Positions 1 to 64,000 of a stretch of 64,000 bases of DNA are shown here, piece by piece. Under the pieces are notes generated by a model. It worked only from the letters and a program-made list of their open reading frames with translations, had not been told where the DNA came from and searched no databases. This DNA comes from Siphonodentalium dalli (Eukaryota; Mollusca; Scaphopoda; Gadilida; Siphonodentaliidae), in contig CP136065.1 in NCBI GenBank assembly GCA_032622095.1, forward strand, positions 207,616,151 through 207,680,150, given 5' to 3'. How positions within the stretch are numbered: position 1 is the stretch's first letter; each line of letters begins with the position of its first letter. A program made the translations under genes and the position numbers.

Positions 1-182
1 TAGATACTTCCCAGAAGATGAGGCCTAAGCAGAATGAGATCTTGAGACTCTAGATACTTCCCAGAAGAAGAGGCCTAAGCAGAATAAGGTTCTCAGAGGG
101 TGTATTTGGTTATGCTAGCCTGTTGTGTGGAGCAACATGAATTCACCCTCTGGGAACCTCATTCTAAAAATGCCAGACACTC
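1..182. repeat. Family D palindromic MITE, right part, with a 51-bp direct duplication
   Basis: Positions 1-51 and 52-90 repeat the same 'TAGATACTTCCCAGAAG' lead. The stretch 81-166 is one imperfect palindrome of the family (arms around AGAGGGTG...TTCACCCTCT). Other copies are at 24870, 44688, 59188 and 62012. The left part lies outside the window. Confidence 0.7.
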
Positions 183-474
183 TTGGAGAAAATGAAATTA
201 ATCTGATTTTAATGACCACTGAGTGATAATGTAAACAACAAGGGTGCTTCATTGATAACACCATTAATCTCATTTAAATTATGAATGACATGAATACACT
301 CCCTGGGGACTCTGCCTATAGCTACATAATACTTTATTTACCTGTGAGTTAGGAGGTGAGATAGGGTGGAATGCTGTTGGTTGGGGGCAAGGTGGGGTTC
401 TGGGTCATGTGGGGGGGGGGTGATAAATTTTTGTATGTTAAATTGATCAAGGAGTTCCTGAATTTTTTATTATT
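183..474. other. ASAH1 intron 11, no feature recognised
   Basis: A+T-rich intronic sequence with a G-run at about 410-420. Nothing gene-like is seen. Confidence 0.5.
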
Positions 475-1320
475 TTTTGGGGAATTATGGCCCTGGCTCC
501 ACCCCTATTTGACCCAGTGACCCCATTTGAACAAATCTGAACCCCAGTCATTCAATGACCCCTCATACCAAATATAAACTAAATCGGCATAATGGTTCTT
601 GACAAGAAGTCGTTATAAGAATTACCAAGGAGGAATATAGTTATGGCCCTGGTTTCGCAACTGTTTGACACAGTGACCTCATTTGAACAAATCTGAATGA
701 CAGTCACCTAGAGAACATCCACACCAAATACGATCAAAATGCAAAAATGTAATTTTTTGGTTTTTAGAGTTATGTCCCTGGCTCTGCCCCTAATTGACCC
801 AGTGACCCAATTTGAACAAATCTGAACCCCAGTCACCCAAGGTCTCTCTGTACAAAATATAAGCTAAATCGGCCAAATATTTTTTTAGAAGAAGTCATTG
901 TAAGAATTACTATGAGTTATGGCCCTGGTTTCTCAACTAATTGACCGGGTGACCTCATTTGAACAAATCTGAACACCAGTCACCCAAGGACCCTCCATAC
1001 CAAATATTAGCTAAATCGGCACAATGGTTATGGACAAGAAGTCGTAAGAATTACTGTGGAGGAATAGAGTTATGGCCCTGGTTTCACAACTATTTGACCC
1101 AGTGACCTCATTTGAACAATTCTGAATGAGAGTCACCTAGGGAACATCCACACCAAATATGAACCAATTCGGTATGATGGTTTCAGAGAAGAAGATGTTT
1201 TTAAAAAAGTTGACGGATGGACGGACAGACGGCCAGACGGACAGACGGACGGACGCACGGACGGACAACGGACGAGGAGTGATGACTATAGCTCCACCGG
1301 AGACTTCGTCTCAGGTGAGC
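475..1320. repeat. Tandem array of ~145-bp units with a GGAC-rich end
   Basis: About five units start with (A)GTTATGGCCCTGG at 481, 638, 769, 911 and 1068. Each carries GACCCAGTGACC and TTTGAACAAATCTGAA. The array ends in a (GGAC)n-like tract (1206-1266) and a small hairpin (CCGGAGACTTCGTCTC). The plan resembles the second array type at 7620-9300, but the unit is different. Confidence 0.85.
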
Positions 1321-1479
1321 TAATAAAAATAAAAGGCCGCCAGATCACACATGTTCCTCAAGTAAGGTGGCTTTATTTGATGGGTGACTTTTTTTAGAAA
1401 TGAAATTTTTTATTCTGGAAACAATCTTTGAATCAAACTTTGCTTCCAACTATCTATGTTGTTAACATATTTCATTAGA

Positions 1480-1945
1480 TAAAGGGGCATATTTGTCAGT
1501 CCATACCGAAATTCGAACTTGACCTGAACTTTCATGCGATTAACCCACATACTAAATTTGAAAGAGCTCTATTGGATAATCAAAAATTGAGTTATCATCC
1601 GGCAGCCTTTGAAATTAACTACAACAAAAAGCAATGCTGAAGAAAAAGCCGCAGAAGCCAATGTAGAATTTAATGCAATTTTAAAGAAATGCCATTGAAT
1701 AAAAATGTCAATTTCGAGGGCTGATCGATCCAAACAACAAAATAACCAACAAATTCAAAGGGGCATAACTCTGCCAGAAATGGTTGGATCGGATCCAAAT
1801 TCGAACTTGACCGGGACTTTGTCATATGAAGGCCACATACATAGTTTAATCAAATTCTGTCAAATACTATTCAAGTTATCATCCGGACAACAAACGTTTC
1901 GGACGGACAGACAAGCGGGCAGAAAGATAGACAGGCATACACTGC
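1480..1945. repeat. Two degenerate units of the 'CATAACTCTG ... ATCCGG' repeat
   Basis: Contains GGGGCATA, TTCGAACTTGACC, CCACATAC and TTATCATCCGG in the family order. It ends in a GGACGGACAGACAAGCG tract. It lies in ASAH1 intron 11. Confidence 0.7.
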
Positions 1946-2040
1946 TCATTTCTTATTCCCCCAAAAAAACATTTTGAGGTCAATAACTGCTGTATTTGGA
2001 GAATTGTATTACTAAGCGGGAAGTTTGTCACTGTACTCAC

Positions 2041-2208
2041 CTTCTGATTCATTGATTTCATGCATTTATTAGCTGGAGTTCTTCTATCATCAATAATCAT
2101 CGGGTTCTTCCAATGATCATAGTTGGTTTCCAAAACATACCATCCATGTGCTTTTTCCATTGGCCACGAGTCAACTAGTGATTCCCTGGCTCGGGTTTCA
2201 ACAGTACC
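2041..2208 (-). CDS. ASAH1: ASAH1 exon 11 (NYD and DDRRTPA motifs)
   Basis: A 168-nt phase-0 exon, acceptor TTTCTTTCACAG, donor GTGAGT. It encodes [32 protein letters not shown] and [13 protein letters not shown]. Asn of NYD and Arg of DDRR are active-site residues; Cys of KCM is the partner of the alpha-subunit Cys. The next exon is not found between 1 and 2040, so the gene continues off the left edge. Confidence 0.95.
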
Positions 2209-5200
2209 CTGTGAAAGAAAAAAAATTAATTATAAGTAACTCATCATTTGCAGAAGCTAAAGTGAGTTGAAAATGATGTAGAAGCCTTAAGATGTAACAT
2301 GAAAAACATAAAATGGCATCAAAAATTCTGATTCGTTACTCTACTCTGAATATATATTCATGTTGTCACAGTCAAAGTAAGAGATTTCAGCTGAATCATG
2401 TCATTTTTGAATATAAATATTTAAAAGAAAATAATGAAAACTAGATACTGTATAGGGCCCTGCGAATATTAGAAATTCTATTCGATGTCGATATCGCTGG
2501 TGTGATTCGGTGTCGACATTGAATCGGACATCCAATTCGACTATTTTCGTCTCCGGAGGTCAAAGTTAACAAGTAGGATCTATTTTTAGCATATGACTCC
2601 AGTCTGGGAATTCCCAAAATAAAATGGCAACAGGTCGTTACCGAATCGCAGGTGCGAGAACTAATTAAACACTCACCCTGGATACAGACAATACGTAGGT
2701 TTCGCACAGTAGATGGATTGGATGTATCACGTATGTTTTTTTTTAACACAAGAACTCGCTATTTATCAGTAACTTATGGGAAGTTCGTTGACAAAAAAGG
2801 GCGTCTGAATGTCTGCATCGTCACCAGATCCTAACTCTATAGATGACATGGCCACAAAACAATTCTTAAACACGTAGTTGCACTCAGAATAAATGAAATT
2901 AAGCCATAATATGTTGATAAAAAATTCTCGCACTCAGCTGTCGAATGTTTACAACTGGATGCTACTTCTCAACTTTGACCTTTTACCGGCTTTTACCGGT
3001 GGGTTGGATAAAAAGCTAGGAATCGGACCAAATGGAACCATCGGCCATCTTGAAAATCGCGAACCAGTTATAAGGCTTTTTGAGAACATTTTAGCAAATT
3101 TTGAGCAGGGTAATTATGAAATAGGACTGATGTATCTGCGATATCTGTTGCAATGCGCATGTTGTGTTATAGTATCAGAGGCTGGTTTCTTTTGGATTGA
3201 CAATTATTTTACAATTTCATATCTCTTATCCTATGTTGTATATTGTTTAATCATACTCATGTTATAGTTTACAAAAACCTTGTTAGATATTACAGTTCTA
3301 AACTTTGTGTCATAATTTCAAAATACTAAAGTGGGCTGCCGGGATGAATGTTGATTATGTTGTGCCAGCTAAAGCGGGCTGCCATGTTGAAAGAGTTAAC
3401 AGTCTTTAGTTACAGACACCATTAAAGTGAATGTGAATTTGATCAATAATCTTCATACAGATAAAGCACTCAGCTTCATGGTGGCTATCTGCCAAAGCTT
3501 AGGCCCACTGTTTAAATTTGTATTTAATACACAAACTAGGTTGAAGTGTTTTGCTAACAAATCAATGAGGTTGTTTAGAACAAGTGTGACTATGACAAGA
3601 CTTTTTTAATTCCATAGCAAAACTGATTTATTATTATGATTCTCAATAAGAGTAAAATATGCCTGTGGTAATTCCAACAAAGGGCTATAACTCTGGCGGG
3701 TGGAACCAAAATTTGTACTTGAACTGTATTTTTTGAGCTAGTTCAGTTCAGACTTATGTTATCATCCGGAAAAGAAAATTGAATGCAAATTCCAACAAAA
3801 GAGCCATAACTCTGTTAACAATTGGCAGGCGGAATCCGAATTAGAACTTGATCTGTATTTTGTGATATTAAACCCACATATGTTTTTGCACTTAAGTACG
3901 GTGTGCCACAGGGGTCTGTGCTTGGACCCATGCTCTATGTGATCTACGTCCTACCGCTGGGGGACATAATCCGTCATCATGGACTGAATTTTCACTTTTA
4001 CGCGGATGATTCCCAAATCTACGTTCATTTCAACCCTGGTTGTGAGATTCCAGCCAGAGAATCCCTAGAGCACTGTGTATCCGATATTAAAATCTGGATG
4101 ACTGATAATTTCCTTAAGTTGAATCCTGACAAAACTGAACTGATATATATCGGGTTACCGCATCAGTTGCAGAAAGCAACTACCCACGATATTGTGCTTG
4201 GAGATAGTGTAGTCTCTAAGTCGACTATGGTCCGCAACCTGGGGTATATAATGGATGACAATCTATCTGCGGAGGCGCATGTAATGCAAGTTTACAGATT
4301 GGCATATTGTCACCTGAGAAATATCAGCAGGGTGCGAAATGTGGTCGACGAAGAGACGGCCAAACAACTCGTACATGCATTTATCACAAGCCGTATAGAC
4401 TACTGTAACTCACTTTTATTTGGTTGCAACACATACCTTATTCGGAAACTTCAGCTTGTACAAAACTGTGCTGCTAGGATTGTTACCAAAACAAAGAAAT
4501 TTTATAACATCACTCCAATTTTAGCTAAATTACACTGGCTTCCCGTTGAGCAGAGGATCCATTTTAAGGTCTTGCTTTTCACTTATAAGTGTTTAAATAA
4601 TCTGGCACCATCGTACTTGTCGGATCTCATTCAGCGCTATCAACCCGTCAGACCCCTCAGGTCCGCCAAGGCAAATCAACTTGTCTATAAACCTGGGGAT
4701 CTGGTTACATGCGGTGATCGCGCTTTTTCTGTGGCTGGCCCAAAGCTGTGGAATCTACTTCCTGATCACTTAAGGATTCCACAAACCATAAATGAGTTCA
4801 AATCCGCACTTAAAACCCACCTGTTTGAAGTGGCATTTGGTCCTCGGCCCACATTGCGTAAAGTTAAGAAATAGCCGCAGTTTATGTTGTATATCTGTAT
4901 TGTGTTGTATATGTTTTATGTGTATATTGTTAAGCCCGAGAGCACATTTGTGGAGTCGTGACTATAAACCTTATTATTATACCAAATTTCATTCCATTCA
5001 GTTGAGACTATCTAAAGTTATTAACAGGAAACTAGAAGTGAACAGACGGCTCGACAAACAGACCAATAATATGATAAGTTGAATTTTTTTTAATCGGGCA
5101 TATAAAAACTTTTAGCGCTATGTGATCACATGACATTTTCATCTACAAGATAAAATCGAGATGAAAAATCCCAAATATTACAAATTGTATACTATTAAGT

Positions 5201-8200
5201 TGAAATTGAACAAAATGTCTGACCATAAACAATCACACAAACTAATTATGTAATTCGTACCTGATTTGTAGAGTTTCCACCAAGGATCAAGTACACTGGG
5301 GCGATTAATTTTTGGCTGGCAATCATTTTCTTAGCATCATCGTAACTCTCTCCCTTCTCAAAGATATCTCTAGCAAAGAATCCAAGCCATTTTGCTTCAC
5401 GGTCTCCCATCATCCACTCAATAATTCCTGGAAGTGAAATTGAACAATGTATATCATAGAGCAATAACCACTACACTACTGCATGCAGACTATCATAAAG
5501 CGGGCTGCAGGGTGTGCCGATGAATTCAAATTGAAATCAAAGATGGCCGGGAAAAAACTGATAGCTCCCATCCAGAGGTCACCTGGAAGATCTCTTTGAA
5601 GATTGGCGATGATCGGAAGAGGGATGTGGCCTGAGGGGTGTGCTGAAGATTTAGTTAGTCATGCAAAGAGTAAAATCCAAGATGGCCACTGGCGGCCATG
5701 TTATTCAACAAAATTTAGAAAATTTTGATGGCTCCCATCTATGGTTACTCCAAAGATCCATATGGGTTTGGTGATGATTGGACAAGGGATGTGGCCTGTA
5801 GGGTGTGCCAAAGGAGTTTGTCATCCAAAGAGTAAAATCCAAGATGGCTGGTAGCGACCATTTTTAACATCGAACATCATTCAAATTCGATAGCTTCCAT
5901 CTGTAGGTGATCCTAAACATGCCTGTGAATTTTCAAAACATTTCTCCAATAAATGCAGGCTGCAGTGTGAGCAAATAAAATTATGTATGGTAGGTTAAAC
6001 ATACATAGTACAGACAGTACATTACAACAACAGATGTTAAAAGTGTGTCATGAATTACCTATGTATCCTCCATCAAGGTTGAAACGCTCATTAATGGTCA
6101 GTGTAAACACACCCTGAAAGAGAAATATCAGTTGATATATAAACCAAGGATACATAGACCTTAGATTGATAATGGTAATTATCTCCTGACTTAACCCTTT
6201 ACCCAACAGAAGGGCCCTGTGCCAATGCATTCTCTTATATATGCGAGTCGACCATAGGTCGCCTCGCATATATAAGAGAATGCATTGGCTTAACACATTA
6301 AAAATTATAAAATTGTTAAAGAATGTAAGAAAAAATGGTAAAAAGTGTTTAAAAAAGATTTTTTTTAGGCCAATGCATTCTCTTATATATGCGAGGCGAC
6401 CTATGGTCGACTCGCATATATAAGAGAATGCATTGGCACAGGGCATAACTGTAACTATCACAATGTGGTCAAGGAGCCGGTTCCAATGATATCCATATTT
6501 GTATGGTTCTATTGAGACAGACCGAAGATATTTTAGGCTGTTGAAGCTTTATTTGGCCGGTTTTGGCCATTTTGTTGGGTAAAGGGTTAATGTATATCTG
6601 CACAAGACATGAAGCCATGAGTGAATATGTTGACAATAGTTGACTGTTCTGAGTAGCATACGGTTTTTCTCCTCGAATCTCAGCCATCTTACGCGAGGAG
6701 AAAATATGTACGGTACTGAGAACAGTTGACTGTTGCGTTTATTATATTTTCTGTAGCAGTTTGTTGCGACCTAGACCACAATGAAACACACAGTTAGACC
6801 TAATACATTCTTAAAGCTACATTATCGCCAGCCATTTATGTTAAAATAATGCGAAAGGATACTGAATGACGCACAAATTGACATCTTGAGAATAGGATAA
6901 CATGTTTGGTTTTCTGGTAGTGGGGATAGGTTTTTATATTTTGACGTAAAATGTTGATGAAAATATAATAAATAGATTTATTTCACCCACTAAGGCTAAT
7001 ATATAAGTGACAGTATTTATTTCTCTATATAAACTCAGTGAAATACTCAGATCTGTGTGCAAAAATTTCCTATATATATTGCTCTTGCAGATATATAAAG
7101 TTCATAGCCAGTGACTAAGTTGGTAAGGATTTTCATCCAAATCGATGGACTTTATCCGACTCACAATCGCTCACATGACTTTTGGAGAGTCATGTGACAT
7201 CAGCATATGAGCCTTGTTATCGTTAGTTGTTTTTGAACACTCTATAATATTAATCAATAGCTCCATAAGAATCAGACTAATTTGAGGAAGCTGCGGAGGT
7301 CACAAAAACGGGGGTCACGAAAACAAACACATTTTCAATGAAGCGCAGACATACACCATAAGAACAAAAAGATTCCCTTAAATAAAATTATATATGGTGT
7401 ATACCTATAGCACCTCCTATCCAACATTAAAATAAAAGGCCGCTCGGCCAGTGTCCCCCGAACCGGTGGCTTCATTTGGAGCGGAGGCTTTGTAGAAGTA
7501 TACTATATGGATAAGACACTTGTGCATTGTCTCATTACTGACATGCATACAAATAACCAAATCTTAAAAAAACTCTTAACTCTTAAAGTCAAAATATAAC
7601 CTCAAATTGGCACAAAATGAAGAAAATTACAAGAAAAATTTAATTTTCTAAGTCGAAAAGCCCATAACTCTGAGAAAAATCAAACTCGGATCAAACTCAA
7701 ATTCGAACTTGACCTGTATCTTGATATGACTGATTCATATAAAAACGGTATTTGCAATTAAAGGATCCAAACTTGAGATATCATCCGGAAACCGAAAAAG
7801 TGAGAAATTTTCTAAGTAAAACAAGTCGAAAAAGGGGCCACAACTCTCGCAAAAATGGGCGGAGCATACCCATATTCGAACTTGACCTGAACATAGGGCT
7901 GATAAACTCACATACCAAATTTGGTTCAGATATGATCACACAAACTGAAGTTATCATCCGGAAACCAGAAAATTACAAGATTCTAAGTAAAACAAGAGCT
8001 ACGCTGGGCGTGCAAAATACGCCCTCTCTTGGGTCGCGGAAACTGGTAAAAAAAGGGGCATAACTCTGGTAAAATTGGCGGACGGAACTCAAATTTGAAC
8101 TTGACCTGGTTTTTGGTGGGAGAAGGTAATATACCAAATTATCATTGAATCCGATAAGCTCTAGTAAAGTTATCATCCGGACAACAAATTTCAGGGATTT

Positions 8201-11200
8201 TCTAAGTCAAATTACGTCAAATAAGGGGCATAACTCCGGTGAAAATTGGCGGACGGAACCCAAATTCGAACTTGAGCTGTCTTTTCTACTAATAAACCCA
8301 CATACCAAATTTGATTGAAATCGGTTCACTCTAACTAAAGTTATCATCCGGACAACAAATTTCAGGGATTTTCTAAGTCAAATTACGTCAAAAAAGGGGC
8401 CATAACTCTCACAAAAATTATCGGATTCAAACGAAATTCGGATTTGAGCTGTATTTCGATATATGTAATCCTAAAAAAAACGGGTTTTGCGTATAAACAT
8501 TCCAAAATCGAGTTATAATCCGGAAACCAAAAAACATAAGAAAAACTGAATTTTCTGAGTCGAAAAAGGGGCATAACTCTGCCAAAAATGGTCGGACAGA
8601 ACCCAAGTTCGATCTTGACCTGTGTTTTGGTGGGAGAACGTAATATACCAAATTTAGATTCATTCCGATAAACTATACTAAAGTTATCATCCGGACAACA
8701 AATTTCAAGGATTTTCTAAGTAAAAAAATTTCAAATAAGGGGCATAACTCCGGTGAAAATGGGGGGCGGAACCCAAATTCGAACTTGAACTTACTTTTCA
8801 GCTAATAAACCCACATACCAAATTTTATTGAATTTGGTTCACTCTAACTAAAGTTATCATCCGGAAACCAGGTTAACGGACGCCCGGACGGACGGACAGA
8901 CAGACCAATACTATAAAAATTGGCATAACTCTGCCAAAAATGGTCGGGCATAACCCAAGTTCGAACTTGACCTGTGTTTTGTTGGGAGAAAGTAATATAT
9001 CAAATTTGGTTTGAATCCAATTAACTTTACTAAAGTTATCATCCGGAAACCAACTTTCAGGGGTTTTCTAAGTAAAAAAAGGGCCATAACTCTCGCAAAA
9101 ATGGACGGAGCAAACCTATATTCGAACTTGACCTTTATTTTGGTCTGATAAACTCACCTATGAAATTTGCTTTTGATCTAATAACCGAAACTAAAGTTAT
9201 CATCCGGAAACCATTTCCGGACGCACGGACACACGGACGGACGGACACCGGCTATTTTAATAGTCCCCCAAATTTTTTTCTTTTCGGGGGACAAATAACT
9301 CATTCATAGAATGTTTATATATTTAAGGCAGACACCTCCCTCCCATGGCACCTGATTCAGGTACACTAAGCAGTCCCATAACTGTGTCACTTCCCTCTCT
9401 TTTTCCCACTCTCAGTCCATCTCTCTCCCTCTTACTCGCTCTCTCCTCCTCTCTCGACAATATCATTATCACTATCCATATAATATATCTAATATTTTGC
9501 ATCTAGTTCATGAATATTCTGTATTATTACATCAACTCGTTTTCTCCTTCTCAACCCCTCTCCCACCGTCTCTCTATCAGTATCACTTTCACTATCAGTA
9601 CATGTATCTATCTCTTATATTTCCAAGTCCTTCCTGTCCGATCTCCCCTCTACACTTAATGGAGGGGGAACGCAATAAAAGGGGAACAAACTTAAAATAA
9701 ATGCATGAGCCAGCATGAACTTGTTCAAAGATGCATAGTCCGAATTAACGCTCGCAAATTACTATTTCCTTGGCTTCGGGGGTAAAAAATATTTGATTTT
9801 GAACCCACCCATCAATAATTTTAAGTGGCCCAGTAAACAGTCAACGAGCATACGGTCTCAAACCAAATTGCAGATGAAGATAGATAACTCTAAAATCAAG
9901 CAGCTTTTTTGTGTCAGATATTTGACAAACCGGTGAAACTTCGTTGAACAAAATGTTGATAAATAACAGGTTTTGGGCAATTTTATACTATAGTTGACTG
10001 TGGTTAGCATTATTTTTGGCCACTTACTCGATTCTGATAACTGAAGCGGCATTTCAAAAAAAATTGTTGTTGGAACCTTATGATATGGGGACCGTCGAAT
10101 CGGATTGAGAACCTTTAAATTCCTTCCAATCATTCCATTGATGTATACATGAACTATTATATTTACTTTTGTTTGATTTGATGTTATTTACCTACATGTA
10201 TGCTATCAGAATTAGAAAATAAATATGTTTACACCAATTTGAGGAAGGAAACTCACAGGTTTTATCCCAGTGATAGCCCCAATGTAGCCTGCAAAATGCA
10301 CTGCTTTGTAAACTGTTTTGCCATATCTCTGGTAATCCACATTGATAATCAGTGGCCGCAAAGCTTCAGTCATCAGCCAAGTATTGTTCTTCACATCCCA
10401 GCTAAAATAGAAAGTAGGCATATACTCAAAATAATAGAGCCAATGTACTCAAAATAGTATAGTAAACTGGCATATACAGTGAAACCTGCTTTGAGCGACC
10501 ACTGCCAAGAGCGACCACCTCGCTTTAACAACCACATTGCTTTGTACAGACTGGTTTTACTATATAAATGACCTGCCGTGAGCGACCACCTGTCAAACGC
10601 AACCTGTGGTCGGTGATTTGTGGCAAAAATGACAAAATTTACCCATTATGAACGACCAGTGCTTTTCCGACATTAACACCCATTGTGAGCCCCAAATGCT
10701 TCAGCAGGATGCATTTCTTTGATTAAAATTATTTGCAATCAGTTGCTTCATCACAGACTATGATTTGGGGATTCCCCACCGGGACATGTGACTAAGCGGA
10801 ATTCCCAGCAGGGGAGATATAACATTGGTTCATTTTAATCCAAAAGTAGTATATTTGGGAACGTGGATTATAAAAACATCATCACTCTTATTATTTTTGA
10901 CGTGAATGTTGACGATGTGTTTGACCTAACTAATGTATGATGAAATACAAAAAAGATCCTATATTCCATATAGAGATGGGCGGTATTGACAATTCAATCT
11001 CGGTATCGGTATCGGTAAATTTTCGTTGATTTACCTCGGTATCGGTACGGTAATCGGTGTTGCTATTAAATTATAAGACTAGAGCAGATATTCCCGGTGA
11101 ATTGTTGTAATTCAAGTTTTTAGCTGAACAATATGCGTGTATACAGGTATATGACCACGGTCCATGGATTTACTACATTCGTGACAATAGCTAAATTAGG

Positions 11201-14200
11201 CAACAAAATGACCTACGCAATTAAGTAATATTCACACATTTCTTTGATGATTTGCACGCATGTCGTTGCACTGATTTGAAAAGAATAAGAGCATGACTAC
11301 AATATTTGTTCATGTCAATTTGATTTCCGTAACATTTCAATGAGTGAATAAAATTGTGATTAGTAATCTGTAATCACAATTCACAAATTTATAAAAGTTC
11401 GCGCGATGTCATGAAAATCAGCAAACGATGGCAATTTCCGAACTGCAGATGTCCAAACCCGCGGGTGGTTCATAATCTCCTCATTGTAGCGTAATTTATA
11501 CCATCCATGTATATAAGCGTCCCTATTATTTATAGCAGGCAAATTAGCGGTAGCACATGGTGCCCAAATGTTAATTTAAAGTTATCACGCAATCTTTTTT
11601 TTTGTCAAATATAGGCGCATATGTATAATATGCCGGTAAGTATGTGTTTAATTTATAGTAGGATAAAAACATATTTGTACCGACATATATGTGCACAACT
11701 TTCCGAGAAGATGTACTATTTGCAACTGACAAGATCAGTATCTGCAATGCGTATATCAAATCGTTATTGCATCACCGTCTAATTATAAAGTAACATGTGG
11801 GGGTTTCAATTTGGTGTGCACGGGGACCCCACATAACACATGCTTCGATCCAACTTGGAACACGGGTTAAAGACTTGTGGCCTGTACCGAGTTACCCACG
11901 CATTTTCCAGTTTGCACGGATACCGAAATTGACACATAACGATCCAGCTATGAGTAGTCAAACGTCATGATGTTAGTTACATTGTCATTAATATGTCGTA
12001 AAGATCAGAGATGCCATCGGGCAGCTGTGCTCTTTATGTAACAACGTTGCAATAGACTAATACATGTTGTATCAACTTGTTACACCGAGTTATCATAATT
12101 ATCCGATTCCCGTTGCTTATACACACATACGCTGGCAACACATGAATAATTTCATTACCGAAAATACGGTATTATTAATTTTGATTCGGTACGGTAAATC
12201 GGTATTACGCCGATACCGATACCGCACGGTAAATACCGAGTACCGCCCATCTCTAATTCCATAGTAGCATAAAATTGAGACTATGCTTGGCTGTACTGTT
12301 GTTTTAGCGAAAGGCCTATCATTAATCCAGTCGCTGCCTCATTGTGGTGAAGCATGAAAACGCTCAGGGCAAAATGTCAAACTTACTCAACGCGGGGATT
12401 TAATGTCTGCACCCGAAGCGTACAGCATAAAGGAACCTTTGTTTAATAAATACAGGAGTTCGCATCCTCCCGCTATGTCTCATTGAAAGAACCATCAACA
12501 CGCTGACAATTGCATACTTTCCAAGTTTTTATAATGCTCATTCCCGGGCTTCATATTAAATTAAATCAATCAAAGAGATATTCCGTAGTCACGAAATGGA
12601 AGTCAATCATGCACGTGTCCAGAATCATTACAGATCAGGTCAAGGACACCCACTGTTTACAAATTTTCTGCAGCTGTTTGCAGTTTTATTCGAAGATACT
12701 AGTACATCCAAAATAATATAATATGTGAGACAGGGAATGAAATAAAGACAGGCAGTGATGACTGATGTACGTTTATTCCCTTTTTATCAAGTTATCATGT
12801 TGGGAGTTGATTTGCGCCTGGCAAACTGTCTTGTTCTTCCTTCTGTCACGACTCACGTGCCCGATGTGTTCTCTGATCGGCTGTTCTACTGGACTATTTA
12901 ACATGCATTTACCTGTATAAATCCAGGGATTAAGGGGAGGACCATTCGGTCCTTCCGACAATCCCGGGCTAGCCCCCCGAACCACTCATTCTCTCTCTAA
13001 ATCCATTCATTTTTTTTTTTAACTAATATTAATTTAAAGTATACTTTATTAAAAAAAGATTAAACATATAATCACAATCATTTTCAACCAGTTTGTGTAT
13101 AAAAATAATTCACTTGCTCAGACATCTAACACTGATAATAGATGTCAGTTCAGTCGAAATTGGAACAAACCTGTCGTTGCGACCACCTGTCATTAATTTG
13201 TGTTGGCAAAATGGGTGGTCTCTCATAACAGGTTTCACTGTATACTTAAAATGCCTCTCAATTTTTCATATGTCAAGGGCTCAAGGCTGTGCCAATTGAT
13301 GTGTTATTCATCTTTTTTCCTTTTGGAACACAAGAATTTGCAAAATGATAAATAGTTTTACTCCATAAAAGGAATAATGTTATTATTAAATATCTTTAAA
13401 TTTTAAATAACTTTTGTTTGAAAGTGCAAAACTGGAAATTATTCAGACGTAGAACGAGTAAACATTACATACCCCATAAACAACCCGAAGTCAAGATTCC
13501 TTGCATGGTAAAGCTTCCCTGAAAATAAAGATTGGAAGTGTTATCGATAAAGAAGGGGCAAAGCCGGTGTTTCTTCAAGTCTACTGAGAGAGAATATAAT
13601 TTTATGTTACTTTGACAATACAGTTCTATTTGATATGTCAATAATTATTAAACGGACATGGCACATTTGAACCTCCAAATTTTTTTCTACGTAATTTGGA
13701 GCGACGGATACGATAAATAAACGAACTATTGTTATACCGGCTTCATATGCTCTGAAAAACACTTGCCAAAGTCACAGCCATTTTTCAGCCATTTTCAATT
13801 TTTCGCCAGAAGCCAGACAAATGCTCTTTATTTCTACCATATCAGGAATAGAATAACACGGAACGCTCTTTTCTCTTCCATGTCGACCACATGGCTGCTG
13901 TTTGTTTGGGACACAAACATCGTGTTCAAAGTTGTATTTTTCATGACTTCAATGCATCTTTCTGGGACATATAATGATCCTAGAAAGGTAGTACAAGTAT
14001 TTATCGACCTCTTTCGATACCAGGAAAAATTCAAAAGCGAATATTATTAGGTGTATTTTTGCAGCACAAACCGCCAAGATTGCATTTAAATCCAAATGAC
14101 ATTTTAGATTCACTTATGAGACAACTCAATATCCAAGTGAATTATGTATGCAAGCAGTGATATTCAGGTTGATATTGGAAAACTGCAAGTCTACACTGCT

Positions 14201-17200
14201 GTGAAATACATCCTTTTAAAATTCTGAAGAACAGACTAACCTTTTTCATCTTGAGCAACAATAGATGTGCACAGGGTGAATATCTCATAGAAGATGTTAT
14301 ATAGCACAACCTCTCCTGGAAAAAAAAGAGGTTTATTCATTAACAAAATGATATATAAATACTAGCAGCTATATAATTAGACCATACAGAATTTTTTTTT
14401 TTTTTTTTCAGGGAAAGCTTCGTCCCCAGAATACCCCATTATACGCTCAATAATAGATTGTAGAAGAAATAGCTAACATATAATAATCCTTATCCACCGC
14501 TAGCAGGGGCGCCGGAAGCATCCAAGGGCAGGGGGGGGCAGAGCCTACAAAAAGGGCACTTTTCCGCAAAAAAGGGCATTTTCTCCGCAAACTCGGGAAA
14601 ATAACCATAAATTCATTGTGGTAAAAATCCCTAGTTTTTATGGCCGTTTTGTGATAAAATTGACAAAAAATTAATATTCCTTGTGAAATTGATGGTATTG
14701 GGACCAAAAAAGTCACATTTTGCTATAAAAACACGAGATTAAACACACAAAAAGCATTTTCTGTCTCCAGAAAAAGGGCAAGTCCTGCCCCCACTCGCCC
14801 CCCCCCCCCCTTGGTCAAGGGCAGGGGGGTCAGCTGCCCCCTCTGCCCCCCTCTTCCGGCGCCCCTGACCGCTAGCAGTGAAGATATAGAAAATTACACT
14901 TTAATTGTAGCTTTGACGTTACGGATGTCTATGACGTAACTGCATGTCTTGAATAACTATCATCAAATTGTAAAATATTAACCCTATATAGTAGCATTAG
15001 TATTATATTTGAATGTGACCCGGTTATAATGGGTATTATTTAATGGATGGCCATGCATCATGGGAATATAATTTAATTGTGGTGCATTTTGAAATACAAC
15101 AGTGATAAATGACAGCAATCAGCTCTTTCATGGCTCGAATCAAGGTTAAATGAAGCCGGGTTGTCTTTACAAATCATCAATTTATATGCACAGCAAGCGT
15201 ATAATAAATAGAAAATCTAGTGTTTTTGAGTGGATAGCCACTCGCGAAAAATAGACATTTGTCAAGGTCACTCATGAGATAATTTTCCGTATCCACTCAA
15301 AAACACCAGATATCCTCTATTTATTAAGTTCATCATTCCCTGTCTATCAGTCATTTTATTTAGGTTCCATAATTTTGCGGATTCCTTCATCTTTCTTTTA
15401 TATGTATTTTATTTACGCTTATTCTATCAAATGCTTTAAAGCCCATTGTTGCATACAATTAAATAAATAAGCGATTTGAAACCTTAAAGTTGAATAATTT
15501 TGGTATGAAACAGAATCAAAAGTGACTATATTAAATTGTGTGCTTGATACAAATCCTCATACACAGTTGTTTAACACTCAGTATTATCACACTTACCTAA
15601 GGGCATACCAGTTGCCTTGGCTACCCCTCTCAGCTCACCAGCATACGGTTCTGGGAATGTGTCGTCCAGTGCACCCTGTTGGAAATATATCAAACATGAA
15701 TAGGGCAACAGGTTAACCGAGTATTGCTTAGATATTTAATGCTCTTGGACAGGATTGATGCAGTTCTGAATTTTTTTTATTTTTTATTTTAAAATGCTTG
15801 AAAAAATAACATTTATTTTGGCCAAACTGTCTTGAGAGTTACAACCAAAATTGACAGATTTTAGAAAAGTTATTTTATGCGTTAGTAAACTAATATTTCT
15901 GCATCTTTTTCGATTCAACGACAAATATATATCTAAGAATCACTTCATCAATGTTCACAGTACAGGACCATATTAATTATGTTGATATTATAGTCCTATT
16001 GTATTAAAGTGATGTGAAACAATCCCTTAGGGTGATCAAATAGAAATGGAGAATAATCTTGCTCAAAGTACATGTGTAGTTATTTTTACGAATATTAATC
16101 CAAATTGATAACACACACACCGTCATTCTGATAAATTAAATAATGCAATGACTCTCGATGGTAAAATCATTTGTATTTGTTTGTCGCTGTAAGTTGTGTC
16201 CCGAATCGAGATGTAAATATTTACAATTGAGCGCAGTTCAGATAATGTTTTCTATGGAGTGGAATGGTTGATTTCTTTGAAATTTCGATGATGTTAGTAG
16301 ATTCCCAAGGTTGGCATAATGCCTGAATACCAACTTATCAGTTTCACACACCCGAATAAGTTCATAATATGTCTTTAAATTGCAGTATGTACATTAGAGG
16401 ACAACAAAAATTATTCAGCAGCTAATTAGTGGTGGTGAGATAGCTATGTTCTATACCAACACGAAGCCCATGCAATAGTTGCGTAAGATGTGTTCTATCT
16501 TATAGTCCGTATTATATGTGAACGCTGCTTGCGTGAAACAACTGGCGAAGGTGTTATGATGAGATTATTGATACGTTACATTTCAGCTACAATTGGACTG
16601 ATTTTCTTGCCACATATGAAATGTTGTAGTCTGTCAATGGATTGAGCGTGATATTGACCTTCTCCAAACAGAACCTGTCCATTGTCTATGTGGAGTATGT
16701 TGAAACACAGAAACCAATCATCGATAAATGATCAACCAGCTACATGTAATATGGCTATACATATACAGTCATGCCCTAAAAAAGGCCTAAATAATCGACT
16801 GCTTATCCACAGCAGAATTATGGGTAATTTTTCAGGATTTAGTCGGAAATATGGCTTGTTGCTATTCATCGGAAAGCTCTCACTGAGAGCTTTCCGATGA
16901 ATGGCAACAAGCCATATTTCCGACTAAATCCTGAAAAATTACCCATAATTCTGCTGTGGTTAAGGAGTCGATTATTTATGGCATTACTGTACATATATAA
17001 GAGGACAGGAAACAAAGGGGGGGGGGGGGGGTTAGCTGTGTGGCTTCATCACAAAGACCACCTCTTCTGTTACAAGATACTCACCACATTTTTGTCAACG
17101 TAATCCATCAAAGCCTTAGCAGTTGGCTTGCCAACTACATCACCAATGAATTCTTTCAACTTGCCAATCAGGTTCTTCATCTATAAAGAGATGTCTTAAG

Positions 17201-20200
17201 AGTAATCAACCAGAATTGTTTTAAAATAAGATGATAAATAACTAAATAACTAAGACATTTTGTTATGTCAATGACAACTTGAAAATATTTGAGGACATAA
17301 TCACTTTAAGACAATGTTTGTTAGGAAATTGATTTCTTGACAATGTTCCAAGTCAATTTTTAGAAACTATGAGTCCATTTTAAATATAATGCTATTGCTT
17401 TGTACTTTCTACTACTTTCTGTGTGTAATTTTGGAAGACACCAGGTCTGAATAAGATATGGATAACAAGTGTTTAACAGCACACCAGACACACCTGTAGC
17501 ATATGTCAAATATGAACAGATTACTGCTGTCATTTTGAAGTAAAAACATGCAACCAATCAAATTTCAGTTGATCCACCAATTTTGCAGAGATCAGAAGCT
17601 TGGCAGCTGTATGTGTCCGACATTAGTTATGAAACATCTGTATAAGTTTTACACATTAATAGACCCATTGATGGGTTATCTTGTAACACTATCCCGACAT
17701 ACAGAGGATCTACAATGAGTCTCCAGTTTATAGAGAAATTAACACAAGTCCAGTAAATTAGGTCTAGACCGATCCTTTGGCGAGGTCCAGACCTGATTTA
17801 CTGGACAAGTTTTGTAAATTTTGGTTTAAGCTGGGGACAAGTTGTAGATTCTATTTAATATTTGATCCAAAACCTCCATAAAACATACTTAATCAATTAA
17901 TGGAACGTGAAACTAACAGCAGCTTCTATAATGCCTTCAATGACGTTTCAAGAAACTATGCATTGTTTTGCCCACGTAATGAAATACATGTAGTATCAGA
18001 TAAATAAGACTCTTTGACATATTTAATGGCGTAATTTTAATGAAAAATTTGTTCAAACTTTAGTCAATAATAGTCACAAACATCGATTTAGCATACGAAG
18101 CTTACAGAATGTAAACAGACGACAAGCCTGAAGTCAAAGGTACTGTTCCCCAGTCCTTCAATTTGGAAAAACACAGGTGCGCAGTTTATTGTGAGTCTGA
18201 GTTTGGATCCAGTCGTGCAATTTTACTTTGATGCACCTAACGGGAAATGTAAATTATAACCGATGCATGTGTATGTAAACATGTAATAATACAGTCAAAT
18301 AACTTTGCTTTGTGCTATTTTTTATTTTTTATTTTTTTATTGAATAGCAAAACATACACGGAATATCACAGACATACATTAGCATACGATACTTCAAGGA
18401 CAAGAGGGGAAACTATCTCACTGTCACATGCGCACAGTCTCACACTCTTCATTCGCACCTGGTGTCATCATATAATGTGACATGGACATATAATATGTTG
18501 ATATCAAATATGGGAGATTGGGCACGATACACGACACAGCGCTGCGAAACAGTCAGGATATGTCAAAACAGAAGATGCAGCCTCGATGCCAGGAGCTATA
18601 TTAATAGAGTTGTTACCCTTTGTTGACAAATTATTTCGTTGTTTATGAACAATCGGTCAATGACTGGCCATGTTTCAACTTTCTATTCTACCAATATAAT
18701 ATTGAGATATATATCGGAACGGCCTTTAAAGTGTTGTATCTTATCGGGTTTCGTTTTCAAGTGCTTGTTTCATTAGAAGCCACTTGGTATCGAACATATT
18801 ACGTTCAAGTCTGCAGTATGCATTGTATTTTTCGCAATTATACCTAAAGTTGAATTCTGCAATTAAAGCATTCATAGACAATTGATCCGTTGTAAATTTT
18901 GTTTTGTAAATATCGTTTTTAATAATCAAAATTAAATAATTTGTAATGTTATCCGTTCGATTGCTCATGTTTCCAAGCGTCATTGTCTTTTTTGTTAAAG
19001 GAATGACGAATTTGTTTGATATTGTCCATTTGGAAAGCTTGTCTAGGAATGATTTGTGCTATTTTAATAAAATAAAACTTCAAACAGATATAAGTGTTCA
19101 TTGTTGGTTTACTTCAACAAATAGTTCCTTCCTTCCATTGCACACCGCCGACTTGAATGAACTTTAATTATTCAAAAATAAGTTGGTTGTGCTTCGACAA
19201 TGTTTGGCAACGACGGCAATGCATTCCGATCGTAGTTCGATTTTCTATAAACCGAACACCTCTCTACACAGAACAGAATGGTCAGTCTAAAGGGTGTTCG
19301 GTTTAGAGAGGTTTTACTGTATATATACTTACTCAAGGAATTTGGGGAGGGAATCAAGTGCTTTTTATGACTTCAAACTAAGGCATATAAAATGTATATA
19401 GAAGTATTTCATGTGATTGTGAACCTATTTTGATACTCGGACCTAGGTAGCAATGATGTGCAGTTTTATGGTTTCCTTTCGGTTTTATTTCAAACGCAAC
19501 CGATATATTCTATAAAACCTATTCTTCCGGTTTAATTAACCGACATCGCTGGTCACTACATTGTAAATGTTGCTTTTACATGACAAGTGGTTAGCGCATG
19601 CTTTTGTCAGCTGCTATTTGCCACCATTATCAGTTTCAATTTTGGAACATTTAGGTATCATATGAACGATAATGGCACATATTGCCACATAAACTATATA
19701 TAGAAATCACTGGAAAATGACTGGAATTACTATGTCATATACCTGTATTATACCATCTAATCTATGCATATAGTCATTGTCGATTGGTCTATTGAGTAAC
19801 AACATAACCAAAACCAAAACCTGTTAACCCTTTACCCAACAGAAGGGCCCTGTGCCAATGCATTCTCTTATATATGCGAGTCGACCATAGGTTGCCTCGC
19901 ATATATAAGAGAATGCATTGGCTTAACACATTAAAAATTATAAAATTGTTAAAGAATGTAAGAAAAAATGGCCAATGCATTCTCTTATATATGCGAGGCG
20001 ACCTATGGTCGACTCGCATATATAAGAGAATGCATTGGCACAGGGCATAACTAACTATCACAATGTGGCCAAGGAGCCGGTTCCAATGATATCCATATTT
20101 GTATGGTTCTATTGAGACAGACCGAAGATATTTTAGGCTGTTGAAGCTTTATTTGGCCGGTTTTGTTGGGTAAAGGGTTAAAAACCATACCGAAACCATA

Positions 20201-23200
20201 ACCTACACATTTTTGATATTCCAAAATTAGTAACTCAATCTATAGCAAAATGTAGTGTATACTCACAGCAGCAGCCTTTGGTTTGACAACAGCAGCCCAT
20301 CTTTGTTCAGGTGGCAAGTCCAAGTTTACTATGGCAGTCTTAACTTTGGTTCTGAAAAACAAGAAACAGTTCCACCTCAGATCAGCATATAGAATATCTG
20401 GTGGAGATGACTAACATACCTCATTTAAACGACCAAAGCTATCAAAATTTAAGCTAGCTCATAACAATTTTCCAGCTGTTTTAAAGTTTTTCGAACAGAA
20501 AAAATGAGACATACTAGACTAACACGGAATATTCTTTATTGTTCTGTACTGAATAAAACTAATGGCCCGCCTTGTTAAAAATTCTATGAACAAGTCTCAT
20601 GTGGCATATGCAGTATGCATAAAAGTATTCAACCCTTCCATGACTGGATATATGCAAATGTCCCATAGGTAGACTCACATATATAAGAGAATGCATTGGC
20701 TGAACAATATTTACCATGACCCTGTAAGCCAGTGCAAACTCTTATATATGCGATGCTCCCTATGGCAGACTCGCATATATAAGAGAACGCACTGGCACAG
20801 AATTTAATGCTGCACCAGCGCAGCTCCCATCATGAAAGGGTTATTGAGCTACTTCGATACCTGGAACCAGATGGGGATGTAACAAAAGATAGTATTACTT
20901 CAGGCTTCAAAACACCACAGGCCTTTAAAGAGGTAGGTTTACGTCAGTCAATATTATTACCATACACCATTTGAAAGTTTATTCAAAATAGATTCTATTT
21001 TTATAATAATTGGGTCGACTGGTTTTTACTCTAGTAGCTGAGGGCGTTTTGTATGCACTTTTATGTCCAGAGCAAAACTCTTCACGAATCCACTAATTGA
21101 AGGTACACGAACAATATTTGGTTGGTGACACATTTCCCATTGAGGGCGAAATGGGTCAAATGGCCACGCCCCTTTTTGCGCGAAGTACTACCACCCGCCG
21201 TGACTATATCTCCAGAACCGTTGGCCAAAGGGGGTCGTGTGACCACTCAAAATGTGCGGAATGGCCACATTATGGGGGGTCAGTAATACATTTTCATATC
21301 CAGAAGTCAATGGTTTTTAAGATAATTGCCAAAAACCAAAATAAATCCATTTTAAGGGCCCAATTTTGGGGTTCAGCACTTTTATCTCAAAACTGAGCCC
21401 CCGATTCGAATTTTATTGATCTATATCCATCGGTGCCACATATAGGTATAATTTCTGTACCATTATCGGATGCGATTAACCTCCAAGGAGCTCTTGACCC
21501 TGAAAATCCACATTATGGGGGGTCAGTAATACATTTTCATATCCAAAAGTCAATGGTTTTTAAGATAATTGCCAAAAACCGATTTCAGCATGTTACACAC
21601 CAGAAGTATACAATACCACCAAGGCCACAGCATATGTATGACACTTTTTAAAGAACTATCCGAATTCTCTGATCGACTTAAGAGCACAATTGACCACACA
21701 CAATGGGATTAGCTGGAAATTGCTACTGAGGATGTGTTGATCCCGACACACAACGTGAGCTCTTCACGACTGAACATGCCTTGGAAACTGGTGTGCTTTA
21801 CCAAGAATCAGGTAACAATTGTGCTCTAATCAACAGAAATGTACAGATTGAACAAAACAGGTTTTCAAAATTTGTTATCAACATTTAACAGCTGATCTGA
21901 TTTAAGTGACCAAGATATGAAACATGCTAAACACTTTTACTAAATGGAATGACCAGCTGTTTGCTTCATGCAGCAGCCACATGTTGCGATCCTAAAATGG
22001 GTATTGCACCTGGGCATAGTAAAAACATGTTGTAATCAGATGGGAGATGACCATATATACCAGTATATATTTCAGAAGTAATCAATTCTTACAAAAGGAC
22101 ACCTCATCTCACAAAACGTTTTAGGAAATGATGGAATGGTCACTATTCAATCAATAGTAGAATGAGCCTTTGTCAGTCCCACATTAGTTTTGATTGGCCA
22201 TGATAGTTGCATCACTTGCAGGTTGGAGAAGATGAGGGTCTATAATTTCACTAACATAATTCTTCATAATAGCTAATAGCCCTCATAACTTACCATTTTA
22301 AAGATATTTCCATTTTCAATACCACCTCAGGTTAAGTGGTCCTGCTAATTTTATATTATGCTGATGGGTACTGCTGGATTGATATGTTTGTAGGTCAAAG
22401 CAATTCTGTCAAGTACCATCATTTTACCTAAAGTTGGTTATTTTTGCATTGTTTGGCTAACCCGAGCAATTTGTGCAAAAGTCAGTGTCTGTATGCAACA
22501 TTCAAGAACATATATACTTCAAAATTTTATTGTGTACGCTGATGTTTGGTAAACAACAGGAATAGTCATCTCAATTATGGCCAGTTTGTAAAAACCAGCA
22601 CCCATTATTAAAATATTTCACAATATACATGTTTTTTAATGTTTTCTACACATTGTGGCTTATCCTCGATTCGTTCAGATCGCTTTGCTCTACCTGAATA
22701 TCATACCAAATGTATTAGCATCACCACTAAACTTGGGATGAATACTGCCAAATGAATATATTGTGATAAGGGCAGTGGAAAAATAATGGTTGAGTCTTTT
22801 CTAAATATAATTCTAGTAAAACCTACACAATACTGTCTTGGTCTGATAAGACTCAGAGTCATGTTTATTTAGGAGTATAGACATGAAGTCCACCAGTTTC
22901 ATGAAAATTAAATGGGCTCTGCACTAGTAACATCTGGACTCCTGGGACCCATTAATATTGACAAATGCAACACAAATGAAAAATACATAGTAACTTTCCT
23001 CAAACATAGATTATAACCTGACAATCATTGTGTTTGAATCAGTGTATATATGTATATGTAGGCATGGCCATAGCATGTTTTTGAAATACTGCAGAGTGCA
23101 GACCATAAATTTCACTAGAATATACATGTAGTTACTGCATGTACATCACACACATAAGGCGACTGACACACATAAACGTACCTGCAGGGTTCACAATATT

Positions 23201-26200
23201 TGACATGTAAAATATATATATATCTCCTGTGCCTATAACATCAAACCAAACGGTTTACAGTACTTTTACTGACATTTTTGGAGTGGCACATATACATAAA
23301 AAATAAAAGTCAATTTAAAGGGATGAAATGAAAAATAAATTTGTGCAACTATAATGGAGATCTATATTGCATTACAACATCCACAAATCTACAAAATCTA
23401 CAACATCCACAAATCTACAAAATCTACAAAAACATCTGACTATCATAGACATTGGTAATGTGATCATTTTTCCTTGATAAGTTGAAACATGAGGGAGGAT
23501 TGCATAGCATGGCTACATGCAGAATGTAGATTTGTATGTATTTATATCTGCATATCAACTGATGCTTGTATTTTTCTTCAAACTCACTCCAGGCTAGCCA
23601 TTATTTGTTCTAGAATAATGTACATGTTAGGGAAATTGTAGAACCTTTATACAAAATGGTGATGCAGCCAATCAAAATTGATGTGGGACTGATAAAGACA
23701 CAACCTGCTCGACTACTGAATCATACTGATTGATCAAATTGTAGTAACTCAACATTTACTAAACCTACTTGTGGGCTGAGTATAATTCAATTCAACATTA
23801 TAATACCATAAAAACACCCTGTTCTCCCATAAGTTTAAAGAAAATAACACATTGAACTCATGTACAAGTATATTGCTAATGTGATATATGTCATTCCATT
23901 TATAACCATTTTGGCAGCCATCTCACATCAAAGGCCATGAAATCTAGATAACAAAAGATGAACTACATTCAAATTATATCACCAGGTAACCTTTTTGTAG
24001 GAGTTTTAGGTTACTGATCAAATACCGTATAATTGATGATTTCCTCAACATCTTTGATATGGGGAAAATGTCTGTTTTTCATTCTACGACCAATATATTC
24101 CATCCAAAAACCTTATTTTCAGGGTCAAGAGCTCCTTGGAGGTCAATCTCATCCAATAATGGTACAGAAATTATACCTATATGTGGCACCGATGGATATA
24201 GATCAATAAAATTTGAATTGGGGGCTCAGCTTTGAGATAAAAGTGCTGAACCCCAAAATTGGACCCTTAAAAATGGATTTGTTTTGGTTTTTGGCAATTA
24301 TCTTAAAAACCATTGACTTTTGGATATGAAAATGTATTACTGACCCCCCATAATGTGGCCATTCTGCACATTTTGAGTGGTCACACGACCCCCTATGTCC
24401 AACGGTTCTGGAGATATAGTCACGGCGGGTGGTAGTACTTCGCGCAAAAAGGGGCGTGGCCATTTGACCCATTTCGCCCTCAATGGGAAATGTGTCACCA
24501 ACCAAATATTGTTCGTGTACCTTCAATTAGTGGATTTGTGAAGAGTTTTGCTCTGGACATAAAAGTGCATACAAAACGCCCTCAGCTACTAGAGTATTTC
24601 CAATGAAAGTTAAAAATATTTTAATATTAAATTTTTCCCTGGATATGGTAAACATAAATGCAACATTCGTACATCTTTTACAGGACAGTGTCAACAGATC
24701 TAAATAAGTTACATAAAAAATAATACCAGCGTCATATGAAATTTTGTTTATTTGTAATCCAAATAATATTTTATTACGTTTTCATTATAGTTCCAATCGG
24801 AAATAGAATCTATGATTCTATAGAAATTTGATAACAAAAAAACTTTCCAGAGGAGATGCTCAGCTATAAGCAGAATGAGGTCCCCAGAGGGAGAATTTAG
24901 TGATGCTAGCCCACTATGTGGGATAGTGTCACTAAATTCGCCCTCTGGGGACCTCATTCTGCAAATGACAGACACGCTATAATCAGGCTTGCTTTGGCCT
25001 AAAGATGATAGTGAATAGTTAGTGTACTCACGAGGCAGGTGGAGGGTAGGCAGATGTCACGCAAGTACCCTGAAAAATAAAATAATGAGATGAGAAACAC
25101 AATATCAAAACAATTCTGTAAAGAAAATACTGATAGCAGATTCTGACGGATTCATAACACTGTGTTGGTGTGATGTAGAGCTACATGTACAACTGTACTA
25201 GTAGCTGCAGCCCTCATAATTGGTTGAGCAAACTATACAATGAAGTATTTAAATTAAATGGAAATATAGTTGAAGTGGTTGATAAATACAAATACTTAGG
25301 AACAGTTGTACCCAGAGATGGGAAGTTTCAACAAGCAGCTGCTCACATAAGTATGTTTTTCAGTCTTAAAGCAAAAATATTAGATTTTTATGTATTTGTC
25401 AGATCGCCAACTCAGTATGAAGTATTTTGATGTATTGGTTCATCGTATATTGACACATGGATCAGAAATATGGATGGCAGATTTCTCTTTGAAAAATTTC
25501 TTCAGTGACAAAAGCTCTTTGGAAAAAATGAATACCAGATTTTGCAAATATCTCCCAGGAATATTAAAAAAATCATCAAATTTAGCTAGTACATGTGAGT
25601 TTGGTTTTGAACCAATAGCAAACTTTACTAATTTTTGGTCCCCACTTCCATCCCCCCAAGGGCACGGTCGTCTGTGACCTCTCACCCCCACTACACCCAT
25701 TGAATGCATTTGTTAACCATTAGTCCAAAATTTAATATACATTTCCCCACTGCTGGCAATGGAGGGTTTTGTTCAAGTGTCCGGAAAGGAAGAATATGAC
25801 ACAAGACAAACTGCAATTTTCCCCATCACATTGACATACCATTTACCTTCCTTTTCCAAAAAAGAGACATCTAACGAGCCTTTTTCTTGATCAGATGAAT
25901 GACTCGCGAAGTATTGCAGACATTTTTCGGGTCTGTTCGATCGAGTTCCAGGCATATTTTCTCCTCGTTACTGCACGGTATGCCCGTAACTCAATCTAAC
26001 AGACCCGAAAATGGCCAACCTGCTTCACAGGTCGTTCGCCAGATAGAGAAAAAGGCTTGTTAAATGTCTCTTTTTTTGAAAAAGAAGGTGGTATGTCAAG
26101 GTGATGCATTAGTATATGCATTATCGGGGGAACATTGCAGTTTGGTCGTGTCTTGTGTCATATTCATCCTTTCAGGACTTGAAGCGACCTCTCCCATTAC

Positions 26201-29200
26201 AGGCATTGCAGAAATTTTGACGGGAAATCTTTATCCCTTAGATTTTCGACTAGTTATAGAGCGGACACGAATGGTATATTCTGTTGACATGTCACATGTG
26301 AAAAATTCGGACGACCTGGCACTAGCAGGTCGGGCACAGGTAAATAGATTATTTGAGCTCACGTAGCTAAGGCCAAAAAATATATATACTTGTGTTTCTG
26401 GTGATATGCAAGAAAAAAATATGGGTGGGGGGGGGGGGGGGGTGGCTTTTCATTTTATTTTATTTTTTCATATTATTTTCGACTTTGCTCAAAATAAATA
26501 TGAATGCAACCCCCAAGCCTACTTCTCCTTCTTTGTAATTGACTATAAAATAATAAAACTAAGTAGATTCTATTAGAATATAGTGTAATTTATTGTTTTA
26601 TTGAATAAAACATGGAAAAAACATGTTTACAATAGACTCAATATTTGCCATGAATAAGCTTCAGAATGCAAGGAAAGAACTTGACATACATCTATGTACT
26701 GCATACGGTAGTTATGATCTTAAAGCCACATGGTAATTTGAGCTCCAAAATACACTTAATAGTACCGGTATATGCTTTTGAATTTTTCCCGGTATCGAAA
26801 TAGGTCGATAAATACTTTATCTACATTTCTACGAACATTATGTCCCAGAAAGACGTATTGAAATCATAAGAAATACAACTTTAAACATGGTGTTTGGGTC
26901 CCAGACAAACAGTCATGTGCAAGACATTGAGCAGCATAGGGCATTCCGTGCTAGTCTATTTCTGATATGGTAGAAATAATGAGTGTTGGTTCACTTCTGT
27001 GGGAAAAATTAAAAACAGCTGGAAAATGGCTATGGCCATGGACAGTATTTTTATGTAGCCATTAAAAATACTATAGCATATGTAGCCGTTACAAGTATGT
27101 TGATATTTCGTTTATTTGTCAATCTATCTTAAACTTCCTTCCAAAATTACTCAGACAAAATTTGGAAGCTTGAATGAGCCATGTCCGTTTAAAAACAACT
27201 GTGTTAAATATTATTAGCCAGGAAGGCTGTTATGTCATGTAGCTAGTAGTTAAAACTATTATATTCAAATTTATAGTCCTAAATATGTGTATGATCTAGA
27301 TATAATAAGTGAGTATTTAGAGTTCACTCCATTGCAGTGGCTATCCCATACTAGCATGCTGTGTGAAAGCATGAGTTCCCTGTATGTGAACAATATTCAA
27401 CCTGATCACCCTACCACTAATGTTCAATGTTTGCATCCATAAATGGTGTTACACCTTTTAATGCCTGCCTATCACAACAACAAAACTCAAATTTAACTTC
27501 AGAATGTTGAGAAAATCTATGTCCAAACTCATTTAAATTCTATTAACCAATACCCCCTCACATATCAAATTGAGTTAAACGTATATAGCCTAAATTAGGC
27601 TTGCCACGATTATTCGATTAATCGACTAACCTTCGGCAGATGTGGTAGTCGACGGTTATTTACTTTCGTCGACTAATTGCCCAAGGGGGGGTGGGTATTG
27701 TTGTGTATTTAAGCAGTACTATGCACAGTCTGATATATATCCAGACTCCGTCTCATTACTTTCATCTACGTCTGACGACACTCACCTGGATCTGATTTCA
27801 GAGATGAAGGGGGAATACCCTTTTTTGTGAAAACTCATTAATATTCATGAGGCAGTGTTTGTCATTGCGATACACACACATATCTACACACGTGTGCCTG
27901 AGGTCATGTAAACATTTAAGAGTTGTCAATCTTCCTCTAACCAATTTCCGAGCAATAAAATTCTTCTCTGTTAATTGCTTCACTATACATGCAGAATACA
28001 AGTTTCGCCATTCAAATGCTATATCATAAAGAACAATGTAATGAAAACAGCGATATAATCACGCTACGACAAATCTTATTGAGCAGTACCGCGGTCATAT
28101 TGCATCATCTCCTTATTTAGAATACGTGCTTGGAATTTACTACAAAGTTGTAAATGATCCCCATTTGGCACGTGACGTAATATCCATACTAGTAGGTTAG
28201 TAGAACATACTAGTTTTTTGCATATCTTTGCAAATACAATTATATTATGTATACTTGTTCTATCTGATCAATCCCCAATTATTAATAAACGTACGTTGCG
28301 ACGATAACGTGCAGTTTATACGATAACTCCATGATATTGCAGTCAACTGCCGTGGGTGTGGCTTGTATGAATGAGTGAATATCAATTGAATTTGCAGGAA
28401 GCTATTCATTGGTCAAGCAAGGAAAGGCATCGCATCGCTAGCTGCGTATTGGCTAGATTTCTCTCGTTTGAAATAATTTTAACCATGAGAGTCCTTAGAC
28501 CATACGTTGATTGAAATGAAACACGGTCTAATTTTATTAGACTGTACTATGCACAAATACCATGCCTGGAAGTAAAAAAATACCATGCCTGGAAGTAAAA
28601 GTTAACAGTATATGTGGCACAATTTACCACCCGACAGCATGTTATGTCGCCAATTCTGATGCGGCGTCCTTTGATATCGCAGCCGACGTTTGGCAGTCAT
28701 CTTCAAAGAGTTCGGTGTGCCTTTGATGTCGTGTCACGGCCTTGCCATTGTTTATGTTTTATGTTTAACTGTAAATGTATGTTCCTATGGATCTGTAATT
28801 AACGATCATTATATCCAAAATGGACAACGTGCATGGGACTGCATCTATATTTCTTTTTTCAAATTTCATACTGTAAAACGCTCACCATTATTGATAATTA
28901 TTGACAAAGTCACAAAGTTCGCGGAATGTTCAAAGTTACTAGACAGTTATAAATCAGTAAAAAGTTTGTGTCATCACTTATCAGTGCTACATACATTACA
29001 TTCTCCGCGCACTTTGAATAACAAAACTAAAAGTACAGTAACAGGCAGCGCACACACACCGAAGCCCCGAAATATAATTAAGTGCTAAAATATGTCAAGT
29101 GACGCAATCGGTACACAATGGGATTTTCTGCAAAACTAACTATAGTCTGTTTTCAATAAGTATGCGAAAATTCCGCGATGCATGTTCACGGGGAACATTG

Positions 29201-32200
29201 ATTGACTAAAAAAAAATTTGTTTTTAATTTCTCGTCCGCGGGAATAGCGATGAGGCGGGCGTTTACCTGCCACGAAAATTTGAGTTTAGGTGGCCGATGA
29301 CATGCGGGGGCATCAGAATGACAAGCCTGCTGACTGACAGTTTATAACTGGATATAATGTAGTCATTGTAATTTCGAATTTATCATGTCTTTACCTGGGT
29401 GCAATATAGGCCGCATATATAAACGATTAATCGACTAACCGTCGACTATAACGGTCGATTAGTCGATTATAAAAACTCATAGTCGTGGCAACCCTAGCCT
29501 AAATCATGAACCATAAGCCTAAAAGACATTGTTTATTCTTGCTTCATGTTCCCTATTTTACTACGGCGGAAGTCCCATTATTTTGCGATGAAATTCCCGT
29601 TTTTGGATGTTTGATGTGCTTTGTGAGCATGCTTTACACATTAATTAACTTAATTATGCTAATGACTCATTGAATTAAATTAATGACTGCAACTAATAGA
29701 AAATGGAATTTGATTTTGCTATGTTTACCTGTTTCTTGACTTTCTGCCTTCAAAGGCACACCCTTTCGGTATTATTCACAGTTTAGTACATCTATGTACA
29801 GGTTAAAAATTCTGTTAAAATATCAGTGATAATTAAGATCATCCATGGGCGTCACCCAACGACTTGGTTGTCAATTTGAGACCATTATATCTTTCTATGT
29901 GTAGGTTGTAGCATAGTCTACGTGAATGGAATTGGAGTAGACCGATCTCTTTAGCTGGTGTGGTACCATTATTATTATTACCGTGATATATTTCCAAATA
30001 GTAGAGATGGGCGGTTGTGAAAATTTGCCTCGGTTTCGGTTTTGGTTGTGGAAAAAGAGTTGAGTCTCGGTTTCGGTTTTTATTAATAAAAATGACTAAT
30101 GTGAACAAAATCTAATTATGCTTCATCATATTACAAAGAAAACACACCAATTTTATTACCATAACTTGTGAGGTACATGTCCTTTTATAATTGTAAATTA
30201 TGTATCATATTGTTACTATTACATGTATATTGTTAATGTCCATGTCGAGTGGCAGTGCTAGAATGCAAGTGAGTCTGTGTATTGTGTATGACTGCAATTC
30301 AGCATCATATGATCATAAGTGTGAAATAATATAATGATCATTTATATTGGCATAAAACTAATGTGTGTGACTAGATATATGTGTATAGTTATGATTTGAA
30401 AAATAAAATTTGAAATAAACAAATGAAAATAAAACATGACTAGAGTCTCTCAATCACATTATCTGGCTATATGCCTATTAACATATTTAGGGAACATAAT
30501 ACTGTACACACTATACATGCATCCAATACAAGTCACCTGAATGAGTGCTATTTCTCAACAGTTTACCGACAAACGGTATAATTCATTCCGGCTCCGATTC
30601 CGGTATAACATTTTTAATCAACGGCGCACAAATATATTTGACGATTTAACATCCAAACAGTGATAAAAACTAATAGGGAATGCGGGTAACAATCATTGAT
30701 ACCTTTTGATATCGTATCCGCGTTATCAAATTCACCTTTCAGAGTATTTGTACGGCCTTAATGATTAAAAGATCATGAGAAATAAACTGACTTGTGACAA
30801 GTTGTGTTGTGTTTACTACGGCGAAAATAGGTGTACACGGAAGCAACGTAATTAATTCGTCGCGCGATTTCACCATGCGAACTCCTTTCTGCATATATTA
30901 CAGGCGGCACACTTAATTTCTTATCTTTCTTTGAAAAATATTTCCACACAGGACTCGTTTGTTCGTCGTGCTCTGCCATGATTACAGGAAGTTGTGACAA
31001 CCGAAACTACGGGTTTTTCCAACTTACCACGGTTGTCATTTCCGGTTTTTCCCGACAACCGAAACCGAACTGATTCCACGGTTAACCGCCCATCTCTACC
31101 AAATAGGCCCATTGCTCTTTTGTGGAAGCCGACATCCACAAAAGAGTGCATGGAATTTTTCCAGGTGGCACGAAAATAAAACCCGACGCGGACTAATTTT
31201 GCAAAATGAATAAAATGAAAACCGTCGGGAGATCCGGCGGGTCACGGGAAACACAGGTCTTTTTTTTGTTGGCCTAAGCCTATATTGAGCTAAATTTTTA
31301 ATGTGATTTCAGTCTGTCCATTCAACGCCTAACTCGAAATATCAACATGCGTTTTAATTGCACTGGATCAACATTAAACATTGAGCTTCACAAAAATACC
31401 TCGCGCTCATCAACTCACAACAGTCTTGATATAGGACTTAGTGAACGTTTAATTGACGACCACGATACAATCGTAAGTGGAAAGATTTCTGTAGTAGGAA
31501 GTAACCGGTAGTTGGACTGCGCATGCTCACATCAAAATCGTAGGTAAAAAAATAATATCAAGCACTGTTTGATTTTAGATGCGAAATCGTGGCGTATCCT
31601 TGGTTACTTTCACTTGCGACGTAATCGCAGTCTTGTGTATGTAAAAATAGTAGCTGGAAATAACCGTAGGGTAATACAATAGCTGTATTCAGCTAACCTA
31701 GCTGTATTCAGCTATATATTATACTGGGCAATTCCACGTGACTGACATTAGGCCTAACAAAATAATACCTTTGTTTCCGCTAACGAGCTAAAAAAAAATT
31801 AGGGTAGGTAGGTAGGCTTAACTTCTTTTTTTTTTGTTAACTTTTTTTTCTTTCAGTATCTTTAAAAATAACTGTATAATACTTGTCAATAACCCAAACT
31901 ATGCACTTCTTAGCCCCAATCAGGTTAACCCAGATGACAGAGGAACTAGAAACTCCAATTCAATCTTACATATGCTTTAATATTTACATATATACTAGTC
32001 TATATACTAAGATAGTCTAATATTTCCTATATGGTCTGGCGACAACTGGAGTCAGTCCAGCACCACTGCACTGTTCACATATTGGAGTGACCGTCTTGTA
32101 CCGATCTCTTAAGGATGGCTTCACAACACCACCTTCTCTGCATTCAGTGAAGGATCTAGGTATTTTTTGGGGACACCTGTTTTTGGGCAATGATATGCCG

Positions 32201-35200
32201 AAGGCATAACCTGAAGGCCTGATCTGAGGAATGTTTGGGAAGGGTGACCCCCTGATGATGGTGGGGGTTCTTCCCCTGGAAAAATTTTGAAAATCCATTG
32301 CATTTAGAGCTAATCTAAGGCTCTTTGAGTCAGTATTTTGAATTTTACAGAGAGGTCAATTTTATCAAGTTTCTCAAGCATAACTTTTTATATATGTATG
32401 GATTGGAAATGCTTATAAGTTATTGTCAGATATCTTTTGGTTCTATGGATTATGCTTATCGGAAGCCTTATCCTGCTTGAAATTAGACTTGCCATCATCA
32501 CTCTAATTCATAAATAGGCTATTTTATAAAATTCAAGTGAGACACATGCCGTACATAATATACTACATGTACATGTAATACAGAAATCCTACATGTACAT
32601 GTAGTACAGAAACAATGTACATGTATTAAGGTAGTAATGACTATATATGGTACTAATCTCTATGTTAATTTTTCATTTGGTATTATGAGATCCCACTTGT
32701 TGATTTGATCAAATTGTTAATGTTCCTATGCTGTAATTGATTGAAATACTGAAGTCTGAACGCTGAATGATAACATACCGTACCTGAACTCAAATTATTT
32801 GAAGTTTTCACAGATGAAAGCTAGATAAAGCCAAACATACTTTACAGTATGATTCCAACTGTTAAACTTAAATCTTTTTGTAAACTTAAATTTCTTATGT
32901 CAATATATATAAATATATAAATGTTTTGCATCTTGTTATGATATGAATTGGGACCTAAATTAAAAAAAATATATATTTAAATAAAATATTTTTTTATTTT
33001 TATTTTTTTTTTGGTCCAATTTTTTTTTTTTTGCAATGGCAATAAAACGTTTAGGGTCGGCGGTTTAAAATAGGGTCGGTCGGGTTAGCGGAAACAAACG
33101 TATTTTTTGTTTAGGCCTTACATTCAAAGAACTTTTTCCAGATTCATTGTGATGATACCAGCAACATGTATAAATATATCAACTTATTTCTATGTGTGAT
33201 GTTGGCTTGTGCCAGGGTGCACCCAAAAATGTGCATTATTTTGAATTTAGTCAAGCGATGATAAAATGGCATCGTTCAATGTTAGCGTGACTGACATTAC
33301 ATGAAAATATCAAGGCACATTGCCAACTTGTTTTCAAATTAAATTTGTCTTAAATTTACAGAAACTCATATGAATTTATTTGTTAATTTTTCGTGGTAGA
33401 TATTTCAAGATAATTTACAAGCAAAATTTAAGCTTAGAACTATAATAAAATATTTTTTGTTATCCAAATTATGCGTGACTGACATTACACTAATTTCGTG
33501 ACTGACATTACGCTATGAAATATATCAAGTATTTCCAACAGTTTCTGATCCAAATGAGTAATTAGTGCCCTACAATCATATTTTATGGGGTTTAAATGCA
33601 TTTAATATAGTTTATTACCATATACTGCACATGAACATGACATTGGCTAATGTAAGCGTGACTGACATTACACAAAATTATCCAAGATACATGGTAACTG
33701 GATTTCAAATATAGGTTGTTTTACATTCGAATAATTTAATATGAACACCTTTTTCAATTATTATGGACAGACTAAGTCTGTGACTGATATTATTTTATTG
33801 AATTTGTGCAAGACATTAGCCTATGGTATGAACAAATTCTCAAGTACCTTTTGCACAAGTTTTTCAGACAATACCGTTCGGAGACCGGGATAATGGGAGT
33901 TGGTTTTCGTAGGTTGTCTTATACTTTGGCAAACATTTTCAACAAATATGTCATGCATATGACATTTCAGTCGTATATTTCACATCAAATCTATGTTGAA
34001 ATTTCCCTGGTACAGTTTGTTTACCAGTATTTAGTGAGATATATTTAGTTTTTATACAAGTTGAATAAATAAATAAGTGGATAAGAATCGTCATTGTATG
34101 GCAGCCTCCCGAGAAATATGATAGCATAATACTGGGACTTTCTCGTAGAAGTTGAACAAATCATTACCACAACAAAAGTCTGAGCACACTGTTTACCTGG
34201 GAACATGAATTTCTGAATATATAACCTACCGGTAGCTGATAATTTTCAGCCCACTTGTAGTTAGGGCTGTCACAATGCGGAAGTTCATGTTGCAATGCAC
34301 TTCCCAATGTTTATGCTTTGATGGGGTGTGAACCACGATGCACAATTGCTACATTGTAGTTGTCACTATATCTATGAATTAATTAGCCTCGTTCAGGCTC
34401 ATTGTAGGGATCAAGTTGTCCAAATGGTAACCAATCTGATTCATGCAATTAGGAAGGGTAAATTACCTACTAACTTTCTCTTTCTCATTGATGAAATTGA
34501 TGTCACTCTTGGAAATAAATGTTGAGAAACTGAATTCTTGAGTGTTGTTAGAAAGCATTTGATGAGTTTTTATTCAAAAGTGTGCTTTTCATGTATCACT
34601 TCAGACATTATGATGCGATGCATTGACTAAATTGCGATGCATTGAAATCATGATGAATCGTTGCAGCCCCATTTGTTGTTGTAATCCAATTACTACATGT
34701 AGTATGTTTTCATACAAGATTTTTATGTCATCTACCAGAATAGGAACAAATTGCAAAACGTGACTGACATTACATGCCGTGACTGACATTACGCGTGACT
34801 GACATTACATATTTCAACTCTTGCTAGCGGTCAACTTAGACATCGAATGGTGTTTATTTTGAACACAGACATTGAGGCTCATGTATATTGAGCGTCTCTA
34901 AGATATGGTTGTTATATTGTCATGCAATATTGTTTTATAACAAAAATGGTGTTATTTTCGTGACTGACATTACATATAGTATGTAAATTTCTGAAAACTG
35001 TTTTTCCCCAAAAGGACATCAGTCACAGAAATATAAACCCAAAATGTGTTAGAGCGTGCATGAACCTACTTAAATACTGAAATACTACAGGCCAATCTTA
35101 AATAATTGTTACTATTTGCTCAATTACTAACAAGCCACTTTTTGCAACAATTTTAGAAGCACATGTGGGTTAACAATGTCATAAGCTTTCAGCACTATAA

Positions 35201-36976
35201 TGATGAATGTCAGAGAGAGAAAAACTGTTTTCAATAACTTGAATACCATAACTTTCAGATTTTCAAACTGTTTAGTCAATATTCAAGATTTAATTTTTTC
35301 ACAAATTTCTTTCTCCGTCGTGGAATTGCCCTACTCTCAAACCGGATGTTTTTCGATAATAAACTAGAAGCGCTAATTTGCGCATCAAAATTAGGCTACC
35401 ATATTCTCCGGTCACCCTCAACCAAATGAAAATCGTCGCTTGTGTTCTGACAAAGTGTTGCTTTTTGTCGACACGGCAATTCTGATTTTGTGTGAAAACT
35501 TACTACGGTGGTCGATGTCAGTAAATATTCTGGGGACTATTTTCTGCAAATGCATTCATTAACTAACTTATAAAATAAAGATCAAATTCATCCCAAACAC
35601 TCGTTTACTTCTTCCCGATGCTAAACCGGTAGGGGGCGTTAGAATGGTGTACCTATATCAAGCATTTAGAATTACATACCACTAGCGGTTTGTGAGCGAT
35701 ACTGGTAACTATTCATAACTGTATATACAGATATTGTGCGCATATTGCAAATGTATGGCACAACATAGGGACAACTGAAATGAAAATGCGACTTATATTA
35801 TTTCTGAAGTATTTCAAACATGAAGTCCTGGTCGTTAGCGAGTCAGAACTATTCAATCTGTTTTGGCGGGAAAATATATAATGTGTGAAAACTTTATACT
35901 AAACATAACATTGGTATTTGTATTTTCGCGATTCGACATACAAGTATGCGTTTCCGTATTTTTGGAGAGAATCAGCTCAAGCAGTGAGTGGAACTCGCTC
36001 GGTTAAACTCTGGCTAGAGATGTTCCCCTTTTTACATGTTTTAACGCAGCAACCAAACTGCGTTTTAGCAGCATCATATTGATCCTCCGGGAATGATTAA
36101 GATGTTCCATCTTCGGTGATAAATATTGTATTTAATGTATTTTTCAAGGTATTCCGCATTGCATAAGAGAGTTATTAACCGTTATGACCGACATCGACCG
36201 TCGTAGTAAGTTGTCACACATAATCACCATCGCCGTGCCGACAAAAGGCAACACTTTGTCAGAACACAAGCGACGATTTTGATTTGGTTGAGGGTGGCCG
36301 GAGAATAGGGTAGCCTAATTTTGATGCGCAAATTAGCGCTTCTAGTTTATTATCGAAAAACAGCCGGTTTGAGAGTATAATATATAGCTGAATACAGCTA
36401 TTGTAGCTGTATTCTCACATTTATTTACTAGTAGATAGACTATGACTATGACTATGACAGGTCAGGGAGAACCCAAAATCGATGTACTAAACCTCGATTT
36501 GTGTAAACAACCTCGATCGAGGATCTTCGAGAACATGTGATCACTGGTGATATAGTGTGGAGTATTTTATCTTACACCTATGAGAGGCCAAATTCACAAT
36601 TAATTATTAAATGTGAATTTGGCCTCCCATGGGTGTAAAAGGAAACACTGTGAAATACTCCACACTACCGTAGCCTATATCACTTACACTACATTACTTC
36701 CATTAGTATCATATTTGGTTTAGAGTGTTTCCCCTTATATCATGGGTGTATGTTTTGACCAGTGGTCACATGGTCTCGAAGAACCTCGATCGAGGTTTTT
36801 AACACAAATCGATGTTTAATACATCAATTTTGGGTTCTCCCTGACCTGTATGAGTGACATAATTTCTTGTTCAAGTTGTTATATTGATATATACTATAGA
36901 ACACAAAACTCACATCATTTGAATATACTAAATTTACGGCGTAGATGAGAACCAAAATTTGGACAACGTTGGACAT
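2041..36976 (-). CDS. ASAH1: Acid ceramidase (lysosomal N-acylsphingosine amidohydrolase), 11 coding exons, 3' end outside window
   Basis: Joined exons: 36976-36914, 25069-25032, 20351-20267, 17180-17085, 15675-15597, 14315-14241, 13518-13473, 10401-10257, 6113-6059, 5427-5261, 2208-2041. They give 339 continuous codons. Every intron is GT-AG and every phase matches. Family knowledge: a lysosomal Ntn-hydrolase that cleaves ceramide to sphingosine and fatty acid, made as a precursor that cuts itself before the nucleophile Cys. Seen: a hydrophobic signal peptide (1 to ~19); Cys24 and Cys332, matching the disulfide linking the two subunits; nucleophile Cys136 in [11 protein letters not shown]; Arg152 and Asp155 in HARNLDFG; Asn312 in TNYDHW; Arg325 in DDRRTPA. 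These are the expected active-site positions. The RNLDFG...GWDV stretch favours acid ceramidase over the related NAAA. About 50 residues remain to the left of the window, given the usual ~395. Introns range from 0.6 to 11.8 kb and are filled with transposons. No frameshift or stop is seen, so the gene looks functional. Confidence 0.95.
2209..3659. other. ASAH1 intron 10, left part: no gene recognised
   Basis: Near 2455 the sequence AGGGCCCTGCGAATATT resembles the end of a hAT-type element, but no partner end was found. An open frame of 124 codons at 2893-3267 has no recognisable motif and no splice context, so it is not called a gene. AAAG(T/C)GGGCTGCC occurs twice (about 3330 and 3373). Confidence 0.5.
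3660..5090. repeat. 'CATAACTCTG' repeat unit split by a LINE insertion
   Basis: Two partial units run from 3660 to about 3885. The unit resumes at 4979 (ACCAAATTTCATTCC) and ends at the GACAAACAGACCAATAA tail near 5080. The LINE sits exactly where the consensus CCCACATACCAAATTT would be continuous, so it inserted after the array. Confidence 0.75.
3897..4980 (+). pseudogene. 5'-truncated CR1/L2-type LINE: reverse transcriptase C-terminal half
   Basis: An open frame runs from the RT motif [10 protein letters not shown] (3897) to TAG at 4872-4874 (about 325 codons). Seen: [12 protein letters not shown]; the catalytic YADDSQIY box; [14 protein letters not shown]; and the C-terminal [10 protein letters not shown] and [13 protein letters not shown] blocks common to CR1/L2/Rex-like elements. 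The endonuclease and the first RT blocks are missing, as is usual for 5' truncation during target-primed insertion. The tail (4880-4980) has TTAAGC...GAGCACA...ACTATAAACC and an ATT microsatellite, typical of these LINEs. The long open frame suggests fairly recent insertion. It lies antisense in ASAH1 intron 10. Confidence 0.9.
5261..5427 (-). CDS. ASAH1: ASAH1 exon 10
   Basis: A 167-nt exon, acceptor TTTCACTTCCAG, donor GTACGA. It encodes [17 protein letters not shown] through [16 protein letters not shown]. The [10 protein letters not shown] stretch is typical of the family, and NSTN supplies a glycosylation sequon. Confidence 0.94.
5502..5990. repeat. Three tandem ~165-bp units ('ATCCAAGATGGC' repeat)
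   Basis: AAATC(C/A)AAGATGGC occurs at about 5539, 5673 and 5837. GGGATGTGGCCTG, GGGTGTGC and GATAGCTCCCATC-like blocks repeat in the same order. The array fills most of ASAH1 intron 9. Confidence 0.8.
6059..6113 (-). CDS. ASAH1: ASAH1 exon 9
   Basis: A 55-nt phase-0 exon, acceptor CTCTTTCAG, donor GTAATT (the weakest donor of the gene). It encodes [18 protein letters not shown] and one base of a Gly. The TINERF motif is conserved in the family. Confidence 0.93.
6191..6590. mobile_element. Family B two-hairpin MITE, copy 1
   Basis: Ends TTAACCCTTTACCCAACA / TGGGTAAAGGGTTAA are inverted; a TTAA target duplication is likely. Inside are two ~74-bp near-perfect hairpins (about 6222-6292 and 6369-6438), each made of CCAATGCATTCTCTTAT...GCGAG arms. 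The second is the reverse of the first. Near-identical copies are at 19824 and 58279. Confidence 0.9.
6634..6735. repeat. Short foldback hairpin (102 bp)
   Basis: Arms CAATAGTTGACTGTTCT...TTCTCCTCG and CGAGGAGAA...AGAACAGTTGACTGTTG pair around an ~18-bp loop. It begins 43 bp after the family B copy. Confidence 0.8.
6736..7419. other. ASAH1 intron 8 segment, nothing recognised
   Basis: A+T-rich sequence without repeat signature or coding potential that I can see. Confidence 0.5.
7420..9300. repeat. Long tandem array of ~170-bp units with GGAC tracts
   Basis: About nine units carry GGGG(C)CATAACTC, TTCGAACTTGACCTG, ACCAAATTTG and GTTATCATCCGGA in order (starts near 7660, 7831, 8052, 8220, 8393, 8564, 8737, 8922, 9080). 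GGACGGACGGAC tracts occur at 8880-8905 and 9222-9248. The array ends with an inverted GTCCCCC...GGGGGAC pair (9265-9290). The left end shares AAAATAAAAGGCCGC with the array at 475-1320. Confidence 0.85.
9301..9739. other. ASAH1 intron 8 segment with C/T-rich tract
   Basis: Contains a CTCTCTCCCTCTTACTCGCTC-like pyrimidine-rich stretch (about 9395-9460). No gene or mobile element seen. Confidence 0.5.
9740..10145. repeat. Dispersed repeat R1, copy 1
   Basis: Homologous in the same orientation to 63330-63745. Shared blocks include CTTCGGGGGTAAAAAATATT, GTTGAACAAAATGTTGATAA, AGTTGAC.GTGGTTAGCATT and TGATATGGG. No terminal repeats were found, so the class is unknown. Confidence 0.8.
10257..10401 (-). 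CDS. ASAH1: ASAH1 exon 8
   Basis: A 145-nt exon, acceptor CTATTTTAG, donor GTGAGT. It encodes [17 protein letters not shown] through [11 protein letters not shown], a beta-subunit core segment. It contains one N-glycosylation sequon (NNT). Confidence 0.95.
10487..13240. mobile_element. pogo/Tigger-like DNA element (TA-flanked) carrying a nested hAT
   Basis: Inverted ends CAGTGAAACCTG(C/T)T... at 10487 and 13240, each bordered by TA. This is the usual form for Tc1/mariner/pogo elements. GCGACCACC blocks recur near both ends. No transposase is readable. The inner part (about 10770-12870) is homologous to 45990-48990, where a different outer element surrounds it. A hAT element at 10971-12255 interrupts that inner part. 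Confidence 0.75.
10971..12255. mobile_element. Non-autonomous hAT element hAT-1, TSD ATTCCATA
   Basis: Ends TAGAGATGGGCGGTA and TACCGCCCATCTCTA are perfect inverted repeats. The 8-bp direct repeat ATTCCATA flanks the element (10963-10970 and 12256-12263), the hAT signature. Subterminal regions are rich in CGGTATCGGTA. No transposase frame is seen in its 1285 bp. Confidence 0.93.
13241..13472. other. ASAH1 intron 7 remainder
   Basis: Unremarkable A+T-rich intron sequence between the pogo-like element and exon 7. Confidence 0.5.
13473..13518 (-). CDS. ASAH1: ASAH1 exon 7
   Basis: A 46-nt exon, acceptor TTATTTTCAG, donor GTATGT. It encodes [14 protein letters not shown] with a split Gly at each end. 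Arg and Asp of HARNLDFG are the expected substrate-pocket residues. Confidence 0.94.
13652..14070. repeat. Dispersed repeat R2, copy 1
   Basis: Homologous in opposite orientation to about 26745-27195. Shared blocks: ACGGACATGGC, TTTCTACCATATCAG, CTTTCTGGGACATA and TATTTATCGACCT. No terminal repeats identified. Confidence 0.75.
14241..14315 (-). CDS. ASAH1: ASAH1 exon 6 (catalytic cysteine)
   Basis: A 75-nt exon, acceptor TTTTTTTCCAG, donor GTTAGT. It encodes [12 protein letters not shown] and then [12 protein letters not shown]. The Cys is the Ntn-hydrolase nucleophile. In the family the precursor is cut just before this residue, which then becomes the N-terminus of the beta subunit. Confidence 0.95.
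14504..14867. mobile_element. hAT-type MITE hAT-M, TSD ACCGCTAG
   Basis: Ends CAGGGGCGCCGGAAG and CTTCCGGCGCCCCTG are perfectly inverted. The 8-bp TSD ACCGCTAG is intact at 14496-14503 and 14868-14875. It is 364 bp, G/C-rich at the ends, with no coding capacity. Confidence 0.95.
14868..15198. other. ASAH1 intron 5 segment, nothing recognised
   Basis: A+T-rich intron sequence; no repeat ends or exon signals seen. Confidence 0.5.
15199..15327. repeat. Foldback element related to 37660-38240
   Basis: Left arm ATAATAAATAGAAAATCTAGTG...GAGTGGATA and right arm TATCCACTC...CACCAGATATCCTCTATTTATTA pair with few mismatches. The TATCCTCTAT.TATTA end recurs at 38217-38235. Confidence 0.75.
15597..15675 (-). 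CDS. ASAH1: ASAH1 exon 5
   Basis: A 79-nt exon, acceptor TTTCCAACAG, donor GTAAGT. It encodes [17 protein letters not shown] and VAKATGMPL plus one base of the next Gly. It corresponds to the segment before the catalytic Cys in the family. Confidence 0.93.
15990..16395 (-). repeat. Dispersed repeat F, copy 1
   Basis: Reverse complement is homologous to 42750-43120. Shared blocks: AATTTAAAGACATA, CTTATTCGG, AGGCATTATG, CCATAGAAAACAT and ATCGAGAGTCA.TGCATT. Class unknown; it fills much of ASAH1 intron 4. Confidence 0.75.
16764..16991. mobile_element. Near-perfect 228-bp hairpin MITE with TACAGT ends
   Basis: Starts TACAGTCATGCC and ends GGCATTACTGTA. The arms (about 16764-16880 and 16885-16991) match almost base for base around GCTCTCACTGAGAGC. 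The TA borders fit a Tc1/mariner-type foldback. No coding capacity. It lies 93 nt inside ASAH1 intron 4, with a G12-like run at 17020-17031 between it and exon 4. Confidence 0.93.
17085..17180 (-). CDS. ASAH1: ASAH1 exon 4
   Basis: A 96-nt phase-0 exon (32 codons), acceptor CTCTTTATAG, donor GTGAGT. It encodes [17 protein letters not shown] and [15 protein letters not shown], which matches the helical alpha-subunit segment of the family. Confidence 0.92.
17181..17742. other. ASAH1 intron 3 segment, nothing recognised
   Basis: A+T-rich intron sequence without a recognisable element. Confidence 0.5.
17743..17810. repeat. Short palindrome
   Basis: ACAAGTCCAGTAAATTAGGTCTAGACC pairs in pieces with GGTCCAGACCTGATTTACTGGACAAGT around a 13-bp loop. 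Confidence 0.75.
17811..19239. other. ASAH1 intron 3 segment, no gene recognised
   Basis: A T-rich tract at 18318-18345. Short open frames on both strands (for example 18620-18847 and 18741-18983) overlap each other and lack splice context or motifs. Confidence 0.45.
19240..19322. repeat. Tigger-like terminal sequence with local hairpin
   Basis: TATAAACCGAACACC and GGTGTTCGGTTTAGAGAGG pair locally; the right side ends in TTTTACTGTA. Reversed, this reads TACAGTAAAACCTCTC, the form of a pogo/Tigger end. The other end of the element was not found. Confidence 0.5.
19824..20181. mobile_element. Family B two-hairpin MITE, copy 2
   Basis: Same ends and hairpins as the copy at 6191 (same orientation). 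It is shortened by a ~40-bp loss between the hairpins (after AAAAAATGG near 19970) and a small loss near the right end. It ends 85 nt from the donor of ASAH1 exon 3. Confidence 0.9.
20267..20351 (-). CDS. ASAH1: ASAH1 exon 3
   Basis: An 85-nt exon, acceptor GTTTTTCAG, donor GTGAGT. It encodes [18 protein letters not shown] and then [10 protein letters not shown]. The VNLDLPP..RW motif is a hallmark of the acid ceramidase alpha subunit. Its first base completes the Ser codon begun in exon 2. Confidence 0.93.
20630..20843. mobile_element. Family C two-hairpin MITE, truncated copy
   Basis: CAACCCTTCCATGACTGGA start and CCCATCATGAAAGGGTTA end, with the ATATATAAGAGAATGCA core repeated. Part of the first hairpin is deleted near 20655. 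Confidence 0.8.
21029..24594. mobile_element. 3.6-kb DNA element with ~480-bp terminal inverted repeats
   Basis: Left end CTCTAGTAGCTGAGGGCG and right end CGCCCTCAGCTACTAGAG are inverted and bordered by TA. The inverted arms extend about 480 bp (21029-21512 and 24117-24594) with few differences. A ~75-bp block (ATTATGGGGGGTCAGTAATA...) is repeated within the left arm at 21268 and 21511. The 2.6-kb interior is A+T-rich and has no readable transposase, so the copy is non-autonomous. TA borders suggest the Tc1/mariner group. Confidence 0.85.
24870..24962. repeat. Family D palindrome, single copy
   Basis: GCAGAATGAGGTCCCCAGAG on the left pairs with CTCTGGGGACCTCATTCTGC on the right; the arms are ~43 bp. 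The flanking TCAGGCTTG near 24983 matches the family's outer end, so this is the right half of a two-palindrome MITE. It lies 69 nt from the donor of ASAH1 exon 2. Confidence 0.85.
25032..25069 (-). CDS. ASAH1: ASAH1 exon 2
   Basis: A 38-nt exon between a TTTTTCAG acceptor and a GTGAGT donor. It encodes [12 protein letters not shown] plus two bases of a Ser codon. It carries the N-terminal Cys that pairs with a Cys of the beta subunit, and the YPPP motif typical of mature acid ceramidase N-termini. Confidence 0.9.
25230..25615 (+). pseudogene. LINE reverse transcriptase C-terminal fragment, frameshifted
   Basis: Frame 1 (to 25430) has [13 protein letters not shown] and frame 2 (from about 25410) has [16 protein letters not shown] and [19 protein letters not shown]. 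Together they form the 'KYKYLG ... ILTYGSEIW ... FCK.LLG' region found after the RT domain of many invertebrate LINEs. One frameshift near 25400-25420 separates them. It lies in ASAH1 intron 1. Confidence 0.8.
25751..26210. mobile_element. Foldback element with ~200-bp inverted arms
   Basis: The left arm (TGGAGGGTTTTGTTCAAGTG...AATATGACACAAGAC) and the right arm (GTCTTGTGTCATATTCATC...CTCTCCCATTACAGGCATTGCA) pair over ~200 bp each, including AGAGACAT.TAACGAGCC against its complement. No clear target duplication was found. Confidence 0.75.
26176..26339 (+). other. Possible exon of unknown origin
   Basis: An open frame between a TCATCCTTTCAG acceptor and a CAGGTAAAT donor reads [16 protein letters not shown] and [17 protein letters not shown], a protein-like composition. 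The start overlaps the foldback arm at 25751-26210. I do not recognise the product. Confidence 0.25.
26340..26744. other. Intron segment with long G-run
   Basis: A run of about 16 G near 26427-26442; otherwise A+T-rich with no feature. Confidence 0.5.
26745..27195. repeat. Dispersed repeat R2, copy 2 (inverted)
   Basis: Reverse-complement homologue of 13652-14070: TCGATAAATA, TATGTCCCAGAAAG, CTGATATGGTAGAAATAA and GCCATGTCCGTTT in matching order. Confidence 0.75.
27596..29496. mobile_element. hAT element hAT-2, TSD GCCTAAAT
   Basis: Ends TAGGCTTGCCACGA and TCGTGGCAACCCTA are inverted with two mismatches. The 8-bp TSD GCCTAAAT is intact (27588-27595 and 29497-29504). Subterminal CGATTAATCGACTAA blocks occur at both ends. 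Inside, a 22-bp unit (ATACCATGCCTGGAAGTAAA) is duplicated at about 28556 and 28580. No intact transposase is present in 1901 bp. A CAG/GTGAGT-like donor on the minus strand near 27785 may be a relic of a transposase exon. Confidence 0.93.
30002..31098 (-). mobile_element. hAT element hAT-3 with BED-finger remnant, TSD CCAAATAG
   Basis: Ends TAGAGATGGGCGGTT and AACCGCCCATCTCTA are inverted; the TSD CCAAATAG is at 29994-30001 and 31099-31106. On the minus strand near 30980 a short frame reads [18 protein letters not shown], the start of a BED-type zinc finger. The finger continues in another frame as [11 protein letters not shown] and then hits a stop. The rest of the transposase is absent. Homologous, in opposite orientation, to the ends of the element at 46215-48415. 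Confidence 0.93.
31751..33117. mobile_element. Nested PIF/Harbinger-like element, TSD TTA
   Basis: Ends GGCCTAACAAAATAATAC and the inverted GTATTTTTTGTTTAGGCC, followed inward by TTGTTTCCGCTAAC / GTTAGCGGAAACAA. The TTA at 31748-31750 and 33118-33120 restores the motif GTGACTGACATTACAT once the insert is removed. A 3-bp TTA duplication with GGCC ends fits PIF/Harbinger. No transposase is readable. A fragment on the minus strand (32298-32120; [12 protein letters not shown]) belongs to another common repeat. Confidence 0.8.
34262..34671. mobile_element. Probable decayed hAT MITE inside element J
   Basis: TAGGGCTGTCACAATGCG at the left and CGTTGCAGCCCCA at the right are imperfect inverted ends of the TAGGGCTGCAACGAT type. 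The interior has GCGATGCATTGA subterminal repeats. Flanking octamers match only in part. Confidence 0.45.
35334..36375. mobile_element. Nested element L with ~190-bp inverted ends, TA-flanked
   Basis: Ends CTCTCAAACCGG and CCGGTTTGAGAG are inverted and bordered by TA (35332-35333 and 36376-36377). The arms extend about 190 bp (to ~35525 and from ~36185) and include CTAGAAGCGCTAATTTGCGC and its complement. The element splits the right end of element J. It shares the CTCT start and TA border with the element at 21029-24594. Confidence 0.88.
36458..36848. mobile_element. Foldback element M: palindrome within a palindrome
   Basis: Ends CAGGTCAGGGAGAACCC and GGGTTCTCCCTGACCTG are perfectly inverted. 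The arms run ~65 bp through AACCTCGATCGAGG and are flanked by TATGA on both sides. A second hairpin lies inside (about 36553-36667; GTGTGGAGTATTT...AAATACTCCACAC), with GAGGCCAAATTCACA arms at its centre. It lies 65 nt from the donor of ASAH1 exon 1. Confidence 0.85.
36914..36976 (-). CDS. ASAH1: ASAH1 exon 1 (start codon, signal peptide)
   Basis: Twenty-one codons from ATG at 36976-36974, ending at a GTGAGT donor (36913-36908), phase 0. The peptide begins [14 protein letters not shown] and continues NLVYSND: a short polar start, a hydrophobic core and a small-residue end, as in a secretory signal peptide. It joins in frame to exon 2 ([11 protein letters not shown]), which begins phase 0. It was chosen because no other minus-strand ATG exon between 25070 and 38700 gives a hydrophobic leader with a phase-0 donor. 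Transcript data would be needed to prove the join across the 11.8-kb intron. Confidence 0.8.
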
Positions 36977-36989
36977 GGCTAGGACTCGT

Positions 36990-37060
36990 AGGAGAGAACA
37001 GTGGCGTGATCATGTGACTCACGAGGTGTATTCGTACATCCACTTGGCTGACACAAAACT
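36990..37060 (-). promoter_or_regulatory. Possible ASAH1 proximal promoter or 5' UTR with E-box/M-box and AP-1-like sites
   Basis: The 85 nt upstream of the ASAH1 ATG hold TCATGTGAC (37010-37018), a match to the E-box/M-box bound by MiT/TFE factors, overlapped by TGACTCA (37015-37021), an AP-1 consensus. Lysosomal genes in animals are often controlled by MiT/TFE proteins through such boxes. Short motifs occur by chance, and the transcription start is not known. Confidence 0.35.
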
Positions 37061-37104
37061 GAACGCGGAAATGAACGCTTAATAAATAATTAGATTTTAA
37101 GGCC

Positions 37105-37460
37105 AGATCACGAGGCCACAACCAGCGCTACACTCAGCATCATGTGCGAGTAGATGCGTATAAATACTCCTTCTTTCCGTCGGCCATACGGATGTGGAAC
37201 GCCCTATCTGAAGAGGCAGTGGCTTGCACCTCCCTGGAAGACTTTCAGAAGGAGATGCTCAAAACAGGCTACTGAGGATGACAGAACCGATTTTTTAACT
37301 CCACTCATGATGATTTTACTTGTATTATACACAATCCTTATTTTAAATTCACCAATATTAGCTTTTAACGACATCCTCATCCGCCTGTGCGCACAAATGC
37401 GATAATATTCCTACAGAAGACTTCTGCAGGGAGTTGCATTTTATCGGAAGAAGAATTAAA
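37105..37460 (+). pseudogene. LINE 3' fragment
   Basis: The frame 37105-37275 reads RSRGHNQRYTQHHVR, YKYSFFPSAIRMWNALSEE and SLEDFQKEML, then TGA. This is the C-terminal 'YKYSFFPRTIR.WN.L' block of many invertebrate LINE polyproteins. The 3' UTR has GACTTCTGCAGGGAGTTGC and ends in a GAAGAAGAA-like tail near 37455. It is 5'-truncated and lies between the two host genes. Confidence 0.85.
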
Positions 37461-37659
37461 GAATGTGAATATTTTTTATTTAAAAAAAAAGATATATATT
37501 TCTCTATATAAAATATTAAAAAAGTATTTTTATTATATACTTGCCCATGGATTATAAGGTTTTAGCAGTGAGATATAAGTGATATCCCACTAGTGAGATA
37601 TAAGTGATATTCCACTGATGAAATTTCTGATGTATTGACATTCATTGGGGGTCATAGGC

Positions 37660-38240
37660 AAGTAACTAAAGTATATAATAAACAGAATATCCACACTTTT
37701 TCAGTGGATCTGTATCTGTATCTGTAGATATTACAGTGCAGGAACCAATTCTGGTTGTAGACGCACTGGTCCAGGTGCTACCACGGCCGAGTGACTTTAT
37801 AACCCTGTGGTGACTCCAGTAGCGTTCTTTAACGTGCACACACCGAGGCGTGTACACGGGTCAGCCATTAATGTCCGCGCCCGATCGGACAGCTAGCGCA
37901 CTGCACCCACGACAACATACCTGGACAAGTGTTGTAATGGGGGGAAGTCGGCATTTTGCATTCGGATCTTTATTCAGTGATCTCGAATGAGACTTTTCAG
38001 CCTGGCAAACTTGGTATCTGACCGAGTTCTGATTTTTGTCAGAATACCCTGACCAGGTTGTGAACCCCGGTCTGCTAGCACGAGAGACCAACTGGAGTAC
38101 GCTACCTCTCGGCTACCGATGGGTTATATCTCATGCGTGATGACAAAACATTGAATTTCCACGAGTGGCTTTAGCCACGAGTGGAAATTCAAATGTTTTG
38201 TCATCACGAAAAAGTGTGGATATCCTCTATATATTAAAAA
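37660..38240 (-). mobile_element. Foldback element containing a tRNA-derived SINE
   Basis: Outer ends ATAATAAACAGAATATCCAC (left) and GTGGATATCCTCTATATATT (right) are inverted. Near the right a tight hairpin (38137-38208) pairs GTGATGACAAAACATT...CCACGAGTGG with its complement around CTTTA. On the minus strand from about 38122 the sequence has a tRNA-like head: A-box-like TAGCCGAGAGG and B-box GGTTCACAACC, followed by GCACGTTAAAGAACGC in the body, common to several marine-animal SINEs. Confidence 0.6.
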
Positions 38241-38559
38241 ATATGAAAAGCGGGCACTTGGTCACAGTTCCGAAAAGCAGGCACTTGGTCACAGTTCCGC
38301 GGCTAGTTAGCCGAAGTCACAGCGGATGTAGCCTCTTGCACGAATACAGCCCGAAGTTTCGATTATCACGTGATCATGAGACCAGGTTGGTATAAAAATT
38401 AGAAATCTATGCATCTTACTAAACGGAACACGAACATTTGTTTTAATGTTATTATTAATATACTATCACTGTAGTTATTATAAATAACATCTAATTATCA
38501 TAAGCGTGATGCTTCATTGTTTTATTTGTTTATGCAACTAAACAAATATTAATTTTGCT

Positions 38560-38736
38560 CCATCACGAGTAGCCGGATACACCCGGATGACGCGGGAAAG
38601 TAGATTAGCTTTCCGAAATTGATGACGTATGAATTAGCAAACTTTACTTCCGCATTCAAAACGAGTTGATCGCAATCTGTTGGAAAGCACATGTTAAAGA
38701 TATATTATTGAAAAATACAACACACGCGATCTCAAA
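38560..38736 (+). promoter_or_regulatory. Likely ATOX1 promoter / 5' UTR
   Basis: Sequence just upstream of the ATOX1 ATG is free of recognised repeats, unlike its surroundings. It contains a CRE-like TGACGTAT (38623-38630) and an ETS-like ACTTCCGC (38646-38653), both common in housekeeping promoters. No TATA box at a sensible spacing was seen. Confidence 0.35.
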
Positions 38737-38745
38737 ATGTCAACG
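38737..38745 (+). CDS. ATOX1: ATOX1 exon 1 (coding part)
   Basis: ATG TCA ACG directly before GTGAGT (38746-38751), phase 0. It lies in a region with TGACGTAT and ACTTCCGC motifs. Nine coding bases alone would not identify an exon. The support is the in-frame join to exon 2 and the match to the expected N-terminus. Confidence 0.7.
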
Positions 38746-41700
38746 GTGAGTGTTATTGGTTTTTCGTTTATTAGAACACGGCGGCACATCTTCAAACTCC
38801 TAAAAAACATTATTTTTATATAATTATCAGACTGGCTATCTAGAGATACTCAGAATAAGATAGTACTATTAGTAGAGACTATAGTGCCAGATAGCCACAC
38901 GACGTCGGCGTGGGCATCGGCCCGACGTCCGCAGCATATGGTTGGCAGTCGACACCATGCCGACCAACGTCGGTTACATGTCGGTTTGCGACGACGACCT
39001 GACAGTCTGCATGACATTGGCAAATGGTGGGCACCCGACGTCATGCCGACTGCAGTCGGAACGGATACTTGCCAACATCGATCGGCTTAATTTCTTTCGC
39101 TTTGGCCATTTGCAATAGGATGTCAGCAAGTAGTCAGTATTCAAAAATTGCCGATCGACTTAATATGTCATATGCCGACAAAGCTGAAAAACATAGAAAG
39201 AAATTCAGGACTATTAAAACCACAGTCCTAGGAATCACTGTCCATGTAATATTAAATTTGATTAAAATATAACAAATAGATCTAGATACATTACCTCCAC
39301 TATACAGATAACAGGTGCAGTTAGGCAACTTCAGATTTTGTTATTATGTAAACAATCATCTCATTGGCTAGAGACCACCCCCTGTGCTCTATCACTAAAA
39401 CGAACAATTGGATTTTTCGTTCGAAAAAATTGCATTTATCTCCCCACAATTGACATGTGACAATTAAATTAATTGTTCTTAATGCGCTCGTTGGGTCATA
39501 TCAACTCTACCTGGTCTGAGTTGTACATAAATCGTGATTTTCCATCCAAATATCAGCATAAATTCACATTTATGGAATTGGTGAAAATCATTTTTTGCTG
39601 ACGCGGTAGTGTCTCTCTTCAGTTCCTTATTGACACTTCCTTAAAGCGAATTCGCAACATTTGACTAAAATACGAAACGGATCCCGGACATCTAATGTTG
39701 AAATGGTGATATCGGGTTGATAATTAAAATTCGAATGGTGTTTTTTATTCAATTCAAAACATATAAATTTGTTTATCCGACCATCGCGATGTACTTATTT
39801 GCCAAGTCCTGTAAAATCCAGGATCCAGTCTTGGTTCCTAGCACATAACAATCACAGATACAGAGGGGAGCGGGTCGATTATGTCCAGGGCTCTTACGGC
39901 CTTGGACTTTTCGGTCCAGGGCTCTTTCGGCCTGGCTTGTTCGGCCGGGCTTGTTCGGCCCCTATTCAATTCGGGTAATTAGGTAGTGTGGGTGTTAATT
40001 GGACGGCATGTTAATTGCCTTTGATTTGGGAGCGGTCTTTTGATGACAATAAATTGCTGGACTTACATTCAACTAGTGCTGGGCGGTATGACGATATATC
40101 GGGTATACCCGGTTTTAATTTTGATATCGTCAATAATATCGTCTGAAATAAAAATATCGTAATACCGTCCCAAGTTGTAATATTCTCTGTGTAGGTTGAA
40201 ACCCATCATATGGTCCCAACAAACAGCGAAGTTAGAGTAAGTATAATAGTCCCAAACTTCCCGGAAATACGCAGTCGAAAACGTTTTAAAACATCGGAGC
40301 ACGTGCTTGTCAAGTTGGATATGCTTCGTCGGACACATCAAAGAGATACTATTAGCATCAGTTGGCTACACTGTGAGATTGGTATGTCGCGCGCATGAGA
40401 CTGGCACAATGACCTCCTTTCAAGTTGGTGCAGCTTGCTCTATCAACCGTAACCGGTTGCTTGGAGACGGATTACGATGTCAGATTTTATATTGACCACA
40501 CTTAGTCTAGCTGATCGTCTCAATGTGTGCAAATTGCGAGTAAAATGATTTTGTGGACATGTGCCGTACGGATCATGGCATTGCTATCGCTTCAACAAAT
40601 GTCAAATTCACAAACTAATTGAACATGATTGTCTCTATTTATTTTCCTCAGCTAAAAAAATGCCGACGCAAATTCATTTCAAATTTTCACGTCGGCTTTT
40701 GCCTCGGCACTGCCCATTGTGGCATTGTCGACGCTAATTCCCAGGGCTGCCGTATATGGACATTGAAGTCCCACGGTGCTACCAACTACCAATTACCACT
40801 GATAAATATAGTCTCACAAACAACCAATTCCTCACGAATTAATAAAATGGCAATTTGAAACCGAATGCGGTTCTTAATGTGTGCATGGTGTTGAGCGCTA
40901 TGGTCAAAGGGATATAACTCTAAAAAATGTATGCGAAAACGCACGTGGGCCGTGTTATATGATTATATCCCTTTGTTTCAAAGTTATTATTTCTCCGTCG
41001 GCAAACTGTCAATTGTTGCTGACGAGTGGTCATTATATACATGTATACTGTGATGTTACTGATAATTGTTCAATACACATTTACTCGACCTCTCATGACC
41101 CACAAATCGTAAATAAAACGTAGGGATGTATTGTGCAAACTTTATTTATGAAATATTGCATATATTGTACATTGTACTTACCAATTGTAATATACCAAAA
41201 TAATATCGCGATAATATCGTGTATCGCGATGTTGTCGCCATAATATCGCGATATTTTTTGGGGCCAATATCGCCCAGCCCTACATTCAACTTTATTTTCA
41301 AATGGGGCGGAAGGGCGAGTATTTTATTAGTTTTATTTATATTATTCTTCCAAACATAAATTTCGGGCATAAGAGAGAAATTTACATAAAAGATATGCAA
41401 AACAAAACCATTTAGGAGGGTACTAAAATAGGGTCGGCATGGTATGTTAATGTCGATTTTTTTGATTTGCCTTATTCGTGTCTTCTTTCTTTTTTTAGAA
41501 CACCCCGGTATGAAAGTTGTTCATTGACCCTATGATTACACAAGCGTGCTCTAACACTAATTACCTCATTCCACGTGACATGATTGACCATTTGGGCGCG
41601 TGTTTCTTCGCCACATCACCATTTCTCTCCGATATGCTCTCAAGTTGAAATGAATCTCAACAAACAACAGGCGTATTGTTTACACCAAGTGCTAAATGGG

Positions 41701-44700
41701 CATAACATAATTGTTACGGGCCAATGTGGGACAGGAAAGACGTTTTTGCTTAGGTAAGTTAAAATTTGCTTATTTATTATTACATCGCTCTTTACTATCG
41801 CAAAACTAGTTGGTCGGTAATAGGGTAGGATGCAGACAGGTCGCGTGTGTGCTTGTGGCGTATGCACAACGCGTAGAACACCCTGCTTTCCCGTGCGATA
41901 CATAATGAGAGTAGTTTGTTTCGTGCCCGAGATGGTCGAACAGATCGAGACCGTCACCACAACTTTGGATTTTGTAATGATACCCGGGAAGATTTGAAAG
42001 GGCCCTTGGCCCTCCCATACAACCCTAAATGCCTTATATAATTCCGATGAAGAGCGCTTGTATTTTTTGTGAGATTGATACATATATACCCATGCACAGT
42101 ATGTGTTAGCCTATACTGCGCATGAGACGGATGCCACCAAAGCAAGAAGCAATGCCCCACGTCCATTTAGAACCACGACCGGCGGATAAAACCTTGATTA
42201 ATCCGTGTGAGTTTTGTCCGTTGGTATATATATTGTTTCCAGTTGTGAAGAGAGAAGAGAGTAGGAGGGCGCGAAGCGCCCGGATTGGTCGAAAAGATCG
42301 AGAGATCTTCTCCTTCACCCCACGGTTGTTGTTTGAGGATATTGAACATAGAAAACATCATGTCTGAACACGGCAAAAGTTGAGTTGAATTGGTTGCTGT
42401 ATGGGGAAGAGCCAACGAGCTTTAATATTTTATATGTCTATATTTTAATATCCTTTCTGTTTATGGGAGGCTTCTGACTATTTTAGCAGCATACCCACCG
42501 GGAAAGTCATCCGTGCTTTAATGCCTCCTATCTATAGACTGGGCATGCACATTGTTCGCGAGTACAATTTGGCACCTATGGTCAACACATCGCAGGGAGG
42601 GGCACACAGAGCCAAATTCACGGCCCATATTTCGCGCGTTGATATAAACAATATAACAATTAATATAACATTCATGATGAAAACTTTAATATAACATTTA
42701 ATATCACATTTATTAATATAACATTAATACACCATCAACCAAACGACCTGAATTAAAGACATAATGCACTTATTCGGTGCGAAACACTGATCAGTTAGTA
42801 CTCAGGCATTATGTCAACTAGATGAATGTGTCATTCTGCTAACATCACGGAAAGTCTCCATAGAAAACATCATCTGAAATATATACGTTCAATTACAAAT
42901 ATTTACAATTCGATCCGGGACGCAACAGTTTCTGCCATTATGAAACGAAAATGATTTCGACATCGAGAGTCACTGCATTTTATTTAACGGTGTGTGTTGT
43001 GTTGTGTTGTTAGTCTGGATATAATTTGTTTATACAATAACTACATTCAGCAAGATTATCCCCAGTTCTATTTTATCACTCAATCGGAGTGTTTCACATC
43101 ACTTTAGGGGACAAGAGAGATGTGGCACATATGCGTTGTGTATACTTTCGCAATCTAAAATCTTATACATGTAGTTTAATTATACGACTGCATGGATGTC
43201 CGCAATACACAACGTCCACATTTTCCATTTTGTGAACGTACACTAAGTCGTTTAAAATTTTATCTGTTACTCCACCTGACATATTTGTGCGCACCTGGGA
43301 TGGTCGAAAAGATCGAGTGATCTTCTCCCCGAAATGTGACATACACAAGCCATGTAAAATGCAATGTAGAGAGTTTATGGGGGCGATCCGTCCATGATTT
43401 TCGAAAAGATCTTCTTTTTCACACCACAAAGTTACCACACGTGTATTAATGCTCTCAATCAAGAGAACTGGAAGGTGGTGGCACCATAATCCGTACTATT
43501 CCAATTATCTGAATGAGAATTGAGCATTGTAGCCATTAATCCATTAATCAAAGCCGATTTCGTACTCAGAGCACTGGCTGCATGTCACACGTGTTTTAAC
43601 AAATACCGGTTGCGAATAAGTAATTTGCTATTTAGAGAATGGACATGTGTTCCCAAATCGTAAAGAATTCCACCGAGTTTGCACCTGAAAGAATATTCGA
43701 GTAACTAACAGCTATTTTCTCGTAAGTTGGCAAAGATAATAACAATCTGAATACACCATCGTTTCAAGAAAAAAATACGGAATATGATGATATAAACTCA
43801 GAATTCGCGAATGTTTGTGTGGCATAAAAATGTGTACTCTGTATTTTATTGCAAATCATCTGCCAATGAAAATGCAGTATACAAAATTTTTACTTGCCAA
43901 ACTGGTCTATATATTAATATAATAACTAACTATAATATATTGATTTAATATTATTAAATAATATTTTATTCAACTAACAGTGATTCCTAGGGACTGTGAT
44001 TAAAACAATGTTCCCATAATCACCTTTTTGACGGGGCCTTGGCAAAATAAAGATATCCCAGTTAGCCACCCGACATCAGTCTGTCCGTCGGCTATGACGT
44101 CGGCTGTCAAGTTGTCATGTCGGCAAATAGTCGATAGCCGACACTTTTCCGACCAGTGGCCAGTTATTTCAACAAAGCATTTAAAATTTTTTAACATTTG
44201 TCATGCCCCCTAATCACTGACGTAATTGCCACATACAAATGTGATGTCAAGAAAAATACTGTTCCTTTCTTTACAAAGGGAAATTTGGGGATAAATTTTG
44301 GTGGGCATTACATAGCAAGCTTAACTACTGAACATATACTCATATACACGATAAATCTTAGTGTTTTCTAATACAGTGCATCCTACATGTAATTGATATA
44401 CACAATGAATAACGTGTTTGATTCTTTTGTAAAGTGTTTTATATATCATTTGAAACATTAAAATGGGGCGTTTTACATTATACATGTATATTCCAGGGTT
44501 TAAAGGGTAATAAGATATCCGGTATCATAATTGACAATGACGTTGATCAAACTATTAGCTTATATTATTATTTTTTTTACTAACTTTTAGATATATGAGT
44601 TTCAAGTAGCCATGACTTGTGGAGGTTGCTCTGGAGCGGTGGAAAGAATTTTGAAGAAACAAGGTGTGATTATCTGCATCCTCTCCAAACCTGAGTTTAG

Positions 44701-47700
44701 TGTGCCTGTCATTTGCAGAATGAGGTCCCCAGAGGGTGAATTTAGTGATGCTATCCTGCATAGTAGGCTAGCATCACCAAATTCACCCTCTGGGGACCTC
44801 ATTCTGCATGTCCTCATCTGTTATGGGAGATATAGACTCAGATTAAAGTTCCAAATTGTTGAATATTGTGATGTACACCCATTGGGAACCTCGATTATGC
44901 AATGTGTCGTCTGCCAATTTGGAGATGTGGAGAAAATAAACTAAAATAGAGATAGAATCTATGTGAAGAATTTCTATATAAATTTTACAATAAAGAAATT
45001 TTCCAGAGAAAATGAGGCCTAAGCAGAATGAGGTCCCCAGAGGGTGAATTTAGTGATGCTAGCACGCTATGCAGGATAGCATCACTAAATTCACCCTCTG
45101 GGGACCTCATTCTGCAAATGACAGGCACACTAAACTCAGGCTTGATCCTCTCTCTCCATTTCATATATGGTACTGTTATGATTTTCTGACGAGACACTGC
45201 AGGTTGTGACGAGGACCTAGGCCTTGCATTTTGGTACTGTTATGATTTTCTAACGAGACACTGCAGGTTATGACGAGGACCTAGGCCTTGCATTTTGGAA
45301 CACAGGTTACAGGTTACAGTTATGGGAGACAGTTTCTAAACATGGAAACCAGATATTTGGATTGGAAATAAGAGTCATGCAATGATGATTTTCACTTGGG
45401 TCAAATCTTGAATGGTAGGCCTACCAAATTGAGGATTTCCTAAAGAATAAACATGATATAGTCGGCAACTTGCATTGATTAATAGGTGCTTAATATATGT
45501 TTATATATTAAACACTGTTAATTGTTAATGTTAACTCTTTCATGATGGGAGCTGCGCTGGTGCAGCATTAAAGATCCTGTGCCAGTGCATCCTCTTGTAT
45601 ATGCGAGTCTCCCATAGGGAGTCTCGCATATATAAGAGAATGCACTACGGTAGCTTACAAGCAATACAAGGTCAAGGTAAATATTGGTAGGCTAGAGTAT
45701 TCTTGTATATATTCAAGGCTCCTTATGAGATACATCAGGGTTTCCGCCGGGCCAGCTGCGGGTCCGCCGCCCGGACCCATTCCCCCTGCCGACCTTTGCC
45801 ATGAAATCCCGCTCATACACAAATAAATGACGTTATTAAAAACTTATTCAGTCTTGTCTGTCTCGGCAGGCTATATATGATATCTAATCCTATTTTTATT
45901 AATAATGACCAAATCGAATCGACACAGTCCATCTTCAGAAAAAAAAATAACAGCAAGAACAATCGATAAATAGTGACACCCCACAAATAGTTCCACGGGA
46001 TTTCCCCACGTGATTGGTGGGGAATTCCCTATCAAGGGAGATATCATTGGTTCAATTTACTTCAGAGTATGGGAATGTAGATCATAAAAACTGCCTCATT
46101 TATTATCTTGACGTGAATATTGACGAGGCGTTTGTACTAATTTATTCATCATTATTCCAACTTGTATAAAACATGTGTATAATTTGAGGCATGAGGAAAC
46201 ACACAAATATCGTATAGAGATGGGCGGTTAACCGTGGAATCAGTTCGGTTTCGGTTGTCGGGAAAAACCGGAAATGACAACCGTGGTAAGTTGGGAAAAC
46301 CCGTAGTTTCGGTTGTCACAACGGGAATGGGACTACCCGCCCCCGAGACAACCGCCCTTATGCTATTTTGGGGCGGGTTGTCCCGATAAATGAGGGCGGG
46401 TTGTCCCGAAATTGTTAATAGTGATTATGTTCTTGTATGTTCTTTGATGATATATTATTAAAGATTTTGATCAACAAAACATGTGTTTATTCATTAATTA
46501 TGTCAATGCGTGGACTGGGATAAAGACTGACACAATGTTTTGACAACTGAACGGTACTTAAGGTAAGTGAAGACTAATTAAAAGGGGTGCTTTCAAAACA
46601 AACATTTGATGCAAATGGTTCATTAATTATCACAGTGTGTTATCACAACACTTAGTGATCGGGATTCATCTCACTGATGTTAACTGGAGGTGAGTATACA
46701 AACAGCCTTTGAACGATGCCGACGGAACTGGGTATATTAACTCTTGAGTGTGGGACATCTTCATTCTGCAAGTGTGTTTCCTTGCATTCACTGCGATTTA
46801 GAGGTCCGACCAAAGCAGCATACCGTTGATTGTGATGTTTGTGGGCGCTGGCAACACCGACTATGTGACACTGGAATCGACCACGTGCAGTACTTTCATG
46901 CCAAACGAGGGACCGTCGCCCTTGATTACATGTCCGATCCACCGATGTTAACAACAGCCAGCTTTCTGAAGAAGTGCTCAAACGTCTACAGAACGAAGAA
47001 GAGACCGGCACAGTGCAGACAGACAACAGCAGCAGCAGCAACAGCCCCAAATTAATCATTGTTCGTTTGTTAAACTTATTAAATTTTGTTTTTAATCTTT
47101 GTTCATATTCATTCATTCGTTTTTAAATTTCGTTCATTAATTTCGTTCGTAATAAATAAACATATTATCGTTGATGCATTTTTGTGTTCATAAGAAATAT
47201 ATTACTGTACATGTGTATTTATTGTTGTCCATGTTGTTAAATCAAATAAAAATCTATAAAAAAAACAACCCAGTTTCGTTAAACAAACATCTTATCTCAC
47301 CTCACACCTCCTAATTAGCCACTGATTACCGCTAATTGATTTTTGGGGGCGGGTTGTCCGGGGGCGGGTTGTCTCAGAGTGAAAGGGGGCGGGTTGTCTC
47401 GGGGGCAGGTAGTCACGGACCCGTCACAACTTCCTGTAATCATGGCAGAGCACGACGAACAAACGAGTCCTGTGTGGAAATATTTTTCAAAGAAAGATAA
47501 GAAATTAAGTGTGCCGCCTGTAATATATGCAGAAAGGAGTTCGCATGGTGAAATCGCGCGACGAATTAATTACGTTGCTTCAGTGTACACCTATTTTCGC
47601 CGTAGTAAACACAACACAAGTCAGTTTATTTCTCATGTTCTTTTAATCATTAAATGATTAAGGCCGTGCAAATACTCTGAAAGGTGAATTTGATAACGAG

Positions 47701-49483
47701 GATACGATATCAAAAGGTATCAATGATTGTTACCCGCATTCCCTATTAGTTTTTATCACTGTTTGGATGTTAAATCGTCAAATATATTTGTGCGCCGTTG
47801 ATTAAAAATGTTATGCCGGAATCGGAGCCGGAATGAATTATACCGTTTGTCGGTAAACGGTTGAGAAATAGCACTCATTCAGGTGACTTGTATTGGATGC
47901 ATATATAGTGTGTACAGTATTATGTTCCCTAAATATGGTAATAGGCATATAGCCAGATAATGTGATTGAGAGATTCTAGTCATGTTTTATTTTCATTTTG
48001 TTGTTTATTTCAAATTTAATTTTTCAAATCATAACTATACACATATATCTAGTCACACACATTAGTTTTATGCCTATATAAATGATCATTATATTATTTC
48101 ACACTTATGATCATATGATGCTGAATTGCAGTCATACACAATACACAGACTCACTTGCATTCTAGCACTGCCACTCGACATGGACATTAACAATATACAT
48201 GTAATAGTAACAATATGATACATAATTTACAATTATAAAAGGACATGTACCTCACAAGTTATGGTGATAAAATTGGTGTGTTTTCTTTGTAATATGATGA
48301 AGCATAATTAGATTTTGTTCACATTAGTCATTTTGATTAATAAAAACCGAAACCGAGACTCAACTCTTTTTCCACAACCGAAACCGAGGCAAATTTTCAC
48401 AACCGCCCATCTCTAATATCGTATCATTTATAGTAATATAAAATTGCGACTTGGCTTACTGTTGTTTTAGGGCAATGGATCGTTAATTTAGTGGTTGCCT
48501 CATTGTCGCGAACTGAAGCATGAAAATGCTTGGGCTAATGGCGATCATCATTAAAGAATCTTTGTGCAACATACAGAAGTTTGCGGCTTCGCGTCAATGC
48601 CCCATTCAATGTAAGAGTTTGTCTAATGCTCGTTCCCGGGCTGACTTAGATAATCATTCCGATGTGACGTTATCTAGTAGAAGTTTGCAGACACATGCAG
48701 TTAACTGTGTCACAATAATAGTGATAATCAAAGCTATTATACCGCAGTCATTGAATATCATGCACATGTCCACGATTATTAGTCTTGTCAAGGACGCCCA
48801 ATATTTTGCTGCTCTTTTGCAGTTGAATTATTAGATACTAATACAAATAATTTGATATAAATGTGTTAGACAGGGAATAAAATAAAGACACACAGACACA
48901 GTGAGAATGGGTTTGTTTATTTCTTTTTTTTAATATCGGATTTATCATCTTTTTAGATTTAGTTTGCGCCAGCATTTTGTCTTGTTGCTTACCTGTGATC
49001 GCCGTTTGTTTCTAAAATCCTGATGAAAAATGCCCCTCATGACATACCGATCCATAAGTCGCAGGAAGTTTTTAATAAGGGAAATTGTGTTTGAAAATTG
49101 CGACTTATACATCGGCCGGTACGGTAAATGGAAAAATTACAGATAAATCGGTCTTCATAAATTTAATTATTTACTGGGTTTCCCCCATAGCAGCTACCGG
49201 GCCCATTCCCCCGACCCCTAGCGGAAACCCTGGATACATATATAAGAGAATGCATATTGGCCAGGGTTTTTGCAAAATTTCAGGAAGCTCCAGTCATAGA
49301 AGAGTTAATTAGTCATATCATGCACTAATTCAACAAATTTTCTGTGTTTTAGATGCCGTTAGCAATATTGAGTGCGACTTGGACAAACAGCGGGTGTATG
49401 TGACCTCGACTTTGTCATCTGATGAGTTGTTAGAGCTGATAAAGAAGAGTGGTAAAGAAACAAGCTACGTGGGTCAGATGTAA
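38737..49483 (+). CDS. ATOX1: Copper chaperone ATOX1/Atx1, 3 exons, complete
   Basis: Joined exons 38737-38745, 44591-44663 and 49353-49483 encode a 70-residue heavy-metal-associated (HMA) domain protein ending in TAA; family members are ~68-73 residues. Family role: a cytosolic carrier of Cu(I) to copper ATPases (ATP7A/B type) of the secretory pathway. Seen: MTCGGC (residues 11-16), the MxCxxC copper site; SGAVERILKK, the first helix; IECDLDKQRVYVTSTLSS, the central strands; ELLELIKKSGKETSYVG, with the basic KKSGK loop used for docking and copper stability. Introns are GT-AG and phases match (0, then 1). The 9-nt first coding exon (ATG TCA ACG before GTGAGT) is the least certain part, but it joins in frame to IYEFQVAMTC and matches the MSxxYEF-type start of the family. 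Introns of 5.8 and 4.7 kb are packed with transposons. Confidence 0.93.
38868..39110. repeat. G/C-rich repeat with GACGTCGG / GCCGAC motifs, copy 1
   Basis: Begins GCCAGATAGCCAC and contains many CGACGT, GTCGGCA and ATGCCGAC words. A shorter related stretch is at 44040-44170 (GTTAGCCACCCGACATC). It stands out by composition from the A+T-rich intron. Class unknown. Confidence 0.6.
39270..39880. other. ATOX1 intron 1 segment, nothing recognised
   Basis: A+T-rich with no repeat ends or exon signals that I can support. Confidence 0.5.
39888..39962. repeat. Minisatellite-like cluster of TTCGGCC units
   Basis: Successive imperfect units such as GGGCTCTTACGGCC, GGACTTTTCGGTCC, GGGCTCTTTCGGCC and GGCTTGTTCGGCC cover 75 bp. 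Confidence 0.8.
40074..41282. mobile_element. hAT element hAT-4, TSD CATTCAAC
   Basis: Ends TAGTGCTGGGCGGTAT and ATATCGCCCAGCCCTA are inverted with few mismatches. The 8-bp TSD CATTCAAC is intact (40066-40073 and 41283-41290). Subterminal regions are rich in ATATCG(CGAT). No transposase recognised in 1209 bp. Confidence 0.93.
41650..41753 (+). CDS. PIF1-like helicase N-terminal exon (partial, origin uncertain)
   Basis: From ATG at 41650, 34 codons and two bases lead to a consensus GTAAGT donor (41754). The peptide begins MNLNKQQAYCLHQVLNG and continues HNIIVTGQCGTGKTFLLR. This is the 'LN.EQ..A...VL.G.N..VTG.AGTGKT.LL' start of PIF1-family helicases, with a Walker A motif GQCGTGKT (Cys at the usual Ala position). 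PIF1-like helicases occur as host genes and inside Helitron-type transposons. No second exon (Walker B, GxxR) was found before ATOX1 exon 2, so it is probably a captured or orphan fragment within ATOX1 intron 1. Confidence 0.5.
41925..43435. repeat. Dispersed hairpin motif GGTCGAAAAGATCGAG, four occurrences
   Basis: GATGGTCGAACAGATCGAG (41931), GGTCGAAAAGATCGAGAGATC (42285), GGTCGAAAAGATCGAGTGATC (43300) and TTTCGAAAAGATCTTC (about 43395). The middle two are followed by TTCTCC and pair GATC words. They lie in otherwise unclassified sequence. Confidence 0.6.
42750..43120 (+). repeat. Dispersed repeat F, copy 2
   Basis: Homologue of the reverse complement of 15990-16395 (see shared blocks there). 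It sits about 1 kb downstream of the PIF1-like exon. A tandem TTAATATAACATT stretch (about 42650-42725) precedes it. Confidence 0.75.
43436..44030. other. ATOX1 intron 1 segment, nothing recognised
   Basis: A+T-rich; no repeat ends or coding signal seen. Confidence 0.5.
44040..44170. repeat. G/C-rich GTCGGC repeat, copy 2
   Basis: GTTAGCCACCCGACATC ... GTCGGCTATGACGTCGGC ... GACCAGTGGCCAG; related to 38868-39110. Confidence 0.55.
44591..44663 (+). CDS. ATOX1: ATOX1 exon 2 (copper site)
   Basis: A 73-nt exon. Upstream is a T-rich tract with TACTAAC and then TTTTAG; downstream is a GTGTGA donor (weaker than consensus). It encodes IYEFQVAMTCGGCSG and AVERILKKQ plus one base of the Asp codon. 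Confidence 0.95.
44688..45143. mobile_element. Family D two-palindrome MITE, full copy
   Basis: Outer ends (A)CCTGAGTTTAGTGTGCC / GGCACACTAAACTCAGG are perfectly inverted. Inside are two ~100-bp palindromes (about 44716-44808 and 45023-45116), each with GCAGAATGAGGTCCCC and GGGGACCTCATTCTGC arms. It starts 24 nt after the donor of ATOX1 exon 2. Confidence 0.92.
45169..45298. repeat. Tandem duplication of a 64-bp unit
   Basis: GGTACTGTTATGATTTTCT ... CCTAGGCCTTGCATTTT occurs twice back to back with only two differences, so it is recent. Confidence 0.9.
46323..47422. mobile_element. DNA element H, innermost layer, TSD GTCACAAC
   Basis: Left end GGGAATGGGACTACC-CGCCCCCGAGACAACC and right end GGTTGTCTCGGGGGCAGGTAG...GGACCC are inverted over ~36 bp. 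The 8-bp TSD GTCACAAC (46315-46322 and 47423-47430) restores the hAT-5 sequence on removal. Length 1100 bp. The GGG ends with an 8-bp duplication do not fit hAT well; a Merlin-like or unnamed class is possible. Confidence 0.85.
46744..47055 (+). pseudogene. Zinc-finger fragment inside element H (PHD/treble-clef-like)
   Basis: The frame reads FPCIHCDLEVRPKQH and VDCDVCGRWQHRLCDTGI, giving C-x2-C ... C-x2-C-x4-H-x2-C as in PHD-like fingers. Similar fingers occur at the start of some MULE/FLYWCH-type transposon proteins. What follows is not recognisable, and no transposase core is present. Confidence 0.5.
49353..49483 (+). CDS. ATOX1: ATOX1 exon 3 (C-terminus and stop)
   Basis: A 131-nt exon after TCTGTGTTTTAG. 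It encodes (D)AVSNIECDLDKQRVYV, TSTLSSDELLELIKK and SGKETSYVGQM, then TAA. It completes the ferredoxin-like HMA fold. Confidence 0.95.
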
Positions 49484-51054
49484 AGGCTTGAGGTCTTCCT
49501 GGGACTATTAATCAGGTGTGTTTTCACATACAATCCAGATAATCTGATAAGATAGTCTCTTCTTCTCTCTCAATAGACATATCATGCACTTATTTTAAGC
49601 TGATATTTCAGTACTTAATCATAACGCATGCCGGAAGAATGTGAGAATGAATTATCATTGCTGAAAATCCAATGACATCAGCTGTACCATCTGAACCACA
49701 CAAGTTTAATGTCTACACTAGTGGCAATCTGCTCATGGTGGTTGCTTCTGATGAGATAATTATGTCATCCTTTGATCTCTCCAACTGGTATTGTATGAAA
49801 AAAGTAGCACCCTCATTCCATATTTCAATTATTTAATTTATTTTTCAGAATCTTTCATTCCATGGCTGATCCAAAGATTATGGGACAGGCATGATGGGGA
49901 ACAGCATTTTTTGCCATAGCTATCGGTTCACATAGAGTCTTTCACCTAGTCTGGTTGTTCAGTCTTGTTGTACAATTTTGTAAGTGCTGACATGTCTTAT
50001 TTGATTCGCAAATGAGATTAAAGAAGATGGATAATACATGTATTATATGCAACTCCTGTATTGCAGGCTTGGATAATGTTTCATTATTTTCTATATCTTT
50101 TTTGACAATCACTCAAATTCCATCTACTTGAGCAAACACTAATAAATAAATATAACATTAAAGTAAATAGATGTAATTTCCAGTAATAACAAGGTATTCT
50201 ACATTTTAGTCCAAGTTTCCTTTGACATGATAAACCAGCTAGTGAACTTGGTAGGGATAATACCGGCTTATGTCAAATATGGTTGCCTTACTCTTCTATA
50301 GCGGACTTTATGCCCAGATCCAGTGGCAGGATTTTTTATCAATTTTAATCAACTTTATGAAACAAATCAATACAAAATGCTATATTTATCAGAAAGAGTG
50401 ATGTGATATGGTCATAATGATATACCTGTATTATAATCTAACTTTTATGTTAATTTATGCACAGAATATGGCCTGTATTTACATGTCCTCAATATTCATC
50501 TGGGTTTGTTTACATTTAGAGAAGACTGTTCCAAAGTTTAGTCGGCAACGTTCGGCTTTTATGTAGACAATCGAGTGCACCCAATAAACAACAAATACGT
50601 GAAAACGTGTGAAGTGAATTTATTCAGACATCCCATTACAGTTATTTTATTTGTAAATTGTAAGTGATACCGTATTACTTGATAGTTGAACATTTCTTTT
50701 AATGGATGTCTCACAATGTATTTAATTTCCAATTTATAAATTACCAGGTACATGATAGAATTTCTTTCAAACTACTTGGAATTCATGTTTATGTTTTCCG
50801 ATGAACGGAATAAACCAAGGTCATTTTGCAAGGTTAAAGTTTGTATTCTTTTGAAATTTTGAAAACCTTGTGATAAAATATATTTTTCATATTAAATCCG
50901 ATTAAATTACTACTTTCAGTTGACGACTCTTGTGGAGTTCAGAACAAATATAATCTTTTCTATGGCATAAACAGGGTTATTTTCATTGGTGATTCTAGAT
51001 GAGCGGGCAATTTATGCTTTAAGTGCGCTAGCCTATGGAATAGTAAGGGAACCA
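49484..51054. other. ATOX1 3' UTR and downstream sequence
   Basis: No gene or mobile element is recognised. AATAAA-type poly(A) signals occur (for example ACTAATAAATAAAT near 50140), but which one is used cannot be told. Confidence 0.45.
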
Positions 51055-51056
51055 TA

Positions 51057-52247
51057 CTGTTATGCCCTAAGTAAATGACCCATTAACTGCAGTTATAATC
51101 CGTTTACAACTGCGGTTAAACCGTAACCGCACCGCAGTTATTTGCCGTAACTGCGGTGGCATCGCAGTTGCATGCGGTTAGGTTACCGCAGTTAATAACC
51201 CTTAACTGCGGTTACATCGCACGTAAACGTTAACCTTCCGGTATTTGAATATTTAATGGGAAAGAGAGGGGTACTACCCATGCATCTACCAGTGTACATG
51301 TATGTTATCGTTTTGTGTTTTAGCGATCACAGCAAAGTGGTAACTCCATAATCGACCAGGAGTTGATTGTATGTTTTTGTTATCACCATCGGTACTCAAC
51401 ACGATATATTTTATGTTTTAATCCTGACTTGTTGAAAACTGTATAATTTTGACGTATATGTTCTAGTATACTTCCGTTGTTCGGCTTGAGAAAAAATACA
51501 TGCTTATGTTTGAAGCTGAATTTAATACTAGTAATAATACATACGCAATTCGCTAATCTAGCTGGCGTGTCACGTTTATAGTTAATTATGATTATATAGC
51601 AACGAATGCAAGATCGGAAAACTTAAATATCGGTTTCCGATATCCGAATAATGCCAGACATTTGAAGAGTGCGGTTGTTCCGTTTAAATGCATGTGTGTG
51701 CATGTGTGGGACTCTAACCCCCACTTTATATTATTATATAATTATCCACTCGAATTTGAATTCAGTGGCCATTTGATCCGTTTGAATGCGTTTTTTTCCG
51801 TTTTGGGGTTGTTCCATTTTAAACGCGTTTACAACATTATAATAAAAAGAAATCCAAAAATAAATAAAACACACAAAAACACTTTTATTTTTTCACACCA
51901 TACATCACAATCTTCCGTTTACCCAAAACATAAAATATTGGTATATGAATGTCTGTTCTATTTATCCAAAATAAATAGAAGATCCACAACAAAAAATATT
52001 GATATTGAAATGTACACTGGCATGTTAACGAGCCATGGCATGGCAACTAAAACATGACACGCCATATGGTATCTATTCCATTAAGAGCAACATCGGTTTA
52101 ACCGTGACGTATCCGTTTTAACCGCACAATTTATTTGGTTCTCTTGCGTTTTAAACGCATCTTATAACCGCAGTTAGGTTAAAACGGAACGCAGTTAAAC
52201 TGGGGTGCCACTTCAGTTAGATGGGCCATTTACTTTGGGCATAACAG
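51057..52247. mobile_element. TA-flanked DNA element with CTGTTATGCCC ends
   Basis: Ends CTGTTATGCCC and GGGCATAACAG are perfectly inverted and continue imperfectly (AAGTAAATG.CCCAT). TA borders at 51055-51056 and 52248-52249. Subterminal AACTGCGGTTA words are plentiful at both ends. No transposase frame in ~1.2 kb. Confidence 0.85.
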
Positions 52248-52900
52248 TACTTTGACATAAACCGGTATTAAAATTCCTACCAATTTCACTAGATGGTTTA
52301 TGTTGAGGGAAACATTTGGGACTGGCAATCGTCAGGATACCCTCATGTGATAATGCTTTCTTTTTCATTGATTTATGTCTATCATTCATTATTACGTTAG
52401 CCAAGAGCTTAAACTAACCTAAATTCTTCTTGAATCAAGTGACACCCAGATCTTAGCTACTAATTTTTTCCTCATGTAGCCACCAACACACTTTGTGTTT
52501 TTTTAAATTAATATATTTCACGTAAGTCAGCAGGCTATATCCCACTCTTAACATGTCACATAGGCCATGTTTATGGCTGGATTGCTCAAAATATAGCACA
52601 ATTAGTTGGACTCAATCTAGATGTCAGCTACATTTCATTCATTGTCAGCCAAAAGAAAACACGACCACCACTTTTTTTTCACATTTAAATTGTTTGATAC
52701 ATTTTAATTTCCTATATGTGGTATTAATTAAAACAACACCTTACACAGTTAAATGATCTGGACTTCAGTTGTGAGTTATTGAATTGAAGTATGCGGGACC
52801 CCATGTTATTTACATTATCATCCATTTTGGAATGCTTGTTCAAAAACTGTATACATAATTATTATTGTTGAGATGCATTACTGTAATTTGAGATGTTTGC

Positions 52901-53200
52901 TTAACACTTCCATGACTGGAGCTTCCTGAAATTTTTCGAAAACCCTGTGCCAATACATTCTCATATATATCTTAGTCTCCCACAGGGAGCCTTGCATGTA
53001 TAAGAGAATAAGTCTCCCACAGGGGACCTTGCATGTATAAGAGAATACTTTGGCCTAGCAATATTTACCTTGATCTTGTAAGCCAACACATTCTCTTATA
53101 TATTCATGGCTCCCTATGGGAGACACGCATATATAAGACAATGCACTGGCACAGGATCTTTAATGTTGCACAAGTGCAGCTCCCATCATGAAAGGGTTAA
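52901..53200. mobile_element. Family C two-hairpin MITE, copy with local duplication
   Basis: TTAACACTTCCATGACTGGA start and CCCATCATGAAAGGGTTAA end. Between them are the two hairpin regions. A ~38-bp piece (GTCTCCCACAGGG...AAGAGAATA) of the first hairpin is tandemly duplicated at about 52973-53047. Confidence 0.88.
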
Positions 53201-53399
53201 TATTGTGTCAACTGAAATTACCATTAGTTGGGTGATGGTGTAAACATGATGCATGTCATAATTACTGAAAGCTAATTCACTGCAGAATCCATTATATAAA
53301 TCGCATTCATGAGGTCAAATAAATAAGATAACTGTTTTTGGTACCTCCATCATCACCCAAAGAGGGCCTTGTCAATAATATTTATCACCCGATCACTAC

Positions 53400-53800
53400 C
53401 TCTATTGCCTACATAAAGCCTGCCTAATAAACGTTAAGTTTATTATGTCAATGTCGCTTTATTAGGTCAATGTAGATTTATTAGGTTAGTACTACTTTCA
53501 TGACGTAATTACATATGCAAATTGCGCAGGTAACTGTGGACATCAACCGACATAAATGACGTCATTGTGATTTTGGGACCTTTTTATCATCCATAATTCG
53601 CTGCAATTGATACAAAATTTGTTAACGGATATATGTTTTCGCTCTAAAACATCTATAAACCATTAATACAAGGCCAGCTTAGAATAACTATAAAACAAAC
53701 CCAACAAACGATTTCACTCTAAGCTGTACTACGATTTTTGCACGTCATGAATGCTATTTAGTTTGCTTGACCTAATAAATTCAAGGGCGTCATCAACATA
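53400..53800. repeat. Cluster of TTATTAGGTCAATG-type words
   Basis: TTTATTATGTCAATG, TTTATTAGGTCAATG and TTTATTAGGTTAGTA lie within 60 bp (53435-53490). A reverse match GACCTAATAAATTC is at 53770. It may mark an element's ends, but no target duplication was seen. Confidence 0.4.
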
Positions 53801-53865
53801 ACGAATGTAAAACTTGAGGAAAATGACAGATTTACTTCACAAAAGGCAAGTTTTGTTCGATGGAT

Positions 53866-54024
53866 AAATAAAATATGTAGCTAATGTTGTTGCTTAAACT
53901 GTTTATGTCCGCTTGGGGGATTTGCCATCTATTGGACTCGGCAGAGCCTCGCCCATATGCTCAAATCTCCCTCACGGACACAAACAGTTTAAGCGATGAC
54001 ACTAGCTACATATCCTATATTTAT
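53866..54024. repeat. Foldback hairpin (about 160 bp)
   Basis: ATATGTAGCTAATG and GCTTAAACTGTTTATGTCCG on the left pair with CGGACACAAACAGTTTAAGC and ACTAGCTACATAT on the right around a ~55-bp loop. Confidence 0.8.
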
Positions 54025-56659
54025 TTTCAAATTTAGCTATTATACCCCATTTATTTGCAATGAGAATTGAGACTAAATGTTAGTGTCTTATAAGATGCAA
54101 TGAGCAATACATGTTGGAACTGATGTTCTATAGACTGCGTGGAAAATTGTGGGATTCTATTCCATAAATCCAGCAATTACGAAACAATTTACGGAAGAAA
54201 AAAATTCCCTCCCTCATCCAGGTTCTACTACAATATTTCCTGAGATCACATTTGATTATTTATAATGGTCTTTATTATAATTATTATTGAAGAACTAGAT
54301 TGGGTACCTCTACATACATTATTTCTGATCCATTGTACATGTTTATTTTTTATGCTTTAGGCTTATATTAAAGTTAGGAAGGAGCACATCTTTTCTTCGT
54401 TTGACTCATCAAAGCTCATATATTTACTTTTATAATATCTCTTATATCATGGTTTCCCATGCCCCCCCCCCCCCCAAAAATGAAAAATTACTGTAGAAAT
54501 GATGTCTGTCCATCCGTTCCATCACACAAATTATGGGTACCTACCGTACCTTCATTGTGTAATCAACTCCTCCCACAGGCCAGTTTCAAATGTGGAGAAT
54601 TGAAACTTGAGGATATTGTCAACAATATATTGCTGATTTGCAACATAACATTTATATGGACACCCAAAACTATTGTTTTTCACTGAGTTATTCCCCTTCT
54701 TTGACAGAAAAGTTTTTACCATTCTAATTTAAATTGTTTTATTTTTTACCAAAGATTAGTTTTGTTCCAAAAAAGCCAACCTCCTAAAGAAAACCATCTT
54801 CTTTTGGGCGACGTGTGGTTGGCGACATTTTATCAAACTCTGTCTGAAATAAAGGCGAATGATCATTAGTCAGCCATAGGCGAATGATCACAAGTCAGGC
54901 ACATGATAAGATAATAGATACATGTAGGTCCAAATGACAAAAACTGTACAAATGTAGCAGTACACAATTTCAAGGGTTATGCAAAGTAGAAAAATAAGTA
55001 TCTGGGGGGGGGGGAATGATGACTGCCAGTGTAGCCTGTGTTAAATGTGACATTACTGGTTTGATGGGCTAATTATTATACAAAATTGATGGTTCACAAA
55101 GTAAAAAAATGGGCTGCATAACACTGTGCATAACATGGTTTTCCTAGTCATATTCAGTGCAGACCTACTCCATGTGTTTGGTTATAGGAAAATAGCCTGA
55201 TTTCTCTGCCCTCAATTCTGTAATTTGCAAGACAATTCTTTAAAATTGCTACAATAACTTTTTTTTCTATTTCACAGCTCTAACATAGAGCTAAGCTCTA
55301 TCAGGTAGAAGAAGCTTATTTACTGACATTCACTCTGTCATGGTCTGTCTTTGGGTTGAAAATGGTTGATTTTAGCACAAAATGAGTACAATTGGGAGTT
55401 TTTTGTGTGCAAACCAAGGGATATAACTCAGTGACAAATAGTACGAACAATCCAAAGTTCAAACATTTGTTTACACCTACCATATCTGTCGAAAATAAAA
55501 AAATCTTGATGGGGCCTGTGCCAAAGATAATGGCTCAGCATAGATTAGAATTACATCACCCACTCTTGAAGTTGGCCAAAATTGCTGGAAATTGTGTATT
55601 GCTATAGTCACACGCTACGCTATCCATTGTTGAGTGACTATATTTAGTTCGTATCAGTGTATTGTTTTGATCGTCACAAGTCCATGTTTGGTCTTAATCA
55701 TACAGTTGATATGACCTAATTACGGTCACCTAAGCATGGACTGCATAGTGTGTGTGAAAATAGTCCAAATTATAGTTGAGCTGCATATTATAGGTACATG
55801 GTATTGTTAAACCGACAATGGTATTTCGTAGTCGATGGCCCCAAGCAGTCGACACCTACTACGTGTATATATATATATATACAGAATGATAAAAATCCCA
55901 CAAAGGATTATCAAAGTATTTTTTAGACATTGAGGATCTGACCATTTCAACGTGTTGGAATGCGAATTTGCACAGCTGTTTGTCATCATAAATTTAATAA
56001 AACATGCATATCTATCATTATATTTATCGATGTTGACATCAATTCTCTCATATAATATTGAGGGTGAACTTCAGCATTGAAGTAATGCTCGCATGCGTTC
56101 CCAATGAAGTGATGGTCATAATATCGAGAGACTTTGAAATAGCTGGATGCAGTGATATTCCTAACTTCCGGCACATGCGCAGTTTCTTTTGCGTCCAATG
56201 ATAATATTAATAATGTAACATTTTACACTTTTCCGGCCGATAACAGGTCGCTTTCTCTCACATGATGACTGAATGTCTAGATCATCCACATGGTTTTATA
56301 TTACCGTAACCATGACCAGGCAGTCAAATTTGGGGTCCACCGCAATCGTCTGCTTTTGTACACGGACAATGATAAATATGGATGTAATGATTGTTACAAA
56401 TGAAATTATTATCTATACCTTTTATGGGAAATATGGTGATTTGTCGATTAGGAGATTGCCAATCGATTATCACCAAAATTCTAGTTGACATCTACTAATA
56501 ATTTCAACACTAGTACATGATATACAATCATTTCCCTGGGCCACCCTTCAAGTTTTTGTAAAAAATTCAGTCAAGGTTTGAAATGAACATTTTATATCAT
56601 CATCACAGAGAATACAAACATAAACAATCTTAGCAATGAAAGTGTCAACACTACAATAG
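54025..56659. other. No gene recognised
   Basis: A C-run at 54463-54475 and a G-run at about 55004-55014. Short open frames (54459-54686, 55392-55607, 56273-56488) have no motif or splice context. GGGATATAACTCAGTG near 55420 is a lone piece of the 'CATAACTCTG' repeat. Confidence 0.45.
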
Positions 56660-56953
56660 GAAAATATAATTAACGCTAGACAATACAGAGACGATATTGC
56701 ACATATTAATGCCATTAAGTACACATACTCTGATAGAATTGGTGGGATGAATGATCTCAGGGATATGATTAACAATCATAATAGACATTTCACTTTATTA
56801 AACAAAAAGCAGACTCTGTCTGTGCTATCACGTAAACAGGCGAAAACAATTGAGGATGCAGTTTTTAAAGATTCTCCATCTGATTGGATAGGTAACCTGG
56901 CAACTAAACAGAAAATTACTTTTGTTTACATCCCTAAAGCATCTAAACATTAA
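56660..56953 (+). other. Open frame of protein-like composition, unrecognised
   Basis: The frame is open from 56660 to TAA at 56951-56953. It reads ARQYRDDIAHINAIKYTYSD, GGMNDLRDMINNHNRHF, QTLSVLSRKQAKTIEDAV and TFVYIPKASKH. Hydrophilic, no low complexity, codon-like composition. No start or splice site is decisive (an AG lies at 56678-56679). It could be an exon of an unknown gene or part of a transposon protein. It is followed directly by a 'CATAACTC' repeat unit. Confidence 0.3.
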
Positions 56954-56954
56954 T

Positions 56955-57165
56955 AAAATGAAGAAATGGGGCATAACTCGGGTCAAAATTCATCAGACCA
57001 TGACCAAAATCAAACTTGGCCTGTGTCTTCTCAAATGTGAACCATACACCAAATATCAAGAAATTCTGTTGAATGTTGCTCAAGTCATTCGGACAACCTG
57101 AATGGACACACTGACAGACATGCTGATTATAACAGTCATCCAAAAAATTTTGGGGGGAACAAAAA
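56955..57165. repeat. Single 'CATAACTC ... CATTCGGAC' repeat unit
   Basis: GGGGCATAACTCGGG, AACTTGGCCTGTG, ACACCAAATATC, GTCATTCGGACA and a GACACACTGACAGAC tail, in family order. Confidence 0.75.
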
Positions 57166-58278
57166 TACCAAGAGCATATAAGAAAGAGCACTCTTATGTG
57201 TACCACAATTGGGTATTAGACTGCATAGGCATTCACTATGAGAGGTGTTTGTTTGATGTTTATGAAAAGTTCAAAACTTGGTAAAACTGCATCTTTTGAA
57301 AATTGCATATCATTTGCCTCTAATAAAGGTGTTAATATGTTCATTCTCATCATATTTGGTCATAGAAATGATGCAGATATAAGTTTTAATTTGCTATAGC
57401 ATGCTTAAGCATACCCAAAAAAAATTCAACCCAAAAAATAATATTTATTTTTAATTTTTTTAATTTTAGGGCCGATTTTACAGACCGTAAATTAGGGCCG
57501 ATGAGATTGGCCCCTGGCACTGAAAGGGTTATTAAACATTGCGCAAATGAAAAAATCGCATCCAGAAATATATTTTTGTTGTAGACTCACATAGCAGGAC
57601 CGATTAGGTCAATATAACCTATTTGTCTTCAGTCAGACCTGACTTGATGAACTTAATGTTCAGATCAAGTCAGACAGCCATTGCTACATGTATATAGCAT
57701 GATGACACTAATTAATTTCTTAAAATGCCCATAATTTTGAGAATTGAGTACTATAGTCATTAATGTTATCAATATTGCAATTTATATTAACTTTCAGACC
57801 AACCAGAAAGTGTGTATAAATCCGTAATTATTTAATAAAAAAATCCAGTCGGTAACACGATGTAGAAAGATGGCCGAGTAGGTGGTCCTAAACATCACGT
57901 GACTACCAGTGCACAGGGAAATAATAGCATGTGACCAAAAACTGGTTAAGTTACCCATATTAAGGTTAGTAGAACAAAGGTTATGCATGGGCAGAGTGTA
58001 GTTATACTCAAACTGATTGTGGAAAGTTCGGACACTCCCAAGGTGATTCATGAGTGCATGCAATTACATGCTGCAGTCACATGTTATGATAGACATATCA
58101 GTGTTTACGTTCTGTTATTTGTCGGATTTTAAGGATAAATGACACAGAGGTGAGTGCATGGTTTCACACTTGTATTAGTATTTAATTGATAATTACATGT
58201 GAGTTGGACATAATTGTTACTGTGATTGAAAATCTATTTGCGCATAGCGTTGAGCACCAGCGATTGAACTTAGATGGC
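57166..58278. other. No gene recognised
   Basis: A+T-rich; no repeat ends, exons or RNA genes that I can support. Confidence 0.45.
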
Positions 58279-58678
58279 TTAACCCTTTACCCAACAAAAC
58301 GGCCAAAACCGGCCAAATAAAGCTTCGACAGACTAAAATATCTTCGGTCTGTCTCAATAGAACCATACAAATATGGATATCATTGGAACCGGCTCCTTGA
58401 CCACATTGTGATAGTTACAGTTATGCCCTGTGCCAATGCATTCTCTTATATATGCGAGTCGACCATAGGTCGCCTCGCATATATAAGAGAATGCATTGGC
58501 CTAAAAAAAATCTGTTTTTAACACTTTTTACCATTTTTTCTTACATTCTTTAACAATTTTATAATTTTTAACGTGTTAAGCCAATGCATTCTCTTATATA
58601 TGCGAGGCGACCTATGGTCGACTCGCATATATAAGAGAATGCATTGGCACAGGGCCCTTCTGTTGGGTAAAGGGTTAA
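58279..58678. mobile_element. Family B two-hairpin MITE, copy 3 (inverted)
   Basis: Reverse complement of the copy at 6191, with very few differences over 400 bp. TTAA at both ends. The near identity of copies more than 50 kb apart suggests recent activity. Confidence 0.92.
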
Positions 58679-58785
58679 ACCATGCCACTAAGTTCCAATG
58701 GATCTAATTTGTCTTATGTGCCAGCACCATAGATATATAGTTCTGAATTGAGTTAAATTTAAAGTTTTTTTGTGGCCAAATACGT

Positions 58786-58960
58786 CCATGGTAATTCCAA
58801 CAAAGGGCCATAACTCTGGTGAACATTGGCAGGCAGAACCCAAAATTGAACTTGACCTGTATTTTGTGCTAGTATTAAAACCCTTGTACCAAATTTCATT
58901 CCATACAGTTGAGACTTTCATTCGGAAAACAAAAGCGAACTGACAGACCAATAACATAAT
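58786..58960. repeat. Single 'CATAACTCTG' repeat unit
   Basis: AAAGGGCCATAACTCTGG, GAACTTGACCTGTATTTTG, ACCAAATTTCATTCC and a GACAGACCAATAAC tail. Confidence 0.8.
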
Positions 58961-59187
58961 AATACGTCCCGTTTTTGTTTTAAAAGGGATATAAAAAGCA
59001 ATGATATTCAGTAAATCCAAGATGACATAACAAGGTATATTTCATCCTGACCAGCACAAACTCGTATAAAATAACGCAGATTGAATATCATAAACAGCAA
59101 TAAGGCCACAATGAGGATACGTAACAAAAAAATTATACCAGAGTAAACAGAGAACAATTATGGCCAGTGTATGGGTATGCACATTAT

Positions 59188-59608
59188 TCAAGCCTGCAAA
59201 TTGTGTGTCTATCATTTGTAGAATGAGGTCTCCAGAGGGTGAATTAATTAACGCTATCCCACAAGGTGGACTAGCATCACAAAATTCACCCTCCAGGAAC
59301 CTCATTCTGCTTAGGCCTATCTGCTATGGGATAACTAGGATCAGATTAAATTTCCCCATTAGTCGCTTGATTATGCATTTTATCTTCTGCAAATTAGGGG
59401 TTATAGAAACATCCCAGAAGGGAAAAAGTAACTAAAAACAATGTTAATTTGACTATTGATACTTCCCAGAAGATGAGGACTAAGCAGAATGAGTCCCCAG
59501 AGGGTGAATTTAGTGATGCTAGCGCACTGTGTGGGATAGCATCACTAAATTCACCCTCTGGAGACCTCATGCTGAAAATGTCAGACACACTATCTCCAAG
59601 CGTGAATA
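59188..59608. mobile_element. Family D two-palindrome MITE, copy
   Basis: Outer ends CAAGCCTG...GTGTGTCTATCATTTG and CAGACACAC...CCAAGCGTG. Two internal palindromes (about 59219-59311 and 59487-59573) built on GAGGGTGAATT...AATTCACCCTC. More diverged than the copy at 44688. Confidence 0.85.
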
Positions 59609-59744
59609 GCAGTGACCGGTAGTTTTATCAATTTTTATTCCAACTTTCCTGTTTTAACTTCATTATAATTTATAAGTTGACCACTTGACTTGAATTGATG
59701 GGAATCTCTGCAACATTGAAGTGAATGAAACAAGTGAAATACAT

Positions 59745-59998
59745 TTAATCCTTCTATGACTGGAGCTTCCTGAAATTTTGCAAAAACCCGGTGCCAATGC
59801 ATTCTCTTATATATGCGATTCTCCCATAGGGAGCCTTGCATATATAAGAGAATACATTGGCCTAACAATTCTACATTGACCTTGTAAGTTTTCTTATATA
59901 TGCGAGGATCCCTATGGGAGACCAGCATATATAAGAGAATGCACTGGCACAGGATGTTTTAAACTACCCCAGTGCAGCTCCCGTCATGAGAGGCTTAA
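59745..59998. mobile_element. Family C two-hairpin MITE, copy
   Basis: TTAATCCTTCTATGACTGG start, CCCGTCATGAGAGGCTTAA end, and both hairpins (CCAATGCATTCTCTTAT...; GGATCCCTATGGGAGACC). Confidence 0.88.
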
Positions 59999-61500
59999 TT
60001 GAACGACACAATACAGATATATAAAGTTAATTCATATTTGCCCTAGATCAGCCCTGAATGAGTGTAGGTCCTACATTGTAGGATATTGGTCACTCAATGA
60101 CAACAAAATTAAGTTTCCATTCAAAGACAATAAATCAGAAGAGGAATGCAAAACAATATATATATATTAAGGTGAATTTATCTGAATAATGAAATCATGA
60201 TAAATGACAATCATCTAAAAACAGCTTAAATTAAATGTTTTTGCTCAAAATTTGGTTGTTTTGAAGACAGTTGGAAGCATGGGGTTCCCCACAATATATC
60301 AATGGAGGCCCATGTCAGTTTGAAGCCTGAACTTATCTCACTTTTGTTTAGCCAGATCATCTTCTCGGGATCATAATTGGTTGATAAATACATTAACATT
60401 TATAAATTTACGAGCATTGGAGGGGCCTCATTGTTGAACCCACATTTCATGTACCCCCCGATGTTCACACACATCGTCATCAACCACACTGTCCTGAGTG
60501 ATGGGGGGATATGGTGATTTGAACATGGAATTGTAGCCTATCAGACTGCTCATTACAACCGGATCTAGGAACAAATTAATTTCCCATCCTAGTATTAGAT
60601 TATTCAAGAATATAAAGCCAATTTCATTATCGATAATTTCACCTGATGTCATCAAAATAATATAACAATAATTTAATAATAAACTGTATAAATACATATA
60701 AAATATAAATATACTATCAATTAGTTATCACATAGCACTAAAATCAATAAGTTCATATTGGTCACAGATAAGCAAAGCTCAAAAATTTGTCAATTTAACA
60801 GAAAATCAAGAAAAATGCAGCATCAAACCACATAAGAGTCAAGATGAAATATGTCCGTGTCAAAGGGTTCATAAAAATATTTTGAACCTGCAAAAGTCAA
60901 TAGGAAGAAAACGTTCATAGTTGTTGCTGAAAGAGAAATATGTCAAAGTGAAAATATATTGGCACAGAATGAAAAAAGTTGATCCTATAAGTTAAATTCT
61001 AAAGTAATCATGTAAAATATTTGCTGAAATTCAAAATACAAATGTGTGTTCTCCAGCAATGACCATGTCTTAAGTAATTCGTCACATTAAACATTTTTAT
61101 TTGCTCTTAGAAAAATCAATGAATACTTTGTAATTCATTTTCAAAATATTGCAACTATATTCTGGTAATTATTCTTTAATCCAAAAAATATTTTTAGAAC
61201 ACAAGTTTCCACAATTATGTAACATATTTCTAATGAAGTCATTTTTAAATAATAACATCAAATAGTGAATACCAATAACAAAATGAAAGTGTTATCAAAT
61301 GGTTGGAATTTATGATTATCTTGAAGTACAGTATGTTTAGAATATAAAGACTTAAGTCTAGCTTAGTGTTTGAAAAATGTTGGTAAAATTGTCTAACAAC
61401 ACAGATTTTTTTGAATGACCTTACTACGAAACAACTTTGACCAGTGAAGTGAAGATGTGATATTTAATGAAGAATAAATAGGATAGCTTCCCAAAATGAA
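59999..61500. other. No gene recognised
   Basis: Strongly A+T-rich sequence with many short homopolymers; no exon or repeat end supported. Confidence 0.45.
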
Positions 61501-61504
61501 GGCA

Positions 61505-61835
61505 ATAGAAAGGTTTAGATTGTTTAACGGCAAACTTCAAACTGGATTGGCTATTTTTGGTGTGAAATCACTTTGTGGTATATATTCGGGAACGCTCATC
61601 ATATGTGATAAATCCAACGACCGGGCAACTTCGCAGACAAACAAACTGCGAGTGTGCGTATTTTCAGCTGGTTTTGTCTCGTTATCGATCAGTGATAGTG
61701 ATATGATCTAAAAGAGTTTTGGCACAGTGGGAACATCTGACTATCACGTGGATCAGCTTACCTTCGGTAGTTAATAGGGACCCCAAGTTTGAAGTTTGCC
61801 ATTTTACAATCTAAATCTTCCGACTAAGTTACAAG
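61505..61835. repeat. Inverted repeat with ~40-bp arms
   Basis: GGTTTAGATTGT...GGCAAACTTCAAACT (from 61512) pairs with AGTTTGAAGTTTGCC...ACAATCTAAATCTTCC (to about 61822), with a ~225-bp spacer. The open frame at 61496-61711 lies over it and is not called a gene. A short frame KEIEKKLSNYNKVYWKIQ near 61850 may be a transposon relic. Confidence 0.7.
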
Positions 61836-62011
61836 GAACGACAAAAGAAATAGAGAAGAAATTATCAAATTACAACAAGGTCTACTGGAAGATACAGAAT
61901 AGGAAAACAGTTGAACCTGAGAATGATTTGTCTGATGATTAAGATGCACCTGATAGCTCAATCATTATAAATACTTGACGGTCAAAACCAGGGCGCCGAT
62001 GCTTGAAGAAC

Positions 62012-62475
62012 AATCCTGATATTAGTGTGCATGTCATTTGCAGAATGAGGTCCCCAGAGGGTGAATTTGGTGACGCTATCCCGCACAGTGGGCTAGCATC
62101 ACAGAATTCACTCTCTGGGGACCTCATTCTGCATGGCCTCATATGCTGTGGGACACATAGACTCAGATTGAAGTTCCCAAATGGTGAATATTGTGATATA
62201 CACCCAATTGGGAACCTTGATTATGCAATATGTCATCTGCCAATTTGGGGAAATAGAGAAACTAAACTAAAAAAGATATAGAATCCATGTGAAGAACTTT
62301 CTATAGAAATATAATAATAAAGAAACTTTCCAGAGAAGATGAGGCTTAAGCAGAATGAGGTCCCAGAGGGGGAATTTAGTGATGCTAGCCCGCTATGCGG
62401 GATAACATCATTAAATTCACCCTCTGGGGACCACATTTTGCAAAATGTAAATTGAGGCACTCTAAAATCAGACTT
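62012..62475. mobile_element. Family D two-palindrome MITE, copy
   Basis: Inner structure as in 44688-45143. Palindromes at about 62039-62132 and 62353-62443; the spacer GGACACATAGACTCAGATTGAAGTT matches GGGAGATATAGACTCAGATTAAAGTT. Outer ends are partly decayed. Confidence 0.88.
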
Positions 62476-62568
62476 GTTGCCAAATGCAAAAATAATTCAC
62501 ATATGGAAAAAATATTTTATTTTGGCAAGCGAGTTCTCAGTCCTCATGTAAGTCAAAACTTTGTTGTT

Positions 62569-62808
62569 TTAACCATTCCATGACTGGAACTTCCTGAAAT
62601 TCTGCAAAAACCCTGTGTCAATGCATTCTCTTATATATATATACAAGTCTCCCAAAGGGAGTCTCGCATATATAAGATAATGCATTGACCTAACAATATT
62701 TACCTTGATCTTGTAAGCCAGTGCATTATCTAAAATATTTTTTAGAGAATGCAGTGGCACAGGATCTTTAATGCTGCACCAGTGCAGCTCCCGTCAAGAA
62801 AGGGTTAA
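62569..62808. mobile_element. Family C two-hairpin MITE, copy
   Basis: TTAACCATTCCATGACTGG start and CCCGTCAAGAAAGGGTTAA end. The first hairpin is intact; the second is damaged near 62730. Confidence 0.87.
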
Positions 62809-63329
62809 GATAATCCATGGGAGGAGAGTTGCAGAGATGGATTCTTTGTCTGTTGATGTCAACTTGACAAACACAGCATGTTGATGTATTGCAATTACTT
62901 GTATGAGAAAGAACAAACATCTCGATTATCTGAATCGACAAGTTTTATGTGTTTATTATGTGGGCGTAAATGTACAAATCAGAGATAGTCTTTAAAATTG
63001 CCATTTTAACACATAACAATAAATTTTCCATAAACCCATTAATTTTGGCCCAAAATCATTTGGCAAAAAATATTTTTATTTGGCAAAAGTAAGTTGTGGG
63101 TAAGCACGCTGGTTTTTATTTTCTCTGAAACCATTACAACACAATCAGATTTTATTGGGACATAATACATAGTCAATTTTCATTGATAACACTGCCCACT
63201 TCGAAAACCTCGAGCATGGCTCATTATCATATCAAATGTAGGTTTGATAGCCATTCATATTGAATTCTGGTTTACATGTATTTCCAAGATAAATTTGAAC
63301 TGTTAAAGGTATTCAATCCAATTAAATAC
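62809..63329. other. No gene recognised
   Basis: A+T-rich sequence without a supported feature. Confidence 0.45.
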
Positions 63330-63745
63330 CCCAAACTACTATTTATTTATCTTCGGGGGTAAAAAATATTTGATTCCAGTTGAGGAACCTACCCATCAAA
63401 GCTCAGAGTGATCAGATATAAATTTTTGAAGTTTGTCAATACAATTGTTTGTGGCCCAGAAACACGCCATCAAAAGGATGGTCTCGGTCAAAATTGCATA
63501 TGAAGATGGATAACTCTAAAAAGAAGTGGTGGTAATACGGACATATTTTGTTGAACAAAATGTTGATAAATAACATGTTTTGGGAAATTTGATACCATAG
63601 TTGACAGTGGTTAGCATTATTTTGTTGCAATTAATCGATTCTGATAAATAAGGCGTATTTTGAAGAAATGTTGTTGTTGTTGTATCTTGATGATATGGGA
63701 ACCCTCTGATTGGATTGAGTACCTTTATTGTGCTCTATGGCAGTT
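63330..63745. repeat. Dispersed repeat R1, copy 2
   Basis: Same-orientation homologue of 9740-10145. Confidence 0.8.
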
Positions 63746-63929
63746 TGTAACAAATGCAGTATGTTTCATCTGCCATGTATTCGATTTTAATCAATTCATA
63801 ATTATGTGAGGTTTAAATAACAAGGAAAAAAACATGCAAACTCTATTATTATTGGCTAGCAGATATGAATACAAGTGGGAATTTCCACCAATGCACTAAT
63901 TATGTTTTGGTCATTTATATTCATATTGA

Positions 63930-64000
63930 CTGCAGAGGTTAGGTTATAAAGGCTTGTGGACTGGACTACTGAGGTTAGGTAATATAGGCCTGTAGAGTGA
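63930..64000. repeat. Two units of a ~38-bp direct repeat at the window edge
   Basis: GAGGTTAGGTTATAAAGGC(T)TGTGGA and GAGGTTAGGTAATATAGGCCTGTAGA follow each other. The array may continue beyond the window. Confidence 0.6.

Follow-up and report, generated by a model that had tools for sequence, protein, structure and literature searches.

Site positions of a subterminal 14-mer array recur across families of a probably Sola-type transposon group in the scaphopod Siphonodentalium dalli

Why should a 14-nucleotide word recur, always on the same strand, inside an element that has no transposase-like reading frame of its own in a coding-potential check? The question is raised by a locus on contig CP136065.1 of Siphonodentalium dalli (assembly GCA_032622095.1), analysed here as a stretch of 64,000 nucleotides (the window), in which GTGACTGACATTAC occurs in eight exact copies, all on the plus strand (sites 2 to 9 in Table 1), together with a copy matching at 13 of 14 positions, which a nested element interrupts, and another matching at 12 of 14. 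All copies lie between 31738 and 34973, and at up to three mismatches 16 matches were found versus 6 in shuffles. The array to which an earlier note on this DNA had drawn attention is thus real, and that note was also right about the three copies packed into 34760-34808 and about the C that precedes most copies.

Three nested layers at the locus

The earlier note had drawn the boundaries of the array-bearing element at 31679-36402, which is one level too wide. The window holds three nested layers, namely an outer element with long TIRs, an inner transposon inserted in it, and a 1,367-bp insert within site 1 of the array; the sites are confined to the inner insertion and are not spread over the whole outer element. 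The inner transposon measures 3,606 bp with the nested insert and 2,236 bp without it. Its first site, which was said to follow directly on the terminal word, does adjoin the 5′ TIR, at element position 13, and is complete once the nested element is skipped (GTGACTGACATTA followed by C). The nested element is PIF/Harbinger-like; it has GGCC ends (GGCCTAACAAAATA), and a similar stretch is apparently also present in L068, a copy of the L065 element introduced below. The outer element has TIRs of at least 191 bp that are 93% complementary, and its ends read AGCTGTATTCAGCT.

Table 1. Features of the window copy and of related elements (positions in the window unless an element or length is named)
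Feature	Position	Strand	Remarks
Outer long-TIR element	31679-36402		host of the transposon insertion; inner transposon sits in its left TIR
Non-autonomous DNA transposon copy	31726-35331	+	TIRs, 4-bp TSD, copies elsewhere
Left TSD	31722-31725		TACT
Right TSD	35332-35335		TACT
5′ TIR	31726-31737	+	GGGCAATTCCAC, 12 bp
3′ TIR	35320-35331	-	GGGCAATTCCAC, inverted partner
Nested element	31751-33117		1,367 bp; TSD TTA (31748-31750 / 33118-33120); TIR GGCCTAAC...; splits site 1
Site 1, first 13 bases	31738-31750	+	14th base C at 33121, past nested element
Site 2	33287-33300	+	element position 192
Site 3	33475-33488	+	element position 380
Site 4	33498-33511	+	element position 403
Site 5	33658-33671	+	element position 563
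Degenerate word	33780-33793	+	GTGACTGATATTAT; outside the part aligning with the autonomous element
Site 6, 3′ triplet	34760-34773	+	572 from 3′ end
Site 7, 3′ triplet	34779-34792	+	553 from 3′ end
Site 8, 3′ triplet	34795-34808	+	537 from 3′ end
Site 9	34960-34973	+	372 from 3′ end
L065	element 692-4780		TSD ATAT; TIR GGGTCATTCCATGC; word GTGACTGAYGCAAC; transposase about 48% identical
L066	4,953 bp		TSD TTTT; TIR GGGCGATTATTTTG; word GTGTTGTACGGGACAT; transposase 31-34% identical
L067			TIR GGGCGATTCTACC; word GTTACGTGCGTTACAT; transposase 31-34% identical
L069 (JAAEPJ010000558.1)	4-kb contig		in bacterial MAG assembly; TIR GGGCAATTCCAT; word GTGTTGGACGTAC

Copies, full elements and transposon class

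The genome searched comprises nine sequences with a total of 2.2 Gb, in which the 14-mer has 1,261 matches versus 36 for a reversed control. Of the first 100 matches listed, 95 fall into 18 clusters of at least two, none of them mixed-strand, with recurring spacings of 16, 19, 23, 160, 165, 179 and 188. These clusters bear on the idea that the repeats come from a satellite or minisatellite which a mobile element has picked up. In its favour, some matches to GTGACTGAYGCAACA elsewhere come in triplets spaced by 44 bp; however, the spacing of the array is not tandem and those 95 of the first 100 listed matches form dispersed, one-strand, element-like clusters, so that such an origin is extremely improbable. 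The triplets themselves, built on this word of L065, were seen at G000:C1:191549957-191550059 and at about ten similar places, and are perhaps a separate small family.

Exact 26-bp 5′ ends of the window family number 83 and exact 22-bp 3′ ends 85, and pairing them gives length classes near 2.2, 2.6-2.7 and 3.1-3.2 kb. Its copies, inserted at various sites, have TSDs of 4 bp (TACT, ATGA, TTTC, TGAA and TATA), a few with one mismatch; copy L003 and the related element L069 are without a clear TSD. These termini, TSDs and further copies bear out the reading of the locus as a DNA transposon that carries an array of several sites. Between copy L002 and the window copy there are 4 differences in 2,214 positions (99.82% identity), a near identity that makes movement recent, and the window family is, to judge from its copies, a recently active cut-and-paste transposon. 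The 3.1-kb non-autonomous copies, which also carry a filler segment, look like internal deletion derivatives because they keep the last ~50 codons of the transposase gene as a C-terminal remnant. A version of about 0.48 kb with the 5′-arm sites only is found at L041, L050 and L058, and since the flanks of the three are identical, they go back to a single insertion that was duplicated afterwards and not to three separate jumps.

Full copies with a coding region, for which the earlier note had proposed to search, do exist. One (L064) is 6,368 bp long and its transposase gene has one in-frame stop; the other, a 16.5-kb copy (L062/L063) formed by the longest end pair, has one frameshift in the gene, and because both genes are broken, no intact transposase source is seen for the window family. 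Both have the TSD TACA, and in both the word and the gene are on opposite strands. In L064 the sites stand 13, 192, 380, 403 and 563 from the 5′ end and 571, 552, 536 and 371 from the 3′ end, matching the window copy within 1 bp, and in the 16.5-kb copy all nine follow one another in that order too, on either side of the inserts that it carries. L061 was rejected as a further full copy, its long ORFs belonging not to the element's gene but to a Ty1/copia retrotransposon that interrupts this window-family copy. As to other content of the full copies, about 9 kb inserted in the left arm of L062/L063 form a large palindrome whose two arms carry repeated ORFs, among them one for a C2H2-finger-like protein, and upstream of the transposase gene (L064:5208-7081) a sequence recurs about every 510 bp, as it also does in the 16.5-kb copy.

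The element had been described as one that could not be classed, and here one can go further, since the 4-bp TSD and a putative DDD-type transposase place it probably in superfamily Sola, most likely Sola2, by TSD, TIRs and Asp motifs. Sola2 elements have a 4-bp TSD and short TIRs of 12-13 bp (PMC3627910), to which the 4-bp TSDs found here (the five above, TACA twice, ATAT and TTTT) and the TIRs of about 8-14 bp, in the four families of which both ends were read, are alike; unlike those of Sola2, the TSDs here are not confined to AWWT. An alignment of a small number of sequences from four families shows invariant QxD, DGPSS and GKGxxDGxGG motifs, which mark a putative triad. A DDD triad is reportedly what the original description of Sola leads one to expect. 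The transposases have no Pfam match and no PDB relative, and the literature searched on Sola gave no array of comparable kind.

Several other classes were considered and rejected. In Academ, an XPG-type nuclease domain is often present and the TSD is 3-4 bp; the TSD fits, but the transposases here, of about 690 aa, have no XPG domain. Against hAT stand a TSD of 4 bp instead of 8 bp (the length also left by Hermes) and the lack of any BED finger or Dimer_Tnp_hAT match in Pfam. PIF/Harbinger, which suits the nested element with its TTA, does not suit the array-bearing one, whose TSD is 4 bp and not the 3-bp TWA. The TSDs are not TTAA, as piggyBac and Kolobok would have them, and Ginger, with a 4-bp TSD and an integrase-type rve domain, was set aside for want of an rve match in Pfam.

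One geometry, several words

A protein search with the transposase found 125 related places in the genome, from which three further families (L065, L066 and L067) were read; transposases of the related families are 30-50% identical, and the transposase reading frames of L065 and L069 are unbroken. To these comes L069, whose contig is probably animal DNA, likely host contamination of the bacterial MAG, and which has no close DNA match in the S. dalli genome; in viral contigs no relatives were found. In each case the family word came up as the leading repeated k-mer of its locus, and word counts against the reversed control were 345:1, 84:1 and 62:4. Complete elements carry 7-10 words each, of 13-16 bp, reaching about 580 bp inward.

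The words differ and their places recur. In every family the first site abuts the TIR, and counted from the 5′ end in L064, L065, L066, L067 and L069, respectively, it stands at 13, 15, 15, 14 and 14, the second site at 192, 181, 183, 192 and 183, the third at 380, 379, 372, 380 and 371, and the fourth at 403, 393, 395, 402 and 392; a site at about 563 is found in L064 and L066. In the 3′ arm (leaving out L067, whose 3′ end was not found), a single site stands 371, 373, 376 and 377 from the 3′ end in L064, L065, L066 and L069, and the triplet lies within 532-579 bp of it in the same four. Additional L066- and L067-family copies, checked by coordinates, show identical steps, and simulated random placement reaches the observed closeness with P ≤5e-6 per family. 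Spacing in the window, which the earlier note had called irregular, is not so, because the site positions recur in other families and agree there within about 12 bp; the geometry is common to a transposon group and is not an irregular one-off array.

It might be argued that this likeness comes through a common ancestor only and that the array is a functionless inherited structure, given that the transposases are homologous and that a 97-bp unit with one site is duplicated inside the window-family element at 78% identity. However, the spacers have turned over, standing mostly at shuffled identity between families (26 comparisons, most with z<2 and three near 3), and yet their lengths have stayed the same to about a dozen bp. 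The word, moreover, differs family-wide at all sites together, and chance placement is as rare as given above. We therefore regard bare inheritance as very unlikely.

The transposase gene runs against the word in L064, L066, L067 and L069 and with it in L065 and its copy L068; since the gene is flipped there and the array unchanged, the array is independent of gene direction. In every family, most of the sites, in the 5′ arm as in the 3′ arm, share one direction along the element, so that those near the 5′ end face inward and those near the 3′ end outward. The strictly one-sided orientation remarked on in the earlier note holds for the window family and L065, in which all sites point one way, and fails as a rule of the group: it is a family trait, because L066, L067 and L069 each have one 3′-triplet site inverted.

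What the array may bind

Two kinds of protein could be thought to read such an array. A host transcription or chromatin factor might bind the word, with the array regulating the element's expression or silencing, and it is true that GTGACTGAC has TGAC half-sites, of the kind bound by host bZIP or nuclear-receptor proteins, and that in most families the transposase gene lies downstream of the 3′ arm. This is nevertheless unlikely, as one host factor whose specificity is fixed does not fit four families with four words and one geometry in one genome, the site positions of L065 stay fixed while its gene is inverted (which uncouples the array from any promoter), and the array is kept in non-autonomous copies that have no working gene. 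Since the word varies by family and the positions do not, the binding protein is most likely one that differs from family to family, and the transposase is the best-supported candidate.

Our reading of the locus, which we hold to be probable, is thus that of a non-autonomous transposon mobilised in trans by the family's DDD-type transposase, for which the 14-mer would be a putative docking site at set distances. Rare full elements (L064, 6.4 kb, and the 16.5-kb copy with its own insert) would supply the enzyme, which may dock on the family-specific 14-mer, in the 5′ arm at the TIR-abutting site and then at about 190, 378, 401 and 563 bp, and in the 3′ arm at a single site about 372 bp from the end and at a packed group of three 537-572 bp from it. 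Several transposase units at these distances could assemble into a large, asymmetric complex able to distinguish one end from the other and to bring the TIRs to the catalytic centre, where cleavage and insertion would leave the 4-bp TSD; the sites would then be needed for transposition.

In copies that are 6-10% off L064 in their flanking sequence, the nine sites are mostly intact, with 251 intact words versus 109 expected from flanking divergence, a comparison in which the copies share ancestry and are not independent, the lineage being the fair unit. By lineage, the 126 bases of the sites are unchanged, against an expected change of about 6% for the window lineage and 10% for that of L004/L005. 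Per-column conservation within non-autonomous copies does not mark out the sites, and because four of the nine are no better conserved there than ordinary stretches, site constraint rests on the comparisons between lineages and between families; weak conservation within copies is as expected if selection acts on source elements alone.

Known systems offer partial parallels. Near the asymmetric ends of Tn7 and CAST lie several transposase sites, oriented and set at defined spacing, and they extend far less inward than those described here. Such ends, with TnsB sites (PMC10201428), are bacterial and served by a separate protein family; the likeness is of working only. In the hAT element Hermes, a transposase BED domain binds subterminal repeats that are asymmetric between the ends, and about 220 bp of each end are needed in cells (PMC10368747). 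The elements here likewise have subterminal repeats that are asymmetric between the ends, with binding known for Hermes and proposed for them; unlike the 4-bp words of Hermes, many per end and read by a BED finger, theirs are of 13-16 bp at fixed positions.

Subterminal repeats in transposons are thus already known. What is of interest is that the geometry is kept to about a dozen bp, often to 1-2, despite changed words and spacers and a flipped gene, which suggests that distance itself is selected. The five pairs of enzyme and word offer a test set for how a new DNA specificity may evolve while a complex keeps its shape, and they bear as well on whether nucleosomes join in end recognition. 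In practice, a word abutting the TIR and repeated at +170-180, +188 and +22 is a signature by which members may be spotted and classed in raw sequence.

There is a hint in the steps near 180-188 bp, which are close to the nucleosome repeat, and a periodicity test on nine positions favours about 180 bp (P about 0.002). We tentatively raise the possibility, doubtful as it is, of a molecular ruler at rough multiples of 180-188 bp from each end, with a complex built on nucleosome-wrapped ends that measures nucleosome-sized steps; were this true, enzyme and word would change together while the geometry stays. As for the part of the enzyme that might contact the word, an AlphaFold2 model of the L069 protein made without an alignment is poor (mean pLDDT 36), and within it the first 70 residues contain helical blocks with pLDDT 62-78; the N-terminus is rich in basic residues and is a candidate DNA-binding part.
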